The position numbers were made by a program, and so were the translations under genes. From contig NZ_JACHEP010000002.1 in NCBI RefSeq assembly GCF_014201465.1, forward strand, positions 248,001 to 312,000: DNA of 64,000 nucleotides, given 5' to 3'. Of the stretch, positions 1 through 64,000 are shown piece by piece. The stretch is from Anoxybacteroides tepidamans (lineage in GTDB: Bacteria; Bacillota; Bacilli; Bacillales; Anoxybacillaceae). Below the pieces are notes generated by a model that was not told where the DNA came from, did not search any database, and saw nothing but the letters and a program-made list of their open reading frames with translations. Numbering within the stretch: position 1 is the stretch's first letter; every line of letters starts with the position of its first letter.

Positions 1-1484
1 AACCACACGTTAGAGCCGTATTGTCTAAATAAGTTCGATACGTGTTCAATCGTTTCATCTGTAATAATCGGCTCACCGTTTTCCGCATAAAAGACGGGAA
101 TCGGCACACCCCACGCGCGCTGACGGGAAATACACCAGTCGCCGCGGTCACGAATCATATTGTAAAGGCGAGTTTCTCCCCAAGCAGGCACCCATTTCGT
201 TTCGTGCACCGCTTTTAATAATTCGTCGCGAATTTTATCAATCGATGCAAACCATTGCGAAGTCGCTCGGAAAATCGTCGGTTGTTTCGTGCGCCAATCG
301 TGCGGGTACGAGTGCGTAATAAAGCTTAGCTTTAATAAAGCGCCGACTTCGTTCAATTTTTCCGTAATTGCTTTGTTCGCTTCATCATAAAAAAGCCCTG
401 CAAATCCGAGCGCTTCTTCCGTCATATATCCGCGCTCGTCGACCGGACAAAGCACCCCTAAACCGTATTTTTGCCCAACGATGAAGTCATCTTCCCCGTG
501 TCCTGGCGCAGTATGAACGCATCCTGTACCTGCGTCTGTCGTGACATGCTCTCCGCACACGACGAGCGAATCGCGATCGTAAAACGGATGCTTCGCCACA
601 ACGTACTCCAACTCTTTTCCTTTCAACGTTTTAACAACCGTTGTTTCTTCCCAACCGATTTCTTTTTTCACCGACTCAAGCAATGCTGAAGCAACTACAT
701 ATTTTGCTTGACCGACTTGAACGACGCTATATTCCAAATCAGGATGAACCGCGATCCCTAAGTTCGCCGGAATCGTCCAAGGAGTCGTCGTCCAAATGAC
801 GACTTTTTCATCGCCGTCAAGCACACCTTTTCCGTCTTTCACCGGAAACGCTACATAGATAGACGGGGAACGTTTATCTTTATATTCAATCTCCGCTTCC
901 GCCAACGCGGATTCGCTTGACGGAGACCAGTAGACAGGCTTCAATCCTTTATAAATCAAGCCCTTTTTCGCCATTTCGCCAAACACTTTAATTTGCTGTG
1001 CTTCATATTCCGGCTTTAGCGTAATGTACGGATTGTTCCAGTCACCGCGCACGCCGAGCCGCTTAAACTGCTGGCGCTGACTGTCAATTTGTTCATAGGC
1101 ATACTCCTCACAAAGTTTGCGGAACTCCGCCACGCTCATTTCTTTGCGGTTTACGCCTTTATTTTTCGTGAGCGCCGTTTCAATCGGCAAACCGTGCGTA
1201 TCCCAACCCGGAACATACGGTGCACAATAGCCGCTCATCGATTTATAGCGGACGATAAAGTCTTTTAAAATTTTGTTGAGCGCATGCCCCATATGAATAT
1301 CGCCGTTCGCATACGGAGGACCGTCATGCAATACAAACAATGGACGGCCTTTCGTACGCTCTTGCACTTTTCGATAAATGTCCATCTCTTCCCATTTTGC
1401 TTGAATTTGCGGTTCACGCTGCGGAAGATTTCCGCGCATTGGAAAATCTGTTTGTGGCATTAATAACGTGTCTTTATAGTCCAT
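1..1484 (-). CDS. ileS: Isoleucyl-tRNA synthetase, N-terminal part (cut by window edge)
   Basis: Charges tRNA-Ile with isoleucine in the cytoplasm. About 494 N-terminal codons are present and the frame runs open off the left edge, so no stop is seen. The class I nucleotide-binding signature appears as HMGH at residues 64-67, just after the DGPPYANGD stretch. Later residues include WTTTPWT, typical of the editing (CP1) domain of IleS. The KMSKS loop lies outside the window. The ATG at 1484 follows GGAGG with 8 nt spacing. The gene lies downstream of divIVA in the same direction and is preceded by a T-box leader with an isoleucine specifier codon, which independently supports the identification. 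Confidence 0.97.
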
Positions 1485-1514
1485 TCCTCATTCCTCCAAA
1501 TTTTTTATCAACAT

Positions 1515-1745
1515 AAAAAACCGTCCTCTCCCAAAAAGGGACGAGAACGGTCTCGCGGTACCACCCTTATTGACTATCCAAATAGTCCACTCTGCATTCG
1601 TAACGGGAATGACGCGCCATTGCCTACTTTTGTTCAGCATGGAACTCCAGGGTGATGTTCACTCTTTCGCTTATGCCGAGCTTCCACCATCCTCGGCTCG
1701 CTATCATAAGCATGTGAAAGAGCTACTGTCCCTTTCATCGTCAAT
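1515..1745 (-). promoter_or_regulatory. T-box riboswitch leader of ileS
   Basis: Read on the minus strand, the leader shows the standard T-box parts in order: a Stem I region beginning near 1742 with an AGTA bulge sequence, a specifier ATC (Ile) at 1656-1654 followed by ACCC, the conserved T-box AAGGGTGGTACCGCGAGA at 1568-1551, and a terminator hairpin with a T run at 1550-1515. Known T-box logic: uncharged tRNA-Ile pairs with the specifier and T-box, stabilises the antiterminator and allows ileS transcription. The isoleucine codon fits the gene directly downstream. Boundaries of Stem I are approximate. Confidence 0.95.
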
Positions 1746-1829
1746 TTATATGTCCATTTTACCTGTTATTAAGTCATGAATAATGTTCAACATATAAAAG
1801 ACATGAAAAATTGTTATGAAACATTATCG

Positions 1830-1910
1830 CTAAGCAATATTCCGCTTAACCGGATATAGCTCTACACCTTCTACTCCATTCGCAAACGCGTTTGGATATA
1901 CTTCTTTCAT
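1830..1910 (-). CDS. Possible 26-codon leader ORF upstream of the ileS T-box
   Basis: An ATG-to-TAG frame of 26 codons begins MKEVYPNAFANG and ends VKRNIA. It lies about 30 nt after the predicted ileS transcription start and about 90 nt before T-box Stem I. No good SD precedes it, so translation is doubtful, and I do not recognise the peptide. It could be a real leader peptide, a remnant of a lost gene or chance. The rest of the 488-nt gap between ileS and divIVA holds the T-box and the promoter. Confidence 0.25.
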   Translation of the reverse strand: MKEVYPNAFANGVEGVELYPVKRNIA

Positions 1911-1946
1911 GATCTGTATTTTGTATTAAAATGAACATTTATTTTG

Positions 1947-1976
1947 ATTATATGCGAAACGGGCAAAATTCGTCAA
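1947..1976 (-). promoter_or_regulatory. Predicted sigmaA promoter of ileS
   Basis: Minus-strand TTGACG (1976-1971), 18-nt spacer, TATAAT (1952-1947). The -35 box overlaps the divIVA stop codon. It would place the start of transcription near 1940, giving a leader of roughly 450 nt that includes the T-box. No better promoter was seen closer to Stem I. Confidence 0.6.
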
Positions 1977-2491
1977 GATTGGCTCATTTCTTCCTTTTCA
2001 TCTTCATCGATTTCAATGTCTTTGACTTCATATTCCATTAAATGATCCCAGTCGTCGTTGTTCAGCATTTCAAGCTGCGCTTCTACGAGCATGCGGAAGC
2101 GGGTGCGGAACACTTTCGACTGCCGTTTTAACTCTTCGATTTCAAGCGCGATTTTCCGCGATTTAGCGAGCGCTTCGCTAATGATGCGATCCGCATTTTT
2201 CTCCGCCTCTTTAATGATGAGTTTTGCCTCTTTTTGTGCGTTTCGTTTAACTTCTTCCGCTGTTTCTTGAGCGATTAAAATCGATTTATTTAATGTTTCT
2301 TCAATATTCGTAAAATAATTAAGCTTTTCCGTCAATTCCGCTACTTTTTCTTCAAGCTGTTTTTTTTCGCGAATAACCATTTCATAATCTTTAATCACTT
2401 GATCTAAAAATTCATTGACTTCATCTTCATCATAGCCGCGAAATCCTTTGCTGAATTCTTTATTATGAATATCTAATGGCGTTAAAGGCAC
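1973..2491 (-). CDS. divIVA: Cell-division site and pole protein DivIVA
   Basis: DivIVA is a coiled-coil scaffold that binds negatively curved membrane at septa and poles, where it recruits MinJ/MinCD and anchors the chromosome origin during sporulation. The 172-aa protein starts VPLTPLDIHNKEF and continues FRGYDEDEVNEFLDQV, the conserved lipid-binding N-terminal domain (residues ~1-60). A long heptad-rich, Glu/Lys-rich coiled coil follows to about residue 155, then an acidic tail. I chose the GTG at 2491 because GGAGGTG lies 6 nt upstream and the product then begins like the B. subtilis protein; a longer ATG frame at 2512 lacks this. It is the last gene of the ylm cluster. Confidence 0.96.
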   Translation of the reverse strand: MPLTPLDIHNKEFSKGFRGYDEDEVNEFLDQVIKDYEMVIREKKQLEEKVAELTEKLNYFTNIEETLNKSILIAQETAEEVKRNAQKEAKLIIKEAEKNADRIISEALAKSRKIALEIEELKRQSKVFRTRFRMLVEAQLEMLNNDDWDHLMEYEVKDIEIDEDEKEEMSQS

Positions 2492-2566
2492 GAATGCCAC
2501 CTCCGTCTGCATAATTCCTTTTTATTATCATTCGACATATTTCTGTGAATCCCTGCAACGATTCGA

Positions 2567-3346
2567 TTATTTTTGCGTTCCAACTTGAATGCGCCATCGA
2601 TCTTTTTTTGTTTTTCCATCGATCGCGATCATTTTCAAACGGCCTAGCCCGCGCGCAGAAAGCACATCCCCTTCTTTGCATTCTAAATGCGCTTGTTCGA
2701 CAACTTTCCAATTCACTTTGACAAGGCCGTTTTCGATGAGCGACTGTGCGTTTTGCCGCGATACGCCAAACACTTGCGATAAGACCGCATCAAGCCTTAA
2801 CGATGAAACGGTGACCGTCGCTTCCTTCCATTGTTCTTCAAGGACGATTATTTCGGTCAACGGCTTTTCTTCCAGTGAAATTTTTGTTTTTCCCACAGCG
2901 TGAAAGTGAAGGCGAGTGTAATCAGCGATTTCTTTTGCCACTATAAACTGAACACCTTCATCTTTTATTAAAATATCGCCGAACTTTCCGCGTTTTAAGC
3001 CGAGCGACATAAGCGAGCCTAATACTTGTCGGTGTTCAAGTGAGACAAATTTGCTCGGATAACGAACAGAAAAAAGCGTAAGAGCAAAATCTTCTTGTTC
3101 CGGTTGAAAATACGATGGATATAAAAGTGCCCTTTTACGTTCGACGAACGAAGCGCCGCCGAAAAATGAAAGATTCACTTCTTCATCGTTCCCGATCACA
3201 AGCCGAACGATTTCTTGTTCACGAGGATCAAGAAAATCGGTGAGCTTCGGACAATATTGCGCTTTGACAAACTCCCGCCATTGAAGCACTTGGTCAATAA
3301 AATGATGTTCTTCTTTGCGAAAATGTTGATATAGATTCATAGCCAT
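2567..3346 (-). CDS. ylmH: S4-domain RNA-binding protein YlmH
   Basis: About 259 aa. The C-terminal part holds an S4 RNA-binding domain (SSLRLDAVLSQVFGVSRQNA to about residue 240) with basic residues. The N-terminal region reads NLYQHFRKEEHHFIDQV. YlmH homologues bind the ribosome and have been linked to rescue of obstructed 50S subunits in Firmicutes. Here it sits between the YggT gene and divIVA, its usual place. Two in-frame ATGs are possible; AAGGTG lies only 2 nt from the first (3352) but 8 nt from the second (3346), so I use the second. A third ATG starts MNLYQHF. Confidence 0.92.
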   Translation of the reverse strand: MAMNLYQHFRKEEHHFIDQVLQWREFVKAQYCPKLTDFLDPREQEIVRLVIGNDEEVNLSFFGGASFVERKRALLYPSYFQPEQEDFALTLFSVRYPSKFVSLEHRQVLGSLMSLGLKRGKFGDILIKDEGVQFIVAKEIADYTRLHFHAVGKTKISLEEKPLTEIIVLEEQWKEATVTVSSLRLDAVLSQVFGVSRQNAQSLIENGLVKVNWKVVEQAHLECKEGDVLSARGLGRLKMIAIDGKTKKDRWRIQVGTQK

Positions 3347-3398
3347 TACCATTACACCTTCTCGTAAAGAAGGGAACCCTTGTGCCGGATTCCCTACA

Positions 3399-3662
3399 CT
3401 AATTCAACATGTTAAATAGCGCGTATAATCCCCTCGTCGCAAAGTTGAGCACAAATAGAGCCACAATTGGTGAAACGTCAATCATGCCAAGCGGTGGAAT
3501 GAAGCGGCGAAACGGCTCTAAATACGGCTCGCAAATCGCCGCTAACAGCTGGCCGATTTTCGTATCTCGCGCATTCGGAAACCATGACATTAAAATATAC
3601 ACGATCAACGCATAAGAATATATATCAATAATCGTTGTTAAAAACGTAAGCAAGCTATACAT
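3399..3662 (-). CDS. ylmG: YggT-family small membrane protein YlmG
   Basis: An 87-aa integral membrane protein of the YggT family with two hydrophobic segments, roughly residues 5-27 and 60-82. The connecting loop contains the family-typical YEPYLEPFRRFIPP-like stretch (here CEPYLEPFRRFIPP). The role is not firmly known; in Gram-positives the gene clusters with sepF and divIVA and has been linked to division or envelope distribution. The ATG at 3662 follows AGGTGG with 6 nt spacing, and that SD overlaps the end of sepF, so the two are probably translationally coupled. Confidence 0.93.
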   Translation of the reverse strand: MYSLLTFLTTIIDIYSYALIVYILMSWFPNARDTKIGQLLAAICEPYLEPFRRFIPPLGMIDVSPIVALFVLNFATRGLYALFNMLN

Positions 3663-3665
3663 ATG

Positions 3666-4103
3666 TTACCACCTTTTCATTGATGTCTCGTCTTCGGAAA
3701 CAACTGAAATCGAACCAGTGACATCGACATTATCAGGAGTGCACAAGAAAATTCTCGTACCAACTTGTTGAATGTCTCCGCCAATTGCATAAACCGTGCC
3801 GCTTAAAAAATCGACGATGCGTTTCGCCTGATCATGTTGAATTCGCTGCAAATTCACGACGACGGCGCGGCGGTTTTTTAAATGGTCGGCGATTTCTTGC
3901 GCCTCCGCATAAGCTCTTGGTTCAATAAGCACCACTTTCGACGATTTTTGCACGCTTTGCAAACTGACGACATTTTGCTTTGCCGTCCCTTTTCCTGCCG
4001 ATAGAGGAGAAGGTTCCTGCTCCTCCTCTTCTCCATATTCGTCTTCATATTCTTCATAATCTTCCTCTAAAAAATAATCTTTAAACTTTTTGATGAGTCC
4101 CAT
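3666..4103 (-). CDS. sepF: Septum protein SepF
   Basis: SepF anchors and bundles FtsZ filaments at the membrane and assists late septum assembly. The 145-aa protein starts [12 protein letters not shown], a short amphipathic membrane-binding helix. A strongly acidic linker ([16 protein letters not shown]) follows, then a C-terminal globular domain from about residue 60 with the conserved VVNLQRIQ and [14 protein letters not shown] motifs that pack against FtsZ. The ATG at 4103 has GGAGGTG 7 nt upstream and fits the family start; an upstream frame to 4136 would add 11 unconserved residues. It lies between ylmE and ylmG. Confidence 0.95.
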
Positions 4104-4119
4104 ATTTCTACACCTCCTA

Positions 4120-4794
4120 TCATTCATTTCCAACAAGCGATGTTCCTAGCCGAATAAACGTTGCTCCTTCTTCGATTGCAATGACGTAATCGTTCGACAT
4201 TCCCATCGATAATTCAGTGCACGGAGCGTTCGGAATATGTAATGCTTGTACATGTTGCTGCAATGTTTTCAATTGCCGAAAACATTGCCGAAGGAACGCT
4301 TCATCATCCGTATATGGTGCCATTGTCATCAGCCCCACCACTTCAATTTTTGAAAAATCACGTAACTGTTCAATAAACGGAATCACTTCATCTTTCGACA
4401 AGCCATGTTTCGTTTCTTCTCCTGAAACGTTCACTTGCACAAAACATTTGATTCGTTTTGCTGCCCGCTTCTCGATTTCATGTGCGAGCGACAGACGGTC
4501 AAGCGAGTGAATATAATCGACTTTATCAATGACATTTTTCACTTTGCGCGACTGCAACGTTCCAATAAAATGCCATATCGCTTCTCGCCCTATTGCTTCA
4601 TATTTTTGCAACAGCCCATCATCGCGATTTTCTCCTAAATCTGTAATTCCCGCAGCTAGTGCTTCTTTTGCCCGTTCGATACTTACGTATTTCGTTACCG
4701 CAATGATACGAATGCCAGCAGGATCACGGCCAACTCGTTTGCATGCTGCTTCGATGTTGTCACGAATAATCGCTAAATGATCGCGAACGGACAT
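4120..4794 (-). CDS. ylmE: PLP-homeostasis protein YlmE (YggS/PLPBP family)
   Basis: A 224-aa protein of the YggS/PROSC family, a single TIM-barrel fold resembling the N-terminal domain of alanine racemase. It binds pyridoxal 5'-phosphate without known catalysis and buffers cellular PLP. The expected Schiff-base lysine lies in [11 protein letters not shown] (Lys about residue 36). Family motifs GENRDD and [11 protein letters not shown] follow, with a C-terminal LSMGMSNDY and RLGTSLVG. The position between ylmD and sepF is the normal Firmicutes order. The start ATG at 4794 is one base before the ylmD stop region, so the pair is tightly packed. Confidence 0.93.
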
Positions 4795-4795
4795 G

Positions 4796-5608
4796 TCACT
4801 CCTCCTTCCTGCCGATAAACGCCATCATTCTTCCAGTTCGGCCGTTGTCGCGGCGATGCGAGAAAAACACATTTGCCGCACAGCTCGTGCAATAATTTGA
4901 CACTTTAATGTGTTGTTCGCGCACTCCTTCTTTTATAAGTAATAGCCGATTCAGCTCTTTTAAATCAAGAGCATATTGTCCTACGCTTATTTCACGATAA
5001 GGAAGCACTTCTTTTGCCCCTAACACTTTTTCCGCCGCATCGACGACGCGGTCATCGACAATATAACAACAAAAACCAATCGATGGACCGATCGCGACAA
5101 CAATATCCTCAAGCGGAATATGTTCCCGTTCATGCCAAAGCCGAACCATTTCCCCCGCGATGTTTTTGGCCGTTCCTTTCCATCCCGCATGAGCAATGCC
5201 AATCATTCCATGTTTAGGAGCAGCAAAATAAAGAGGCACGCAATCTGCAAAACATAACGCTAATAAAAGTCCTGTTTCATTCGTATATAATCCGTCCGTA
5301 TGAGCAATCGCCGTATTGAGATGCCATACCCCTTTTCCCGCATCGCGTTTCGTTACTTTTTCAATACGTGAATCATGTGTTTGCTCACAACAAACCCAGC
5401 TTTCAAGCGGAAACTGCAATAATTGCGCTAATTTCTGACGATTGCGCTCGACAAACGGTTCGGCATCGCCGACGTGCAAGCCGAGATTAAACGTCGCAAA
5501 CGGCGATTCGCTAAAGCCTCCGTGTTTCGTTGTAAAGCCGGCGGCCACATTCGGCCAGTCTGTTAACATTAGCAGCTCCTCGCCAACTGGATGAAAAATT
5601 TCCGACAT
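4796..5608 (-). CDS. ylmD: Purine-nucleoside phosphorylase/laccase-domain protein YlmD
   Basis: A 270-aa member of the YfiH/YlmD family, once annotated as multicopper polyphenol oxidase. Homologues act on purine nucleosides and have a Zn site of His/Cys. Visible motifs: [10 protein letters not shown] near the N terminus, [14 protein letters not shown], the invariant IAHAGWKGT and a C-terminal [13 protein letters not shown]. The start is ambiguous between 5617 (MTRM) and 5608; AAGAGG lies 9 nt before the second ATG, which I chose. It is the first gene of the ylmD-ylmE-sepF-ylmG-ylmH-divIVA run, probably served by the extended -10 promoter at 5650. Confidence 0.93.
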
Positions 5609-5649
5609 CCTCGTCATCCTCTTTGTAGATTTTTATCACTTTTTTTCCT

Positions 5650-5658
5650 ATTTTATCA
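5650..5658 (-). promoter_or_regulatory. Candidate extended -10 promoter before ylmD
   Basis: Minus-strand TGATAAAAT (TG-A-TAAAAT) lies about 42 nt upstream of the ylmD start, in the gap after the ylmC stop. The -35 region is weak. It is the only promoter-like element I see that could serve the ylmD-to-divIVA run. Confidence 0.4.
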
Positions 5659-5686
5659 TAGATTGCTTACAGATGATAATTATTAT

Positions 5687-5929
5687 TTATTCACTTTCAT
5701 TTAAACGAACTAAAATGACATCAGTTCCGATTTTTACGATGTTGCGCCACGGTATGACCGTTTCTTCTTCACGGCCAAAAAGCCCGAGCACTTTTCCTGC
5801 TCCTAAAATAATAAGCGATTCAATTTGTCCTGTCTGCAAATTGATATCAATGTCACCAATATTCCCTAATTTTTTTCCGTTTGCTACATTTACCACATCT
5901 TTCGTTTGAAATTCGGAAATTTTAATCAT
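5687..5929 (-). CDS. ylmC: PRC-barrel protein of the YlmC/YmxH family
   Basis: An 80-aa PRC-barrel protein: KISEFQTKDVVNVANGKKLG, GDIDINLQTGQIESLII and IPWRNIVKIGTDVILV are the usual beta-strand motifs. In B. subtilis ylmC lies next to sigG and its YmxH paralogue is sporulation-associated; a molecular role is not established. The start at 5929 (MIKISEF) follows GGGAGGA with 6 nt spacing; the upstream in-frame ATG at 5953 has no such site. It follows sigG in the same direction but is separated from it by a strong terminator, so it probably has its own promoter. Confidence 0.9.
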   Translation of the reverse strand: MIKISEFQTKDVVNVANGKKLGNIGDIDINLQTGQIESLIILGAGKVLGLFGREEETVIPWRNIVKIGTDVILVRLNESE

Positions 5930-5994
5930 CGCAAGTCCTCCCGCTTTTATCATCTTCTAATTCACTATATGACATGTTCGCCGTGACCTTTCCG

Positions 5995-6028
5995 AAAAAA
6001 AAGAGTTGCTCGCGATAGAACAACTCTT
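5995..6028 (-). terminator. Intrinsic terminator after sigG
   Basis: Inverted repeat AAGAGTTGYTC (one pair differs) with a 6-nt loop, followed on the minus strand by a run of about eight T. It begins at the sigG stop codon and separates sigG from ylmC. Confidence 0.85.
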
Positions 6029-6807
6029 CATACTTGAATATTTTTATTCATTTGGCGAATAGCCGCTTTTTCTAAACGCGACACTTGCGCTTGCGAGATG
6101 CCGATTTCTTCGGCCACTTCCATTTGCGTTTTTCCTTGAAAAAAACGTTTGCGAATAATCATTTTTTCTCGTTCATTCAAGCGGCGCAACCCTTCTTTTA
6201 AAGCGATTTCTTCAATCCATTGACTGTCACGGTTTTTTTCATCGCTTAATTGGTCCATCACATAAATCGGGTCTCCTCCATCGTTATAAATCGGTTCAAA
6301 TAACGAAATCGGATCTTGAATCGCATCAAGCGCAAACACGACCTCTTCGTGCGGCACGCCAAGTACGTTCGCGATTTCTTCAGCGGTCGGCTCTTTCGCC
6401 GTTTCCCCCATTAATTTTTCACGCACTTGTAACGCTTTGTAAGCAATGTCACGCAATGAACGTGACACACGGATTGGGTTGTTGTCGCGCAAATAGCGAC
6501 GAATTTCACCGATAATCATTGGTACAGCATACGTGGAAAATCTAACGTTCTGGCTTAAATCAAAATTATCAATCGATTTCATAAGTCCGATACAACCGAC
6601 TTGAAACAAGTCATCGACAAATTCTCCGCGGTTATTAAAACGTTGAATGACGCTTAACACAAGGCGCAAGTTCCCATTTACAAGCTTTTCCCTCGCTTCT
6701 AAATCTCCTTCATGCATTCGCTTAAACAGTTCTCGCATTTCCTCGTTTTTTAATACTGGAAGCTTTGATGTATCCACACCGCAAATTTCTACTTTGTTTC
6801 TTGTCAA
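6028..6807 (-). CDS. sigG: Forespore sigma factor sigmaG
   Basis: RNA polymerase sigma factor for late forespore transcription (ssp genes, spoVA, germination receptors). The 259-aa protein begins with RNKVEICGVDTSKLPVL, a near-exact sigmaG signature that also binds anti-sigma CsfB/SpoIIAB. Region 2 (NGNLRLVLSVIQRF, DLFQVGCIGLMKSIDNFD, RFSTYAVPMIIGEIRR) and the region 4 helix-turn-helix (KTQMEVAEEIGISQAQVSRLE) are intact. I take the TTG at 6807 as start: GGAGGG lies 6-7 nt upstream and the product then matches the B. subtilis length (260 aa). It follows sigE in the same direction, as usual. Confidence 0.96.
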   Translation of the reverse strand: MTRNKVEICGVDTSKLPVLKNEEMRELFKRMHEGDLEAREKLVNGNLRLVLSVIQRFNNRGEFVDDLFQVGCIGLMKSIDNFDLSQNVRFSTYAVPMIIGEIRRYLRDNNPIRVSRSLRDIAYKALQVREKLMGETAKEPTAEEIANVLGVPHEEVVFALDAIQDPISLFEPIYNDGGDPIYVMDQLSDEKNRDSQWIEEIALKEGLRRLNEREKMIIRKRFFQGKTQMEVAEEIGISQAQVSRLEKAAIRQMNKNIQV

Positions 6808-6823
6808 GTCTTTCCCTCCCATC

Positions 6824-6853
6824 AGGAGATGCTGTCAATGTTCAGTATCTCCT
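6824..6853 (-). other. Inverted repeat just upstream of the sigG ribosome-binding site
   Basis: GGAGATACTG and CAGCATCTCC form an 11-bp stem with one mismatch and an 8-nt loop, ending a few bases before the sigG SD. In mRNA reading through from sigE it would fold next to the SD and could hinder translation. Its left arm coincides with the -10 of the predicted sigmaF/G promoter, so transcripts from that promoter would lack a complete stem. Confidence 0.65.
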
Positions 6854-6871
6854 CAGGGAGGAAAAATATGC
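6844..6871 (-). promoter_or_regulatory. Predicted sigmaF/sigmaG promoter of sigG
   Basis: Minus-strand GCATA (-35), 14 nt, GGAGATACT (-10). This resembles the sigmaF pattern GYATA ... GGNNANNNT and, with other spacing, the sigmaG pattern. Known biology: sigG is switched on in the forespore by sigmaF and then by itself. The site lies 37-64 nt upstream of the TTG start. Confidence 0.55.
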
Positions 6872-6887
6872 ACATATCCAATGCATG

Positions 6888-6908
6888 AAAAAAGGGACAG
6901 TGCGCCCC
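6888..6908 (-). terminator. Weak terminator-like hairpin between sigE and sigG
   Basis: GGGGC-GCACT-GTCCC followed by six T on the minus strand, starting 3 nt after the sigE stop. The stem is only 5 bp with one G-T pair, so partial read-through from sigE into sigG is expected. Confidence 0.5.
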
Positions 6909-6911
6909 TCA

Positions 6912-7631
6912 TTACATCATTTTGTTAAATTCTTTACGCAATCGTTTAATAATCCGCTTCTCTAGACGTGATATGTACGATTGCGATATCCCAAGCAAAT
7001 CGGCTACATCCTTTTGTGTTTTTTCTTCCCCGCCGGAAAGGCCAAAGCGAAGTTCCATAATTTGTTTTTCACGATCGCTTAATTGCCGAAGTGCATTCAG
7101 CAAAAGGTGGCGATCGACATCTGCTTCTAAGTCTTTCGTAATAACATCATCTTCTGTACCGAGCACATCTGACAGCAGCAGCTCATTTCCATCCCAGTCG
7201 ATATTAAGCGGTTCATCGAACGATACTTCTGATCGCACTTTATTATTGCGCCGCAAGTACATTAATATTTCATTTTCAATACAGCGGGAAGCGTAAGTCG
7301 CTAACTTAATCTTTTTGTCAGGATTAAACGTATTGACGGCTTTAATAAGCCCAATTGTGCCGATGCTAATTAAATCTTCAATGTTGATGCCGGTGTTTTC
7401 AAATTTCCGCGCAATGTAAACGACAAGGCGCAAATTTCTCTCAATCAACATCGAACGGGCCGTTTCATCTCCTAACGGAAGCTTTTGCAGCAACATCTCT
7501 TCTTCTTCTTTTGTAAGCGGCGGCGGCAATGCTTCGCTCCCGCCGATATAATAAATTTCATCGGTCTTGATCCCTAGCTTCATTAACAGCTTATGCCATA
7601 AATAAATGAGGCGAAGCTTCCACACTTTCAC
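6912..7631 (-). CDS. sigE: Mother-cell sigma factor, pro-sigmaE
   Basis: Early mother-cell sigma factor made as an inactive precursor. The 239-aa protein has the pro-sequence [18 protein letters not shown] followed by [16 protein letters not shown]; the junction around residues 27-29 is where SpoIIGA cleaves the B. subtilis protein. Region 2 ([31 protein letters not shown]) and region 4 ([21 protein letters not shown]) are complete. The GTG at 7631 follows GGGGG with 6 nt spacing. It lies directly downstream of spoIIGA, giving the classic spoIIG operon, and upstream of sigG. Confidence 0.97.
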
Positions 7632-7682
7632 GAAAATCCCCCTTCTAATTTAGTTAAAAATGCGTATGATATAGTAACAAAC

Positions 7683-8609
7683 TTATGAAGCACTTATCCG
7701 TTTTCCTGTCTGGATCATTTTCGGATGTATAATACATTGATACTCTCCATCTGTTGATAAGCTCATTTCATTCAATCCAACGAGCCCTTTTGATACGTTG
7801 AGCCACTGCGCTTCATAACAAATCATCATTCGGTCTGGTTTTACCGCTAGTAAAAACCGCTGTTCTTTGCCGATGACACGATAAGGAATGAGGCGCAATC
7901 GATGTGACCATTTTCCAATCTGTTCATCATATAAAGAGGTTAAACCGTTCTGTAATTTCATAATTTCGAACAATGAGGGCGGCAAAACATCTTTCATTTC
8001 ATCTGCGCTAACGATCATGACAGGAGTTTTAGTTATCGGATCATAAAGTTGATTGCCGCTATCGATGAGTCCTTTTAACGAAATAGACACCCCATCAAAC
8101 GCAAGCATCACGTCTACAATGCTATCAAAGCGTATTTTTTTCTCACGAATGCCATCGATCCGTTTTCGCGAAAATAACCATAAGATCGGAAAGCCGATTA
8201 AGACGAATAGCCAGCTGACAGGATCTCCTGTTCCAAATGAGTATGTCGTAAGCGTTCCTTTTGTCATTTGTATTTCGTTTTGTAAAAAGTAGTGAACGGC
8301 TATCAATCCCCCTCCGACCATAAAGGTAGCAAAATAAAAAGTAAATAAATTCTCCAAAAAATAGCGAAAACGTTTAAATCCAAATGAAATGAAAACGATA
8401 AGAATCGAAAAAAGCAGTTTGATAAACGGCTGCTGAACATATAACGAAAACGGAGTAAACATGAGTAGCACCATCAAAGAACCTATTAAAGCTCCTGCGG
8501 CCATCCTCCACCATATGATATTCCTTTTTAACATAACCGCCGTCAACCAAAGCAATAATCCATCAAAGCAAAAATTTAGCAGCCAGATGACATCTAAATA
8601 CACCGTCAA
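7683..8609 (-). CDS. spoIIGA: Sporulation sigma-E factor-processing protease SpoIIGA
   Basis: Membrane aspartic protease that matures pro-sigmaE in response to SpoIIR from the forespore. The 308-aa product has about five hydrophobic segments in its first ~150 residues (VYLDVIWLLNFCFDGLLLWL is the first) and a cytoplasmic C-terminal protease domain containing GLIDSGNQLYDPITKTPV, where D-S-G is the aspartic-protease-like active site. The TTG at 8609 has AAGGAGG 8 nt upstream and gives the B. subtilis length (309 aa); the longer ATG frame at 8768 adds 53 unrelated residues and crosses the promoter. It is first in the spoIIGA-sigE operon. Confidence 0.95.
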   Translation of the reverse strand: MTVYLDVIWLLNFCFDGLLLWLTAVMLKRNIIWWRMAAGALIGSLMVLLMFTPFSLYVQQPFIKLLFSILIVFISFGFKRFRYFLENLFTFYFATFMVGGGLIAVHYFLQNEIQMTKGTLTTYSFGTGDPVSWLFVLIGFPILWLFSRKRIDGIREKKIRFDSIVDVMLAFDGVSISLKGLIDSGNQLYDPITKTPVMIVSADEMKDVLPPSLFEIMKLQNGLTSLYDEQIGKWSHRLRLIPYRVIGKEQRFLLAVKPDRMMICYEAQWLNVSKGLVGLNEMSLSTDGEYQCIIHPKMIQTGKRISAS

Positions 8610-8659
8610 TCCAATAGCCTCCTTTTTATAAGGAACAGAGCCAAGCAATTTCTGAAAAT

Positions 8660-8693
8660 AGTATATAGTACATCTTATTGGAAAGTCTGTCAA
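8660..8693 (-). promoter_or_regulatory. spoIIG promoter with 22-bp spacer
   Basis: Minus-strand TTGACA (8693-8688), 22-nt spacer, TATACT (8665-8660). In B. subtilis the spoIIG promoter is known for the same abnormal 22-bp spacing and for activation of sigmaA polymerase by phosphorylated Spo0A. A second -10 candidate, TACTAT at 8670-8665, sits at 17 bp from the same -35. Spo0A-box-like sequences overlap the -35 (TGTCAAT, 8688-8694) and lie upstream (TGTCAAA, 8721-8727). Confidence 0.75.
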
Positions 8694-8720
8694 TTTATGA
8701 TGGTGAAAAAACGAATTTTT

Positions 8721-8727
8721 TGTCAAA
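8721..8727 (+). promoter_or_regulatory. Candidate Spo0A box upstream of spoIIGA
   Basis: TGTCAAA matches the 0A box TGTCGAA at six of seven positions and is placed about 30 bp upstream of the -35 box, where Spo0A sites occur in the B. subtilis spoIIG promoter. A short motif like this is common by chance in AT-rich DNA. Confidence 0.4.
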
Positions 8728-8736
8728 GAAAAGCGA

Positions 8737-8775
8737 ATAAAAAAAGAGCACGAATCACAATGATCCATGCTCTTT
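8737..8775 (-). terminator. Intrinsic terminator between ftsZ and spoIIGA
   Basis: A 15-bp stem (AAAGAGCATGGATCA with its complement, including G-T pairs), 3-nt loop, then seven T on the minus strand. It ends ftsZ transcription and insulates the spoIIG promoter. Confidence 0.88.
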
Positions 8776-8798
8776 TGCTTACAATCACATTATCGCAC

Positions 8799-8954
8799 CG
8801 CTTCGCTTTATTGTCTACAGCATCTAGCCTCTTGAGCCGCTTCGATCCTGCTGTGGCGGTCAAAGCATCCTCGCAGACCCCTGTAGCGCCTGTCAAAGGA
8901 GCTAAGCAACATTTCGCCGCTAACCTTAGGCGCGAGCCACCTCCGCTTTTCTTG
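8799..8954 (+). repeat. Probable dispersed structured intergenic repeat abutting the ftsZ stop
   Basis: A 156-nt GC-richer block lies exactly between the ftsZ stop and its terminator. On the plus strand it opens with CGCTTCGCTTTATTGTCTA and closes with CCTCCGCTTTTCTTG, an edge pattern I recall from highly repeated intergenic elements of Bacillus and Geobacillus genomes. Internally it holds inverted segments (ACAGCA/TGCTGT, GCGCC/GGCGC) and no credible gene. Only one copy is in this window, so the repeat status is from memory, not shown here. Confidence 0.45.
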
Positions 8955-10091
8955 TTACCTACGGCGGTTACGGTTGCGCAAGAAAGCCGGGATATCAAGC
9001 GGATCTTCCGCTTGCGAAGAACGGAATGAGTTATTATAATCTTGCGCTTGTTCTTCGCGTTTTTCGCGTTTGACGCCAGCGCTTGGCTTCGGTGTCGTTC
9101 CGAATCCAGTACGAAGCGGACGAGACGATTGCGCTTCGCTTTCATTAAACCCAGTTGCAATGACTGTCACGACAATTTCATCTTTTAAGTTTTCATTAAT
9201 GACAGAGCCAAAAATCATATTTACATCTTGGTCAGAAGCGGACGCAACAATATCTGCAGCTTCTTGCACTTCGTATAAACTTAAGTTCATGCCGCCAGTG
9301 ATGTTCATTAATACCCCTTGCGCCCCGTCAATCGATGTTTCTAACAATGGGCTAGAAATCGCTTTTTTCGCAGCCTCTGCCGCACGGTTTTCACCGCTGG
9401 CAATCCCGATACCCATGAGCGCTGAACCTTTGTTCGACATGATCGTTTTCACATCGGCAAAGTCAAGGTTGATTAGTCCTGGAACGGCAATTAAGTCGGA
9501 AATGCCCTGTACCCCTTGGCGAAGCACGTTATCTGCTTCGCGGAACGCTTCGAGCATTGGCGTATTTTTATCAACGATTTCGAGCAAACGGTCATTTGGA
9601 ATAACGATGAGCGTATCAACGGCTTCCTTCATCGCCGCAATCCCGTTGGCCGCCTGCATCGCCCGCTTCCGCCCCTCAAATGTGAACGGACGTGTAACGA
9701 CACCAACTGTCAACGCGCCTAAATCGCGCGCGATTTGTGCAATAACCGGCGCTGCTCCTGTGCCTGTTCCACCACCCATTCCTGCCGTTACGAACACCAT
9801 ATCAGCGCCTTTCAACGCTTCTTCAATTTGTTCTTTGCTTTCTTCCGCCGCTTTTTTCCCAACTTCTGGGTTTGCCCCCGCTCCTAATCCGCGCGTTAAT
9901 TTCGCACCAATTTGCAATTTAACTGGAGCTTTTGATAAATTTAAAGCTTGTGCATCGGTGTTGACCGCAATAAATTCTACACCTTGTACGCCATGTTCAA
10001 TCATTCGATTTACAGCATTGTTTCCGCCGCCGCCAACACCGATGACTTTAATCGTTGCTAACTGATCAACAGTAGTGTCAAACTCCAACAT
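8955..10091 (-). CDS. ftsZ: Cell-division GTPase FtsZ
   Basis: Tubulin-like GTPase that polymerises into the Z ring at midcell. The 378-aa protein shows the N-terminal [13 protein letters not shown], the tubulin signature [10 protein letters not shown] near residue 105, the T7 loop NLDFADVK, and the synergy region [14 protein letters not shown]. After a variable linker it ends in the conserved C-terminal peptide [12 protein letters not shown], which binds FtsA and SepF. It lies downstream of ftsA as usual. The C terminus is complete although an intergenic repeat-like block begins at its stop codon. Confidence 0.98.
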
Positions 10092-10222
10092 GACAAAATC
10101 CTCCCAATAATTCGATCTCGATCCTGAAAATAGTAAAACCGTAAAATGTGTAAATTAAAAGTATTCGACAAAATAATTTTCATCCTTCCGACTGATGATG
10201 CATTTTTGTATCACGAGGGGGG

Positions 10223-11503
10223 CTATTCGAAGAAATAACCGAAAAACTTTTTTACTTTTTGTCCTAAGTTTTCTTCTTTTCCTTTTGGTTTCGCTTTAGA
10301 CGATTGCTGTTTTGGCAGCCGCTTTTCCGACGATTCAGCTACTGCAGCTGCCACAGGAGTCCCCCGGCCTTGCAATTTCGCGTGTCGGTAAGCAAATTTA
10401 ATCAGCCCTACCCCTGTTGTATATTGCGGGTCGCGGACGCCGATATAATCAGGAATAGCAACGCGAACATTATTCCCTAGCACCACTTGAGCTAGTTCCA
10501 AAATTCCTGGCATGTTCGCCACTCCTCCTGTTAAAACGTATCCGCCCGGCAAATCACGGAATCCTAATTTACGAATTTCTTGATACACCAATTGAAAAAT
10601 TTCTTCAAGCCTTGCTTCAATAATATCAGCAACCTCAAGCTGAGTAAACTGTTGATGCTGATCTGTGCCGATGATCGGAACACTGAAGATTTCTTCTTCT
10701 GAAGCAAGGTCATAAAAAGCATGGCCATGTTTCAGCTTAATTTTTTCAGCATCTTCCGTAGACGTTCTTAATCCAATCGATATGTCTTTTGTAATATGAT
10801 CGCCGCCGACTGGGAGAACGGATGCCGCTTGAAGAAATCCTTGTTCAAAAACAGCAACAGTCGTAGACCCGCCGCCGATATCGACTAAAGCGACACCCAA
10901 ATTTTTTTCATCTTTCGATAAAGCAAGCGAACCAGCTGCAAGTGGCTGCAAGCAAATATCGCTAATTTCCAATCCTGCTCGCTCGACACAGCGAAGCAAA
11001 TTATGTAAAACTGTTTTTGCTCCTGTAATCATCGTTCCTTCCATCTCTAAGCGCACTCCGAGCATTCCGCGCGGATCGCTAATGCCATCAAGGCCATCAA
11101 CAATAAACTGCCTCGGAATGACCCCGATAATTTCGCGATCAGGTGGAATCGACACGACTTGAGCGGAATCGATGACGCGCGCCACATCTTCATCCGTAAT
11201 CTCGCGATTTTCGCTTGAAACAGCGACAATGCCATGGCAATCTTGCAATTGTATATGGTTTCCATTCACACCAACAACAACACGATGAATCGTTAAACCA
11301 ATCATTCTTTCTGCTTGGTCAATCGCTCGCTTAATCGACTGAACCGTTTCATCTATATCAACAATGGAACCCTTTTTCAGACCTTCGGATTTCACATTGC
11401 CAACGCCAATAATGTTCAATGATTCATTCAGCATTTCCCCAATAATCACCTTAACACTGGATGTACCGATGTCAAGACTAACAACGATTTCATTGCTGTT
11501 CAT
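10223..11503 (-). CDS. ftsA: Cell-division protein FtsA
   Basis: Actin-like ATPase that tethers FtsZ filaments to the membrane and recruits later division proteins. The 426-aa protein has the actin-fold phosphate-1 motif (VVSLDIGTSSVKVIIGE), the phosphate-2 motif (LVDIGGGSTTVAVFEQG) and the adenosine motif (GYVLTGGVANMPG). A basic linker follows and then a C-terminal amphipathic helix (LGQKVKKFFGYFFE), the membrane-targeting sequence. It precedes ftsZ by 131 nt. A sigmaH-type promoter lies about 63 nt upstream of its start, in agreement with the sigmaH promoter known for the B. subtilis ftsAZ operon. Confidence 0.97.
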   Translation of the reverse strand: MNSNEIVVSLDIGTSSVKVIIGEMLNESLNIIGVGNVKSEGLKKGSIVDIDETVQSIKRAIDQAERMIGLTIHRVVVGVNGNHIQLQDCHGIVAVSSENREITDEDVARVIDSAQVVSIPPDREIIGVIPRQFIVDGLDGISDPRGMLGVRLEMEGTMITGAKTVLHNLLRCVERAGLEISDICLQPLAAGSLALSKDEKNLGVALVDIGGGSTTVAVFEQGFLQAASVLPVGGDHITKDISIGLRTSTEDAEKIKLKHGHAFYDLASEEEIFSVPIIGTDQHQQFTQLEVADIIEARLEEIFQLVYQEIRKLGFRDLPGGYVLTGGVANMPGILELAQVVLGNNVRVAIPDYIGVRDPQYTTGVGLIKFAYRHAKLQGRGTPVAAAVAESSEKRLPKQQSSKAKPKGKEENLGQKVKKFFGYFFE

Positions 11504-11572
11504 TCTTTGGCACCCCCTTTAACAAACTAACGTATCGATGGATCGAACAGCGACAAACAAGTTTTTATTCAT

Positions 11573-11601
11573 ATATTCAACATGGTAAGAATCATTCCTT
11601 T
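11573..11601 (-). promoter_or_regulatory. Predicted sigmaH promoter of ftsAZ
   Basis: Minus-strand AAAGGAATG, 11 nt, GTTGAATAT. This fits the sigmaH consensus RNAGGAWWW-N11/12-RNNGAATWW at all but one position. It lies in the 115-nt gap between sbp and ftsA. In B. subtilis one of the ftsAZ promoters is sigmaH-dependent and boosts polar septation at the onset of sporulation. Confidence 0.7.
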
Positions 11602-11618
11602 TTATTTGCATCAACTTT

Positions 11619-11972
11619 TTATGACTTTTGCCGTTTCTCCATCCATTTAGCAAGCCAAATTCGGCGAATGACAGCGATGTTTTGAAACAATCGCACTCCG
11701 AAAGCAAACACGGCTGCTAAATACAAGTCTACACCAAGATGAACACCGAGAAAAGCTAAACTTGCAGCTAAAATGATATTAAAAAAAAATCCGGTTAGAA
11801 AGACGTTTTCATCATACACATTTTGCAAATGAGCACGAATTCCACCGATTAGCGTATCAAATGCCGCCAATACCGCAATCGATAAATAGCTTGAGTATTC
11901 ATCAGGAATGCGCCAATCCGTTAACAGTCCTAATATAACGCCAATAATGAAGCCGATAAACGGAAGCCACAC
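11619..11972 (-). CDS. sbp: Small basic membrane protein Sbp
   Basis: A 117-aa protein of the DUF1290 small-basic-protein family with three or four membrane segments: FIGFIIGVILGLL at the N terminus, IAVLAAFDTLIGGIRAHL, FLTGFFFNIILAASLAF and LYLAAVFAFGVRLF. The C-terminal tail is basic (RRIWLAKWMEKRQKS). Function is unknown, but the gene nearly always lies upstream of ftsA in Bacillaceae. The GTG start at 11972 has AGGAGG about 9 nt upstream and lies one base from the ylxX stop. Confidence 0.93.
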   Translation of the reverse strand: MWLPFIGFIIGVILGLLTDWRIPDEYSSYLSIAVLAAFDTLIGGIRAHLQNVYDENVFLTGFFFNIILAASLAFLGVHLGVDLYLAAVFAFGVRLFQNIAVIRRIWLAKWMEKRQKS

Positions 11973-11973
11973 G

Positions 11974-12714
11974 TTATGATTCCTCCTTTTCGGCTTTTAC
12001 TGCTTCCATGTAGCGGATTTGCCATTCTCTGTAATATTTTGGAATAACAATCGCAGACATCGGTTCGGAAACAGTGAGTTGCAAGTTTTCAATGACAAAA
12101 TCGTCATAAATCGTCGACACTTTTAATCGATTATATAATGTTGTGACATCGTCCGAAATGACTTTCACCTGTATCGGCAACGAGGAAATTTTCGCGTTTC
12201 CTACCTGTGTCACACCGTTCACATCGCGAATCGCTGTTGTGTTGGTGATCCGTTCGTTTGCGATGGCGATTTCTTTTGCATCATACATGTTCAGCTCGTT
12301 TATAAACCGCTTTAATAATTCAGGAGAAACGGTATACGCAATTGGACCTACATAATTTTCCGGATAAAACGGTGCGATCGTCAAGATCAATCCGGCGCCT
12401 CGTATTTCTGTTAATCCCGCTTCTTTTTTTAACTCATCAACAGTTTCTTGCAACGCCGTTTGTTGATCAGCAAGATGGTTTTGTTCATAATTTTGTATCT
12501 TTTCATCATTGCGGCGAATTTCTAACAAAAGTTGCTGCTCTAGCTCTTGCTCTTGTTTTAAATCTTGACGCAGCTCCCAAATATCGCGCGTATCGCGCAC
12601 GATCGGCCGCTTAGTTGTTTGAAACTGAACAGCGAGCATAAACCCGATAATCGCTGCAATCAGTGTGAAATGAAGGATTGTTTTTCGTTTCAACGCGATC
12701 ACCAAACTTTCCAT
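11974..12714 (-). CDS. ylxX: DUF881 protein YlxX
   Basis: A 246-aa protein of the DUF881 family. One N-terminal membrane helix (FTLIAAIIGFMLAVQF, residues ~16-31) is followed by a coiled coil (LRQDLKQEQELEQQLL to about residue 95), then the DUF881 domain with GAGLILTIAP, ELNMYDAKEIAIANERITN and SSLPIQVKVI. The domain is extracytoplasmic by topology. It and the adjacent YlxW are homologous and form a pair between divIB and sbp. Biochemical function is not established; position suggests a role in division or envelope synthesis. Confidence 0.9.
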   Translation of the reverse strand: MESLVIALKRKTILHFTLIAAIIGFMLAVQFQTTKRPIVRDTRDIWELRQDLKQEQELEQQLLLEIRRNDEKIQNYEQNHLADQQTALQETVDELKKEAGLTEIRGAGLILTIAPFYPENYVGPIAYTVSPELLKRFINELNMYDAKEIAIANERITNTTAIRDVNGVTQVGNAKISSLPIQVKVISDDVTTLYNRLKVSTIYDDFVIENLQLTVSEPMSAIVIPKYYREWQIRYMEAVKAEKEES

Positions 12715-12716
12715 CT

Positions 12717-13424
12717 CTAATCATGATTCGTACGAAAAATCGGCTCTAATACGATCTCTTCTTTGCTCGCAATTTTAACAACAACATGGTCATTCACTAA
12801 TTGATCTTTCACACCTCCGGCGATATTGAGTGCTGAAGTAAGCACGTTGGGGTCGCCGATCGCTGAAATAACAAACGGGGCAGCGTGCTGCACACCATCA
12901 ACTTCGATCACAGGCCCGTTGCAAACAATATAAGATCGGTGCGATATTCGCTGGCCGTTGATCGCAATCGCCTCCGCTCCAGAGATCAACAATTCATGCA
13001 CGACTGCAAACACGTGCTGCTCATGAACGATGTAGTTTGTCGCATTTTGTTCGTTCGGAATATAAGAAGCATCCGCTAGCGTCACTTCGACTCCTTTTCC
13101 CTTTACTTTCACTTTTCCAACGTACATGCGCAATTGTTCTGCCTCTTTTACTAGATCGACATACGCTGCTTTTTTGTTTGCTAACGATGTTTCGATTTGT
13201 CTCACTTTTTCTTGTTTTTTCATGAGCTCTTCCTTTAACTTTCGGTTTTCTTTTTGCGCATGAATGAGCATTTGCCTATATTCATACTCTTTTTGCCACT
13301 GCCGATCCGTGATGTTTCGCTTTGTCGCTTGATCTTTTGTGTATTGATAGGAAAAGGAAAGCATAAATCCTAACACAAGACAAACAAAGGAAAGGATGAC
13401 ATCGTTACCTCGTATTTTTTTCAT
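12717..13424 (-). CDS. ylxW: DUF881 protein YlxW
   Basis: About 235 aa, same architecture as YlxX: membrane helix VILSFVCLVLGFMLSF, coiled coil (YRQMLIHAQKENRKLKEELM to about residue 85), and a DUF881 domain with GVEVTLADAS, ELLISGAEAIAINGQRISHR and PFVISAIGDP. I chose the ATG at 13424 (MKKIRG) because AAAGGGAG lies 6 nt upstream; frames from 13451 would start with MTKKKRE. The gene begins inside the 3' end of divIB, so translation is probably coupled. The YlxW/YlxX tandem looks like an old duplication. Confidence 0.9.
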   Translation of the reverse strand: MKKIRGNDVILSFVCLVLGFMLSFSYQYTKDQATKRNITDRQWQKEYEYRQMLIHAQKENRKLKEELMKKQEKVRQIETSLANKKAAYVDLVKEAEQLRMYVGKVKVKGKGVEVTLADASYIPNEQNATNYIVHEQHVFAVVHELLISGAEAIAINGQRISHRSYIVCNGPVIEVDGVQHAAPFVISAIGDPNVLTSALNIAGGVKDQLVNDHVVVKIASKEEIVLEPIFRTNHD

Positions 13425-14199
13425 TGCCATCTCCCTTTTTTTCTTCGTCATAAGCTTTAAAGTAGTTGCTTACCTCTAAATGAATGACGCCTTTTACGTT
13501 CGGATTCAGCTGCTTTACAATCGCTGGATATAACAACATTTTTTCAGCAAAGTTTTGCACGTTAGCACTCACTTCAAATCCATCATTCATGTAGACTGTA
13601 ATATGATATCGATCGTATTTTGTCGGTGCATAATGAATTTCGGAAATAGCATTCAATATGTACGGAGGCAGTTGCGCCAGTTGTCCTGCCATTTCTTGAA
13701 TGTCTTCTCCTTTTTTCCAATTAACTAAAATCGGCGCGTCACTTAACGCCGTTTTCGGCTTATTTTCCGTTAAAATTTGACCGTTTTCAAGGAGCGGAAA
13801 AAATGTTTGTTTATGCTCAATGTAAGCGATTCTTCTTCGCTCTTTTACGTATAGTACAATTGTATTCAGAAACTGCTTTTTCAGCTTCGCCTGCTTGATT
13901 TCTGGATGTGACTCGATCGCCCGTTCGACCTGCTCTGCTTTTACTTTCCAAAAGCTTGTCCGATTTGTTAAACCGCTTAATTCGATGATCCGTCCGGCCG
14001 AAACATGCTGGTTTCCTTTTACTTCAATATGCTGAATGTTGCTTAACGGTGATTGAAAATAAATGATGGATAAAATAAGCATAAAAAAGAAAGCAATATA
14101 AGCCGTTAATCGGCGATTCACTTTTTGTCTTCGCCGCTGTTTCAGCTTCGGAACACGTTCTTCTAAAACAACAACTTTTTCTTTTTCCAACTCGCTCAC
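13405..14199 (-). CDS. divIB: Cell-division protein DivIB (FtsQ homologue)
   Basis: Bitopic division protein that forms a complex with FtsL and DivIC and regulates septal peptidoglycan synthesis. The 264-aa protein has a basic cytoplasmic tail (KLKQRRRQKVNRR), one transmembrane helix (about residues 33-50), a POTRA domain beginning IQHIEVKGNQHVSAGRII, then the beta domain (ISEIHYAPTKYDRYHITVYM) and an acidic/basic tail. The start is GTG at 14199. Between it and murB lie a perfect extended -10 promoter and a hairpin, so the divIB-ylxW-ylxX-sbp group can be transcribed apart from murB. Confidence 0.94.
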   Translation of the reverse strand: MSELEKEKVVVLEERVPKLKQRRRQKVNRRLTAYIAFFFMLILSIIYFQSPLSNIQHIEVKGNQHVSAGRIIELSGLTNRTSFWKVKAEQVERAIESHPEIKQAKLKKQFLNTIVLYVKERRRIAYIEHKQTFFPLLENGQILTENKPKTALSDAPILVNWKKGEDIQEMAGQLAQLPPYILNAISEIHYAPTKYDRYHITVYMNDGFEVSANVQNFAEKMLLYPAIVKQLNPNVKGVIHLEVSNYFKAYDEEKKGDGNEKNTR

Positions 14200-14229
14200 C
14201 GCTTTCCGACACCTACAAACAATAAAACA

Positions 14230-14251
14230 AACGGCATTTTTTCATGCCGTT
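14230..14251 (-). other. Hairpin in the divIB leader
   Basis: AACGGCAT-GAAAAA-ATGCCGTT, perfect 8-bp stem, followed on the minus strand by TGTTTTATTGTTT. It lies between the predicted divIB promoter and the GTG start. It looks like a weak terminator or attenuator, or an mRNA 5' stabiliser. Confidence 0.6.
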
Positions 14252-14276
14252 ACATTTTTTGAACAAATCTACTTTT

Positions 14277-14285
14277 ATTATAACA
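14277..14285 (-). promoter_or_regulatory. Extended -10 promoter before divIB
   Basis: Minus-strand TGTTATAAT (TG-T-TATAAT) about 78 nt upstream of divIB, inside the murB-divIB gap. No clear -35, which extended -10 promoters can do without. Confidence 0.5.
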
Positions 14286-14314
14286 CAATATCGGAAAAGA
14301 AGGCGGCCTAATTT

Positions 14315-15226
14315 TTAGGACTTTCGACCAATAATTTCTACTTCTGTTTCCAGTTCAATTCCATATAATCGTTGAATCGTCCCTTTGACATAGGTAATTA
14401 AATCTAAAACATCTTGAGATTTTGCATTTCCAATATTAACAATAAAATTCGCATGCTGTTCAGAAATTTTCGCACCGCCGATCGCATACCCTTTTAATCC
14501 TGCTTCTTCAATTAGCTTTCCGGCGTAATTTGGCAGCGGATTGCGAAAAATGCTACCCGCGCAAGGATAGTTCCACGGTTGCGTATCGCGGCGATAATCT
14601 TTATTTTTTTGCATCGCGGTTACAATTTCCTCACGTTTCCCTTTTTTCAACTGCAAAACAGCGGCGATGCAAACACCCGGACGTTTCTTTTGTAAAATCG
14701 ACGTTCGATAAGCAAACTCCATTTCTTCATTTGTCAGCCACTCAATCGTTCCATCCGGAAATAAAATTTGCGCTTTTTTCAAAACATGTGACATATCTGA
14801 CCCGTGCGCCCCCGCATTCATATAGACGGCTCCACCAACCGAACCTGGAATTCCTCCAGCAAACTCTAACCCTGATAATCCTTGTTTGCTAGTAAGTGTC
14901 GCTAGTTTAATGAGAGAATAGCCGCCGCCAACCGTTACTTCCTCATCGTTAATGAGCAGGTCATCGAGCCCCTCACCAAGCTTAATGACGACTCCTTCGA
15001 TTCCTTCATCGGACACAAGCAAGTTCGATCCGCGGCCAATCGCCCGCCAATTCATTTGATGTTTTTGAATAATAGCCATTACTTTTTGTAAGCTTTCGAT
15101 GCTATTTGGTTCGACAAACACATCCGCAGGCCCGCCAATTTTGATCGTTGTATGATGAGCAAGTGGTTCATTTTCTTTCACTTTCCCGACGTTTGCTTCT
15201 AATAGTTCTTTTACTAATGTTTGCAT
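14315..15226 (-). CDS. murB: UDP-N-acetylenolpyruvoylglucosamine reductase MurB
   Basis: FAD enzyme that reduces UDP-GlcNAc-enolpyruvate to UDP-MurNAc with NADPH, the second committed step of peptidoglycan precursor synthesis. The 303-aa protein shows the FAD-binding segment ([30 protein letters not shown]), the substrate region ([26 protein letters not shown]) and the C-terminal catalytic stretch [10 protein letters not shown] and HANFIVN. The type is that of the short MurB-II (Bacillus-like) form. The ATG at 15226 follows GGGGAGG with 6 nt spacing and gives the B. subtilis length. Its usual upstream neighbour murG is absent. Confidence 0.96.
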
Positions 15227-15320
15227 GCACATCCTCCCCTTTCCTGCATCTCTTGTTGCCTTTACTATTATCGTATGATTTTTTCTCGCCAACCGCTACT
15301 AAGACATAAACAAAACGAGA

Positions 15321-15367
15321 GGGGCTGTCTCTCCGAAAATCTTGCTGAGAGATCGTCCCCTTTTTTT
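15321..15367 (+). terminator. Terminator-shaped hairpin at the vacant murG position
   Basis: GGGGCTGTCTCTC pairs with GAGAGATCGTCCCC (one bulge and one mismatch) and is followed on the plus strand by seven T. On the minus strand, the direction of the genes, only a weak T-rich tail (CTCGTTTTGTTT) follows. It starts 4 nt from the spoVE stop. It may block antisense transcription into spoVE, or act as a partial terminator for spoVE. Confidence 0.6.
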
Positions 15368-15370
15368 GCA

Positions 15371-16471
15371 TCAATATCGAGCATGTTTACTAATATTCAG
15401 TAATACGCCAATCGCTAGCAACATTAGCGTTAACGATGAACCGCCGTAGCTTAAAAACGGTAACGTAATCCCGGTTACAGGCATAAGTCCTGTTACAACT
15501 CCAATATTAATCATCACTTGAATCGCAATCATCGAAATAATCCCGATCGCTAAAAAACTTCCGTATAAATCAGGGGCACCGAAAGCGATTCGCACCCCTC
15601 GCCAAAGAAGCAAACTAAATAATAACAACACGAGCGAACCGCCAATAAATCCTAGTTCCTCAGCTAAAATCGCAAAGATGAAATCCGTCTGCGGCTCAGG
15701 CAAATAAAAAAACTTTTGCCTGCTTTGTCCTAACCCTAAACCGAGCAACCCGCCAGGTCCAATCGCATATAATGATTGAATAATTTGAAATCCGCTTCCA
15801 AGCGGATCTTCCCATGGGTTTAAAAAAGACGTAATGCGTTTAATTCGATACGGAGCTGATAAAACAAGTGCGGCAAAGCCGGCCAGTCCGAGTATTCCAA
15901 GCCCGATAAAATGACTGATGCGGGCACCGGCGACAAAAATCATCGCAATACAAGTACCGACCATGACCGTTCCCGTCCCTAAATCAGGCTGCAACATAAT
16001 CATGCCGAACGCTGCAAACACAAGCGCTAACAAAGGAAGTAATCCTTGTTTAAACGACGTCATTTTTTTTTGATGTTCCGATAAATACTTCGCCAAAAAA
16101 GCGATCATCGCCAGCTTCATAAATTCAGACGGTTGAATCGAGAACGCACCGACGCCAATCCAGCTACGCGAACCGTTGCGAACCATTCCAATCCCCGGAA
16201 TGAGAACAAGCACAAGGAGCACGAAGCAAATAATGAGCAGCATTTTCGACCAGTCGCGCCATACCCAGTAATCAACATTCATAATAAAAAACATGGCGAT
16301 GATACCAACACCGGCAAATAATAGCTGTCTTTTCGCAAAGAAAAATGAATCATGAAACTTATACTCCGCCCACACCGCGCTAGCACTATAAACCATGACA
16401 AGCCCGATCGCAAGAAGCGAAAACGTAAGAAAAATAAGCAAAAAATCAGGCGCAGACTTTTTTTGCGGCAA
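15371..16471 (-). CDS. spoVE: Spore-cortex SEDS glycosyltransferase SpoVE
   Basis: Polytopic SEDS-family peptidoglycan polymerase (FtsW/RodA type) that partners with SpoVD to make spore cortex. The 366-aa protein has about ten membrane segments and the SEDS landmarks: VMVYSASA near the N terminus, SRSWIGVGAFSIQPSEFMKLA, QPDLGTG, AIGPGGLLGLGLGQS, PEPQTDFIFAILAEELGFIG and PVTGITLPFLSYGGSSL. Position between murD and murB identifies it as SpoVE; FtsW itself is at 56967-58187. The TTG at 16471 has GAGGTG 7 nt upstream. Confidence 0.94.
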   Translation of the reverse strand: MPQKKSAPDFLLIFLTFSLLAIGLVMVYSASAVWAEYKFHDSFFFAKRQLLFAGVGIIAMFFIMNVDYWVWRDWSKMLLIICFVLLVLVLIPGIGMVRNGSRSWIGVGAFSIQPSEFMKLAMIAFLAKYLSEHQKKMTSFKQGLLPLLALVFAAFGMIMLQPDLGTGTVMVGTCIAMIFVAGARISHFIGLGILGLAGFAALVLSAPYRIKRITSFLNPWEDPLGSGFQIIQSLYAIGPGGLLGLGLGQSRQKFFYLPEPQTDFIFAILAEELGFIGGSLVLLLFSLLLWRGVRIAFGAPDLYGSFLAIGIISMIAIQVMINIGVVTGLMPVTGITLPFLSYGGSSLTLMLLAIGVLLNISKHARY

Positions 16472-16508
16472 TGCCCAACACCTCAGCTTTATGAACGGTT
16501 TGTCCTTC

Positions 16509-17861
16509 TTATTTCAGCTTATGCACCGCACTTATAAAAATGTCCCCTCTTTGTTCAAAAGTTTTATATTGATCCCAGCTTGCACAAGCAGGTGACAACA
16601 AAATAATATCGCCCGGTTGCGATATTTCATAAGCAACAGGCACCGCTTTTTCCACATTATCGACATGATAAATCGTTTCTATTCCTGCTTCTTTAGCCAC
16701 TCTCTCTAATTTTGGAGCCGTTTGGCCAAATAAAACGATCGCTTTTACGTGGTGCAAATAAGGGATGAGGTCGTCAAATTCATTGCCTCGGTCAAGTCCG
16801 CCTGCCAAAAGAATTACCGGCTGATCGTGAAATGCTGACAGTGCTTTTTGCGTCGCTAGTATATTCGTTGCTTTTGAGTCGTTAAAAAATTTTCTTCCGT
16901 TAATCGTGCTTACATATTGAAGGCGATGTTTCACACCTGTAAATGTCGTCAACACACGGACGATTGCCTCATTGTCTACACCTATCAGTTTTGCCACAGA
17001 AACAGCAGCTAATATATTTTCAAGATTATGCTTTCCAGGCAGCGCAATCTCGGACACATTGATGATTTTTTCATCGTTCCAATAAAGAAGAGCATCTTTT
17101 AAATAAGCACCGCATTCCAACGGTCTCGTTGCAGAAAACCATATTTTCGTAGCGTTAGACAAGTCGGCAATCTTTCTCACCCATTCGTCGTCCGCGTTCA
17201 CAACCGCATAATCGTTTGCGGTTTGGTTTTTAAACAGGTTCCCTTTCGCTTGTGCGTATGCCTCTTTCGTTCCGTGATAGTCTAAATGGGCATCAAAAAT
17301 GTTGAGCAGTACAGCAATACGCGGGCGAAATGTCCGAACACCCATCAGTTGAAACGAGGACAGCTCGGTAACAAGCCAATTGTCTTCACGGGCTGTTTTC
17401 GCCACCTCGCAGGCAACCGTTCCGATATTTCCAGCGATTAGTGGCTTTTTTTCGCCTTCTTGTAACATCTCATAAATCAAGGTCGTAGTCGTTGTTTTTC
17501 CGTTCGAACCGGTAATGCCGATAAACGGTGCTTCACAAATTTCGTAGGCGAGTTCCACCTCGGTCACGACCGGCAAGCCTTTTTCCATCGCTTTTGCAAC
17601 GATTGGATTGGAGTACGGAATCCCCGGATTTTTCACAAGCAAATCAAATGGTTCATCAAGCAAATCAAGCGGGTGTCGTCCGCAAACAACACGAATTCCA
17701 AGCTTCTCCAACTGTTTTGCTTCTTCATTTTCATCAAGCGGCTTTTGATCATTCACCGTCACACTTGCTCCAAGTTCATGAAGCAACATAGCCGCAGCTA
17801 ATCCACTTTTCGCTAAACCAAGCACTAATACACGTTGATTTTGATATGTTACTTGTTTCAA
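16509..17861 (-). CDS. murD: UDP-N-acetylmuramoylalanine-D-glutamate ligase MurD
   Basis: ATP-dependent ligase adding D-glutamate to UDP-MurNAc-L-Ala. The 450-aa protein has an N-terminal Rossmann-like domain ([20 protein letters not shown]), the ATP loop [18 protein letters not shown], the central Mur motif ([20 protein letters not shown]), HRLQYV and the C-terminal DSKATN and [16 protein letters not shown] chose the TTG at 17861, 2 nt after the mraY stop and 11 nt after GAGGTG in the mraY end, because it gives the family length (451 in B. subtilis); the GTG three codons upstream overlaps that SD. Confidence 0.95.
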
Positions 17862-17863
17862 TT

Positions 17864-18838
17864 TTACATCCACACCTCGATATAGATTCCGAGTATTGCA
17901 AATAATAAACCAATCGCCCAAAACGTGACGACAACGCGCCACTCCGACCACCCGATGAGTTCATAGTGGTGATGCAGTGGACTCATGCGAAATACTCGTT
18001 TTCCTGTTGTTTTAAATGAAATGACTTGAATCATGACCGATAATGTTTCAATCACAAATACCCCACCGATGATGGCGAGCAATATTTCTAATTTCGTCAA
18101 AATCGCCACAGTCGCAATCGCTCCGCCTAACGCCAGCGAACCGGTATCCCCCATAAACACTTTCGCTGGATGGGCATTAAAGACGAGGAAGCCAAGAACC
18201 GATCCGACAACGGCTGTGCTAAAAATGGCGACATCATATTGTTGCTGATTCCATGCCAACACAGCATAAGCGCCAAATGCAATAGCCGCTGTTCCGGATA
18301 ACAGACCGTCAAGGCCGTCGGTTAAATTGACCGCATTCGAACCGCCCACAAGCATAAAAATCATCAATGCGATATATCCCCATCCTAAATCAAACGATAG
18401 ATTTGTTCCAGGAATATGTAAAACGGTCGAAAAGTCATGTTGGCGATAAACAATATAAAAGATGAGCGCAATGGCTAGTTGCCCGATAAGCTTTTGCTTG
18501 CTTGTTAATCCAAGATTCCGTTTCATGACGACTTTAATAAAATCATCGATAAAACCAAGCAGCCCATAGCCAATTGTAACAAATAGAAGCAAATACGTTT
18601 CGACCGTGAAATCCGCAAATTTTTTCGTCATTAAAAGAGTTGTGATCACAATCGATAATAAAATCATAATTCCCCCCATCGTTGGGGTGCCCGATTTTTT
18701 CTGATGCGACTTCGGACCTTCTTCACGTATGCTTTGCCCAAATTTTAACCTTCGTAAAAACGGAATAAAAATAGGTGACAATAACACCGTAATGAAAAAA
18801 GCTGTAACAATTGAAAACATCATGACTTGTTCTACCAT
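17864..18838 (-). CDS. mraY: Phospho-MurNAc-pentapeptide translocase MraY
   Basis: Integral membrane enzyme that transfers phospho-MurNAc-pentapeptide to undecaprenyl phosphate, forming lipid I. The 324-aa protein has about ten membrane helices and the conserved cytoplasmic motifs [23 protein letters not shown] (Asp-Asp), [34 protein letters not shown] and MSPLHHHYE. The ATG at 18838 overlaps the stop of the preceding (broken) reading frame, so it was probably translated by coupling. It precedes murD. Confidence 0.97.
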
Positions 18839-19367
18839 GACGGTTCACATCCTTCTTTCTCTTGAACACTGAACCATTTTCGCTCTAGCTGTTGCAGTTC
18901 GTTCATTACCGCTATATCATATGAACAATTTTGCGCAATATGATGCAGAACATTTATTTTTAAGTAAAATTTTACCATACCGCAATTCTCCACTCTATTT
19001 GTTTGCATATACGTTTGAACAATGGCAGCCAACGCTTTAAACGGCGAAGGACAAAAAAGAATCGGAAACTGATTTGGAAGATAGGGCGGCAACTCTCCTC
19101 CTTCTTGCCAGAGAGAAGCAATTTGCCCCGTGTTCAATTGCCGCTTTTAATTCCTCTTTCCCGACGGCTAATGGAACAAACATTCCTTTTTCTGTGAAAT
19201 AACGGATCCATAAGCGACTATTTTCATGCTTGAGTAGCGGGCAAAACTTGCTCATGGATGTTTACTTGCTGATAAGGGTCAACAAAAACGGAATGAAACA
19301 AAATGTGATCATCGGCAATTCCGCATGCAGAAGGGAACAACCGTTTGATGATTCGATATGTTAACAT
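18832..19367 (-). pseudogene. Mur-ligase N-terminal-domain-like gene broken by two frameshifts
   Basis: The 528-nt gap between murE and mraY is coding-like but split over three frames: 19367-19224 (47 aa, begins [16 protein letters not shown]), 19255-19037 (HENSRLWIRYFTEKGMFVPL) and 19137-18832 (ASLWQEGGELPPYLP, ALAAIVQTYMQ, ends EGCEPSW). Each change needs removal of one base, at CCCGC near 19240 and CAAAT near 19128, to give a single 177-codon frame. The first ATG overlaps the murE stop (TGATG) and the last stop overlaps the mraY ATG, so it was an operon gene. FVPL...AAIE.GA.ASLW...ALAAI resembles the N-terminal domain of MurF/MurE ligases; no ATP-binding domain is present. A sequencing error is possible. 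Confidence 0.6.
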
Positions 19368-20833
19368 CACGATTTCCGCTCCTTAATCGCTTCGCGGGCA
19401 ACGATGCGATCGTCAAAGTGCAAAACGCGATCCCCTATCATTTGATACGTTTCATGCCCTTTTCCTGCAATTAAAATGACGTCGCCTTCTCTCGCCTCTT
19501 GAACCGCATAACGAATCGCTTCTTTTCGATCAACAATTGAAATATAGTGTTGTCCAGCGACTCCGTCTTCCATATCTTTCAAAATATCTTCCGGACGCTC
19601 CGAACGAGGATTATCGGATGTAAAAATCGCCACATCTGCATATCGAACAGCAATTTGCGCCATCAAAGGACGTTTCGTACGATCGCGATCCCCTCCGCAG
19701 CCGACAACGACGTAAACGTTTCGTTTGGCAAATTGCCGAATCGTTTTGAGCACGTTTTCCAAACTATCCGGCGTATGGGCATAATCGACGATTACTGTAA
19801 AGTCTTGCCCTTCGTCGACCGTTTCAAACCGGCCGGAAACACCAGATATTTCTTCAACCGCCTTTACGATCGTCGAAAGTGCAACACCTGATACGAGGCA
19901 AGCTGCGGTTGCCGCTAGTATATTATACACGTTAAACTGGCCGATCAGCTTTGTTTTGACTCGAACGGTTTCAAACGGTGTCACTAAATCAAACACCATT
20001 CCACTTGGCGAAATGTCGATTCGCTTTGCCATAATGTCGCTTTCTTGATCAATGCCATATGTAATCACCGTTGCTGCTGTCATTTGTTTATATTGCTCCG
20101 ATGCTGGATCATCGTTGTTGAGCACCGCAAACTTCGGCCGTTCATGATCGAAACGGTTGCCGAGTTGTGCAAACAGCAGTCCTTTCGCCAAACGATACTC
20201 CTCCATCGTCTGATGGTAATCTAAATGATCTTGTGTTAAATTCGTAAATACGGCGACATCGTAGTCGCACCCATGAACGCGCCCCATATGCAACGCATGG
20301 GAAGATACTTCCATCACCGCGACGTCGACATGTTCATCCACCATTTGTTTAAATGCTTTTTGCAACACAAGCGATTCAGGAGTCGTATTTTGAACATCGT
20401 ATGTTTCGTCACCAATTTTGATATGAATCGTTCCGATTAACCCCGTTTTCTTTTTTGCCTTCCGAAAGATGTGATCGATGATATGGGTTGTCGTTGTTTT
20501 TCCGTTTGTTCCTGTGACTCCGATTAAATGCAGTTGATGGGTAGGCTGCCCGTAAAACGCATCAGCCAACACCGCCATCGCTCTTTTACTGTCGCGGACG
20601 ATAATGACTGGAACCGGAACATCCACATTCCGCTCCGCTACAATCGCCACCGCACCATTTTCAACCGCTTGCTTGGCAAAATCATGTCCATCGACAGTAA
20701 ACCCTTTAATGCAAATAAATAACGCTCCTTTTTTTACTTTCCGCGAATCCATTTCAATGGATGTAATGGCCGGGTTTTCACCGGCATATGTCGTAAAATC
20801 ATGCAAATAAGAAAGCAATGTTTGTAGCTTCAT
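19367..20833 (-). CDS. murE: UDP-MurNAc-tripeptide synthetase MurE (meso-DAP adding)
   Basis: Adds meso-diaminopimelate to UDP-MurNAc-L-Ala-D-Glu. The 488-aa protein has an N-terminal domain ([40 protein letters not shown]), ATP loop [19 protein letters not shown], the Mur motif [17 protein letters not shown], and a C-terminal domain with [10 protein letters not shown]. The DNPR motif ([14 protein letters not shown]) is the marker of meso-DAP specificity, which fits Bacillaceae walls. The ATG at 20833 follows GAGAGG by about 9 nt. A terminator separates it from spoVD, so murE onward may have a separate promoter. Confidence 0.96.
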
Positions 20834-20883
20834 ATGCTCATTCCTCTCATTTAAATTCCCTTGGAAGAGAATGTAGCTTTCTA

Positions 20884-20919
20884 AAAAACGGAAAAGAAGG
20901 GGTTGCAAATATCCCCCTT
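20884..20919 (-). terminator. Terminator between spoVD and murE
   Basis: AAGGGG and CCCCTT with an 11-nt loop, then TCTTTTCCGTTTTTT on the minus strand. The stem is short, so read-through is likely; it would partly separate sporulation-specific spoVD expression from the vegetative mur genes. Confidence 0.55.
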
Positions 20920-20943
20920 ATCATCACATAAAAGCTCATTTTA

Positions 20944-22884
20944 TTAACGAAGGCTAGATGATGATGCATCCTTTGGCCCCAAGAAAATGCGGATCGTGGC
21001 CCCTTGCTTTACTTTAACACCTGCTTTTGGCGCTTGATCAATGACGACTTCGCCTTCTCCACTAACATCTAATTTTAAGTTAAAAAGTTGCTCTTGCAAA
21101 TCTTTTTTTGTTAAACCTTCTAAATCCGGAACTTCCACCAATTTCGGGTCATTCCATGCGCGTTCTTTTTCAATTTGCCCTTTTCGCGGTTTGATCCCGA
21201 GTGTGCGTAAGCTATCTTCCATGATTTTTCCAACTATTGGCGCGGCAACAACTCCGCCGAATTGCACCGTTCCTTTCGGATGATCAACGGCTACATAAAC
21301 GACCAATTTCGGATCATCTGCCGGCGCAAACCCAATAAACGAAACAATATAATTGTCTTTTAAATAACGTCCCCCTTGGGCTTTTTGCGCTGTTCCCGTT
21401 TTTCCGCCGACACGATATTGTTCGACAAAAGCGCCTTTTCCGGTTCCTTGCGCAACGACGCTCTCTAATGCAAAACGGATTTGTTTCGACGTTTCCTCGG
21501 AAATAACGCGCCGTTTCACTTTTGGTGTATTGCGACTGATCACTTTTCCTGTTTCAGGATCGATCCATTCTTTAGCGATATACGGTGTATATAGTATCCC
21601 TCCATTAATCGCTGCCGCGACTGCGGTCACTTGTTGAATCGGTGTGACGGAAACTCCTTGGCCGAAAGCCGTCGTCGCTTGTTCAACAGGACCGACGCGC
21701 TCCATATCAAATAAAATGCCTGTTCCTTCTCCTTGTAGATCGATTCCTGTTTTTTGTCCAAAACCAAACGCTTTAATATAATGAAACAGCTTTTCTTTTC
21801 CTAATCTCTCCCCTAATTCGATAAAACCTGGATTACACGAATTTTGCACCACTTCTAAAAACGTTTCGTCCCCGTGTCCACCCTTTTTCCAGCAGCGCAG
21901 CGTCGCTCCAGCTACTTTCACATAGCCTGGATCGTAAAAACGATCTTTTAATAAGTTCACTTTTTTTTCTTCTAGCGCAGCCGCTAACGTAATAATTTTA
22001 AACGTAGATCCTGGTTCGTACGTGCTCCACACCGGTAAATTGCGATTATAAATTTCAGATGGAACGTTGCGATAATTAGCAGGATCAAACGTCGGACGGC
22101 TCGACATCGCCAGCACTTCGCCTGTGTTCGGATCGATCGCAATCGCAATGATTCCATCAGGGTTATATTTGGCTTCCGCAATATCTAATTCGCGCTCGAT
22201 GATCGTTTGAATGCGTGAATCGATCGTTAATTTTAAATTCAGTCCGTCTGTCGGTGGCGTGTAATGGTCAGCCATGTTCGGCATTCGCTTCCCTTTCGCG
22301 TCCGAATAAAACTCGACAGACCCTCGCTGCCCTTTCAGCTCTTTATCGTAATACAACTCTAAACCGGTTAAGCCTTGATTATCAATTCCGGTAAAACCGA
22401 GAACATGAGATAAGTAGCTGCCAAATGGGTAGTAGCGCTTCGTATCTTCAGCAATATATACTCCTTTTAAGCCAAGAGCGCGAATTTCTTTCGCCTGATC
22501 ATTGGAAATTTTCCGTCCTTCTGGAATGCGTTCGATTAGCGTACGTTTTGTGATATGCTTGTACGCTTTCTCAACGGGCATATTTAACACTTTGGCTAGC
22601 TTTTCCGCTGTATCGGCTGGGTTTTCGATTTGCCTTGGTATGACATAAACGGTTGGAGCGCTCATATTTGTTGCAAGCGGGATGCCATTGCGGTCTAAAA
22701 TTTCTCCCCGCTTCGGTTCAAATGGAATATTGCGGCTCCATGAATCTTTCGCTTTTTGTGCGAGCATATCACCAACAATCAATTGCACATACCCTAAACG
22801 AATATCGATAATCGCAAAAATAAGCACTCCAATGAGTAACACAACGGCAAGCCGCTTACGAACCGTAACATGTGAAACGCGCAT
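20944..22884 (-). CDS. spoVD: Sporulation class B penicillin-binding protein SpoVD
   Basis: Transpeptidase for spore cortex peptidoglycan, partner of SpoVE. The 646-aa protein has an N-terminal membrane anchor (about residues 13-32), a PBP dimerisation domain (KRGEILDRNGIPLA), and a transpeptidase domain with SxxK at Ser293 (EPGSTFK), SxN (QNSCNPGF) and KTG (GGKTGTAQ). One PASTA domain near the C terminus (VEVPDLEGLTKKDLQEQLFN) distinguishes it from PBP2B. Length equals that recalled for B. subtilis SpoVD. The ATG at 22884 follows GGGAGG by about 9 nt. It lies between pbpB and murE as usual. Confidence 0.96.
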   Translation of the reverse strand: MRVSHVTVRKRLAVVLLIGVLIFAIIDIRLGYVQLIVGDMLAQKAKDSWSRNIPFEPKRGEILDRNGIPLATNMSAPTVYVIPRQIENPADTAEKLAKVLNMPVEKAYKHITKRTLIERIPEGRKISNDQAKEIRALGLKGVYIAEDTKRYYPFGSYLSHVLGFTGIDNQGLTGLELYYDKELKGQRGSVEFYSDAKGKRMPNMADHYTPPTDGLNLKLTIDSRIQTIIERELDIAEAKYNPDGIIAIAIDPNTGEVLAMSSRPTFDPANYRNVPSEIYNRNLPVWSTYEPGSTFKIITLAAALEEKKVNLLKDRFYDPGYVKVAGATLRCWKKGGHGDETFLEVVQNSCNPGFIELGERLGKEKLFHYIKAFGFGQKTGIDLQGEGTGILFDMERVGPVEQATTAFGQGVSVTPIQQVTAVAAAINGGILYTPYIAKEWIDPETGKVISRNTPKVKRRVISEETSKQIRFALESVVAQGTGKGAFVEQYRVGGKTGTAQKAQGGRYLKDNYIVSFIGFAPADDPKLVVYVAVDHPKGTVQFGGVVAAPIVGKIMEDSLRTLGIKPRKGQIEKERAWNDPKLVEVPDLEGLTKKDLQEQLFNLKLDVSGEGEVVIDQAPKAGVKVKQGATIRIFLGPKDASSSSLR

Positions 22885-22975
22885 ATCGTAGAACCTCCCT
22901 TATAATCGGCTCGTTCCACTATATGCTTGTACTCGCTTTTATAGAACATGCCTTGCCATCATGCCGGCAACAGGC

Positions 22976-25192
22976 TCAATCGACGGGCGCTTTTTCTTCT
23001 TGGTCCGCTTGCGGCGTTTTGCTTTCGTTTATCTGCTCTTCCCACTTGTCCGGCTCAGTCAATTCCAAAATTAAATAATCTCCTTTTTTCACTCCGCTTC
23101 CCGGACGAATGCTTTGCGTCACCACATATCCGCTTCCTTTGATACTCGGCTCAAGATTTAGCAATTCAGCAGCTTTCATCGCATCGCGCAGAGACCATCC
23201 ACGAAGATCTGGCATCATCGCTGTCCCGTTCGTTTTTAAAATGATGCGTTCACGCACAATCACCTCATCGCCCGCTAAAGGCAGCTGTGCTTCTACTTGC
23301 TTTCCGCTTCCGACGACCACCGGCTGCAATCCTTTTTCTTTTAAGTCTTGCACAGCACTATCCACCGATTGTCCAGCGTATGATGGCAGTTTAATTCCTT
23401 TTTTATTAGCGGTTTTCTCCATTTTTTCGAAAGAAGGGCGGATATTCAAATATTGCAAACTGTTCTTCATCACGCTCTTAAAAATCATCGAAACCGGTGC
23501 AGAGCCTGTTTCCGTAACAGAAAGTTTCGGCTGCTGGACAGCTACGTACATTAACAGCTGCGGATTTTCTTTTGGCGCCATTCCTAAAAAGGAAAAAATA
23601 TAGTTTTCATAGCCCGTCAAATATCCTCCTTTTGGAGAAGGAATTTGTGCCGTTCCTGTTTTCCCCGCCACTCGATATCCTTCGATTTGATAAGGGCGGC
23701 CTGTTCCTTTTTCAGATGTCACGACCGTTTCCAATATATCCAATACTTTTTGTGCTGTTTCTTTTGTGATCGGTTCCCCGACGACTTCTGGTTTATGTTG
23801 AACGATTACTTTTTTTGTGTCCGGGTCGACGATGCGGTCGACAACGTACGGTTTCATCATGTTCCCACCGTTTGCAATCGCCGTCGCCGCCTGAATTTGC
23901 TGAATCGGTGTGATCGATGTCCCTTGTCCAAACGCCGTCGTTAGTTTTTCGATCGGATATCGATACACAATATTCCCGACCGTTTCCCCTGGAAGGTCAA
24001 TTCCTGTTTTCTCATTAAAACGGAAACGATATAAATATTGTAAAAAGCGATCTTCTCCTAATTTTTCTTTCACTAGTTTGGCAAATGCAACGTTCGACGA
24101 ACGCTGCACACCTTCGTTAAACGTAATCGTTCCCCATCCGACTTTGTTATGATCGCGAATTTCGTTTGGTCCTACCCGATACGCTCCGGAACGATATAGT
24201 TCGTTCCCGTTGTATACTCCTTCATTAATAGCGGCGGCCAACGTAAACATTTTCATCGTGGAACCCGGTTCATACGGATAAGAAATCGCATCGTTTAAAT
24301 AGTTGGTAATGTTGCGTTTGTTCGGGTCAAAACTCGGCCGCGTTCCCATCGCCAAAATTTCTCCTGTTTTCGGGTTAGCAACAATAGCGATAATTTTTTT
24401 CGGTTTATATTGTTTTTCCACTTGGTTCATGGCATCTTCTAAAAACGTTTGAATTTTTTGGTCGATGGTTAAATACACTTCATCGCCGTTATCTGGCGGT
24501 ACGACCGTTTCCTTCGTATCAGGCAAACGAAAGCCGTCTTTATCCCGCTGAAAGACAACGTACCCATCTTTTTCTTGCAAATAGCGATTTAAACTTTTTT
24601 CAATCCCCATCATTCCAATTGTTTCGTTTCCGTTTTCTTCGTTTTTTTGCGCATAACCGATCACGTAGGAAGCGAATGTTCCGTTCGGATAAAATCGTTT
24701 CGCATCGCGAATAAAACCGATGCCTGGCAGTTTCAGCGCTTCGATTTTTTTCTTCAATTCATAGCTAATATTCCGTCCGTATGCGCCAAACTCCACCTGC
24801 TTCGCCTTTTTTGTTAATATGCGCTCTGCTTCGCTCACATCCATACGTAAAAGTGGGGCTAATTTTCGCGCCGTCATTTCCGGGTCCACCACATGCTTCG
24901 GATCGTTCGGATCGGTCGTCATTTTTGGATCAAGCACCGCCATAAGCGTATACGACGGCGTATCTTCCGCAAGCACTTCGCCGTTCCGATCCAAAATCGC
25001 TCCACGTTTTGCTTCGATCGTTCGTTTTTGTTTATACTGTTCTTCTGCCCTTACCGCCAACACTTGTCCATCCGCTACACCGGTTGCTTGCAGTTGAACA
25101 AACCGAAAAATTAACACAAAAAAGAGCAGGCTAAATAAACAAAACAACAATGCTGCTCCTTTATGCGTATTCTTATGTTTTTTATTCGCCAT
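22976..25192 (-). CDS. pbpB: Division-specific penicillin-binding protein PBP2B
   Basis: Class B PBP, the essential septal transpeptidase scaffold, equivalent to FtsI. The 738-aa protein has an N-terminal membrane helix (ALLFCLFSLLFFVLIFRFV), a dimerisation domain (KRGAILDRNGEVLAED), and transpeptidase motifs SxxK (EPGSTMK), SxN (QRSSNVAF) and KTG (AGKTGTAQ). Two PASTA repeats follow (from about residue 595: LPSYAGQSVDSAVQDL and MPDLRGWSLRDAMKAA), with an acidic C-terminal tail. It follows ftsL, its direct partner, by 6 nt and precedes spoVD. Confidence 0.96.
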   Translation of the reverse strand: MANKKHKNTHKGAALLFCLFSLLFFVLIFRFVQLQATGVADGQVLAVRAEEQYKQKRTIEAKRGAILDRNGEVLAEDTPSYTLMAVLDPKMTTDPNDPKHVVDPEMTARKLAPLLRMDVSEAERILTKKAKQVEFGAYGRNISYELKKKIEALKLPGIGFIRDAKRFYPNGTFASYVIGYAQKNEENGNETIGMMGIEKSLNRYLQEKDGYVVFQRDKDGFRLPDTKETVVPPDNGDEVYLTIDQKIQTFLEDAMNQVEKQYKPKKIIAIVANPKTGEILAMGTRPSFDPNKRNITNYLNDAISYPYEPGSTMKMFTLAAAINEGVYNGNELYRSGAYRVGPNEIRDHNKVGWGTITFNEGVQRSSNVAFAKLVKEKLGEDRFLQYLYRFRFNEKTGIDLPGETVGNIVYRYPIEKLTTAFGQGTSITPIQQIQAATAIANGGNMMKPYVVDRIVDPDTKKVIVQHKPEVVGEPITKETAQKVLDILETVVTSEKGTGRPYQIEGYRVAGKTGTAQIPSPKGGYLTGYENYIFSFLGMAPKENPQLLMYVAVQQPKLSVTETGSAPVSMIFKSVMKNSLQYLNIRPSFEKMEKTANKKGIKLPSYAGQSVDSAVQDLKEKGLQPVVVGSGKQVEAQLPLAGDEVIVRERIILKTNGTAMMPDLRGWSLRDAMKAAELLNLEPSIKGSGYVVTQSIRPGSGVKKGDYLILELTEPDKWEEQINESKTPQADQEEKAPVD

Positions 25193-25198
25193 CGTTCA

Positions 25199-25552
25199 TC
25201 ATTCCTGTACGACTTTCACGTTATTTTCGTTGAGCGAAAGACCTAATTCCTTCGCCTTTTCTAAAATTCGTTCATATGTGCTTAGCTGCTGTACCTCGAC
25301 ATATAAGTCGTTGTTATATTTCCTTTGCTCATCGATCGCCCCTTCTAGCTGCTGAATGTTTTTATTGACATGATAAATCATCACTTGGTTTGAAACGATT
25401 TTAACGGATGCATAAATAGCAAATAAAAGAAATGAGAACAAAACGAATTTTTCTCTAAACGTCAGGCGCAGTTTGATTTTTCGTTTTATTTTCGGACGGA
25501 CGGACGCATGTTGTCGCTGCTTCTCTTGGATTTTGACAGCTGTATTATTCAC
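25199..25552 (-). CDS. ftsL: Cell-division protein FtsL
   Basis: Small bitopic division protein that forms a coiled-coil complex with DivIC and DivIB and is kept unstable by RasP cleavage in B. subtilis. The 117-aa protein has a basic cytoplasmic tail, one transmembrane helix (KFVLFSFLLFAIYASVKIV) and an extracytoplasmic leucine-zipper-like coiled coil (VNKNIQQLEGAIDEQRKYN onward). The GTG at 25552 follows GGAGGGG with 5 nt spacing and gives the B. subtilis length; upstream residues in the same frame belong to the overlapping end of rsmH. Confidence 0.94.
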   Translation of the reverse strand: MNNTAVKIQEKQRQHASVRPKIKRKIKLRLTFREKFVLFSFLLFAIYASVKIVSNQVMIYHVNKNIQQLEGAIDEQRKYNNDLYVEVQQLSTYERILEKAKELGLSLNENNVKVVQE

Positions 25553-25571
25553 GATTTCCCCTCCTTCAATT

Positions 25572-26504
25572 TTATCGTTTTTCAGCGATGCGTAGCTTCG
25601 CAGAGCGAGCGCGGTTATTTGCGGCAATTTCCTTTTCTGAAGGAACGATCGGTTTTTTAGTAATAAGCTTTAACTTTGGGCAGTACTCTTGAGGAATCAT
25701 CGGCAACCCAGGCGGGAGTTTCGGTCCTTCGCTCGCCTCTTTAAACGCCATCTTGCAAATGCGGTCCTCAAGGGAGTGAAATGTAATGACGCTAATTCTT
25801 CCGCCTGGCTTCAATAGATCGATCGCTTGAGCAATTGCCTCTTTGAACGCTTGTAACTCATCGTTAACGGCAATGCGAATCGCTTGAAAAATCCGCTTTG
25901 CCGGATGCCCTCCGCTTCTTCGTGCCGGGGCAGGAATCGCTTCTTTAATCAACTCCACTAATTCTCCCGTCGTTTCAATCGGTTTTTGCTTTCGAGCAGC
26001 TTCAATTTTTCTCGCTACTTGTTTCGAAAACTTTTCTTCTCCATAGTGAAAAAAAATATGTACAAGCTGTTCATATGGCCAAGTATTGACAATATCGTAT
26101 GCTGTTAGCGGCGCATCACGATTCATTCTCATATCAAGCGGCGCATCGTGATGGTAGCTAAACCCTCGTTCAGGCATATCTAATTGCGGCGAAGATACTC
26201 CTAAATCAAACAAAATTCCATCGACTTCGCAAACACCGTATTCAGCTAGTTTCACAGCTAAAAAGCGAAAATTGCTTTTAATAAACGTCACTTGATTTCT
26301 ATATTGTGACAATTTTTCTTTTGCGTGTTCAATCGCAACATCATCTTGATCAAACGCAAATAATCTCCCTTGTTCCGACAGCTGTGAGAGCAAATATTCG
26401 CTATGCCCTCCACCGCCGAGTGTACAGTCAACGTAGATGCCATTCGGCTTTATTTGCAATCCATCGACTGTTTCCCTCAATAAGACTGTTGTATGCTGAA
26501 ACAC
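25572..26504 (-). CDS. rsmH: 16S rRNA m4C1402 methyltransferase RsmH (MraW)
   Basis: SAM-dependent N4-methylation of C1402 in 16S rRNA. The 310-aa protein starts [15 protein letters not shown] and shows the SAM-binding [15 protein letters not shown], the acidic [11 protein letters not shown], the [14 protein letters not shown] motif and C-terminal HSLEDRICK and [10 protein letters not shown]. The GTG at 26504 has AAGGTGG 7 nt upstream and matches the family start. It is the first gene of the dcw cluster here because mraZ, normally just upstream, is missing. Confidence 0.96.
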
Positions 26505-26558
26505 AGTCTCACCACCTTTTTTCATGATGTATGATCCTTGTCAGTTAGCTGTTTATTT

Positions 26559-26564
26559 ATTATA
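26559..26564 (-). promoter_or_regulatory. -10 box of a candidate promoter for rsmH and the dcw cluster
   Basis: A perfect TATAAT on the minus strand, about 55 nt upstream of rsmH; the -35 is poor. The remaining bases of the 264-nt gap between rsmH and bshC are AT-rich and contain the bshC terminator; I see no mraZ-like coding sequence or MraZ-box repeats in it. Confidence 0.4.
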
Positions 26565-26721
26565 CAACAAAATTAAACAAATTTTTAGGTGCTTTCTGTA
26601 AAAAATCATCTTATTCTGTTTTATTTTGTCGTTTTTCGTCTCATCATTCCATCCGCCAAAGCGAACATTTATTTTACTTTTATTTCCATAAATATATTCT
26701 CTCTGTACTATTCTTGTTCAC

Positions 26722-26752
26722 AAAAAAAAATCCTGTATGAAACAGGATTTTT
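26722..26752 (-). terminator. Intrinsic terminator after bshC
   Basis: AAAATCCTGT and ACAGGATTTT around a short loop, followed by nine T on the minus strand. It lies 17 nt past the bshC stop and separates bshC from rsmH. Confidence 0.9.
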
Positions 26753-26768
26753 CGTTCGACGTTTTCTG

Positions 26769-28397
26769 TTATATATATACAATTTTATGCAAACCATTCC
26801 ATTTATATTCAAGCCCCATCAGACGTTCCACAAAATCAAATCCGTATTTGTTTATGTAATAAAAAATGTTCCAAATTCGCTCCTGTGGCGCTTGGTTCGG
26901 CCATAAAGACATTTCGATGCGAGCGAATTTTTTCCATTCCACCTCATATTTTTTCTCAATGGAGCGATGCAACGTTTGATGAAGAAAATCGATTTGTGAT
27001 TGAAGAAAAGTCGCATTTTTCGTCAATACATTGGCTAAACCGCGATCAATTTCCATGCCAATTTCTCGTAACGGGCGATGAATCTCTTCAATTCTCTCCT
27101 TTGCATGCGCAATCATCTCATCAAGCGGATATTGAATTTGCCGCCTTCTCCACTCCGCTTTCGCTTCATTGATGCGCCCTTGCAACACTTCTTCGACCGT
27201 CAATCCTACTTCTTGTAAATCCGTCTGAATCGATCGCTCGACAAGCGTCATATTCAGCCTTGGAACGACAGGCGGCATCGCATAGCCAAGCAGTGAAAAC
27301 GCTTCCTGCAGTTCCGCCCAATACGCGATTTCGCCAGGGCCGGCAATAAAGGCTAACGTTGGGAATAAAAATTCTTGCATCAATGGCCGCGTCACGACAT
27401 TGTTGCTTAATTTATACGGAGACGTTTTCGCCAGCGATAATAATTCTTCTTTCGAAAATACCACTCCACCTTTTTTGTTGTAAAAAAGTTTATCCTCTCC
27501 GTTGCACTCTAGCAACCACCGCTCACATCCATCATAATAAAAGAGATTGGCTGACTGTGGCTGCACATCGAGCGTTTTGCGATACCCGAGTTGTGCTAAA
27601 CGTTTTTGTTGTCTGAGCACTGCATTTGCGATTTCATCGTGTCGTTCAATGAACGTGGCGAAAAACTCGCTTTCAATCGCCCGCAACGATTCATCTGCGG
27701 CATTGACGACCACCAATCCGTCTGAAGCAAACAGCTGCAACACGATGCGCGCAAAAAAATCAACAAACGTATGCGCTTGTTCAACACATCTCTCTAAAAA
27801 ATGGAGCAATTCGTTTGTTGTTTCTGTTTCGCCGTATGTTTCCACTACATCTTTAATCCATTGAAAACAAATTTGTTTATCAATAGGTAACTGAGCGACC
27901 ATTCGCTTTTCTTGAACGGAATGCGGGTATGTTCGTTTTTTGATCTTTCCTTTCTCGGCGACATACACATGATCAACTTCTGCGATATCATGATCCTCTC
28001 CGGCAATCCAAAAGACCGGCACGACCGGAACCGCTAATTTTTGTTCTTGTTCTTTCGCAAGACGGATGATCGACATAATTTTATAAATCGTATAAAGCGG
28101 TCCTGTAAGCAATCCTGCTTGCTGTCCTCCGATCACAACAACGCTCGACCGATCTGATAGCTTTTTAATATTTTCAAATGTTTGCGGACTTGCTTGAAGC
28201 TTTTGATGATACAAAAGCAAATGTTCCACGAGTTGTTGCCGTGGATAAATTCGTTCGTTGAGATCGTTTAGACGCCGCTGAAACGCATCTCTTTCGCTAA
28301 TGTCATATACGAATCCTTTTTCGATCGGAAATGCCCCGATGATGTAATCCGTTGCTAACGGAGTCGTTGCCCGTAAAGAGATTTCACATATCTCCAT
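26769..28397 (-). CDS. bshC: Putative cysteine ligase BshC (bacillithiol synthesis)
   Basis: Last enzyme of bacillithiol synthesis, thought to add cysteine to glucosaminyl-malate. The 542-aa protein has a nucleotidyl-transferase-like core with VVVIGGQQAGLLTGPLYTIYK and VVPVFWIAGEDHDIAEVDHVY, the family hallmarks, and a C-terminal coiled coil (RHEIHRPLREIGMEID-like region, about 430-500). The ATG at 28397 (MEICEIS) follows AAAGGAAG by about 9 nt and matches the homologue length (539 aa); the frame continues upstream without a better start. In B. subtilis this gene (yllA) also borders the dcw cluster. Confidence 0.93.
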   Translation of the reverse strand: MEICEISLRATTPLATDYIIGAFPIEKGFVYDISERDAFQRRLNDLNERIYPRQQLVEHLLLYHQKLQASPQTFENIKKLSDRSSVVVIGGQQAGLLTGPLYTIYKIMSIIRLAKEQEQKLAVPVVPVFWIAGEDHDIAEVDHVYVAEKGKIKKRTYPHSVQEKRMVAQLPIDKQICFQWIKDVVETYGETETTNELLHFLERCVEQAHTFVDFFARIVLQLFASDGLVVVNAADESLRAIESEFFATFIERHDEIANAVLRQQKRLAQLGYRKTLDVQPQSANLFYYDGCERWLLECNGEDKLFYNKKGGVVFSKEELLSLAKTSPYKLSNNVVTRPLMQEFLFPTLAFIAGPGEIAYWAELQEAFSLLGYAMPPVVPRLNMTLVERSIQTDLQEVGLTVEEVLQGRINEAKAEWRRRQIQYPLDEMIAHAKERIEEIHRPLREIGMEIDRGLANVLTKNATFLQSQIDFLHQTLHRSIEKKYEVEWKKFARIEMSLWPNQAPQERIWNIFYYINKYGFDFVERLMGLEYKWNGLHKIVYI

Positions 28398-28486
28398 GCT
28401 AAAAAACTTCCTTTCTCGCTCTTTATTTTCTTTCATGAGTATACCATCCTTTTTAAAAAATGAAAAAACATGCGCTCGCAGCGAAT

Positions 28487-28873
28487 TTACATATTGCTAG
28501 ATACTCTTATGAAGATGCCATAACCAAGCAAGCCGAAATAAAGAAAGAAAAACAAAAGAAAGCTAAACCGCCAAAAAAGACGAAAAACGATCGCAATATG
28601 TAAATCACCTTTTTTCCGCCAATATCCGATTGCAAACAAAATATTTATTATCAATAACAAAATGATGATCTCCCATAAATACGATTTCCCCCAAATCGCG
28701 ACGATGAGAAAATGAACAGCGCTCATAAAAAACAACGTGGAAATGTTGATGGCGATATAAAATGATTTTTTTTTCTTATTCGTCAGTTTCCTAGCTAAAA
28801 CATAAACAACGAAAAATGCAAGCAGCGGCATCGTGACAAAAGCCGCTGTTACATGAGCGATAATATTACTCAT
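28487..28873 (-). CDS. DUF3397-type membrane protein
   Basis: A 128-aa protein with four predicted membrane segments (about residues 7-27, 40-62, 67-86 and 101-124) and basic loops (RKLTNKKKKS, WRKKGD). It fits the DUF3397 family found next to panE and bshC in Bacillaceae. No function is known. Its ATG overlaps the last codons of panE by 8 nt, so it is likely translated by coupling with panE. Confidence 0.75.
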   Translation of the reverse strand: MSNIIAHVTAAFVTMPLLAFFVVYVLARKLTNKKKKSFYIAINISTLFFMSAVHFLIVAIWGKSYLWEIIILLLIINILFAIGYWRKKGDLHIAIVFRLFWRFSFLLFFFLYFGLLGYGIFIRVSSNM

Positions 28874-29762
28874 TCCAATCCCTTCCTTCCATCCCTTTCA
28901 CCGCATGAAATAAAAACTGGCAAAGCGGAGTTGGAATATTCCGTTCGTTCCCTTTTTCCATCACATATCCTAAAATCGCTTCAATTTCTGTCTTTCGCCC
29001 TTGTTCGAGATCAGATAGCATTGAAGAGCGATTGTTCGCCGTTTTTTCACATATGCGCACAATATGTTCCCACGCTTCTTCTCCGTTAGATAGCGCTAAC
29101 GCTGCACAAACCTCAGTAAATAACAATCTCATCATCTCTTTATATTCATGAACGTTCAACAATTCCCCATTTCGAACGCGCAAAACGGCCGTGAGCGGAT
29201 TGACCAGCGCATTGACGACTAATTTTTTTGTCAGCATTCCGTACCAATCTTCTTCGTAGCCGATCGGAAAATCGGGAATAGAAGCATTTAGCAGTCGCTT
29301 CAATCGTCCGAACTGTCCTTGAAATAAAGAGAGCGTTATTTTTCCGATTCCTGTATGCTCAACCGTTCGATCATCCCGTTTCAACGCCCCGTGTTCAACG
29401 ACTCCTATTACGACATTTCGTTGCTTCAGCTGAGACAATAAACGAATATGGCCCATTCCGTTTTGTAAAAAGATAAGCGTCGCTGTTTCTGACCATTCAT
29501 TCCATTGTTCGATCACATGGGCGAGATCATATTGTTTGACAGTAATAAATAAAAGATCCGCTTCTACCCTTTCCCAGCCAAATGGTATGGCACGAACCGG
29601 AATGTTTTGTTCGTTGCCGTGCTTTATTAACCGCAGTTTTTGCCTGTTTAAAAGATCCGCTTGTTCCTGGCGACGCGTATAGATCGTTACATCATATTGT
29701 TCATGCAAATAAGAAGCGACTAATAGCCCTATCGCCCCTCCTCCGATCACTCCTACTTTCAT
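28866..29762 (-). CDS. panE: 2-dehydropantoate 2-reductase
   Basis: Reduces ketopantoate to pantoate with NADPH for pantothenate and CoA synthesis. The 298-aa protein has the Rossmann dinucleotide motif GVIGGGAIGLLVASYL at its N terminus, TVKQYDL, FLQNGMGH and a C-terminal domain with the catalytic lysine region (LTKKLVVNALVNPLTAVL) and NRSSMLSDLEQGRKTEIEAI. The ATG at 29762 gives the B. subtilis YlbQ length; a GTG at 29768 is also possible. It is followed by the DUF3397 gene. ylbP, which separates ylbO and ylbQ in B. subtilis, is absent. Confidence 0.94.
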   Translation of the reverse strand: MKVGVIGGGAIGLLVASYLHEQYDVTIYTRRQEQADLLNRQKLRLIKHGNEQNIPVRAIPFGWERVEADLLFITVKQYDLAHVIEQWNEWSETATLIFLQNGMGHIRLLSQLKQRNVVIGVVEHGALKRDDRTVEHTGIGKITLSLFQGQFGRLKRLLNASIPDFPIGYEEDWYGMLTKKLVVNALVNPLTAVLRVRNGELLNVHEYKEMMRLLFTEVCAALALSNGEEAWEHIVRICEKTANNRSSMLSDLEQGRKTEIEAILGYVMEKGNERNIPTPLCQFLFHAVKGMEGRDWNE

Positions 29763-29836
29763 TCCCACTTTTCCTCACTTTCTGTCAAAACAGCTCTTAG
29801 GCCTATTTTATCAAATTCTCAATGCATACGTTAACA

Positions 29837-29865
29837 GAAAAAAGCTGATCGAAAATGACCAGCTT
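29837..29865 (-). terminator. Intrinsic terminator after the rsfA-like gene
   Basis: AAGCTGGTC and GATCAGCTT around a 5-nt loop, followed by TTTTTTCTGTT on the minus strand, 6 nt past the stop. Confidence 0.75.
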
Positions 29866-29871
29866 GTAATA

Positions 29872-30468
29872 TTACTTTTCAATTTTTTCGAAGTTTCCGT
29901 TTCGTTCCATTTGCAATTTTACTTTTTTTGCTTGTTCCTCTTCTTCCAAGACAACCATTTTGCGCGCTCTTTCCATAATACCGATGAGCGTTTGATAATC
30001 TTCTTGCACCGCTTTTAGCTCTTTTTGTAGCTGTTCTTTTTCCATTTGCAGTTTTGTGATCATTTGTTGCAACTGCTCCATATCTCGTTTTAACGCGCGA
30101 TTTTCATCTACAACGTGCTGATATTGAGAAGAAGACTGCTGATGCGATTGCAAGAAGGCAATAATATCTTGCCATGTTAACTTTGCTGTTTTTTCTTCCG
30201 GCATACTTTCTTCTTTTTGCTCTAATTGTTCCCATTCTTTTTTCTTTTCTTTCCGTTGCTTTTTCGCTAGTTCAATCGCCTCTTTATATTGTTTTCTTAC
30301 ATATGAATTCCAGCGAAATCCGCAAGCGGCAGCAGTACGTGATAAACGCCTGCCTACTTCCTCAAACGCTTGAAGCTGTGTTCCGCCTTCACGAATATAA
30401 CGCAACACCACTTCGGCCAACAATAAATCTTCATCTTGCGTCCATGCATCTTGGCGTACACTTGTCAT
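29872..30468 (-). CDS. ylbO: RsfA-family transcriptional regulator YlbO
   Basis: A 198-aa regulator with an N-terminal Myb/SANT-like DNA-binding domain ([41 protein letters not shown]), a basic linker and a long C-terminal coiled coil (residues ~115-185, heptads with Leu/Gln/Lys). RsfA of B. subtilis is a prespore regulator under sigmaF, and YlbO is its paralogue under sigmaE; position between rpmF and panE matches ylbO. A sigmaE-like -10 (CATACATA, 30507-30500) lies upstream but its -35 is poor. Targets cannot be read from sequence. Confidence 0.85.
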
Positions 30469-30537
30469 CTTTCCTTCCCCCTAGTCGCTTTTTTCACTAT
30501 ATGTATGCGGCTAGTAGAAAAGATAGAAGATGGAAAG

Positions 30538-31302
30538 TTACGATCGGTTTAAAAAAGTTCGCACGGCTTCCTCATGCTCTTCCGATTCCCAAAGCACCGC
30601 ACATTGCTCAATTTCCGCAAAAAATTTTGCTCGAAATTCATCTGTCTTCCATTTTTTTACCGCTATTTGTTTATATGCACGCAAGACAGGGACCGATTGT
30701 GACAAATACGGAGAAAGCAACTTTCGGCACTGTTCTTTGATCGTTTCTCCAGATAGTAGCTTATGAACCCAACCATACTCGTACATTTTTTCGATAGGAA
30801 CACGTTCTGCTCTTAATAAAAGATCGAGCGCATTAGCATACGGGATTTTCTCAAATAACATCGTCGCTCCGCCCCATCCAGTCGTAATCCCTAACGTTCC
30901 TTGGATAAACCCTGCTTTAACACCTTTTTTGGCATAGCGAAAATCACAGGCAGTCGCTAATTCGCACCCTCCGCCAACTGCCGTTCCATTTAGCAATGCG
31001 ACTGTCGGCTTCGAAAGCGTTAACAAAGAATATAAAATCGAACCCATTTTTGCCAGCATGTGATACGCTTCTTCTTTCGCATGCAAATGGTGAAATTCAC
31101 TTAAGTCGCCGCCTGAGCAAAACGCTTGATCGCCCGCTCCTGTAATGACAAGTACCTTCACTTTATCATTTTCTTCGACAAGCCGAATCGTTTCTTGCAA
31201 AGCATCCATCACTTCATAATTGATCGCATTTCGTTTTTCTTGTCGATTAATCGTAAACCAAACAATGCCATCATAATCTCGCTCTAATAAAACCGCACTC
31301 AT
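30538..31302 (-). CDS. Enoyl-CoA hydratase/isomerase (crotonase) family protein
   Basis: A 254-aa crotonase-fold protein. The first oxyanion-hole region is GAGDQAFCSGGDLSEF and the second is LNGTAVGGGCELATACDFRYA. Many hydratases have a catalytic Glu shortly after the second region; here the stretch is QGTLGITTGWGG, without an obvious equivalent at the usual ESLP-type position, so hydratase, isomerase or thioesterase activity cannot be assigned. Length is normal for a single-domain crotonase. It lies between rpmF and ylbO, where B. subtilis has no such gene, and is separated from rpmF by a terminator. Confidence 0.82.
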   Translation of the reverse strand: MSAVLLERDYDGIVWFTINRQEKRNAINYEVMDALQETIRLVEENDKVKVLVITGAGDQAFCSGGDLSEFHHLHAKEEAYHMLAKMGSILYSLLTLSKPTVALLNGTAVGGGCELATACDFRYAKKGVKAGFIQGTLGITTGWGGATMLFEKIPYANALDLLLRAERVPIEKMYEYGWVHKLLSGETIKEQCRKLLSPYLSQSVPVLRAYKQIAVKKWKTDEFRAKFFAEIEQCAVLWESEEHEEAVRTFLNRS

Positions 31303-31362
31303 TTTCTCTCCTCCTCGTAATAATAGGTTGGCCGTTTTTGTTCATTTTCCTTCTCTTCCAAC

Positions 31363-31404
31363 AAAAAAAACGAGCATAAGGATGATCTCCTTACGCTCGT
31401 TTTT
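31363..31404 (-). terminator. Intrinsic terminator after rpmF
   Basis: A 16-bp stem (AACGAGCGTAAGGA with its partner) and 5-nt loop, followed by eight T on the minus strand. Confidence 0.9.
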
Positions 31405-31409
31405 CATCA

Positions 31410-31583
31410 TTATTTGTTGACAACTTCTTTTCCTTTGTAAGTTCCGCAAGATTTGCAGACATGATGTGCTAATTTCATTTCACCGCAATTTGGGCATTCA
31501 ACCATGCCAGGAACTTGCAATTTGAAATGTGTGCGACGCATTCTTTTTTTTGTTTTCGATGTTCTTCTAAAAGGTACAGCCAT
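31410..31583 (-). CDS. rpmF: 50S ribosomal protein L32
   Basis: Ribosomal large-subunit protein near the peptidyl-transferase centre. The 57-aa basic protein starts [18 protein letters not shown] and has the four-cysteine zinc ribbon CPNC...CKSC, so this is the zinc-containing C+ form. The ATG at 31583 follows AGGAGGTGG with good spacing. ylbN (YceD family) lies upstream, the usual rRNA/ribosome-associated pairing, with a consensus sigmaA promoter before ylbN. Confidence 0.97.
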
Positions 31584-31647
31584 TCTTTCCACCTCCTTAA
31601 TAGGATTTAGAAATTATGATGAAGGCCGGATCATGCCGGTTCTTCGC

Positions 31648-32163
31648 TTACTCTTCTTTCTTATCAAAAAATTTCGCTAAGCCAGCTAGGCGAGGGTCGA
31701 TTTTGTTTTTTGCTTGTTCTTCAGTAATGACTTCCCATCCTACTCCTGATTGCGGCGCACCGCCTTGTACATTGTCCCCTTCTGCAAACACTTGCAAAGG
31801 AATCTCAAGAAGAACGAGTTCTTTCACAATCGGCAGTAAATCGATCGAGTCTCCTTGAACAAGATGCGTATCCTCATCCGGATTGACATCATAATCGTTC
31901 AAAAAAAACGTTTCCGTCGTCTGAATCGTAAACGGATAAGAAACATCGACTAACGTACGGGAACAAGGCAGCACCATCGTTCCTTCAATTGTTAAATGAA
32001 ACGTAAATTTCGTCGCGCCAATATCCGCCCTTCCTTCAACATGAACAGGCGAAATGTCGCGAATCAACTTGTCAATTTGTTTTAAATCGGAAACATCGAC
32101 CGTTTCATCAATCACAAGCCCTTTCGTTTGCAATTGATGAAGTTGGTGAACAGACCACTTCAT
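31648..32163 (-). CDS. ylbN: YceD family (DUF177) protein YlbN
   Basis: A 171-aa DUF177/YceD protein; homologues are linked to 23S rRNA accumulation and are nearly always encoded just before rpmF. Visible features: [32 protein letters not shown] and acidic stretches ([16 protein letters not shown]), with the family C-terminal [20 protein letters not shown]. The ATG at 32163 follows GAGGTGA with 5 nt spacing. Strong predicted promoter at 32191-32219. Confidence 0.92.
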
Positions 32164-32190
32164 AAAAATCACCTCAAGGCAACAAAGAAA

Positions 32191-32219
32191 ATTATACGTT
32201 TCGTTTTTCTGTTTGTCAA
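32191..32219 (-). promoter_or_regulatory. Consensus sigmaA promoter of ylbN-rpmF
   Basis: Minus-strand TTGACA (32219-32214), 17 nt, TATAAT (32196-32191): both boxes are perfect. Its -35 shares five bases with the -35 of the divergent tmcAL promoter. Confidence 0.85.
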
Positions 32220-32241
32220 TATTTTTTCTTTACAGTATAAT
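32213..32241 (+). promoter_or_regulatory. Near-consensus sigmaA promoter of tmcAL (ylbM)
   Basis: TTGTCA (32213-32218), 17 nt, TATAAT (32236-32241). The -35 overlaps that of the divergent ylbN promoter almost completely, so the two promoters cannot both be occupied by polymerase. Confidence 0.8.
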
Positions 32242-32311
32242 GATTGTCAGCTTACATACAATTTATCACGTTTCCATTAAAAACACAAAATGCCGAATGG
32301 AGAGAAATGAA

Positions 32312-33529
32312 ATGAAAGCGGTTGGAATCATCGTTGAATACAATCCATTTCATAACGGGCACTTGTATCATCTTGAAGAAACGAAAAAAAAGACAAGTGC
32401 TGATTGCGTGATCGCTGTGATGAGCGGAAATTTTTTGCAAAGAGGAGAGCCAGCACTCGTTTCTAAATGGGCACGGACAAACATGGCGCTATCGGCTGGC
32501 GTTGACCTCGTCGTCGAGCTACCTTATGTGTTTGCCGTACAGTCTGCAGAAATGTTTGCAAGCGGAGCAGTCGCTTTACTCGATGCATTACATTGTGCAG
32601 AGATTTGTTTCGGAAGCGAAAGTGGAGAGATCGATCCGTTTATCGAAGCGGTCCATACGCTGCAAAAACGGCAACAAGAATACGATATGCACATTCAGCA
32701 AGCATTAAAAACGGGAATCAGCTATCCGCAAGCAATCACGCGAGCTTGGAAACAGCTCCAAATCGCCGACATTGATTTAACAAAGCCAAACAATATTCTC
32801 GGCTTTTCCTATGTCAAAGCGATCAAGGAGCAAAATAGCTCCATCATCCCGCGAACCGTTCAACGGATCGCTTCCGGTTATCATGATGAAACGTTCTCCC
32901 ACCCATTCATCGCTAGCGCAACAAGCTTGCGGAAAACATTGAGCGGATCAATTGAACAGCTTGAGCATATTTCACCATATATTCCTTCCTATACAAAACA
33001 TGCGCTCGAACAATACTATTCGACATACGGTACATTCCATGAGTGGGAGCACTATTTCCCTCTCCTAAAATACCGCATCATGACAATGGAAGAAAACGAA
33101 TTACAGCGCATGGCGAACGTAGACGAAGGGCTCGAATACCGTTTCAAGCAGGCGATCGTCGAAGCCGAAACATTTTCTCAATTCATTCATTCCATCAAAA
33201 CGAAGCGATACACGTGGACGCGATTGCAAAGAACGTGCGCTCATATTTTAACCAATTTTACAAAAGAACAAATGGCCGCTACAAAAAAACCGGCTTATAT
33301 CCGTCTGCTCGGCATGAGCGAAAACGGACGTCGCTATTTGCAAATAGTAAAAAAGAAGCTCTCGTTGCCATTGATAACGAACGCTGCGCGCTTGCACTCT
33401 GATTATATATATGAGCAAGAAAAAAAAGCGGTCGCTGCTTATACCGCTATTTTTCCCGAACCAATTCGCACAAATGCAACTAAAGAAGAATATGCGACTC
33501 CGCCGATTTATTGGAGAGCTTGCAAATAA
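32312..33529 (+). CDS. tmcAL: tRNA(Met) cytidine acetate ligase TmcAL (YlbM)
   Basis: Makes N4-acetylcytidine at the wobble position of elongator tRNA-Met using acetate and ATP. The 405-aa protein begins [20 protein letters not shown], the nucleotidyl-transferase HxGH-type motif, followed by [21 protein letters not shown] and FGSESG. The ATG at 32312 follows GGAGAG by 7 nt; the longer frame from 32213 would overlap the promoter. The last 22 nt of the gene overlap the end of the convergent ylbL gene. Confidence 0.93.
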
Positions 33530-34521
33530 CGGAGCGCATCATCAAACGTATCGACCGGAACAACTTTCATTTTTGTTCCGATTTTTTTTGCTGTTTTGAC
33601 CGCTTGACGGTAATTAGAGTTTTTCGCCCCTTTCTCATTTGGAGCGAAGAAAATGTCCGCTCCCGCTTGATCAGCAGCGACAACTTTTTGTGAAATTCCG
33701 CCAATCGGCCCGATTTCTCCGTTCATATTGATCGTGCCCGTCCCTGCAATTTTATAACCTTTCGTAATATCTTCTTCTACTAGTTGGTTATAAATTTCTA
33801 GCGAAAACATGAGACCAGCAGAAGGACCGCCAATTTTTTCCGAATCAATACGAACAGGAGGCTCAGTCACGACATCGTAATCCGTCATTAATGAAACGCC
33901 AAGGCCAATTTGTTGCGGGGATTGCGGAAATGGTGCAAGCGAAAGGGAAGCTGTTTTCTCTTTCCCATTTCGCTTCCACGTTATACTCACTTGATCGCCT
34001 TTTTTCTTTTGGCGAACATATTGTATCAATTGTTCGGAAGTATTCATCGTTTTCCCATCTATGCGGACAATGCGGTCTCCTACTTGCAAAATGTGCTCTG
34101 CCGGCATGCCCGGCACAACGCTCATCACATAGACGCCGCGCGGTTGATAAGAAACCGGTTTATGGGCATTTTTATATGCCACGACGATAGCGGCTTCTTT
34201 TGATTCTTCCATCAAGTAAAGCTGGCGGTTCGTATATTCTTCATCCGTTTCTCCTTCCTGTTTAATTTCCTGCAACGGATAAAGTTCGTAATACGGGCGA
34301 ACGTGTGCGAGCAAATAAGAAGCGATATTCGCCCTCCCCATCCTTACTGTTGTTAACATTAAACTACCTTCATCTTTGTCGCCATTTTCAACATGAACAA
34401 GCGGTTCTAGCGCTTGCGCCGTTCCTGGCATCGTCACGTAATATGGCAGCTGTACAAAGATAAAAAGCAGACTAGCAACAGCCCCAAGCAAAAACGTGAT
34501 CATATACGTTCGTTTTTTCAT
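33508..34521 (-). CDS. ylbL: PDZ and Lon-type protease domain protein YlbL
   Basis: A 337-aa membrane-anchored serine protease: N-terminal helix ([19 protein letters not shown]), a PDZ domain (about residues 120-195; [21 protein letters not shown]) and a C-terminal Lon-like S16 domain with catalytic Ser in GGPSAGLMF and Lys in [11 protein letters not shown], the Lon Ser-Lys dyad. The homologue has been implicated in degrading the cell-division inhibitor YneA after DNA damage in B. subtilis. The ATG at 34521 overlaps the ylbK stop (ATGA), so the two are coupled. Its 3' end overlaps convergent tmcAL. Confidence 0.94.
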
Positions 34522-35306
34522 ATATGCTGTGACCCCTTCCATTTCTCAATTGCTTGATGAATTTTATGCACGTATTTCCGCGTTTCTTCCTCTCCTATCT
34601 TAATAATTTCTTCTGTATGTGTAAATGCACGAGAGCTATATTGCTCGACGCGCGGACGGATCATCACATCAGAAGCGTATTCACGATGGCGGACGAGCTC
34701 GTCTTGCAAAATATCAATGCTTTGCAAAATGACATCGAAAATAGAAGTGATTTCCTCGGTCACTTTCACGTGCGAAACATCTACACCGATTACAATATCC
34801 GCTCCCATCTCTCGCGCCACCGAAACTGGAATGCGATCAATCACCCCGCCATCGACAAGCATGCGCCCATTTATGACTTCAGGAACGAAAATGCCGGGGA
34901 TCGAAATGCTTGCCCGCACCGCATCAGCAACACTGCCGCTCTTGAAAACAACTTTTTCGCATTTTTGAAGATCTGTCGCAACGATCGCAATCGGGATTGG
35001 CAATTCTTCTATTCGCTTCCCTTTAGTTATTAATCGAACAAACTCTTTTATTCTTTTCCCGGCAATTAGCCCCATTTTCGGGATCGTTATATCAATGAAA
35101 TCGTTTCTGCGAAAAGCTTTTGCCAATTTATAAAGACGGTCGATCCCTAATCCGCTCGCATATAATGCCGCAACGAGAGCACCCATGCTGCTGCCTGCTA
35201 TATAATCAATCGGAATGCGTTCTTCTTCAAGCACTTTAATAACCCCTAAATGTGCAAAACCTCTCGCTCCTCCAGACCCTAGCGCTAAGCCAATTTTTGG
35301 CTTCAT
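34518..35306 (-). CDS. ylbK: Patatin-like phospholipase YlbK (RssA family)
   Basis: A 262-aa patatin-like protein. The oxyanion-hole glycines are in LGSGGARGFAHLGVI, the nucleophile elbow is GSSMGA (G-S-S-M-G), and the catalytic Asp is in VDGGVIDRIPVS (D-G-G). No signal peptide is visible, so the protein is probably cytoplasmic or membrane-associated. Substrate is unknown. It lies immediately upstream of ylbL and is divergent from ylbJ, as in B. subtilis. Confidence 0.92.
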   Translation of the reverse strand: MKPKIGLALGSGGARGFAHLGVIKVLEEERIPIDYIAGSSMGALVAALYASGLGIDRLYKLAKAFRRNDFIDITIPKMGLIAGKRIKEFVRLITKGKRIEELPIPIAIVATDLQKCEKVVFKSGSVADAVRASISIPGIFVPEVINGRMLVDGGVIDRIPVSVAREMGADIVIGVDVSHVKVTEEITSIFDVILQSIDILQDELVRHREYASDVMIRPRVEQYSSRAFTHTEEIIKIGEEETRKYVHKIHQAIEKWKGSQHI

Positions 35307-35447
35307 CTTTTTCTCCCCTCTTTCATTCTTATGGTCTAAAATAGCCCCCTATACTCGTATATTAAACTACACGAGGTTGTACATGGTATGAAAAAGAAAG
35401 GGGAGAAAAGATGTGAACAAACGTCGCGCTCAGGAGGCAACGCGTAT

Positions 35448-36671
35448 ATGAAAACGAAAGCACATACCATTCTTTTAGCTTTATCCGTTACCGTTTTTGC
35501 CTTTTCTCTCATTTTCTATCCACAACAATCGCTCGAAGCGTCGATTCGTGGTTTAAATATGTGGTGGGAAGTCGTTTTTCCTTCGCTATTGCCTTTTTTT
35601 ATCGTTTCCGAATTGTTAATCGGTTTTGGGGTCGTTCATTTGCTTGGCGTGCTGTTAGAACCGCTTATGCGACCGCTTTTTAATGTTCCCGGCGTCGGAG
35701 GTTTCGTTTGGGCGATGGGAATGGCGTCTGGATATCCGTCGGGAGCAAAATTAACGGCCCGCCTATATCAAGAAAAGCAAATTTCGATGATCGAAGCAGA
35801 ACGTCTTTCTTCATTTACAAATTCATCCAATCCTTTATTTATTTTTGGAGCGGTGTCTGTTGGATTTTTTCATAACCCTCGCCTCGGAATGATCTTTGCT
35901 TTATCGCATTACATCGGAAACGTCTTTGTCGGCCTTATCATGCGATTTCACAGAAAAGCGGAAGAACAGCGTACTCAGCCAACAAAACAACATTCCTTTT
36001 CGATTCGCCACGCCTTTCATATATTGCATGAAACGCGGCTAAAAAACAAGCAACCGTTAGGAAAATTGTTAGGAGATGCCGTTCGTTCTTCCGTTCAAAC
36101 GTTATTAATGATCGGTGGGTTTATTATTCTCTTTTCGGTCATTAATAAACTTTTATATATGATTCACATGACCGAACATATCGCTTTGTTGTTTCAATAT
36201 ATGCTTCATCTGTTTCAACTCCCAAAAGAGTTAAGCATTCCATTCATTTCCGGCGTATTTGAAATTACGCTCGGCAGCCAAATGATCAGCCAAGTCGAAC
36301 AGGCGAATCTTTTAGAAAAAGCGATCGTCACAAGCTTTATTTTGTCTTTTGGCGGCTTTTCTGTACAGGCGCAAGTAGCAAGCATCCTTGCGGAAGCTAA
36401 CATTCGGTTTCAACCTTTTTTTGTAGCGCGAATGATTCATGGATGCGTTTCCGCCTTATTTACATACATTTTATGGGAGCCGCTTTACGTCCGTTTCTAC
36501 TCGATTCATGAAACGAAAGGAGCGATTCCTGTTTTTTTAACGGAACACGCCCCTTTATGGTTGTTTCAATATTGGAAATTTTTAACTCAATATGGCCCAC
36601 TCATTACTTTGCTATCGTTATGTATGTACGCACTATTGCTTTTTCTTACACTTAATAAAAAGGCTGACTGA
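35448..36671 (+). CDS. ylbJ: Sporulation integral membrane protein YlbJ
   Basis: A 407-aa polytopic membrane protein with nucleoside-recognition (Gate) domains, about eight to ten helices. Conserved stretches: WWEVVFPSLLPFFIVSELLIG, GMASGYPSGAKLTARLY, LSSFTNSSNPLFIFGAVSVGF and SFGGFSVQAQVASILAEA. B. subtilis YlbJ is sigmaE-controlled and needed for normal spore formation; its substrate is unknown. The ATG at 35448 follows AGGAGG by 10 nt and gives the B. subtilis length; an earlier ATG at 35388 also has an SD-like run and would add 20 residues. Confidence 0.93.
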   Translation: MKTKAHTILLALSVTVFAFSLIFYPQQSLEASIRGLNMWWEVVFPSLLPFFIVSELLIGFGVVHLLGVLLEPLMRPLFNVPGVGGFVWAMGMASGYPSGAKLTARLYQEKQISMIEAERLSSFTNSSNPLFIFGAVSVGFFHNPRLGMIFALSHYIGNVFVGLIMRFHRKAEEQRTQPTKQHSFSIRHAFHILHETRLKNKQPLGKLLGDAVRSSVQTLLMIGGFIILFSVINKLLYMIHMTEHIALLFQYMLHLFQLPKELSIPFISGVFEITLGSQMISQVEQANLLEKAIVTSFILSFGGFSVQAQVASILAEANIRFQPFFVARMIHGCVSALFTYILWEPLYVRFYSIHETKGAIPVFLTEHAPLWLFQYWKFLTQYGPLITLLSLCMYALLLFLTLNKKAD

Positions 36672-36712
36672 AAAAGGTGCGACTCCCTTCTCAAGTCAGC
36701 TTTCTTTCGTTT
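36659..36712 (+). terminator. Terminator after ylbJ
   Basis: GCTGACT and AGTCAGC arms, followed by TTTCTTTCGTTTT on the plus strand. The ylbJ stop codon lies in the left arm. It may also stop convergent coaD transcription. Confidence 0.6.
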
Positions 36713-36718
36713 TCATCA

Positions 36719-37785
<1,067 letters not shown>

Positions 37786-37872
37786 CTTTCACCACATTTT
37801 AAGCGTTTTGCCCTTCTTATCCTATCACAAACTTTTAAATAATACCACTTTGTCATTTTTTTGAAAGAAGAT

Positions 37873-37900
37873 GTATACAAATTGATGCATTGGTCATAAT
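37873..37900 (+). promoter_or_regulatory. Predicted sigmaF/sigmaG promoter of the csfG-like RNA
   Basis: GTATA (37873-37877), 14 nt, GGTCATAAT (37892-37900). It matches the sigmaF form GYATA ... GGNNANNNT; TGTATA with CATAATG at 17 nt also resembles a sigmaG promoter. No coding sequence follows on this strand, but a terminator lies about 170 nt downstream. Confidence 0.7.
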
Positions 37901-37905
37901 GAGTA

Positions 37906-38076
37906 ATGGCAACGTCCGTATGGATGCTGTTGCCAACCACGGAGAAGACTTACGTTCCCCATAAGTTCTTCCTCCGGTTTCTCCTCTCCCTTTTCCTTTG
38001 GCTTATGCGTTCCTTTTCGATGCGCGGGAACAAATAAGCATCAAAGGCCCCTGCAGGAAGCTGCAGGGACTTTTTT
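37906..38076 (+). ncRNA. csfG: CsfG-like sporulation small RNA
   Basis: An RNA gene of about 170 nt, with a sigmaF/G-type promoter and an intrinsic terminator (CCCTGCAG-GAAG-CTGCAGGG-AC-T6, 38049-38076) both on the plus strand, but no credible ORF. Predicted helices: TGGCAAC/GTTGCCA near the 5' end; CGGAG-AAGA-CTTA with TAAG-TCTT-CTCCG; and GCTTAT..GTTCC with GGAAC..ATAAGC before the terminator. Between the last two lies an unpaired pyrimidine run (TTTCTCCTCTCCCTTTTCC) that could pair with Shine-Dalgarno sequences. CsfG of B. subtilis is a forespore sRNA located next to ylbH (rsmD); location, promoter type and C-rich single strand agree. It fills the 289-nt gap between rsmD and the next gene. 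Confidence 0.72.
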
Positions 38077-39469
38077 ATGGAACAGCTTTCACATAAACAT
38101 CGCGGTCAGTCGTCCACACTTGAACAGAAAACCAGCGTTGGATTATATCCGTGCTCATGTACAGCATTCCGTTAATATCACGAATAATGATAGAAGGGGC
38201 ACCAAACCGATCATTTCCTTGCATATAAACAGAAGAATTGACAAAAAAGCGCCAACGATTATCATTATTTTCAATAAACACCGCATCTCCTGACCGCCTT
38301 ACATCATACCTTAAGCGACTCATCACTTCAGTAAACGGTAAAAGAATCTCTCCATTTTGTAAAACGGCTTTCGCTTCTTTCAAAGGCACATCGTTCACAT
38401 ATACATTTCCTTCATTTGTAAAAATAAGCAAAAGAGAACGTCCTTTTTTCATTAAATCAGTAAAATACGTTGTTTCTCCTGTACGAGATGCCGATAAAGC
38501 CTTATCGAGCATCGAAGGCGTTAGCATTTTCCCTCTATACTGTAAAACAAAAGAGAGAAATGCTTTTTTTTCATCTTCCGTCAATTTTTCCTGAAATTGT
38601 TGCCAAACCGCTTTCGCTTGCGGAGTAACAGGCTGTGTTTGTAGCGCAATCGCTGTTAATAAGTCCGCTACCCACTCATTTATTTCACCACTTGGCAAAA
38701 AGTAAGACGCATAATATGTACGCATATATTCCGCTTGAATCGATGAAAGCGATGTAGTTTCAGGAACAACGACTAACGTCGGAGAAAGATGCTGATCGCC
38801 CCACGGTGACAATACGAGCGTAAATGAAGGAACATCCGCCCATTTCGTTGCTTTCATGTTCGCTTTATTTTGCCCGTACACTTCTATAGAACCGTATACG
38901 TTTCTCGACAGTTCTGCTGGTTGAAAATAAAGCGGAAACGAAAGAAGATTTTTTTGCGACCACGAATAGAGAGTAAACGAGTCTTTTTTTATTCTCCCAT
39001 CAAGCGGCGCACCGGCCATCCACATTCCATTTTTCGTTGCATAATCGATGAGCTGGACACGAAATTGCTGCGGTTGCTTTGAAAAAACAACGACAGACCA
39101 GCGTTCCAGCCAAATGGTTTTCAATGATGGCAACGAGATGACATAGCGAAAGGAGATTCGGTTATTCCCGCCTACTTGCACGGACGATTTTCCATTTCGT
39201 TCATACGCAAGCGTTTGTCGTTTGTTTCCAATGATATAGGTCATTTGCTTTGCTCCGCTTGGTATCATCACTTCATACGATCGTTCTGTAAGCCCTTCGA
39301 TCGTTTGTGTAATTTCAAGTTGTTTTCCGACATGGCGAATATCGATCGTATGAACTAATGGTGTAGCGCCATTTCTATTATTAGTCTGCTCGTAATCGCG
39401 CCATTGCATATACATAGCACCACCGCTGATTCCTAAAAAAAGAGCAATCATTAAAATAGCCGTCCTCAT
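38075..39469 (-). CDS. Secreted or anchored protein with C-terminal copper-amine-oxidase-N-like domain, unknown function
   Basis: I do not recognise this 464-aa protein as a named gene. It begins with a signal-anchor helix (TAILMIALFLGISGGAMYM), followed by a beta-rich extracytoplasmic region (about 40-210), a helical middle (SSIQAEYMRTYYASYF to about 340) and a C-terminal ~110 residues (GNVYVNDVPLKEAKAVLQNG, ILLPFTEVMSRLRYDV, MLYMSTDIIQRWF) that look like the stalk domain often labelled copper amine oxidase N-terminal. No catalytic motif is visible. Start at 39469 chosen over 39487; GAGGGA lies 10 nt upstream. It takes the place between rsmD and ylbG and abuts the csfG terminator. Confidence 0.8.
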   Translation of the reverse strand: MRTAILMIALFLGISGGAMYMQWRDYEQTNNRNGATPLVHTIDIRHVGKQLEITQTIEGLTERSYEVMIPSGAKQMTYIIGNKRQTLAYERNGKSSVQVGGNNRISFRYVISLPSLKTIWLERWSVVVFSKQPQQFRVQLIDYATKNGMWMAGAPLDGRIKKDSFTLYSWSQKNLLSFPLYFQPAELSRNVYGSIEVYGQNKANMKATKWADVPSFTLVLSPWGDQHLSPTLVVVPETTSLSSIQAEYMRTYYASYFLPSGEINEWVADLLTAIALQTQPVTPQAKAVWQQFQEKLTEDEKKAFLSFVLQYRGKMLTPSMLDKALSASRTGETTYFTDLMKKGRSLLLIFTNEGNVYVNDVPLKEAKAVLQNGEILLPFTEVMSRLRYDVRRSGDAVFIENNDNRWRFFVNSSVYMQGNDRFGAPSIIIRDINGMLYMSTDIIQRWFSVQVWTTDRDVYVKAVP

Positions 39470-39623
39470 CACGATGCAATCCCTCATTCAAATTCGTTTC
39501 TTACCAATAAAGATACCAAAAAAACTACACTGTTTGTACAAAAATGTCGAAATTTGTTTATCTTTTTCAAAAACAATGATAAAGTAGTGAGTTGGAGAGA
39601 ATAGGAAAAGGGGAGAATCGCAC

Positions 39624-40013
39624 ATGATTCAACGATTTATTGAACTTGGGGAAGGATATTCCGATATTTATGAACTGATTGAATTGGCAAAAGCAAACCG
39701 CCATCGTTTATCTGGGCTTTTTGCTCTCCATACGATTAAAAATGGACAAGCGGTAACTTCTTGTGTCGTTGTTCTGCATCCGACTGATCCGGGAGAATTT
39801 CAGCCTTTATATATTTGTCGAGAAGGCATTCCGAATCCATCTGTTAAACCAAACAAACGATATGAACTATTTGCCGAATTGGCAAAAGAACTCGGCCATG
39901 AAATTATACATTTAGAAGTAAAACCGTCGACATTTTTTGCTGAAGTTGAGTTATATTATCAACATTTAATCGGCATTATGCGCATGAACCGTTTTATTCC
40001 ACCTCTTCAATAA
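39624..40013 (+). CDS. Conserved Bacillaceae protein of unknown function (DUF7147-like)
   Basis: A 129-aa soluble protein, starting IQRFIELGEGYSDIYELIELA and ending with aromatic, charged residues (EVELYYQHLIGIMRMNRFIPPLQ). It fits a small Bacillaceae family, which I recall as DUF7147, sometimes mislabelled methylthioribose kinase. No catalytic motif is visible. The ATG follows GGGGAG by about 9 nt. It is monocistronic, on the opposite strand from its neighbours, and ends at a two-way terminator shared with ylbG. Confidence 0.8.
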   Translation: MIQRFIELGEGYSDIYELIELAKANRHRLSGLFALHTIKNGQAVTSCVVVLHPTDPGEFQPLYICREGIPNPSVKPNKRYELFAELAKELGHEIIHLEVKPSTFFAEVELYYQHLIGIMRMNRFIPPLQ

Positions 40014-40048
40014 CGAAAAGTGGGGGAGGATGTTCGTTCACAGCTAGG

Positions 40049-40091
40049 CAATAAAAAAAAGGCTGGCTTTTCTCGGAAAGTCAGCCTTTTT
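40049..40091. terminator. Bidirectional terminator between convergent genes
   Basis: AAGGCTGGCTTTT and AAAGTCAGCCTT around a short loop, with an A run before and T run after, so it can act on both strands. It ends the 39624-40013 gene and ylbG, whose stop lies in the right arm. Confidence 0.85.
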
Positions 40092-40365
40092 CAATCGAAT
40101 AACCTAAATACTTTTGTTCTTTTTCTTTATCGCCTTTCGATTCAAATTCCATTTTTAAAAACGGGCGATACGAAGGCTCGACCTTTTTCACAAATGGCAA
40201 TGAAGCGATCTTTTTCATAAGGAGATCAATATCTTCCATATTGCAATATAGCACGACATATTTAAGACGTTTAGAAATGTAATGAATATTACCAAATTTC
40301 CGCAAATGTTTGCTATGTTTTAATGAATATAACCAAACAATCATTGCTTGACGCTTTGGAAACAT
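40081..40365 (-). CDS. ylbG: DUF2129 protein YlbG
   Basis: A 94-aa protein of the DUF2129/YlbG family: [39 protein letters not shown] and [21 protein letters not shown] are the conserved blocks. The fold is ferredoxin-like in appearance; function unknown. The ATG at 40365 follows AAAGGGG by about 9 nt and matches family length (about 90 aa). It lies 24 nt downstream of ricF, same strand, as in B. subtilis. In B. subtilis its other neighbour is ylbH; here two extra genes and the csfG-like RNA lie in between. Confidence 0.91.
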
Positions 40366-40388
40366 AACTTCATTCCCCTTTTGACAAT

Positions 40389-40838
40389 TTACGACCGACA
40401 GCCGCAGCTTCCTCCTGTACCACACCCGCCTGAACAACTAGATAGCGAGGTAAAGTACGGATTCCCTGTTGGCACTTTGACTTGCTCCGATACAGCCTTT
40501 CCAATCAGTACGCTAATTTCATCCAGCAAATCTTGCAATTCTTTTTCTGCTTTTTTAAAAGCAGAAATGGTTTCGTGAAAATCAAGCTTTCGTTTAACCT
40601 CACGTATTTCTTTCATAATTGTATGATAATCTGGATGATATTTACCAAAACGCTGTACTTCTTCATAGCGTTCTTTTGCCTTTGTAAAATGCGCAATCAG
40701 TTCTTGGGCGGAGCGATCATTTTTCAATCGTTGCAAACAACGTCGATAATGCTCCGCTACTTCTGACTGGACAACCATCTTTCCTAACGATTCGGCTTTA
40801 TTTAAAATCTCGAGCCGCTCGAACGTCGCAACGATCAC
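40389..40838 (-). CDS. ricF: Regulator RicF (YlbF), subunit of the Ric/Y-complex
   Basis: Partner of RicA (YmcA) and RicT (YaaT). The complex carries iron-sulphur clusters, modulates RNase Y mRNA processing and promotes sporulation, competence and biofilm. The 149-aa protein is helical with the family signature RFGKYHPDY and PTGNPYF. A cysteine-rich tail ([13 protein letters not shown]) provides cluster ligands. The GTG at 40838 follows GGAGGTG with 6 nt spacing and yields exactly the B. subtilis length; the ATGs further up in frame have no SD. Confidence 0.94.
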
Positions 40839-40901
40839 GGTATGCACCTCCACTACCATCATATCATGAGAAAGACATAGAAGAAAAGCGATGACTATAT
40901 C

Positions 40902-40930
40902 AAAAAAAGTCTGACCCGCTCGTCAGACTT
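40902..40930 (-). terminator. Intrinsic terminator downstream of the 40935-41327 gene
   Basis: AAAGTCTGAC and GTCAGACTTT with a 6-nt loop, followed by TTTTTTTG on the minus strand. It separates the small secreted-protein gene from ricF. Confidence 0.9.
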
Positions 40931-40934
40931 TCGA

Positions 40935-41327
40935 TTAAGGAATATTGACCTCAAACTCATGTGATACTCCGTATTTCGTCGAATCGTTATGAACGAGTTC
41001 AAGGCGGACCGTATGCTTCCCTGCTGGTAATCCTTTTACAACAAAGGCAGCAGTAAACACTTCGTTTACTTTTTGGCCATTCAAATAAACATCGATATGG
41101 CCTTCCCCGTCTTTTTTATGGCGCGCACCTTTTTTAAAAGAAAAGTTATTGACGATACACTCAACAAACACCTCTTTTCCGCGCACTTCATGTTTGACGT
41201 GCATCGTTTGGACGATGTGCGCAGAAGCGATCGGAACTGCTTTATGCATCGTTTCAGCCTCTTTGTGGTTTTCCCACGCCGCCAACAACAATAATGAAAA
41301 GACACTAGCTATCATTTTTGTTCGCAA
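40935..41327 (-). CDS. Small secreted protein, unknown function
   Basis: About 130 aa with an N-terminal signal sequence (MIASVFSLLLLAAW) lacking a lipobox cysteine. The mature part is beta-rich and basic (NNFSFKKGARHKKDGEGHIDVYLNG, GLPAGKHTVRLELVHND), like immunoglobulin-type domains of extracellular binding proteins. I do not recognise the family; the G.H.V.LELVH.D strand resembles FixH/YtkA-like domains, but this is weak. Start uncertain: AGGAG favours a TTG at 41327 (8 nt); ATG at 41333 and GTG at 41336 are too close to it. Not at this place in B. subtilis. Confidence 0.72.
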   Translation of the reverse strand: MRTKMIASVFSLLLLAAWENHKEAETMHKAVPIASAHIVQTMHVKHEVRGKEVFVECIVNNFSFKKGARHKKDGEGHIDVYLNGQKVNEVFTAAFVVKGLPAGKHTVRLELVHNDSTKYGVSHEFEVNIP

Positions 41328-41371
41328 AGACATCACTCCTTTACGAAGTAGTCTTTGCTTTTTTGGAAAAA

Positions 41372-41605
41372 TTAATCCCGCATCGCTTTAAACATATGCA
41401 GCATGAGAGAGGCCATTTCTAACGAATTAGCAATTTTTTCTACTTTATGCGGAATCGTTTGCTCGTAATATTGAAGCGCAGCTAACTCAAATGATTGTAG
41501 CTTGTTCGGATCGCGAGCAAGCGTCCGATACCAGCGCGGCTGTTCACGAATAAATTTTTGTAACCATTTCTTCGATTCGATATATTGCACAACTTCTTTT
41601 CTCAT
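41372..41605 (-). CDS. ylbE: YlbE-like family protein
   Basis: A 77-aa helical protein with the YlbE hallmark QPRWYRTLARDPNKLQSFELAALQYY followed by TIPHKVEKIANSLEMASLM. Function unknown. The ATG at 41605 follows AGAGGG by 8 nt. It lies 12 nt downstream of ylbD, as in B. subtilis, so the two are probably co-transcribed. Confidence 0.88.
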   Translation of the reverse strand: MRKEVVQYIESKKWLQKFIREQPRWYRTLARDPNKLQSFELAALQYYEQTIPHKVEKIANSLEMASLMLHMFKAMRD

Positions 41606-41617
41606 CAATAAGGCCCT

Positions 41618-41995
41618 CTAATCTTTCCGAAATGAAAACGGATGATGCTCTGGCGGAACAGCAGATGATTGTTTCATTCCTTGAAGCTGTCCGATGACGC
41701 TTTGAATCGCCGAAATAGCCTCTTGGACGGCCGCGATATGTTTCTGCATCTCATTCGGATCCATCTTTTTTAATGTGGATAAAATTTTGTTTATAAAAGA
41801 ATGGCTATCGATTGCTTGTTTTTCTTGCTCTTCCCTATAGTCATTCCATATTTCATCTTCTTCACCGAATAAATACCAATCTTCATAAAACTGTTTCCAC
41901 GTTTTTTTTCCTTCGCGCACATCTTGAATAATTTTTGGATGTTTTTTTACAAATTTCTTAAACTGTTCGACGGAAGGATGTAGATGTTTTTCCAT
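41618..41995 (-). CDS. ylbD: Putative spore coat protein YlbD
   Basis: A 125-aa YlbD-family protein: HPSVEQFKKFVKKHPKIIQDVREGKKTWKQFYEDWYLFGEEDE-type N terminus is diagnostic, followed by a helical region (MQKHIAAVQEAISAIQSVIGQL) and a polar tail. B. subtilis YlbD is listed as a putative coat protein under mother-cell control. The only ATG is directly preceded by GAGGAGG, which is unusually close; the GGGGG run 9 nt upstream may serve instead. Confidence 0.87.
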   Translation of the reverse strand: MEKHLHPSVEQFKKFVKKHPKIIQDVREGKKTWKQFYEDWYLFGEEDEIWNDYREEQEKQAIDSHSFINKILSTLKKMDPNEMQKHIAAVQEAISAIQSVIGQLQGMKQSSAVPPEHHPFSFRKD

Positions 41996-42099
41996 CCTCC
42001 TCTACCCCCTCTTTGTTCTTCTACCATATACTATCGAACAAACGGATGTGGCGTGCGCCCATTTTTTGATACAATAATGAGGAAGAGGAGGAATAAACG

Positions 42100-42513
42100 T
42101 TGGTAACTGCGATTGCAATCCCACTGTTATTTCTTTATTTTTATTACTTGACGCGCAAAGAACGAAAAAAATTTTATAACAAATGGCTTCAGATCGGAAA
42201 AGTTGCTGAAGAATCGTTCGTCAAAGGAACGATCGTCGGTATCCGCGAAAAAACAGAACGGTATTATTACCATTATTCCATTTACATCATCGATTTATTG
42301 TTACAGCATGAAAACGAAAAAATCGCCGCGCGCATTCAATTTCCGATGACGGACTCGCTGCAAAAACCATCATTTCAAATCGGTGAAACGATTATTTGCT
42401 ACGGTCAATGGAAAAATCAGCTTTTTTTGTTCGCTACTTATCAGACAACTTCCACGGTTTCAAAAAATCTTGTGTATAATATTGACCGGCGACACCGACG
42501 CCAAGGTGAGTAA
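42100..42513 (+). CDS. Small membrane-anchored protein, unknown function
   Basis: A 137-aa protein with an N-terminal membrane helix (TAIAIPLLFLYFYYL), a basic patch (TRKERKKFYNKW) and a cytoplasmic or surface beta-rich part (FVKGTIVGIREKTERYYYHYSIYIIDLLL, IGETIICYGQWKNQLFLFA). I do not recognise it. The TTG start at 42100 has GGAGG 8 nt upstream, which supports a real gene. Its last 80 nt overlap the end of convergent ylbC; the region after FATYQ may therefore be constrained by ylbC rather than by its own function. Confidence 0.65.
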   Translation: MVTAIAIPLLFLYFYYLTRKERKKFYNKWLQIGKVAEESFVKGTIVGIREKTERYYYHYSIYIIDLLLQHENEKIAARIQFPMTDSLQKPSFQIGETIICYGQWKNQLFLFATYQTTSTVSKNLVYNIDRRHRRQGE

Positions 42514-43462
42514 ATTGCGGATTTAACAACGTGTCGCGATGTCTTTTGCTGTTTAACCATCCTTCTACAGCAGCAATTCCGTCGATATATTGTGCCGCAA
42601 TATTTTCACCCGCTACTTGAAATGGAATGCGTGCGGATAACAATCGGTCTTTTAAATCACCACGAGTAGGAGATTGGTGAGAAAAATATCGATTGTCTTT
42701 CATATCTTTACTATGCTCATAAGCGACTTGAGCTGCTTTTTCATGCCAATCTAACGGCGGAACGTTATAGCGCTTTCGAATGACGTTCGTAATCTCAAAA
42801 ATTTGCTTCGCATTCGCCATTTCGACTCGCTTTTGTTGCTGCAAAGATAAAGGGGCGGCTGACGGCAACGTACCGCGATACACTAATTCGTAAGGACGTA
42901 ACTTTACGAGCGTTTCTCCATCCATAACTCGAATACCTGAAATTTTTCCAGTGAAATGATCGATATAAAGTTGTACATACACACCATTCATCTTCACGAT
43001 CGGCTGAACGGTCATATCTTGCTCTGACAATTCAAAACGATAAGTGCCCGTGCGTAACGATACTTCGACCGTAGAAGAAAGGGGGATAAGGTTAAACAGT
43101 TCTTGAACAGGTTGACCAATTCGAAATGGCGTAACATCAATTTGTTCCCCGCCTATAAAAGCAGTAACAACTCGACCGTTCATCATTCCAAGTTGTAAAT
43201 ACGTACTCGTTTGCTCATTGTAAATCCACCATTTGTAATCATAAGCAGAGTCATCGATACGTATTGGTTGCCCGAACTGCTTTTTGACTTCTTCCTCCGT
43301 TTTTCCAATCAAAGACACAACCCCAGCTTTTGCGGTTTGTTCTTTTTCAATGCGGTCACGCTCTTTTTGTGGTTGTGTAGGACTTAACGGGGGTGTATTA
43401 TGGTTAGGAGAAAAATATAAAAAACTAATCAATAAGAGAAAAAACAAAAAAAACCATTTCAC
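42434..43462 (-). CDS. ylbC: Secreted CAP-domain protein YlbC
   Basis: A 342-aa protein: signal or anchor helix (WFFLFFLLLISFLYF), proline-rich linker, a CAP-associated domain (IGKTEEEVKKQFGQPIRID to about residue 190), and a C-terminal CAP/SCP domain with HEKAAQVAYEHSKDMKDNRYFSHQSP and NIAAQYIDGIAAVEGWLNSKRHRDTLLNPQFTHLGVG. The paired His residues (YEHSKDM and SHQSP) are in place. Functions of bacterial CAP proteins are mostly unknown. Homologous C-terminal domain to the gene at 44012-44635. Its end overlaps the plus-strand gene at 42100-42513. Confidence 0.9.
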   Translation of the reverse strand: MKWFFLFFLLLISFLYFSPNHNTPPLSPTQPQKERDRIEKEQTAKAGVVSLIGKTEEEVKKQFGQPIRIDDSAYDYKWWIYNEQTSTYLQLGMMNGRVVTAFIGGEQIDVTPFRIGQPVQELFNLIPLSSTVEVSLRTGTYRFELSEQDMTVQPIVKMNGVYVQLYIDHFTGKISGIRVMDGETLVKLRPYELVYRGTLPSAAPLSLQQQKRVEMANAKQIFEITNVIRKRYNVPPLDWHEKAAQVAYEHSKDMKDNRYFSHQSPTRGDLKDRLLSARIPFQVAGENIAAQYIDGIAAVEGWLNSKRHRDTLLNPQFTHLGVGVAGQYYTQDFLKPWKLSDK

Positions 43463-43518
43463 TAGGCAACCCCACTTTCACAAAATCTCTTACTGTCATT
43501 ATATCGTGTTTTCTTTGT

Positions 43519-43560
43519 AAAAAAAAACGAAATCCCTTACGAAAAGGGATTTCGTTTTTT
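43519..43560 (-). terminator. Terminator after ylbB
   Basis: AAAACGAAATCCCTT and AAGGGATTTCGTTTT, 4-nt loop, with nine T following on the minus strand; near symmetric, so it may also work on the plus strand. Confidence 0.88.
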
Positions 43561-43984
43561 AGTGAAGGAAATTTTGTTCGGAAATATCGCTTAATGCGCG
43601 GCCAGCACTTTCATCTGAATATCGATGTGTTGCTAAATCGCCGAGTGAAACGATGCCGACAAGCCGGCCGTTTTCAACAACAGGTAAGCGACGAATTTGA
43701 TGTTCCGCCATCTGTTGTGCTGCTTCTTGGACAGATGTATCCGGCGATGTCGTAATAACGTCTTTGCTCATCACTTCCGTTACTTGGCTCGATCCAGGTC
43801 GTTTTTCCGCAATTCCGCGAACGACTAAATCTCGATCGGTAACCATTCCAATGAGCCGACCGTTTTCGACAACTGGGATCGCCCCTACGTTTAAATCGCG
43901 CATTTTTACAGCTGCTTCAAACACGTTATCAAGTGGAGTGCAATAATCGACATTCGCTGTCATAATCTCACGCACAGTCGTCAT
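43559..43984 (-). CDS. ylbB: CBS-domain protein YlbB
   Basis: A 141-aa protein made of two CBS domains, one Bateman module: VREIMTANVDYCTPLDNVFEAAVKM...GRLIGMVTDRDLV and VTEVMSKDVITTSPDTSVQEAAQQM...GRLVGIVSLGDLA. Such modules bind adenine nucleotides and usually regulate a partner, which cannot be told here. The ATG at 43984 follows AAAGGGG by 7-8 nt. It lies 27 nt downstream of the LysM-CAP gene, same strand. Confidence 0.92.
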   Translation of the reverse strand: MTTVREIMTANVDYCTPLDNVFEAAVKMRDLNVGAIPVVENGRLIGMVTDRDLVVRGIAEKRPGSSQVTEVMSKDVITTSPDTSVQEAAQQMAEHQIRRLPVVENGRLVGIVSLGDLATHRYSDESAGRALSDISEQNFLH

Positions 43985-44011
43985 GTTTCTTCCCCTTTCA
44001 ATTTTCAATCT

Positions 44012-44635
44012 TTATTTTCCAATGAACATTTGCGTCCAATAATGACCATATGAGCCGCCTTTCGCGTACCCAACACCGATATGGGTAAAATCTTTGTTCA
44101 AAATATTAGCTCGATGTCCTGGGCTGTTCATCCAAGCATTGATCACTTCTTGGGGCGTCTGTTGGCCCGCTGCAATGTTTTCTGCCGCTGTGCGATAACT
44201 AATTCCAAAATTTTTGATCATCGTAAATGGCGAGCCGTACGTCGGAGATTGATGCGAAAAATAATTTTTATTGCGCATATCGGCTGATTTATAGCGTGCG
44301 ACACGCGCTAATTGCCAATCGATTTGCAGTGGCGGCAATCCGTACTTCGCTCGCTGTTGATTGGTTAAACGTACCACTTCGTTTTCAATTTGTTTCACAT
44401 CATCTAAAATCGGAACATATACCTTTTGACCGGGATAAATTAAGTGAGGGTTGGAAAATTGCGGATTTGCTTCAATAATTTCTGAAAGCCCTACTTGATA
44501 ACGAACCGCAATTTTCCATAAACTATCCCCAGGTTGAACGACATAAGTCGTCGTTCCTTGACCGTAAACGTTTAGTGGAACGCTTACACTGAACATGATG
44601 GCGCTAAACAATAAAAGCAGCAAAACTTTTTTCAT
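44012..44635 (-). CDS. Secreted LysM and CAP-domain protein (YkwD-like)
   Basis: A 207-aa secreted protein: signal peptide (VLLLLLFSAIMFSVSVPLNVYG), one LysM peptidoglycan-binding domain (TTYVVQPGDSLWKIAVRYQVG, ending YPGQKVYVPI) and a C-terminal CAP domain (ARYKSADMRNKNYFSHQSPTYG, AENIAAGQQTPQEVINAWMNSPGHRANILN, HIGVGYAKGG). The LysM would hold it at the cell wall. Related proteins are made in sporulation or stress in bacilli, but no promoter here decides this. The ATG at 44635 follows AGGAGG. Together with ylbC it flanks ylbB. Confidence 0.9.
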   Translation of the reverse strand: MKKVLLLLLFSAIMFSVSVPLNVYGQGTTTYVVQPGDSLWKIAVRYQVGLSEIIEANPQFSNPHLIYPGQKVYVPILDDVKQIENEVVRLTNQQRAKYGLPPLQIDWQLARVARYKSADMRNKNYFSHQSPTYGSPFTMIKNFGISYRTAAENIAAGQQTPQEVINAWMNSPGHRANILNKDFTHIGVGYAKGGSYGHYWTQMFIGK

Positions 44636-44818
44636 CACTTTTCTCCTCCTTTCGCTTTTTAGTTTCACCAAAATAGAAAAAAAATGACGAATACAGTAAA
44701 AAATTTTTTCTCGGTATGAACTCGAATTCGAAGTATTGATTGAAAGTTGAACGCTTTCATAATATTATAGATGAAGGAGTGTTTTTATTTATCGGGATAT
44801 TGTAGGAGGGAATATGTA

Positions 44819-45178
44819 ATGAAATTTGAAAACACGGGAATTGAGAATCAAACAGCAGAATTGTCCCGCTTAGATGAGTTAATGGAAAGCTTAGGATTCG
44901 TACGTGCAGGCCAATGGGATTATGAGCGCGTTACATACGATCGTAAATTCGAAATGAAAGGCGACGTATACTATCTCCGCGTGCAAGGCTATGCGATTGA
45001 AGGCGAAGTCGACACGCGCTATGCGTTGATTAAATTGCTCCCCCCGCTTCTCGGAAAACATTATTATCCACACGGTGTTGAATATGGCGAAGGAGAAAAC
45101 TTCCCATCTTCATTAGTCAGCCAATGCCAAAGCATTTTAGCACAAGTAAAAGAAGGATTAGCCAAAATCAACGCATGA
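44819..45178 (+). CDS. ylbA: YugN-like family protein YlbA
   Basis: A 119-aa protein of the YugN-like family: GQWDYERVTYDRKFEM, YYLRVQGYAIEGEVD and LIKLLPPLLGKHYYPHGVEYG are the conserved blocks. Function unknown. The ATG at 44819 follows AGGAGGG by 8 nt; the upstream frame to 44771 lacks an SD. It is monocistronic and ends in a terminator that overlaps its last codons. Confidence 0.88.
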   Translation: MKFENTGIENQTAELSRLDELMESLGFVRAGQWDYERVTYDRKFEMKGDVYYLRVQGYAIEGEVDTRYALIKLLPPLLGKHYYPHGVEYGEGENFPSSLVSQCQSILAQVKEGLAKINA

Positions 45179-45203
45179 GTGATTCTCATGCGTTGATTTT
45201 TTA
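45167..45203 (+). terminator. Intrinsic terminator overlapping the ylbA stop
   Basis: ATCAACGCATGAG and CTCATGCGTTGAT around a 5-nt loop, then TTTTTT. The left arm contains the last ylbA codons and its TGA. Confidence 0.9.
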
Positions 45204-45204
45204 A

Positions 45205-45495
45205 TTACGCAATCCTTTTTACGATAATATGAACTTGTTGAACCGTAAACGGAGTCATCATCCCGATTTCATTTACAATTTGTTCCTGTAATTTCTTACA
45301 TATCGGAATAATCTCAGCCCCGTATTTCATCACAACTGCAACCGTGATTGTACAATGATTATTTGCGGCAAGCAACACCTCGATAACGGTTTCTTCTGCC
45401 ACTATTCCTTCTTGCTCTTTTACACACATCATCACAATCGTCACCAACGTCGAATACGCAACATTAGATCGACGCAATCGAACCGCTTCCCTCAT
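45205..45495 (-). CDS. Short Asp23/Gls24-like protein
   Basis: A 96-aa protein resembling the Asp23/YqhY alpha/beta domain without the usual acidic or basic tails: AYSTLVTIVMMCVKEQEGIV, IEVLLAANNHCTITVAVVMKYGAEIIPICKKLQEQIVNEI and FTVQQVHIIVKRI. In Firmicutes Asp23 proteins are membrane-associated envelope-stress or acetyl-CoA-carboxylase-linked factors. The assignment is by pattern only. The ATG at 45495 follows GGGAGG by 6 nt. It lies between convergent ylbA and the cta terminator. Confidence 0.65.
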   Translation of the reverse strand: MREAVRLRRSNVAYSTLVTIVMMCVKEQEGIVAEETVIEVLLAANNHCTITVAVVMKYGAEIIPICKKLQEQIVNEIGMMTPFTVQQVHIIVKRIA

Positions 45496-45558
45496 CGTTT
45501 CCCTCCCCCAAATCAATATTTTTATTATATGCCGTCTGTCCCTCTCTGTTCCCTAGAA

Positions 45559-45584
45559 TAAAAAACCCGACATTTATGTCGGGT
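45559..45584 (-). terminator. Intrinsic terminator at the end of ctaG-ctaM
   Basis: ACCCGACAT-AA-ATGTCGGGT followed by six T on the minus strand, just past the stop at 45588. Confidence 0.92.
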
Positions 45585-45587
45585 CAT

Positions 45588-46055
45588 CTAAAATCCTAAA
45601 ATCGCTTTGATCATCGATGTTGTTTCGCCACCACGATAAAACACGTAAAGGAGCAAATAGACGACAACGCCGGTCACCGCTGTAAAAAACCAAATCACAC
45701 TTGTAATCGGACCTAACTTTTTATGCTTGATGAGATTGTTCTTTAGGCCTGTTAACAGCGTAACGATTCCAAAAACAGCTCCGACGGTCGCTAAGAAAAT
45801 ATGGAACACTAAGAAAATCGTATAATATATTTTAATGTTATCTGGTCCACCAAAACTTGTATTACCAACAAATATTGTTCTTGATAAATAAATGAGAAAG
45901 AACAATAGCGCAAAAGCGGCTGCCCAGAGCATTACTTTTTTATGAGCCTCTATGTTTCTTTTTCGAATGAGATACCATCCATACGCTACGAGCGCAGCAC
46001 TAATCACAATGCAACTTGTACTAATGGTGGGCAAAAGCGGCAGTGAATATTCCAT
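45588..46055 (-). CDS. ctaM: DUF420 membrane protein, CtaM-like cytochrome oxidase assembly factor
   Basis: A 155-aa DUF420 protein with four or five membrane helices and conserved histidines (EAHKKVMLWAAAFALLFFLIYLSRTIF, FHIFLATVGAVFGIVTL). CtaM of Staphylococcus and YozB of Bacillus belong to this family and are needed for heme A-type oxidase assembly. Its position directly after ctaG supports the same role. The symbol is given by family, not by proven orthology. Confidence 0.82.
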   Translation of the reverse strand: MEYSLPLLPTISTSCIVISAALVAYGWYLIRKRNIEAHKKVMLWAAAFALLFFLIYLSRTIFVGNTSFGGPDNIKIYYTIFLVFHIFLATVGAVFGIVTLLTGLKNNLIKHKKLGPITSVIWFFTAVTGVVVYLLLYVFYRGGETTSMIKAILGF

Positions 46056-46086
46056 GTCCTTTTCCTCACTTTATTTTTATTTATAA

Positions 46087-46992
46087 TTATGATTCGGAAG
46101 GATGCGGTGATGCAATCGTTTCTAACCGCTCCTTCTCTCTCTCTTTTTGATACCATTCAATGAAAATAAAGAACAACATCGTTCCATACACAATTTCTTG
46201 AATAATTTTCATTAAGACGCCGCCGAGCTGTTGATCGTGAAGGAGCGACATCGATAAAAACATTTCCGGCCCCGTTAAATGCAAAGAAGCTAACGTCCCT
46301 TTTGGCACGCATAGCTGAAGGGCGTTTAACCATGCTTGTGGATCAGAAAACGTTTTATATAAAGGTGTATCCGCAAAAATAATAAGGGTACATGCAGGGG
46401 TTAGCAACACACCATTAGCAAAAATATACCCAACTTTTTTAATACCTGAAAGCGTTTGCCACTCTGATAGTTTGTTGACGATCGGCCACCACATAAACCA
46501 TGCGGCAATGAAAATGATAGTCGTAACGACCGCATGGTAAATCATATTCGTTTTAATGGCGTCAAAAATAAACGGGACATGGTAAAACGAAAACAATCCG
46601 TTAAATAGCAAAAGAGAAATAAGCGGCTTTGTAAATAACGAAAACAACTGCTTAATTGCTCGTATGCGAAACAGCTTTTCATACATCCAATTCGGAATCC
46701 CTAAAATCAAACATTGCGGAATAATTAAATATAAAATCGCCATTTGCGTCATATGCACGCTAAACATTAGATGGCCAAGCAAATCGATCGGCGATCCTTT
46801 GATCACATAAAGCAAGAAAAGCCCTACAAAAAAATATGCTTTTTGTTTCATCGGCGGTGGCCCTTCTGTCGTAAATTTCTCACGCCACGGCCCGACCGCC
46901 AATAAATAAAACAGTGCGACGAGCAATAACGCTCCTAGAAAAAACGGGCTCCATAACGCCATAAAACCAAACATTTGCAATGATGTAATCAT
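46087..46992 (-). CDS. ctaG: Cytochrome caa3 oxidase assembly factor CtaG
   Basis: A 301-aa membrane protein of the CtaG/DUF1404-like family (caa3_CtaG), about seven helices. Conserved features: LLYVIKGSPIDLLGHLMFSVHMTQMAILYL with histidines thought to handle copper, WMWWPIVNKL, and LTPACTLIIFADTPLYKTF. It is needed for active caa3 oxidase in B. subtilis. The ATG at 46992 follows GAGAGAGGTG by 6 nt. A terminator separates it from ctaF, so it may be transcribed with ctaM from its own promoter (TATAAT at 47018-47013). Confidence 0.92.
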   Translation of the reverse strand: MITSLQMFGFMALWSPFFLGALLLVALFYLLAVGPWREKFTTEGPPPMKQKAYFFVGLFLLYVIKGSPIDLLGHLMFSVHMTQMAILYLIIPQCLILGIPNWMYEKLFRIRAIKQLFSLFTKPLISLLLFNGLFSFYHVPFIFDAIKTNMIYHAVVTTIIFIAAWFMWWPIVNKLSEWQTLSGIKKVGYIFANGVLLTPACTLIIFADTPLYKTFSDPQAWLNALQLCVPKGTLASLHLTGPEMFLSMSLLHDQQLGGVLMKIIQEIVYGTMLFFIFIEWYQKEREKERLETIASPHPSES

Positions 46993-47012
46993 ACTCTCAC
47001 CTCTCTCCATTC

Positions 47013-47018
47013 ATTATA
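47013..47018 (-). promoter_or_regulatory. -10 box of a candidate ctaG promoter
   Basis: A perfect TATAAT on the minus strand, 21 nt before the ctaG ATG; TGGACA lies 19 nt upstream of it, a long spacer. It fits with the terminator that follows ctaF. Confidence 0.4.
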
Positions 47019-47065
47019 CTATAATACACCGAGCGTTTGTCCATTAATGAGCGCTTCATCATACG

Positions 47066-47098
47066 AAAAAGGAAATCAGCATACGCCGATTTCCTTTT
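47066..47098 (-). terminator. Terminator between ctaF and ctaG
   Basis: AAAGGAAATCGGC and GCTGATTTCCTTT around GTAT, with TT and an interrupted tail on the minus strand. It is likely partial, setting ctaG and ctaM below ctaBCDEF. Confidence 0.75.
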
Positions 47099-47103
47099 GT
47101 CTA

Positions 47104-47436
47104 TTACCACCAAACAACGGTCATAAACGCCCAAACCGTTAAAAACGCAACAAGCACACCGCCATAAAGAAAGAGCGCCGGAAGTTCATGTCCTTTGTGA
47201 CTCATATGCATAAAGTAATACAATTGGAACGCGACTTGTACAACCGCAAGAAGTAAAATAAATGGAACAGAAAACCAATGTGAAAATTCGTCATAACCGA
47301 CCGCAAAGAAAGCAACTAACGTTAGTGCAATCATTAGGATAAACGAGATGACCTGGTGTTTCATTTCTTCCGCATTTTTTTTGCGGCGGTATGCTAAGTC
47401 CACATTTGGGTTGCCTGTATTCGTCTGATTCGCCAT
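47104..47436 (-). CDS. ctaF: Cytochrome caa3 oxidase subunit IV
   Basis: A 110-aa subunit with three membrane helices of the prokaryotic cytochrome c oxidase subunit IV family: VISFILMIALTLVAFFAVGY, FILLLAVVQVAFQLYYFMHMSHKGHE (the MHMSHKG stretch is typical) and LFLYGGVLVAFLTVWAFMTV. It starts 4 nt after the ctaE stop. Confidence 0.95.
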   Translation of the reverse strand: MANQTNTGNPNVDLAYRRKKNAEEMKHQVISFILMIALTLVAFFAVGYDEFSHWFSVPFILLLAVVQVAFQLYYFMHMSHKGHELPALFLYGGVLVAFLTVWAFMTVVWW

Positions 47437-47440
47437 ACAA

Positions 47441-48061
47441 TCACCCCACCATTCCCATTAAGTATACAACGGTAAAAATGAACACCCATACAACGTCAAT
47501 GAAGTGCCAATATAAACTTGCGACATAAAACTTCGGTGCGTTGTATAGATCCAAGCCTCGTTTCGCGTTGCGAATCATTAACGTCAAAATCCATAATAAA
47601 CCGAACGCCACGTGGGCACCGTGCGTACCAACTAGCGTGTAAAACGAAGATGCAAAGGCGCTTTTCGTAAACACGTGTCCTTCACGGACGTATTCATTAA
47701 ACTCAAAAATCTCAAGACCTAAAAAGCCTGCACCTAATAACACTGTAATCCCAAACCAAAGCTGCATTTTTTTAAAGTCAAAATTTTTCATGTGATAAAT
47801 CGCATATACACTCGTCAAGCTGCTCGTTAATAAAAGCATCGTTGCCACAAATACAAGCGGCATTTTAAACAGTTCTTCGGCAGATGGTCCACCTGCTGTC
47901 TTATCTCTCAACGCTAAATAAGTAGCAAAGAGGGAGGCGAAGAGAACCGTCTCTCCCCCTAAGAATAACCAGAAACCTAAAAATTTATTTTTCCCTTCGA
48001 GGGTGGCTTTTTCAGGCGACGCAGGGAACGTTTCTGCTGTTAATTTTTCTTCAACATGCAT
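47441..48061 (-). CDS. ctaE: Cytochrome caa3 oxidase subunit III
   Basis: A 206-aa subunit III with five membrane helices: FLGFWLFLGGETVLFASLFATYLAL (with the conserved Glu), TSVYAIYHMK, GFLGLEIFEFNEYV, TLVGTHGAHVAFGLLWI and FYVASLYWHFIDVVWVFIFTVVYLMG, the last two holding the conserved His residues. The ATG at 48061 lies next to the ctaD stop and follows TAAGG by 6 nt; longer frames read into ctaD. Confidence 0.96.
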   Translation of the reverse strand: MHVEEKLTAETFPASPEKATLEGKNKFLGFWLFLGGETVLFASLFATYLALRDKTAGGPSAEELFKMPLVFVATMLLLTSSLTSVYAIYHMKNFDFKKMQLWFGITVLLGAGFLGLEIFEFNEYVREGHVFTKSAFASSFYTLVGTHGAHVAFGLLWILTLMIRNAKRGLDLYNAPKFYVASLYWHFIDVVWVFIFTVVYLMGMVG

Positions 48062-48062
48062 A

Positions 48063-49928
48063 TTATGCCTTAACCCCCTTTTCCGCTTCAAGAACTTCTT
48101 CTTTATGAATGTGGAATCCGTGGTCATCGATGACAGAACGCAAGAACATCGAGCCGAGCGTGATCAATAACCCACCAATTCCTACGAACAATCCCCAAGA
48201 ATATTCATTATGGTACATAAATCCAAATGCGGCAATAAATAACCCGAGCGAAATGATAAACGGTAAAATTGACGGGTTAGGCATATGAATATCACCGAGC
48301 GGTTCGGCAGGTGTCAATCCTTTTTTACCTTCCATTTTTTCAATCCAAAGCGCATCTAATCCGCGCACAAGCGGAGTTTGCGCAAAGTTATATTCCGGCG
48401 GCGGCGAAGCAACCGCCCATTCAAGCGTACGTCCATCTCCCCATGCATCCGCTTCCGCTTTTTGTCCTTTTGCCGTTGTAATCACAACGTTTACTAAAAG
48501 AACGATCGTTGCAGCTGCCATGAAAAAGGCGCCAACTGTACTGATCAAGTTACCTGTTTCAAGTCCTTGGCCAGGCAAGTACGTAAAGACGCGGCGTGGC
48601 ATTCCCATTAAACCAAGGAAATGCTGAATAAAGAACGTTAAATGGAATCCGATAAAGAACAACCAGAACGTAATTTTTCCAAGCGTCTCGTTCAACATTT
48701 TACCGAACATTTTTGGCCACCAGTAGTGAGCCCCCGCTAAGAGTGCGAATACAACCCCACCAACAATAACGTAGTGGAAATGCGCAACAACGAAATAGCT
48801 ATCATGATATTGATAGTCCGCTGCTGCTGCTGCATTCATGACACCTGTGACGCCCCCCATAACGAACGATGGGATAAACGCAACCGCATACAACATTGGC
48901 GTTGTGAAACGAATGTTTCCACCCCACATCGTAAAGAGCCAGTTGAAAATTTTAATACCAGTTGGAACCGCAATCGCCATTGTCGCAACGGCGAAAATCG
49001 CATTCGCAATTGGTCCCATACCAACTGTAAACATATGGTGAGCCCATACCATGAAGCCTAAAAAGCCGATTAACACCGTCGCAAACACCATTGAAGAATA
49101 TCCGAATAAGCGTTTTTTCGAAAACGTCGCAAAAATTTCCGAGAAAATGCCGAATGCCGGCAACACTAAAATATATACTTCCGGGTGACCGAAAATCCAG
49201 AATAAGTGCTCCCAAATAATCGTGTTTCCGCCTCCGGCAGGGTTATAGAAGTTGCCGCCAAACAACCGGTCCATCATCATGAAAATTAAACCGACAGTAA
49301 GCGGAGGAAACGCAAATAAAATGAGCGCAGATGTAACAAACGTTGCCCATGTGAACATCGGCATGCGCATATACGTCATTCCAGGTGCACGCATGTTAAT
49401 AATCGTAACAAGGAAGTTAATACCACCCATTAATGTTCCAAACCCAGAAATTTGCAAACCGAGCACATAAAAGTCAATGCCGTGTCCCGGTGATTCGAGC
49501 GACAACGATGCATAAGAAGTCCACCCAGCATCAGGCGCTCCACCTAAAAACCACGACAAATTGAGGAAAACTCCTCCGAAAAAGAACAACCAGAAACCTA
49601 GCGCGTTTAAAAATGGGAACGCAACGTCACGCGCACCAATTTGAATCGGCACAACAGCGTTCATCATCGCAAACACAAGCGGCATCGCTGCCAAGAAAAT
49701 CATCGTCGTACCATGCATCGTTAACACTTGGTTATATAGACCGCCAACTAAAAAGTCGTTGTTCGGCTTCGCAAGCTGAATACGAATAAATAGCGCTTCA
49801 AGACCACCAATGAGGAAGAAAAAGCCGCCGGCAATTAAATAAAGGATGGCGATTTTCTTATGGTCGACCGTTGTAAGGTAGTCCCAAATTACAGCGCCGA
49901 CACCCTTTTTACGAGCTAACGTACTCAC
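48063..49928 (-). CDS. ctaD: Cytochrome caa3 oxidase subunit I
   Basis: Catalytic heme A/CuB subunit of the caa3-type oxidase, 621 aa, with 12-14 membrane helices. Heme and copper ligands are in view: TMHGTTMIFL (heme A His), FWIFGHPEVYILVLPAFGIFSE (CuB His and the cross-linked Tyr), MVWAHHMFTVG (CuB His pair) and HYVIVGGVVFALLAGAHYW / VAHFHYVIVGG (heme a3 and a His). The GTG start at 49928 follows GGAGG by 7 nt. It is cotranscribed with ctaC and ctaE. Confidence 0.98.
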   Translation of the reverse strand: MSTLARKKGVGAVIWDYLTTVDHKKIAILYLIAGGFFFLIGGLEALFIRIQLAKPNNDFLVGGLYNQVLTMHGTTMIFLAAMPLVFAMMNAVVPIQIGARDVAFPFLNALGFWLFFFGGVFLNLSWFLGGAPDAGWTSYASLSLESPGHGIDFYVLGLQISGFGTLMGGINFLVTIINMRAPGMTYMRMPMFTWATFVTSALILFAFPPLTVGLIFMMMDRLFGGNFYNPAGGGNTIIWEHLFWIFGHPEVYILVLPAFGIFSEIFATFSKKRLFGYSSMVFATVLIGFLGFMVWAHHMFTVGMGPIANAIFAVATMAIAVPTGIKIFNWLFTMWGGNIRFTTPMLYAVAFIPSFVMGGVTGVMNAAAAADYQYHDSYFVVAHFHYVIVGGVVFALLAGAHYWWPKMFGKMLNETLGKITFWLFFIGFHLTFFIQHFLGLMGMPRRVFTYLPGQGLETGNLISTVGAFFMAAATIVLLVNVVITTAKGQKAEADAWGDGRTLEWAVASPPPEYNFAQTPLVRGLDALWIEKMEGKKGLTPAEPLGDIHMPNPSILPFIISLGLFIAAFGFMYHNEYSWGLFVGIGGLLITLGSMFLRSVIDDHGFHIHKEEVLEAEKGVKA

Positions 49929-49963
49929 GATTTAACCTCCCTTTTTAATATAAATCCCCTTGA

Positions 49964-51031
49964 TTACTCCACTTTCAAGCTCATTAAATATTTTGTTAAC
50001 GCATTAATTTGTTCATCTGTTAAGTTTCCGTATGTACCTGTCATTTTGTTGCCAGGCTTCACACTGTCAGGATCTTTCAACCATTTCTTTAAGTTTTCTT
50101 CATTATGTTCCAAAACTCCAGCAATGCGCGTACGATCGCCGAAATTCGCTAAGTTTGGTGCCGTACGGGCTTGCTCTGGACGGTTATCTACCGGACTAAC
50201 GGCATGGCAACCGATACAGCTTTTGTTAAAGATCGCTTCGCCTTCTTTTGCGACAGAGTCCGTTACAACTGGTTTCGCATTTTTCATTTTTTCTACCCAT
50301 TGATCGAACTCTTCTCTAGGAAGCGGCTTCACTTTGAAGTCCATTAACGCATGGGAAGGACCGCAAAGCTCTGCGCATTTTCCGTAGAAAATGCCTCCTG
50401 CTTCATCTGTCGCTTTTTGATCAAACTCTAGCCAAAACTGATTTTTGTTTTCAACGTTCGTATCCATTTTTCCGCCGACAGCAGGAATCCAGAACGAATG
50501 CTTTACGTCAGAAGCTTTTAAGTTAAAATATACTCGTTCATTTGTCGGAACGACTAAGTCTTGGCTTGTAATAATGCCGTAGTCAGGATATTCAAACTCC
50601 CACCAGTAAAGATTAGCACGTACGTTGACAACAACTATGTTTTTATCGCGCTTTTCTTTATTCATTGGCTTTACATCCGCAAGCTTAAACGTCGCTGAAA
50701 CCGTCGGAACTGCCAAAATGATCAGCAGCAAAATCGGAATGACAGTCCAAATAATTTCAAGCTTATGACTTCCTTCCACTTGCTTCGGAATTTTCTTTTC
50801 TTCGCCTTTACGTTGCCGGAAGCGAATGACAACATAGACAAAGATAATCGTTACAACGATAATAACGAGAACCATAATGGCCGTACTGAGCAGCATGAGC
50901 GAATACTGCATATCTGCTACTTCACCGGCTGGCTGAAGCGTTGATAAAAACGGCTTACCACAGCCAGCTAATAGAAGCGCAATTACACTAAAAAGAGAAA
51001 ATAAGCGCCAATTGAGTAGCCATTTCTTCAT
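49964..51031 (-). CDS. ctaC: Cytochrome caa3 oxidase subunit II with cytochrome c domain
   Basis: A 355-aa lipoprotein: signal peptide with lipobox LLAGC, two membrane helices (LMLLSTAIMVLVIIVVTIIFVYVVIRF and LEIIWTVIPILLLIILAVPTVSATF), a cupredoxin domain with the CuA ligands (CAELCGPSHALM, with the upstream His in VKHSFWIP) and a C-terminal cytochrome c domain with heme motif CIGCH and axial Met in GNKMTGTYG. This fusion defines the caa3 type. First structural gene after ctaB. Confidence 0.97.
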   Translation of the reverse strand: MKKWLLNWRLFSLFSVIALLLAGCGKPFLSTLQPAGEVADMQYSLMLLSTAIMVLVIIVVTIIFVYVVIRFRQRKGEEKKIPKQVEGSHKLEIIWTVIPILLLIILAVPTVSATFKLADVKPMNKEKRDKNIVVVNVRANLYWWEFEYPDYGIITSQDLVVPTNERVYFNLKASDVKHSFWIPAVGGKMDTNVENKNQFWLEFDQKATDEAGGIFYGKCAELCGPSHALMDFKVKPLPREEFDQWVEKMKNAKPVVTDSVAKEGEAIFNKSCIGCHAVSPVDNRPEQARTAPNLANFGDRTRIAGVLEHNEENLKKWLKDPDSVKPGNKMTGTYGNLTDEQINALTKYLMSLKVE

Positions 51032-51113
51032 AGCCTAATCAAACCCCTCTTTCAATTTAAATAAAATATATAAATTCTTTCTCTAAAAATATAGAAAGAA
51101 TTATAAACCATTT

Positions 51114-52034
51114 TTAATCAATGGAAGCAATCACCATTGTGACAAACAAAATCGTTAAGTAGTTCAACGAATAAATAAACATCCATTTGGCCCACTTCAA
51201 ATCATCTTTCATTTTAAAGCCATAAAGCCCTAACGCGAGCCATCCGACATTTAATAACGTAGCAATGACGAGAAACGGAATGCCTAGCGAAAACAAATAA
51301 AATGGAAGCGGCAACAAGCAGGCAACCCACACGACAATTTGCCGCTTTGTCATCGCAAATCCATGGACAACCGGCAACATCGGAATTCCCGCTGCGCGAT
51401 ATTCCTCACACCGCTTCATCGCTAGCGCTAAAAAGTGCGGCGGCTGCCACAAAAACATCAACAAGAATAAAACAAGTGGCACAACATGAAAATGCGGATC
51501 AACAGCCGTCCAGCCAATCACAGGCGGCACAGCGCCAGAGATGCTGCCAATGACGGTGTTTAACGTATTGCTCCGCTTTGACCACATCGTATATAAAAAC
51601 ACATATGTGATAACACCGATCAATCCAATAACAGCAGCCGTGACCGTTGTCATTAACAAACTAATAGTTCCTATAACTGTAAGAAAAATACCTAGCCATA
51701 GAACGCGCTTTGGCTCCATCGTCCCTTTGACAGTCGGTCTTGTTTTCGTTCTCTCCATTAAATGGTCGATATCACGGTCAATAAAGTTATTCAAACTACA
51801 AGCTCCTGCAATAATAAGAGCCGAACCAAAAAGAGTAAAAAAAACTGTTTGGAGATTTTCTAAAAAACCTTCTCCCATAAAATAAAACGCTAACCATAAT
51901 CCGGTGAACGTCGTAATTAAATTGGAGTTTACAATACCAATTTTAATGACAGAAAAAAAATCTTTCCAAACGGTCGTTACTTGTATATTTTGCGGTGTTT
52001 CACCTACTTGAGAAGCCGCTTCATTTGCCACCAT
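51114..52034 (-). CDS. ctaB: Protoheme IX farnesyltransferase (heme O synthase)
   Basis: UbiA-family prenyltransferase that converts heme B to heme O. The 306-aa protein has about nine membrane helices and the Asp-rich motif [23 protein letters not shown], plus the second conserved loop ([20 protein letters not shown]). The ATG at 52034 follows AAGGAGG by 5 nt. It heads the ctaBCDEF operon and is divergent from ctaA, which acts next in heme A synthesis. Confidence 0.96.
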
Positions 52035-52081
52035 TTATTCCTCCTTCATACCGCGCTTCCTTCCTGAAGCGACAGGCAACA

Positions 52082-52095
52082 TGAATACGTTTTCA
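52082..52095. promoter_or_regulatory. Candidate CcpA cre site in the ctaB leader
   Basis: TGAATACGTTTTCA, on the minus strand TGAAAACGTATTCA, agrees with the cre consensus TGWAARCGYTWNCW at all but one position and is nearly palindromic. It lies 48-61 nt before the ctaB start. CcpA control of the cta genes is known in B. subtilis. It occupies part of the 442-nt ctaB-ctaA gap, whose middle is very AT-rich with repeated TTTTTGA/TTGAAC motifs that I cannot assign. Confidence 0.55.
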
Positions 52096-52375
52096 ACCGT
52101 TTAACGAGTCCTAACGTATTTTAACACATTTTTTATGATTAATATAAGCCATAAAGTTCCTTTCTCTATATATTAAATCACATTTTTTTGACGAATTGTG
52201 AACTTTTTTTGAACAATTTGTGTCAAAAATTCGACCAAATTGTCACCACCTTAGATGCACCCATTAATATTTCTAGCAAACTCACGAGTAACATTCAATA
52301 TTTTTTACAATAATAAAGTTAATAAATATTCATTTGTTTTTCATCTTTTGTATGTTGTAAAATGATGTTACCTAT

Positions 52376-52382
52376 TGTCGAA
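52376..52382 (+). promoter_or_regulatory. Perfect 0A box upstream of the ctaA promoter
   Basis: TGTCGAA matches the Spo0A box exactly and lies one base upstream of the -35 of the predicted ctaA promoter. It may be a chance match; no neighbouring second box was seen. Confidence 0.35.
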
Positions 52383-52383
52383 A

Positions 52384-52412
52384 TTGCTCTTATCGCTTGT
52401 TTCGTGTAAGAT
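52384..52412 (+). promoter_or_regulatory. Predicted sigmaA promoter of ctaA
   Basis: TTGCTC (52384-52389), 17 nt, TAAGAT (52407-52412), about 65 nt before the TTG start of ctaA. Four of six and five of six consensus bases. Confidence 0.5.
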
Positions 52413-52476
52413 AAACGTATACTTTACTAGATTATTGACAAAATTAATACTTTCCAATACAAGTAGGTGAAGAATT

Positions 52477-53430
52477 TTGCAACGCACGTTAAAATGGTTT
52501 GCTGTAGTGACAACGATCGCAATGTTGTTTGTGTTGATTGGCGGTGCACTCGTCACAAAGACTGGTTCAGGGATGGGATGCGGGCGATCTTGGCCGCTTT
52601 GCGACGGTGAACTCATTCCTTCCAACATCACTCCCGAATTGGTCATTGAGCTTAGTCATCGGCTTGTGTCCGGCCTCGCTGGCTTTTTAGTGCTCGTTTT
52701 ATCGATTTGGTCATGGCGGGCGATCGGTCACATTCGGGAAACAAAATTTTTAGCGACTGTTTCATTTGTGTTTCTTGTGCTCCAAGGTCTCATCGGTGCA
52801 GCTGCTGTCGTGTGGGGGCAGTCCAGTTTTGTGCTTGCCTTGCATTTTGGCATTTCGCTCATTTCGTTTGCCTCCGTGTTTTTATTAACTTTGTTAATTT
52901 TTGAAGTCGATAAAAAATTTGATGCAGAATCATTAGTCATCGATGCAAAAATGAAAATGCACATTTACGGAGTTATCGCTTATTGCTATATTGTCGTCTA
53001 TACAGGAGCGCTCGTTCGCCATAAACAAGCAAGCTTAGCATGTCCTAGCTGGCCTCTTTGCTCCAATACGCGCCCTTTTCCTCTCCAGCTTCACGAATGG
53101 ATCCAAATGGGACATCGTCTTGCTGCTGGTTTGATTGTTATTTGGATTTTGATCGCGACAATTCGGGCGATCAAATATCATAAGCATCAGCGCGTCATTT
53201 ATTGGGGATGGATCGCCTCGCTTATTCTCGTATTGCTACAAATGACAACTGGAGCATTGATCGTTTTTACAAAGCTAAATTTATACATCGCTCTCGCTCA
53301 TGCTTTTTTCATTTCATGCTTATTTGGCGTGCTAAGTTACTTGTTACTTCTCGCTGTACGAAGCAAGCGAAACGAGCAACAACAACAACTGTCGCAACTC
53401 TATCATAGAGCGCACGTCATCGTAAAATAG
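52477..53430 (+). CDS. ctaA: Heme A synthase
   Basis: Oxidises the methyl at C8 of heme O to a formyl group, giving heme A. The 317-aa protein has eight membrane helices in two homologous halves. Heme-ligand histidines are in [38 protein letters not shown] and [13 protein letters not shown]. The cysteine pairs of type-B CtaA ([10 protein letters not shown] and CPSWPLCS) are present, as is the conserved Glu before the first His. The TTG start at 52477 follows TAGGTGA. It is divergent from ctaB. Confidence 0.96.
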
Positions 53431-53460
53431 AAAGCGCTAGGAAAATCCTAGCGCTTTTTT
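53431..53460 (+). terminator. Terminator between ctaA and pycA
   Basis: AAAGCGCTAGG-AAAAT-CCTAGCGCTTT then TTTT on the plus strand; a perfect 11-bp stem. It starts immediately after the ctaA stop and touches the convergent pycA stop. Confidence 0.92.
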
Positions 53461-56400
53461 ATTTCGTTAATTCGATCAACAAATCTCCCGCTTGAATCGC
53501 ATCTCCATTTTTTACATAAATATCTTTGACGACTCCCGAAAACGGCGCTTGTACCGTTGTTTCCATTTTCATCGCTTCGGTAATCATTAAATGATCGCCT
53601 TTATTCACTTTTTCTCCCGGCTCAACCAATACTTTCACGACCGTTCCCGGCATTGTAGCAGCGATATGATTCGGGTTGTTTTTATCCGCTTTAATCCGCT
53701 CAACAACCGCTGATTTAATGCTTTCATCACGAATGATGACCTCGCGCGGCTGACCGTTTAATTCAAAGTAGACGATGCGCGTACCGTCCGCTTGCGGCTG
53801 GCCGATCGCCACCAGCTTCACAATTAATGTTTTTCCCTTTTCGATTTCGACTTCGATTTCCTCTCCAAGCCTCATACCATAAAGGAACGTCGGTGTATCA
53901 AGCACAGAAATATCACCAAATTTTTCCACGGTTTGCGTATACTCTAAGAACACTTTCGGATAAAGGGCATAGGCGATTGCATCAAAGTCAGTGACTTGTC
54001 TTCCTAGCGTATGGAACAACTCTTCCTTGATTTTGTCAAAATCAACCGGCTCCAACAGTTCTCCCGGTCTGACTGTAATCGGTTCGCGCCCTTTTAAAAT
54101 AATGCGTTGCAGCTCTTTCGGAAAACCACCAGGCATTTGTCCTAAATATCCCTCAAATAACTCAACAACTGAATCCGGAAAATCAAGCGTTTCTCCCCGC
54201 TCGTAAATATCCTGTTCCGTCAAGTTGTTTTGCACCATATAAAGCGCCATATCACCCACAACTTTGGACGAAGGAGTCACTTTCACAATGTCGCCAAATA
54301 AATCGTTGACGCGGCGGTACATTTCTTTTACTTCATCCCAGCGATCACCGAGCCCCACTGCTTTTGCTTGTTGCTGAAGGTTGCTGTATTGCCCGCCAGG
54401 CATTTCGTGCATATACACTTCCGTATGCGGAGCATTCATCCCACTTTCAAATTCCTGATAAAATTTGCGCACATCTTCCCAGTAGCGGGAAAGCTGCTCC
54501 AGCCCTTGAATATCCACTTGCGGCGCACGCTCTGTTCCTTCTAGCGCGTAATATAACGTGTTTGCGCTCGGCTGCGACGTTAATCCAGCCATCGAGCTAA
54601 TCGCCACATCGACGATATCGACACCCGCTTCAATCGCCTTGGCATACGTGTAAATGCCATTTCCGCTCGTATCATGCGTATGAAGGTGAATTGGAAGATC
54701 AACCGTTTCTTTTAAAACGGAAATAAGCACATAAGCCGCCTGCGGTTTTAACAGCCCCGCCATATCTTTAATCGCTAAAATATGGGCGCCTGCAGCCTCG
54801 AGCTCTTTCGCTAACGCCTTGTAATAATCTAAGTTATATTTCGGGCGATTCGGATCTAAAAGATCCCCAGTATAGCAAATGGCCGCTTCCGCAATTTTCC
54901 CTGTTTGTCTCACCGCGTCAATCGCAATTGTCATGCCTTTGACCCAGTTTAAGCTGTCGAAAATGCGGAAAACGTCAATGCCGGCATGCGCGGATTTCTC
55001 AACGAATTCACGAATGACGTTATCCGGATAGTTTTTATAGCCGACCGCATTCGCTGAGCGCAACAGCATTTGGAACAATACATTCGGAATGCGTTCACGC
55101 AGCTTCAATAACCGATCCCACGGATCTTCTTTCAGGAAGCGATAAGCGACATCAAACGTTGCTCCTCCCCACATTTCAAGCGAGAACAAATTCGGCAACA
55201 ACCGCGCCGTCGGTTCGGCAATGTGCACTAAATCCGTTGTGCGCACGCGCGTCGCCAAGAGCGATTGATGGGCATCGCGGAATGTTGTATCGGTTAAAAG
55301 CACGCGATTTTGCTCTTTAATCCAAGCGACAAGCCCTTCGGCACCGCGCTCATCAAGAATTTGCTTCGTTCCATTGACAATCGGCTGCAAATGGTCGACT
55401 TTCGGAATGCGCGGTTTTTCAAACACCGGTTTCTTTTTCTTGCCGATCCCCGGAAATCCGTTCACCGTCACATTGCCGATATATGTCAGCATTTTTGTCC
55501 CGCGGTCTTTTCGTTTTGGAAACACGAACAACTCCGGCGATGTGTCGATAAACGACGTATCGTACTCTCCGGATAAAAATTTCGGATGTTGAACTACGTT
55601 TTCTAAAAACGGGATGTTCGTTTTAATTCCGCGAATGCGGAACTCGCGCAAGTTGCGAAGCATTTTCCGCGCCGCTTGTTCAAACGTCAACGCCCATGTA
55701 GACAACTTCACAAGCAACGAATCATAATACGGTGTAATGACTGCTCCTTGGAATCCGTTCCCAGCATCCAGACGCACGCCGAATCCGCCGCCTGAACGAT
55801 AGGCCATAATTTTTCCAGTATCCGGCATGAAATTATTGAGCGGGTCTTCCGTCGTCACGCGCGATTGAATCGCATAGCCGTTAATCCGAATGTCCTCTTG
55901 TTTCGGAATACCGACATGCTCACTATGAAGCGAGTGCCCTTCGGCAATTAAAATTTGCGACTGGACGATATCAATACCGGTAATCATTTCCGTAATCGTA
56001 TGCTCGACTTGAATGCGCGGATTAACTTCGATGAAATAAAATTCGTTGCCGGAAACGAGAAACTCTACCGTTCCGGCATTGACATAGCCGACGTTTTTCA
56101 TCAGCTTGACGGCCGCTTCACAAATATCGCGGCGCAATTCATCAGACAACGATACGCTCGGAGCAACTTCGACGACTTTTTGATGGCGGCGCTGCACCGA
56201 GCAATCCCTATCATATAAATGGACGATATTTCCTTCGTAATCCCCTAAAATTTGCACTTCAATATGCTTTGGTCTTTCAATCAATTTTTCAACATAAACT
56301 TCATCGCTTCCAAACGCTGCTTTCGCTTCTGATTTGGCACGCTCATACGCTTCTTTTACTTCTGCTTTCGAGCGAACGATCCGCATGCCGCGTCCACCGC

Positions 56401-56902
56401 CGCCTAAAGCTGCTTTAATGATGATCGGGTATCCATACTTTTCACCAAAACGAATCACTTCTTCCAAGCTATGTACCGGCCCATCGCTTCCCGGAATGAC
56501 AGGAATTCCGGCTAACTCTGCTTGATGACGGGCTTTCACTTTATCGCCGAACATATCTAAATGTTCTTCGTTCGGTCCAATAAAAATGATGCCTTCCTCG
56601 ATGCATCGTTTCGCAAACTGAATGTTTTCCGAAAGAAACCCATATCCTGGGTGAATCGCATCAACATCATGGGCTTTTGCAATTTCAATGATCCCCTCAA
56701 TATCTAAATAAGCTTCAATCGGTTTTTTTCCTTCGCCGACTAAATACGCTTCATCGGCTTTATAACGATGGTAAGAGCCCGCATCTTCCTTCGAATAAAT
56801 CGCAACAGTGCGAATGCCGAGCTCATTGCAGGCGCGAAATACGCGAATCGCGATTTCGCCGCGGTTTGCAACTAGTACTTTGTTAATTCGACGTGTTTTC
56901 AT
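53459..56902 (-). CDS. pycA: Pyruvate carboxylase
   Basis: Biotin enzyme that carboxylates pyruvate to oxaloacetate, refilling the TCA cycle. The 1147-aa protein has a biotin carboxylase domain (VLVANRGEIAIRVFRACNELG; ATP-grasp glycine loop KAALGGGGRGMRIV; about residues 1-455), a carboxyltransferase TIM barrel (LLTDTTFRDAHQSLLATRVRT, about 535-800), the allosteric/tetramer region, and a C-terminal biotinyl domain with the acceptor lysine in ITEAMKMET, Lys1112. A candidate promoter lies at 56932-56958. It follows ftsW and is convergent with ctaA, as in B. subtilis. Confidence 0.98.
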   Translation of the reverse strand: MKTRRINKVLVANRGEIAIRVFRACNELGIRTVAIYSKEDAGSYHRYKADEAYLVGEGKKPIEAYLDIEGIIEIAKAHDVDAIHPGYGFLSENIQFAKRCIEEGIIFIGPNEEHLDMFGDKVKARHQAELAGIPVIPGSDGPVHSLEEVIRFGEKYGYPIIIKAALGGGGRGMRIVRSKAEVKEAYERAKSEAKAAFGSDEVYVEKLIERPKHIEVQILGDYEGNIVHLYDRDCSVQRRHQKVVEVAPSVSLSDELRRDICEAAVKLMKNVGYVNAGTVEFLVSGNEFYFIEVNPRIQVEHTITEMITGIDIVQSQILIAEGHSLHSEHVGIPKQEDIRINGYAIQSRVTTEDPLNNFMPDTGKIMAYRSGGGFGVRLDAGNGFQGAVITPYYDSLLVKLSTWALTFEQAARKMLRNLREFRIRGIKTNIPFLENVVQHPKFLSGEYDTSFIDTSPELFVFPKRKDRGTKMLTYIGNVTVNGFPGIGKKKKPVFEKPRIPKVDHLQPIVNGTKQILDERGAEGLVAWIKEQNRVLLTDTTFRDAHQSLLATRVRTTDLVHIAEPTARLLPNLFSLEMWGGATFDVAYRFLKEDPWDRLLKLRERIPNVLFQMLLRSANAVGYKNYPDNVIREFVEKSAHAGIDVFRIFDSLNWVKGMTIAIDAVRQTGKIAEAAICYTGDLLDPNRPKYNLDYYKALAKELEAAGAHILAIKDMAGLLKPQAAYVLISVLKETVDLPIHLHTHDTSGNGIYTYAKAIEAGVDIVDVAISSMAGLTSQPSANTLYYALEGTERAPQVDIQGLEQLSRYWEDVRKFYQEFESGMNAPHTEVYMHEMPGGQYSNLQQQAKAVGLGDRWDEVKEMYRRVNDLFGDIVKVTPSSKVVGDMALYMVQNNLTEQDIYERGETLDFPDSVVELFEGYLGQMPGGFPKELQRIILKGREPITVRPGELLEPVDFDKIKEELFHTLGRQVTDFDAIAYALYPKVFLEYTQTVEKFGDISVLDTPTFLYGMRLGEEIEVEIEKGKTLIVKLVAIGQPQADGTRIVYFELNGQPREVIIRDESIKSAVVERIKADKNNPNHIAATMPGTVVKVLVEPGEKVNKGDHLMITEAMKMETTVQAPFSGVVKDIYVKNGDAIQAGDLLIELTK

Positions 56903-56931
56903 GTCCTGTTTCTCTCCTCCTTTTTAATAAA

Positions 56932-56958
56932 ACTATAACGGTTTTGCAAATTTGTAAA
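56932..56958 (-). promoter_or_regulatory. Candidate pycA promoter
   Basis: Minus-strand TTTACA (56958-56953) and TATAGT (56937-56932), each five of six, but with a short 15-nt spacer. About 30 nt before the ATG, in the 64-nt ftsW-pycA gap. Confidence 0.35.
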
Positions 56959-56966
56959 TATATTTT

Positions 56967-58187
56967 CTAAAAAATCAGACCTCTTTTTGATTGTTTTTTT
57001 GAGTGATCGATCGTTTTCGCTTTATGTTTATACTTCGATTCGTACTTTACAAACATCGATATGTTGACTAATACACCGAGCGAAGTCATAAAAAGAATGA
57101 GAGCAGAACCGCCGTAACTGACGAGCGGAAGAGGGACACCGGTAATCGGGATCAGTCCTGTCACACCACCTACATTAATGAACGTTTGAATGCCAATCAT
57201 CGAAGAAATCCCAATCGCCAACAAGCTTCCAAACGCATCGTTGCATTTTCTCGCAATGTGAAGCCCCCGCAAGACGATAAATGCCAATAGAAGCAACACA
57301 AACGCCACTCCAAATAATCCTAGCTCTTCAGCAACAACTGCCATAATAAAATCCGTATGCGATTCCGGCAAATACCCATATTTTTGGATACTTTTCCCCA
57401 ATCCGAGTCCTTTTAATCCTCCGAGACCAATCGCCAAATAAGAATTCACTAACTGAAATCCTGCGTCATCAACATATTTAAACGGATCTAAAAATCCGTA
57501 AATGCGCGAAACTCTTTCCTTAGAAAAAATTTTATGCCACACAAAAGGAAGAACAGCCGGAGCAGACACCGCTGCAATCATCGTAAAAAACAATAACTGC
57601 TTAAATAACAACCGAAAACTTAAACCGGATGATAAAATGACGCACGAAGCGATGAAAAGCACAATCATCGCCGTTCCAAAATCCGGCTGAATCGCAATGA
57701 GAAAACAAATCCATAACGTATAGTAAATTGGAAATAGCTGTCCTTTAACAGGTTCCGCCATTCTCTTTTGTTTATTAGCAAATACCGCTGCTAAATATAT
57801 AATTAAGCCTAATTTGACGAGCTCTGCTGGCTGCACGCTAAAAAAACCAAATTTAAACCAGCTTGTTGCGTTGTTCGCCGTATGGCCAACGAGAGCGACC
57901 GCAATCAACACGAGCGGAGAAACGAAAAAGATCGCTTGAACGATTTTTTTGTTTGCTAACACTTTGTATGGAGCAAGCGTCGTGATGAAAAAACAAAAAG
58001 CTGAAGCGATAAGCCACATTTTTTGTTTTTGAAAAAAATAATCGCTCGGCACTCCAAATCGAGTGACGGCCGATATCATACTCGAACTGTACACCATAAT
58101 CAATCCGAAGATCGCCAACATCCAAATCGCAATGATTAACGGATAGTCATATGATTTAAGAATGTTTCTAATGAGTTGCTTATCCAT
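56967..58187 (-). CDS. ftsW: Septal SEDS peptidoglycan polymerase FtsW
   Basis: Lipid II polymerase of the divisome, partner of PBP2B. The 406-aa protein has ten membrane helices and SEDS motifs: LIMVYSSSMISA, ATSWFKFGFFSVQPAELVKLG, QPDFGTAM, AIGLGGLKGLGLGKS, PESHTDFIMAVVAEELGLFG and PITGVPLPLVSYGGSAL, then a basic C-terminal tail (KYKHKAKTIDHSKKQSKRG). Neighbouring pycA and ylaN identify it as FtsW (ylaO) rather than SpoVE or RodA. Confidence 0.95.
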   Translation of the reverse strand: MDKQLIRNILKSYDYPLIIAIWMLAIFGLIMVYSSSMISAVTRFGVPSDYFFQKQKMWLIASAFCFFITTLAPYKVLANKKIVQAIFFVSPLVLIAVALVGHTANNATSWFKFGFFSVQPAELVKLGLIIYLAAVFANKQKRMAEPVKGQLFPIYYTLWICFLIAIQPDFGTAMIVLFIASCVILSSGLSFRLLFKQLLFFTMIAAVSAPAVLPFVWHKIFSKERVSRIYGFLDPFKYVDDAGFQLVNSYLAIGLGGLKGLGLGKSIQKYGYLPESHTDFIMAVVAEELGLFGVAFVLLLLAFIVLRGLHIARKCNDAFGSLLAIGISSMIGIQTFINVGGVTGLIPITGVPLPLVSYGGSALILFMTSLGVLVNISMFVKYESKYKHKAKTIDHSKKQSKRGLIF

Positions 58188-58258
58188 CTTTCCTCTTCCT
58201 TACCGATGTTGTACTATAGTAACATTCGTAACAAGATTGCGTTTTCCTTCTAAAAAAC

Positions 58259-58300
58259 ACAAAAACTCAAACGATTGCGGCGACTTCAACCGTTTGAGTT
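58259..58300 (-). terminator. Intrinsic terminator after ylaN
   Basis: AACTCAAACG and CGTTTGAGTT with a 17-nt loop, then TTTTGTG on the minus strand. It separates ylaN from ftsW. Confidence 0.75.
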
Positions 58301-58311
58301 GACGTTTATCA

Positions 58312-58599
58312 TTATCGTACGCGCTTTTTTGTGGAAGCTTCATGAAGCATCGACAGCTCCCGCTCTAACGTATCAAGAAGCGCTTTACCATCCTTTTCAT
58401 CGACAAGACCTAGTCGAATCGCAAAATCAATTTCGCGCGATAAGCCAAACATTTGCGTATCTAGCACTTCTTCGTAAAGAGGGCATTGGGGCATTGTTAA
58501 GTTATCCATTTGCACTTGAATGAGCTTAACAATTTTATCCGCATCTGTTTTTAGAAGCGCGTACGCTTTTTCACGATAGTTAATCATCCCATCCGTCAC
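58312..58599 (-). CDS. ylaN: YlaN (UPF0358) iron-homeostasis protein
   Basis: A 95-aa helical protein: [38 protein letters not shown] is almost invariant in the family. YlaN of B. subtilis and S. aureus has been reported to bind iron and relieve Fur repression, making it important under low iron. The GTG at 58599 follows GGAGGG by 6 nt and gives a family-like N terminus ([12 protein letters not shown]); an ATG at 58587 is also possible. Confidence 0.92.
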
Positions 58600-58756
58600 A
58601 TCGATCCCTCCGTTCTCCCCTAATCCTTCTATAAATCTTAACGTGAATCGCAAAATTTTGCAAGATGAAAGACTTGTCACAAATGATCGGACATGACAAA
58701 ATGTTTATTTATCATTATACTGAATACAGTAAATGACGGGAGAGGAGAGGACAGCT

Positions 58757-59254
58757 ATGGATCGCATTATTCCAATTACAGGAAAAGTAAAATTTTCTAT
58801 TACGCTAGACCCTGGTGTATGGATTTTTGATGACCGAAAAATTGACTTGGATACTTATTTTTCTGGCCAAAAAGAGGAACAACCGCAGGAAGAAGATGAG
58901 ATTCAAAAAATTTCCGCTTACTGGGATCGTGAAATTCAAGAAGGGGCGGTCTTTCCGCCGACGTTGAAAACAGAGAAAAAATTCGCCAAAGAAAAGCTCA
59001 TTACGGGAACGTTTGCGATGCCGCTTGCTCCGTTTTTGCGCAACGCCGAAGCGCTTCCAGAAGCGGACGCATTCGTTGTCGTGACCGAAAACGGAGAAGT
59101 GCCGATTCCACTTGAGCAAGCGCATGAACTCATTCTTTGCTTTTCTAAGGACGGAAAACCGTTAAAAGAGGACGGACCGGTGCATGTGTATTTTGGCGAC
59201 GGTTCCAACCGGCAAAATCCGATTACGCACGTCCGACAATTTATTGTTCGCTAG
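58757..59254 (+). CDS. ylaL: YlaL-like protein, unknown function
   Basis: A 165-aa soluble, acidic protein. Its start, DRIIPITGKVKFSITLDPGVWIFDDRKID, and its end, VHVYFGDGSNRQNPITHVRQF, are typical of a Bacillaceae family sometimes called peptidyl-prolyl isomerase-like, though I see no isomerase motif. By position next to phoH (ylaK) it corresponds to ylaL. The ATG at 58757 follows AGGAGAGG by about 7 nt. Confidence 0.8.
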   Translation: MDRIIPITGKVKFSITLDPGVWIFDDRKIDLDTYFSGQKEEQPQEEDEIQKISAYWDREIQEGAVFPPTLKTEKKFAKEKLITGTFAMPLAPFLRNAEALPEADAFVVVTENGEVPIPLEQAHELILCFSKDGKPLKEDGPVHVYFGDGSNRQNPITHVRQFIVR

Positions 59255-59265
59255 GGCGGACAATG

Positions 59266-59298
59266 AGGCTGGCCGTATGATACGGACAGCCTTTTATA
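59266..59298 (+). terminator. Intrinsic terminator after ylaL
   Basis: GGCTGGCCGTAT and ATACGGACAGCC (one mismatch) then TTTTAT on the plus strand. Its right half is copied again at 59337-59366. Confidence 0.75.
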
Positions 59299-59303
59299 AT
59301 AAG
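59274..59303 (+). repeat. 30-bp direct repeat, copy 1
   Basis: Begins CGTATGATACGGACAGCC and ends ATAATAAG. Identical to copy 2, 63 bp away. This copy forms the right half of the ylaL terminator. The 33 nt between copies include a CATGGG/CCCATG inverted repeat. Confidence 0.95.
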
Positions 59304-59336
59304 CCGCGCGCATGGGACCCCAAAACCCCATGACGG

Positions 59337-59366
59337 CGTATGATACGGACAGCCTTTTATAATAAG
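59337..59366 (+). repeat. 30-bp direct repeat, copy 2, overlapping the end of phoH
   Basis: Identical to copy 1. It includes the phoH stop and its last two leucine codons, so the tandem duplication has placed a half-terminator across the phoH 3' end. Confidence 0.95.
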
Positions 59367-60688
59367 TCTGCGGCAAGCTGTGCCAACCCTGAGCGTTCTC
59401 CTTTAATCAGTCGGACGTGACCGGCGATTTTTTGCTCTTTAAATTTCTCAACGACATACGTTAAACCGTTGTTGTACTCATCTAAATATGGGTGGTCAAT
59501 TTGTTCCGGGTCGCCCATTAAAATAATTTTGCTTTTTTCGCCGACACGCGTTAAAATCGTTTTCACTTCATGTTTCGTTAAATTTTGTGCTTCGTCAATA
59601 ATGATAAACTGCTCCGGTAAACTGCGACCCCGTATATACGTGAGCGCCTCCACTTCGATTGAGCTCATCCCCGCCAAAATCGCATCTAGCTCCCCTGGTT
59701 TTTTCGTATTAAATAAATATTCTAGGTTATCGAAAATCGGCTGCATCCACGGGCGCAATTTTTCTTGTTTTTCGCCCGGCAAAAATCCGATATCTTTGCC
59801 GACCGGAACAATCGGTCTGGCCACAAGCAGCTTTTTATATGTTCCCAAATCTTCTGTCTGCATCAGTCCCGCTGCAAGCGCCAAAAGTGTTTTTCCCGTT
59901 CCTGCCTTGCCGATAAGCGTTACAAGTGAAATGTCCTCGCGCATAAGCAGCTCAAACGCCATCGTCTGCTGGACGTTGCGCGGGCGGATTCCCCAGACGT
60001 GTTCGTGATGAAAAATTATTTTTTTGACTTTTTTGCCTGTATGATCGACGATCCCGATCGCGGATGCCGAGCTGCCAAGCGCATCTTTCATAATAATGAA
60101 TTGGTTCGGGTAAAACGGATGATGCGCAATTTCGGAAAGAACGAGCTCACCCTTCTCATAAAAACGACTTAAATGCTCCGTGTTTATGTACAGCTCAAGA
60201 AATCCTGTGTAAATATGGTCGATATCCACGACACGGTCGCTTAAAAAATCTTCCGCCTGCAACCCAATCGCATCCGCTTTCACGCGAACGAGCGCATCTT
60301 TACTCACTAAAATAACCGATCGACCGTCTTCTTTTGCCTGTTCTTCCAACGATAAATTTTTGGCGACCGCTAAAATGCGGTTATCGTTCGTCTTTTCCAC
60401 AAAAATATCTTGCAGCTGCTGAAACGAGCGGTGGTTTAGTTCAATGCGGAGCACCCCTCCGTTATCGAGTAAAATTTTTTCGTGCAATTTTCCGTTTTCG
60501 CGCAAGCTGTCGATCAACTTTGACACTTGCCGCGCGTTTCGGCCAACCTCATCCATATACCGCTTTTTCGAATCCACTTCTTCTAATACGACAGCGGGAA
60601 TAACGACTTCATTATCTTCAAATGAAAAAATCGAATAAGGGTCTTGCAGGAGCACGTTTGTATCCAGCACATATATTTTGTTTCCCAA
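59357..60688 (-). CDS. phoH: PhoH-like PIN/ATPase protein YlaK
   Basis: A 443-aa protein of the PhoH2 type: N-terminal PIN endoribonuclease-like domain (YVLDTNVLLQDPYSIFSF, with acidic residues in VLEEVDSKK and TNDNRILAVA), and C-terminal PhoH ATPase with Walker A GKAGTGKTLLALAAGL and Walker B FIIIDEAQNLT. PhoH2 proteins are RNA helicase/RNases; the cellular target is unknown. Its last codons lie inside a duplicated 30-bp sequence shared with the ylaL terminator. Divergent from ylaJ. Confidence 0.94.
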   Translation of the reverse strand: MGNKIYVLDTNVLLQDPYSIFSFEDNEVVIPAVVLEEVDSKKRYMDEVGRNARQVSKLIDSLRENGKLHEKILLDNGGVLRIELNHRSFQQLQDIFVEKTNDNRILAVAKNLSLEEQAKEDGRSVILVSKDALVRVKADAIGLQAEDFLSDRVVDIDHIYTGFLELYINTEHLSRFYEKGELVLSEIAHHPFYPNQFIIMKDALGSSASAIGIVDHTGKKVKKIIFHHEHVWGIRPRNVQQTMAFELLMREDISLVTLIGKAGTGKTLLALAAGLMQTEDLGTYKKLLVARPIVPVGKDIGFLPGEKQEKLRPWMQPIFDNLEYLFNTKKPGELDAILAGMSSIEVEALTYIRGRSLPEQFIIIDEAQNLTKHEVKTILTRVGEKSKIILMGDPEQIDHPYLDEYNNGLTYVVEKFKEQKIAGHVRLIKGERSGLAQLAADLL

Positions 60689-60822
60689 ATTCCCACGCCC
60701 CCATTTCGTTTAGTTTGTTCGTTTTCTTTGGACGGGATTGTTGTTATATAGTATGAGGAAATGTATAAAGATAGAAGGTTGTTCACAAAATAAAGTAAAA
60801 AACAGACCGAGGTGCAAAAACA

Positions 60823-61419
60823 ATGAATTATCGCTCTTTTCTCAACGCTATTCTTCCCTTTTTTATTTTGATGGGATGCGGTATAGGCAATGACCGACAA
60901 GATGCAACGAACCGTTCTCTCGTTCATGTCAAAAATACGGTGAATGAGAACGTGCAAAATAAATCGGGCCAGCAAATCGCCCGGCATTTGGCGAATTTGG
61001 CGGACCGCGTGCCAAATGTCGAAAAAGCCACAGCCCTTGTTGTCGGGAAGTATGCGATCGTCGGCATCGATGTGAACGACAAAATTGACAGCTCGCGTGT
61101 CGGAACAGTTAAATATTCCGTTGCCGAAAGTTTGCAGAAAGATCCATACGGAGCCAACGCCATCATTATCGCCGACCCCGATTTATATACACGTTTGCAA
61201 AACATTGTCCGCCAAGTGGATAACGGCCGCCCCGTGCAGGCGTTTATGAATGAAATCGCCGATATTGTCGGCCGCGTTATGCCAGAAGTTCCGAGCGATT
61301 TATTGCAAACGAAAAATCCTCCGCCAACAAAAGAAAATGATGCACAATTGAATAAACAAGAAGAAAAACAGCTGAATAACCGCCAAGATAAACAATCGAA
61401 TCATTACTTAAATCAATAA
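60823..61419 (+). CDS. ylaJ: YhcN/YlaJ-family sporulation lipoprotein
   Basis: A 198-aa lipoprotein: short signal peptide with lipobox LMGC (Cys about residue 19) then the YhcN/YlaJ domain (ARHLANLADRVPNVEKATALVVGKYAIVGIDV, VKYSVAESLQKDPYGANAIIIADPDLYTRL) and a Gln/Asn/Lys-rich tail. Such lipoproteins are made in the forespore and sit in the spore inner membrane. The ATG follows GAGGTG by 7-8 nt. Terminated by a hairpin at 61421. Confidence 0.9.
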   Translation: MNYRSFLNAILPFFILMGCGIGNDRQDATNRSLVHVKNTVNENVQNKSGQQIARHLANLADRVPNVEKATALVVGKYAIVGIDVNDKIDSSRVGTVKYSVAESLQKDPYGANAIIIADPDLYTRLQNIVRQVDNGRPVQAFMNEIADIVGRVMPEVPSDLLQTKNPPPTKENDAQLNKQEEKQLNNRQDKQSNHYLNQ

Positions 61420-61420
61420 T

Positions 61421-61453
61421 AAGAGCCTAGCCACGTTTGGCTAAGCTCTTTTT
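61421..61453 (+). terminator. Intrinsic terminator after ylaJ
   Basis: AAGAGCCTAGCCA and TGGCTAAGCTCTT (one mismatch), then TTT, on the plus strand. It abuts the convergent gene at 61456. Confidence 0.85.
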
Positions 61454-61455
61454 CG

Positions 61456-61911
61456 TTAAGCGTTTCGTAGCGCTGTCATCACTTGATTGTCCAACTTCGC
61501 CGCCGCTTGGGCATCGTACGTTTTCTCGTATTTCGGTTCCACTGAAATTTTGGAGCCGTAAAACATAACATCGCGCACTTCTGTAATGGCGATTTCCACA
61601 AGCGCTAATTTCAGAGGAACTCCTTCCATTTTTTCGATTTTAACGTGCGCGTTGCCGCTGATCGAATACGTTGATTCATTGGCGATTAGCGTTATGACGA
61701 CAAGCGAGTTTTTTTGAATGTTTTGCACGATGCGCGAGCGATTATCGACGGCAAAATAAAGACGGTCTTGGCTCGGCGCATACACCCACGAAATCGCGCT
61801 TACATTCGGACCGCCCGTTTCATGGTCAATTGTGGCGACCATTACAAATCTCTCTTTTTGCAACGCCTGAAAAAGCGGTTCAATCAGTTTTTGTTCGACT
61901 TCGTTTGCCAT
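61456..61911 (-). CDS. Pyridoxamine 5'-phosphate oxidase-like flavin-binding protein
   Basis: A 151-aa split-barrel protein of the PNPOx-like family: VMVATIDHETGGPNVSAISWVYAPSQDRLYFAVDNRSRIVQNIQKN fits the FMN/F420-binding fold core. The substrate is unknown; it is not the B6 enzyme itself. The ATG at 61911 follows GGAGGG by 6 nt. Convergent with ylaJ and divergent from ylaI, where B. subtilis has no gene that I recall. Confidence 0.8.
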   Translation of the reverse strand: MANEVEQKLIEPLFQALQKERFVMVATIDHETGGPNVSAISWVYAPSQDRLYFAVDNRSRIVQNIQKNSLVVITLIANESTYSISGNAHVKIEKMEGVPLKLALVEIAITEVRDVMFYGSKISVEPKYEKTYDAQAAAKLDNQVMTALRNA

Positions 61912-62021
61912 GAAAATCCCTCCAACACGGTAGTGATATGTTTTTATCATACCTATTTTCTCCAAAGTTGAAAAGGAAAATGATATAATCAAAACAGATC
62001 ATTTGAATCATGAGGTGCATG

Positions 62022-62222
62022 ATGAAAGTTAAATGTGTTCTTTGCGATCAAATTAACGTTATCGACGATGAATCATTGTTGGCAAAACGGCTGCGCAACC
62101 GCCCGATCCATACGTATATGTGCGAACAGTGTTATCGACGTATCGCCGAAAAAACAAAAGCGCGGCTTGCGACGGGAAAATTCCGCATCTATCGTTCCAA
62201 CATGCCGCATGATGAATGGTAA
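62022..62222 (+). CDS. ylaI: Small zinc-ribbon-like protein YlaI
   Basis: A 66-aa protein with two CxxC pairs, CVLC near the N terminus and CEQC about 30 residues later, probably one zinc ribbon, then a basic tail (RRIAEKTKARLATGKFRIYRS). Family DUF2197 of Bacillaceae; role unknown, nucleic-acid binding is a guess. Start ambiguous among three close ATGs after GAGGTG; 62022 gives the best spacing. Confidence 0.87.
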   Translation: MKVKCVLCDQINVIDDESLLAKRLRNRPIHTYMCEQCYRRIAEKTKARLATGKFRIYRSNMPHDEW

Positions 62223-62254
62223 AAGCACCGCGCGCTGTGCACGGTGCTTTTGTT
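62222..62254. terminator. Bidirectional terminator after ylaI
   Basis: AAAGCACCG and CGGTGCTTT with a GC-rich loop and T/A runs on both sides; placed between convergent ylaI and the 62253-62540 gene. Confidence 0.85.
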
Positions 62255-62540
62255 ATGTCGGATAGTTTATATATTTTTCGGGATCGCGATTGATTTGTTC
62301 TAGCATGACTTCGATCAACTCCACCGGAAAACGCGCTGTTTTTGCCTGTTGTTCGTCCTCATAATGAACGATATACATCGTTTCATCTTTTTTCACTTCG
62401 ACATTTGTAAGATGAAAATCATTTTTTAAGATGTCGCGAAAAAAGGAAGCCGTTTCTTGCGCCGCTCGATCCTCAGGACGTGCATCAGCAACAACTTGAA
62501 TCGTCAGCCAGTTATAAAGGGCATCTTGCAATGATTTCAC
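62253..62540 (-). CDS. Small conserved protein, unknown function
   Basis: A 95-aa acidic protein, alpha/beta in appearance: MKSLQDALYNWLTIQVVA, FFRDILKNDFHLTNVEVKKDETMYIVHYEDEQ, ARFPVELIEVMLEQINRDPEKY. I do not recognise it with certainty; it looks like a Bacillaceae-specific small protein placed between ylaH and ylaI. It follows ylaH by 12 nt, so the two are probably cotranscribed. Confidence 0.7.
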   Translation of the reverse strand: MKSLQDALYNWLTIQVVADARPEDRAAQETASFFRDILKNDFHLTNVEVKKDETMYIVHYEDEQQAKTARFPVELIEVMLEQINRDPEKYINYPT

Positions 62541-62552
62541 GCTGCCACCGCC

Positions 62553-62873
62553 TTATTCATTCGCTTTTGCTTCTTGTTTTTTCGCCCGATGCAACCGAAT
62601 TTTATAAATGGTTAAAATGAGCGCTGCCACGACCAAACCTTCTGCGACCGGCAAAAACACAGCAAAAAATGTTAAAATCGTGCATCCTAATGCAAGCAGT
62701 ACGTAAATCACAACATTTTTTAATAACGGCAGCTTTTTCGCAAACCCGAGCCGGTAAACAATGGCTGATAATATGAGCACCGTCATATAAAGAAGCCACA
62801 TCCCTTGCTTTGGATTTGTGTGAACTTGATATAACGATGCAAAAAAGGAAAGCCGCTCTACTATATCCATCAT
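62553..62873 (-). CDS. ylaH: YlaH-like membrane protein
   Basis: A 106-aa protein with three membrane helices (about 25-43, 50-70 and 72-91; [57 protein letters not shown]) and a basic C-terminal tail. It fits the YlaH-like family found directly after typA in Bacillaceae; function unknown. Two consecutive ATG starts are possible after GGGGGCGAG. Confidence 0.85.
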
Positions 62874-62884
62874 TCTCGCCCCCT

Positions 62885-64000
62885 TTATTTCGCTTGCTCA
62901 GCCGCTTTCTTTTTCTTCGCCAGCTTCTCGCGCTCATTTTTATCTAAAATCTTCTTGCGCAAGCGAATCGACTTCGGTGTAACTTCGCAATATTCGTCGT
63001 CGTTTAAATATTCGAGCGCTTCTTCAAGCGTCATCAACCGCGGTTTTTTCATCGTCACCGTTTGCTCTTTCGTCGCTGAACGAATGTTTGTTGCGTGCTT
63101 CACTTTGCAAATATTGACGACTAAATCGTTTTCCCGCGTATGCTCTCCGACAATCATTCCTTCATATACTTCTGTCCCTGGCTCCACAAAAATCGTCCCG
63201 CGGTCTTCAACTTGCATAATTCCATAAGACGTCGCTTTTCCTGTTTCCATCGAAATTAATACACCTTGACGCCGCGCGCCGACAAAACCTTTTTGTGCTG
63301 GGGCGTAATGGTCAAATGAATGGTTTAAAATTCCATATCCACGCGTCAATGACATAAATTCCGTGCGGTAGCCGATTAAACCACGTGCCGGCACCATAAA
63401 AATGAGGCGAACTTGTCCATTTTCTTGATGAATCATATCGACCATTTCTCCTTTGCGCGTGCCGAGCGACTCCATAATCGCGCCTGTATATTCTTCTGGA
63501 ATATCGATTTGCACGCGTTCCATCGGCTCGCAAAGTACACCGTCAATTTCTTTCATAATGACTTCCGGTTTCGATACTTGCAATTCAAACCCTTCACGAC
63601 GCATATTTTCAATTAAAATTGATAAATGTAACTCACCGCGTCCAGAAACGATCCAAGCATCAGGAGAATCAGTTCGCTCGACCCGCAAGCTAACATCGGT
63701 TTCTAATTGCATGCGAAGACGCTCTTCAATTTTGCGGGCGGTAACGTACTTTCCTTCCCGCCCGGCAAACGGGCTGTTGTTTACTAAAAACGTCATTTGT
63801 AACGTCGGTTCGTCAATGCGCAGTGCCGGCAGCGCTTCTTGATGTTCAATCGGGCAAACCGTTTCACCGACGTTAATATCTTCCATTCCTGAGACCGCGA
63901 TAATATCCCCTGCTTCCGCTTCCGTAATTTCAATCCGCTTTAACCCGATAAAGCCGAACAATTTCGTAACGCGGAACGTCTTGACCGAACCGTCTAATTT
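62885..64000 (-). CDS. typA: Translational GTPase TypA/BipA, C-terminal part (cut by window edge)
   Basis: Ribosome-binding GTPase that supports 50S assembly and growth under stress. The last 371 codons are present; the G domain lies beyond the right edge. Visible are part of domain II ([23 protein letters not shown]), domain III ([36 protein letters not shown]), domain V ([46 protein letters not shown]) and the BipA-specific C-terminal domain ([18 protein letters not shown]). Followed by ylaH. Confidence 0.96.

What the first reader, a model, noticed from the sequence alone, without database searches (positions are those of the whole stretch)
18832..19367. Mur-ligase-like gene in the dcw cluster broken by two +1 events
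The murE-mraY gap is fully coding but in three frames. Deleting one base at a CCC run and one at an AAA run restores a single 177-codon frame that is coupled at both ends (TGATG with murE, ATG/TAG with mraY). The restored product resembles only the N-terminal domain of MurF-type ligases. It could be a decayed second murF, a stand-alone Mur-domain protein, a programmed frameshift or a homopolymer sequencing error.
Basis: partly seen in the sequence, partly recalled or inferred. Interest (0 to 1): 0.75.

Follow-up and report, generated by a model that had tools for sequence, protein, structure and literature searches.

The report
Cell-wall gene broken by jumping element
A small, conserved but unnamed cell-wall gene is broken in this heat-loving bacterium, mainly by insertion of a tiny piece of mobile DNA related to RNA-guided IS110 transposons, rather than by two simple reading slips.

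Summary
The broken frame is real, but "two +1 events" is wrong. The murE-mraY gap holds the relic of a stand-alone protein of about 150 aa related to the N-terminal domain of MurF. Relatives carry it intact (16 of 30 loci), and all 52 profile-selected loci checked have a 136-164 aa ORF between murE and mraY (some genomes recur). Five such proteins tested have no Pfam or NCBIfam match over cut-off. dN/dS is 0.11-0.31, and the model resembles MurE/MurF domain 1.

In the window the first break is a net 70-bp insertion of a dispersed repeat (25 matches in this genome, 36 of 41 family genomes). Its ends match those of IS110-family insertion sequences in relatives, beside which it also forms tandem arrays. 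I read it as a non-autonomous IS110 derivative inserted at an A-run. The second break is one extra A, which alone could be a sequencing error.

In the genus, three genomes keep the gene, three have deleted most of it, and this one is interrupted. A conserved CATATGATATA motif near its 3' end may be a sporulation promoter for mraY.

The parts
19367..20908 (-). murE; its stop codon overlaps the start codon of the broken gene
   Evidence: ORF list; Mur ligase middle-domain hit
18832..19367 (-). Relic of the stand-alone MurF N-domain-like gene (called murF-N here)
   Evidence: Three-frame translation; alignment with 13 intact relatives; codon comparison over 152 codons
19187..19263 (-). Copy of the dispersed mini-element; core CATCC...CACAG is 19192-19260, flanked by A-runs; interrupts murF-N
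   Evidence: Repeat hits; absent from 13 aligned relatives; shares ends with IS110 elements
19122..19124 (-). AAA run with one A more than in all 13 aligned relatives (second frameshift)
   Evidence: Alignment
18915..18943 (-). TCATATT-N13-CATATGATA: conserved DNA motif at the 3' end of murF-N, possible sigma-E-type promoter for mraY
   Evidence: Codon-level conservation; motif survey; pattern search; sigma-E letters recalled, not tested
17864..18838 (-). mraY; its start codon overlaps the stop of murF-N
   Evidence: ORF list; synteny

Best explanation
Shown: the gap holds a gene, here called murF-N, whose intact relatives encode a stand-alone protein of about 150 aa related to MurF domain 1, placed between murE and mraY and evolving under purifying selection. 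In this genome it is a pseudogene with two breaks: a net 70-bp insertion of a dispersed mini-element and one extra A. Shown: the mini-element has the same left end (about 41-46 nt) and right end (TTTTCACAGAAAA) as IS110-family insertion sequences in related genomes, and the same A-run flanks. Inferred: it is a non-autonomous derivative that an IS110 recombinase, guided by its bridge RNA, moved in trans into the A-run of murF-N; the IS110 source has since decayed here. Inferred: ribosomes starting at murF-N now stop inside the insert, so mraY relies on its own start signals. Inferred: intact murF-N is a non-catalytic protein, probably a docking or regulatory partner of the cytoplasmic Mur enzymes, and dispensable, since several relatives have lost it.
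For: Intact ORF in 16 of 30 loci and in 52 of 52 profile-selected loci between murE and mraY. dN/dS 0.11-0.31 in 15 intact pairs. 70-bp insertion and extra A against 13 of 13 relatives. Repeat in 36 of 41 family genomes, 25 matches here. IS110 coding sequence directly behind the left end in 13 of 17 left-end-only matches. Matching right end in 10 of 15 IS copies. Transposases over the Pfam cut-off for both IS110 domains. Tandem array of 3 and 5 mini-elements on either side of an IS110. MurF-N profile against the full murF of the same slot: hhalign 99.4%, E 3.9e-21. Own intact MurF lies elsewhere, beside ddl.
Against: Five IS copies gave no right end: one was cut by the locus end, the other four may be decayed or differ. 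Four of 17 left ends have no IS110 coding sequence of this group behind them; one of these is cut by a contig end. No intact IS110 of this group was found in the window's genus, and the genus's 46-47% IS110s do not share these ends. No target-site test beyond murF-N was done. RNAalifold finds no shared fold for the element and the single-copy folds are no better than shuffles. A profile search of PDB sequences found no Mur protein; Foldseek E-values for MurE and MurF are modest, 5e-3 and weaker. Protein function is untested.
Confidence: 0.85

Rival explanations
1. The repeat is the natural target of these IS110 elements, as REP sequences are for IS621, and is not derived from them.
For: IS110 elements are known to target repeats (passages of PMC11208160), and here they sit next to mini-elements.
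Against: The IS's own left end carries the same 41-46 nt as the repeat with its own sequence differences, and its right end matches too, so the similarity lies in the element ends. 13 of 17 left-end-only matches read straight into IS110 coding sequence. Several IS copies stand without any mini-element beside them.
Confidence: 0.12
2. The two breaks are sequencing or assembly errors and the gene is intact.
For: The second break is a single base in an A-run of a draft genome of 54 contigs.
Against: The first break is a 70-bp block that differs from its nearest copies by more than 10% (best 88%), so it is not a collapsed or misplaced repeat of another locus. It alone breaks the frame.
Confidence: 0.03
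3. Programmed frameshifting or another recoding lets one protein be made through the insert.
Against: The insert is a dispersed repeat, the required skip at CCC lies inside it, and 13 of 13 aligned relatives lack it; other copies of the repeat mostly read CTC there.
Confidence: 0.02
4. The intact murF-N of relatives is itself only a decaying remnant, kept for a DNA signal (a promoter for mraY) rather than for its protein.
For: The CATATGATATA motif is kept even in three genomes where the frame is dead, several lineages have lost the ORF, and MurF's substrate-loop residues are missing (motif function recalled).
Against: dN/dS is 0.11-0.31 over the whole ORF, ORF length and position are kept in distant families, and 31 of the 59 upstream sequences, including those of Geobacillus with an intact ORF, lack the motif.
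Confidence: 0.2

Closest known systems
MurF ligase (TIGR01143), N-terminal domain
   Same: Domain-1 sequence (38-45% identity to a dcw-located MurF over 78-99 residues) and MurE/MurF-like predicted fold; same chromosomal slot as a full murF in G029.
   Different: No middle or C-terminal ligase domain; the segment around the DSR and DGH motifs of MurF is changed or shortened (the role of those motifs is recalled); no Pfam or NCBIfam match over cut-off.
IS110-family insertion sequences (bridge-RNA-guided; IS621 is the studied case)
   Same: Both ends and the A-run flanks of the mini-element match IS110-family elements of related genomes. A 22-bp donor works when the RNA is supplied in trans for IS621 (passage of PMC11208160).
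   Different: About 70 bp, no coding sequence, and too short for the RNA that IS621 uses; found singly and in tandem arrays.
Prokaryotic MITEs
   Same: Small, non-coding, dispersed, related to an insertion sequence.
   Different: No terminal inverted repeats seen (only sub-terminal ATCCATGAGC/GCTCATGGAT in some copies) and no clear target-site duplication. The passages of the MITE review that I saw (PMC10969869) do not mention IS110; they mention IS1111 using a MITE as target.

Membership tests
MurF ligase | Domain 1 sequence and fold | tested here: met
   hhalign 99.4%, E 3.9e-21 against a dcw MurF; MurE/MurF among Foldseek ranks 2-33 and 37-39. A PDB sequence profile search found none.
MurF ligase | ATP-binding middle domain and C-terminal ligase domain | tested here: not met
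   Five stand-alone proteins of 148-152 aa lack PF08245 and PF02875, which the full MurF L026 has.
MurF ligase | DSR and DGH substrate-binding motifs of domain 1 (recalled) | tested here: not met
   In the alignment TDSRKEM faces VDPSQQV, and the RFDG part of ERFDGHEF is opposite a gap; role of the motifs recalled.
Pseudogene | Disabling lesions against intact orthologues in the same place | tested here: met
   70-bp insertion and extra A against 13 of 13 aligned relatives.
IS110-derived non-autonomous element | Both ends shared with IS110-family elements | tested here: met
   Left end in 13 of 17 cases followed by IS110 coding sequence; right end matched in 10 of 15 IS copies.
IS110-derived non-autonomous element | Moved in trans by an IS110 recombinase | not testable with these tools
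   Only inferred from shared ends, tandem arrays and an empty site.
Classical MITE | Terminal inverted repeats and target-site duplication | tested here: not met
   Ends TAAAACATCC and CACAGAAAA are not inverted repeats; a duplication cannot be told apart from the A-run.
Programmed frameshift gene | Conserved shift site in relatives | tested here: not met
   Relatives read one frame with no shift.
Sigma-E promoter | Match to -35 and -10 with about 12-13 bp spacing | tested here: inconclusive
   TCATATT-N13-CATATGATA at 18943-18915; spacing of 12 plus or minus 1 seen in a passage of PMC517825, letters recalled. With up to 3 mismatches, 2 matches against 0.99 expected in the window.

The most novel reading that the evidence does not exclude
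murF-N is an unrecognised single-domain, non-catalytic MurF relative that docks onto the Mur ligase-MraY assembly line of many Bacillales, with a sporulation promoter for the cortex-synthesis genes embedded in its coding sequence; and the element that broke it here belongs to a family of roughly 70-bp satellites moved in trans by RNA-guided IS110 recombinases, able to build tandem arrays at IS110 ends.
Probability: 0.3. Interest if true: 0.72.

Novelty: new variant of a known kind. Interest (0 to 1): 0.5.

Why it matters
Two things would matter. First, a conserved, unannotated MurF-domain protein sits in one of the best-studied bacterial gene clusters, so whether it tunes peptidoglycan synthesis or is a slowly vanishing relic becomes directly testable; one genus holds intact, deleted and interrupted states. 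Second, minimal IS110 satellites that share only the element's ends would show which end sequences IS110 recombinases need in nature, and would extend RNA-guided transposition to non-autonomous elements. For annotation, the case shows how a short mobile repeat can look like a point frameshift.

Tried and rejected
Homopolymer explanation of the first break: rejected, because the aligned relatives lack the whole block. Programmed frameshift: rejected for the same reason. Structured RNA: Rfam gave three chance-level hits in 18700-19500, all below gathering score; single copies fold no better than shuffles as DNA, and RNAalifold found 4 pairs with no compensatory change. By eye the GAGNAA/TTNCTC hairpin shows paired changes between copies, but I did not score it. 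IS200/IS605 (PATE-like) origin: considered on the hairpins, dropped once the ends matched IS110 elements. TIGR array: considered because of the tandem copies; dropped because units are identical and match IS110 ends (passages of PMC12045711).

Does the window copy alone sit in a gene? The stop-free-frame test after leaving the element out was inconclusive: 84 aa for the window copy, but 59-95 aa for six other copies, 0 for ten. Terminator-like hairpin beside the element: 4 of 17 copies against 65 of 1020 random positions in the same loci; weak enrichment only. Near-invariant sites: the window departs at 4 of 42, but the intact G001 gene departs at 4 of 44, so this does not date the decay. The sigma-70 scan found no promoter-like site on the minus strand in 18700-19450. 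The IS110 block had one 87-base match in plasmids and none in phages. First DNA alignment of copies (A2) was in mixed orientation and was discarded; A3 replaces it and leaves out two partial copies, L051 and L054. A MurE end query read in the wrong frame was redone. Tree of murF-N against MurF: not built, about 80 shared residues.

Literature: searches gave no listed paper on an IS110-derived mini-element in these bacteria, and searches 72 and 96 none on a stand-alone MurF domain between murE and mraY. These were listings; I saw passages only of PMC11208160, PMC8024623, PMC517825, PMC3762067, PMC10969869 and PMC12045711.

Full report
What the finding says and what is there. The window belongs to a draft genome of 3.39 Mb in 54 contigs that groups with Anoxybacillus species; matching contig lengths identify relatives G003 as A. 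tepidamans PS2, G001 as Anoxybacillus sp. J5B_2022, G004 as A. rupiensis and G011 as A. caldiproteolyticus. Between murE (19367-20908, minus) and mraY (17864-18838, minus) the three forward frames of the minus strand are protein-like in turn.

The gene in relatives. One search fetched 30 loci. Sixteen have one intact ORF in the slot; eight have a short or empty gap; one (L026) has a full MurF frame of 451 aa; three have no murE within the fetched stretch; one (L034) is a repeat copy elsewhere; one is the window itself. In 15 of the 16 the ORF overlaps mraY's start and in 15 of 16 it overlaps the murE stop (L033 is the exception at both ends). All 52 loci later selected by profile or pattern (22 named, 30 best) have a 136-164 aa ORF between murE and mraY; some are the same genomes as before. 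In 397 genomes of the order, 341 have a profile match. Among the printed rows I counted 80 by eye, the window aside, with a short frame of 109-190 aa (four of them with an in-frame stop); the other printed rows I took for full MurF frames, although a few (313 aa) are shorter. Rows below the print limit were not seen.

What the protein is. Five stand-alone proteins had no Pfam or NCBIfam match over cut-off; the weak ones were to unrelated families. A profile of 16 against PDB sequences gave nothing Mur-like. BLASTP of one against the full MurF of L026 gave 38% over 99 residues, E 7e-20, and profile comparison gave 99.4% (E 3.9e-21) against that MurF, 96.8% (2.1e-10) against the window genome's own MurF and 17.6% (0.0014) against MurE. 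AlphaFold2 gave mean pLDDT 77.5, about 90 for the first 100 residues, with the five models spread from 77.5 to 41.4. Foldseek's top hit was a plastid RNA polymerase chain (E 5e-4), followed by MurE and MurF entries from 5e-3. So it is MurF domain 1 without the ligase domains. The window genome's complete MurF is elsewhere, next to ddl.

Selection. Nei-Gojobori dN/dS was 0.11-0.31 in 15 of 16 intact pairs (one pair saturated; several dS are above 1), and 0.16-0.25 for the window's in-frame pieces against four relatives. The gene is under purifying selection where intact, and the window copy broke too recently to have lost that mark. The window departs from 4 of 42 near-invariant sites, but intact G001 does so at 4 of 44.

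First break. Against 13 of 13 aligned relatives the window has a net 70-bp insertion. It matches a dispersed repeat: 19 matches in this genome by BLASTN, 25 by a sequence model, with matches in 36 of 41 genomes of the family and up to 54 in one. G003 and G004, both with the intact gene, have none. In 17 copies here the core is preceded by AAA in all and followed by GAAAA in 16. The A. tepidamans site has seven As where the insert lies, so the element appears to have entered an A-run.

What the element is. In G048 three copies and five copies stand head to tail on either side of a gene whose product has both IS110-family domains. Of 17 matches to the left part of the repeat only, 13 run straight into IS110 coding sequence; four do not, one because the contig ends. 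The IS elements begin CATCCATGAG... or GATCCATGGG... after an A-run, and in 10 of 15 copies end GATTTTCAC(A/G) before GAAA-like sequence (one of those ten is cut right after the end). These are the ends of the mini-element. The 46-47% identical IS110s of G002 and G005 do not share them, so the match is not a general IS110 feature. This genome has only IS110 fragments. IS621, the studied IS110 element, recombines a 22-bp donor when its RNA is given in trans (passage of PMC11208160), which makes trans-mobilisation plausible. G. kaustophilus HTA426 has ten predicted IS110 copies (passage of PMC8024623).

Second break. One extra A in the AAA run at 19122-19124 against 13 of 13 relatives. It could be real or a sequencing error; the insertion alone already breaks the frame.

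A signal inside the gene. In 13 intact relatives, 58 columns keep one residue in at least 12; in 9 of these every sequence with that residue uses the same codon. Four of the nine are the neighbouring codons TCA TAT GAT ATA. The motif lies 58-83 nt before mraY in 28 of 59 distinct upstream sequences, from more than one family, and is kept in G002, G005 and G006 where most of the ORF is gone. It is absent from the Geobacillus sequences examined. In the window it reads TCATATT-N13-CATATGATA, which fits my recollection of sigma-E promoters; a passage of PMC517825 gives the spacing as 12 plus or minus 1 and lists spoVE among sigma-E cortex genes. This is a suggestion, chosen after seeing the data.

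State within the genus. Of seven genomes, three have the gene intact (G001, G003, G004), three have lost most of it (G002, G005, G006) and the window's is interrupted. The gene is thus dispensable here, though conserved widely.

Verdict. The best explanation is a recent pseudogene of a conserved single-domain MurF relative, broken by an IS110-related mini-element. The element's parentage rests on shared ends; its mobility and the protein's function are inferred.

Noticed in passing
window 18915-18943 (minus strand): TCATATT-N13-CATATGATA: conserved at codon level and kept in relatives whose ORF is dead; possible sporulation (sigma-E) promoter for mraY.
   Followed up: partly
L107 1067-3213 (G048:C1): Tandem arrays of three and five ~75-bp mini-elements flanking an IS110-family gene; shorter tandem arrays in L110, L111, L114 and L134.
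   Followed up: partly
L015, L016, L021 (G002, G005, G006): Same-genus genomes with most of murF-N deleted but its 3' tail and the CATATGATATA motif kept.
   Followed up: yes
G116:C5:170743-171207, G096:C184:30714-31160, G111:C2:214917-215363, G028:C1:1823924-1824361: Matches to the murF-N profile with one in-frame stop each; possible independent decay in other families, or matches running past the true end.
   Followed up: no
L112 1640-1715 (G000:C4:88139-88214): Solitary IS110 left end without its gene; a TnpB-like ORF lies about 1.2 kb further on (L112 2869-4053, name from memory).
   Followed up: no
L113 5311-8069 (G017): IS110 gene split into two parts about 1.4 kb apart, as if another element had inserted.
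   Followed up: no
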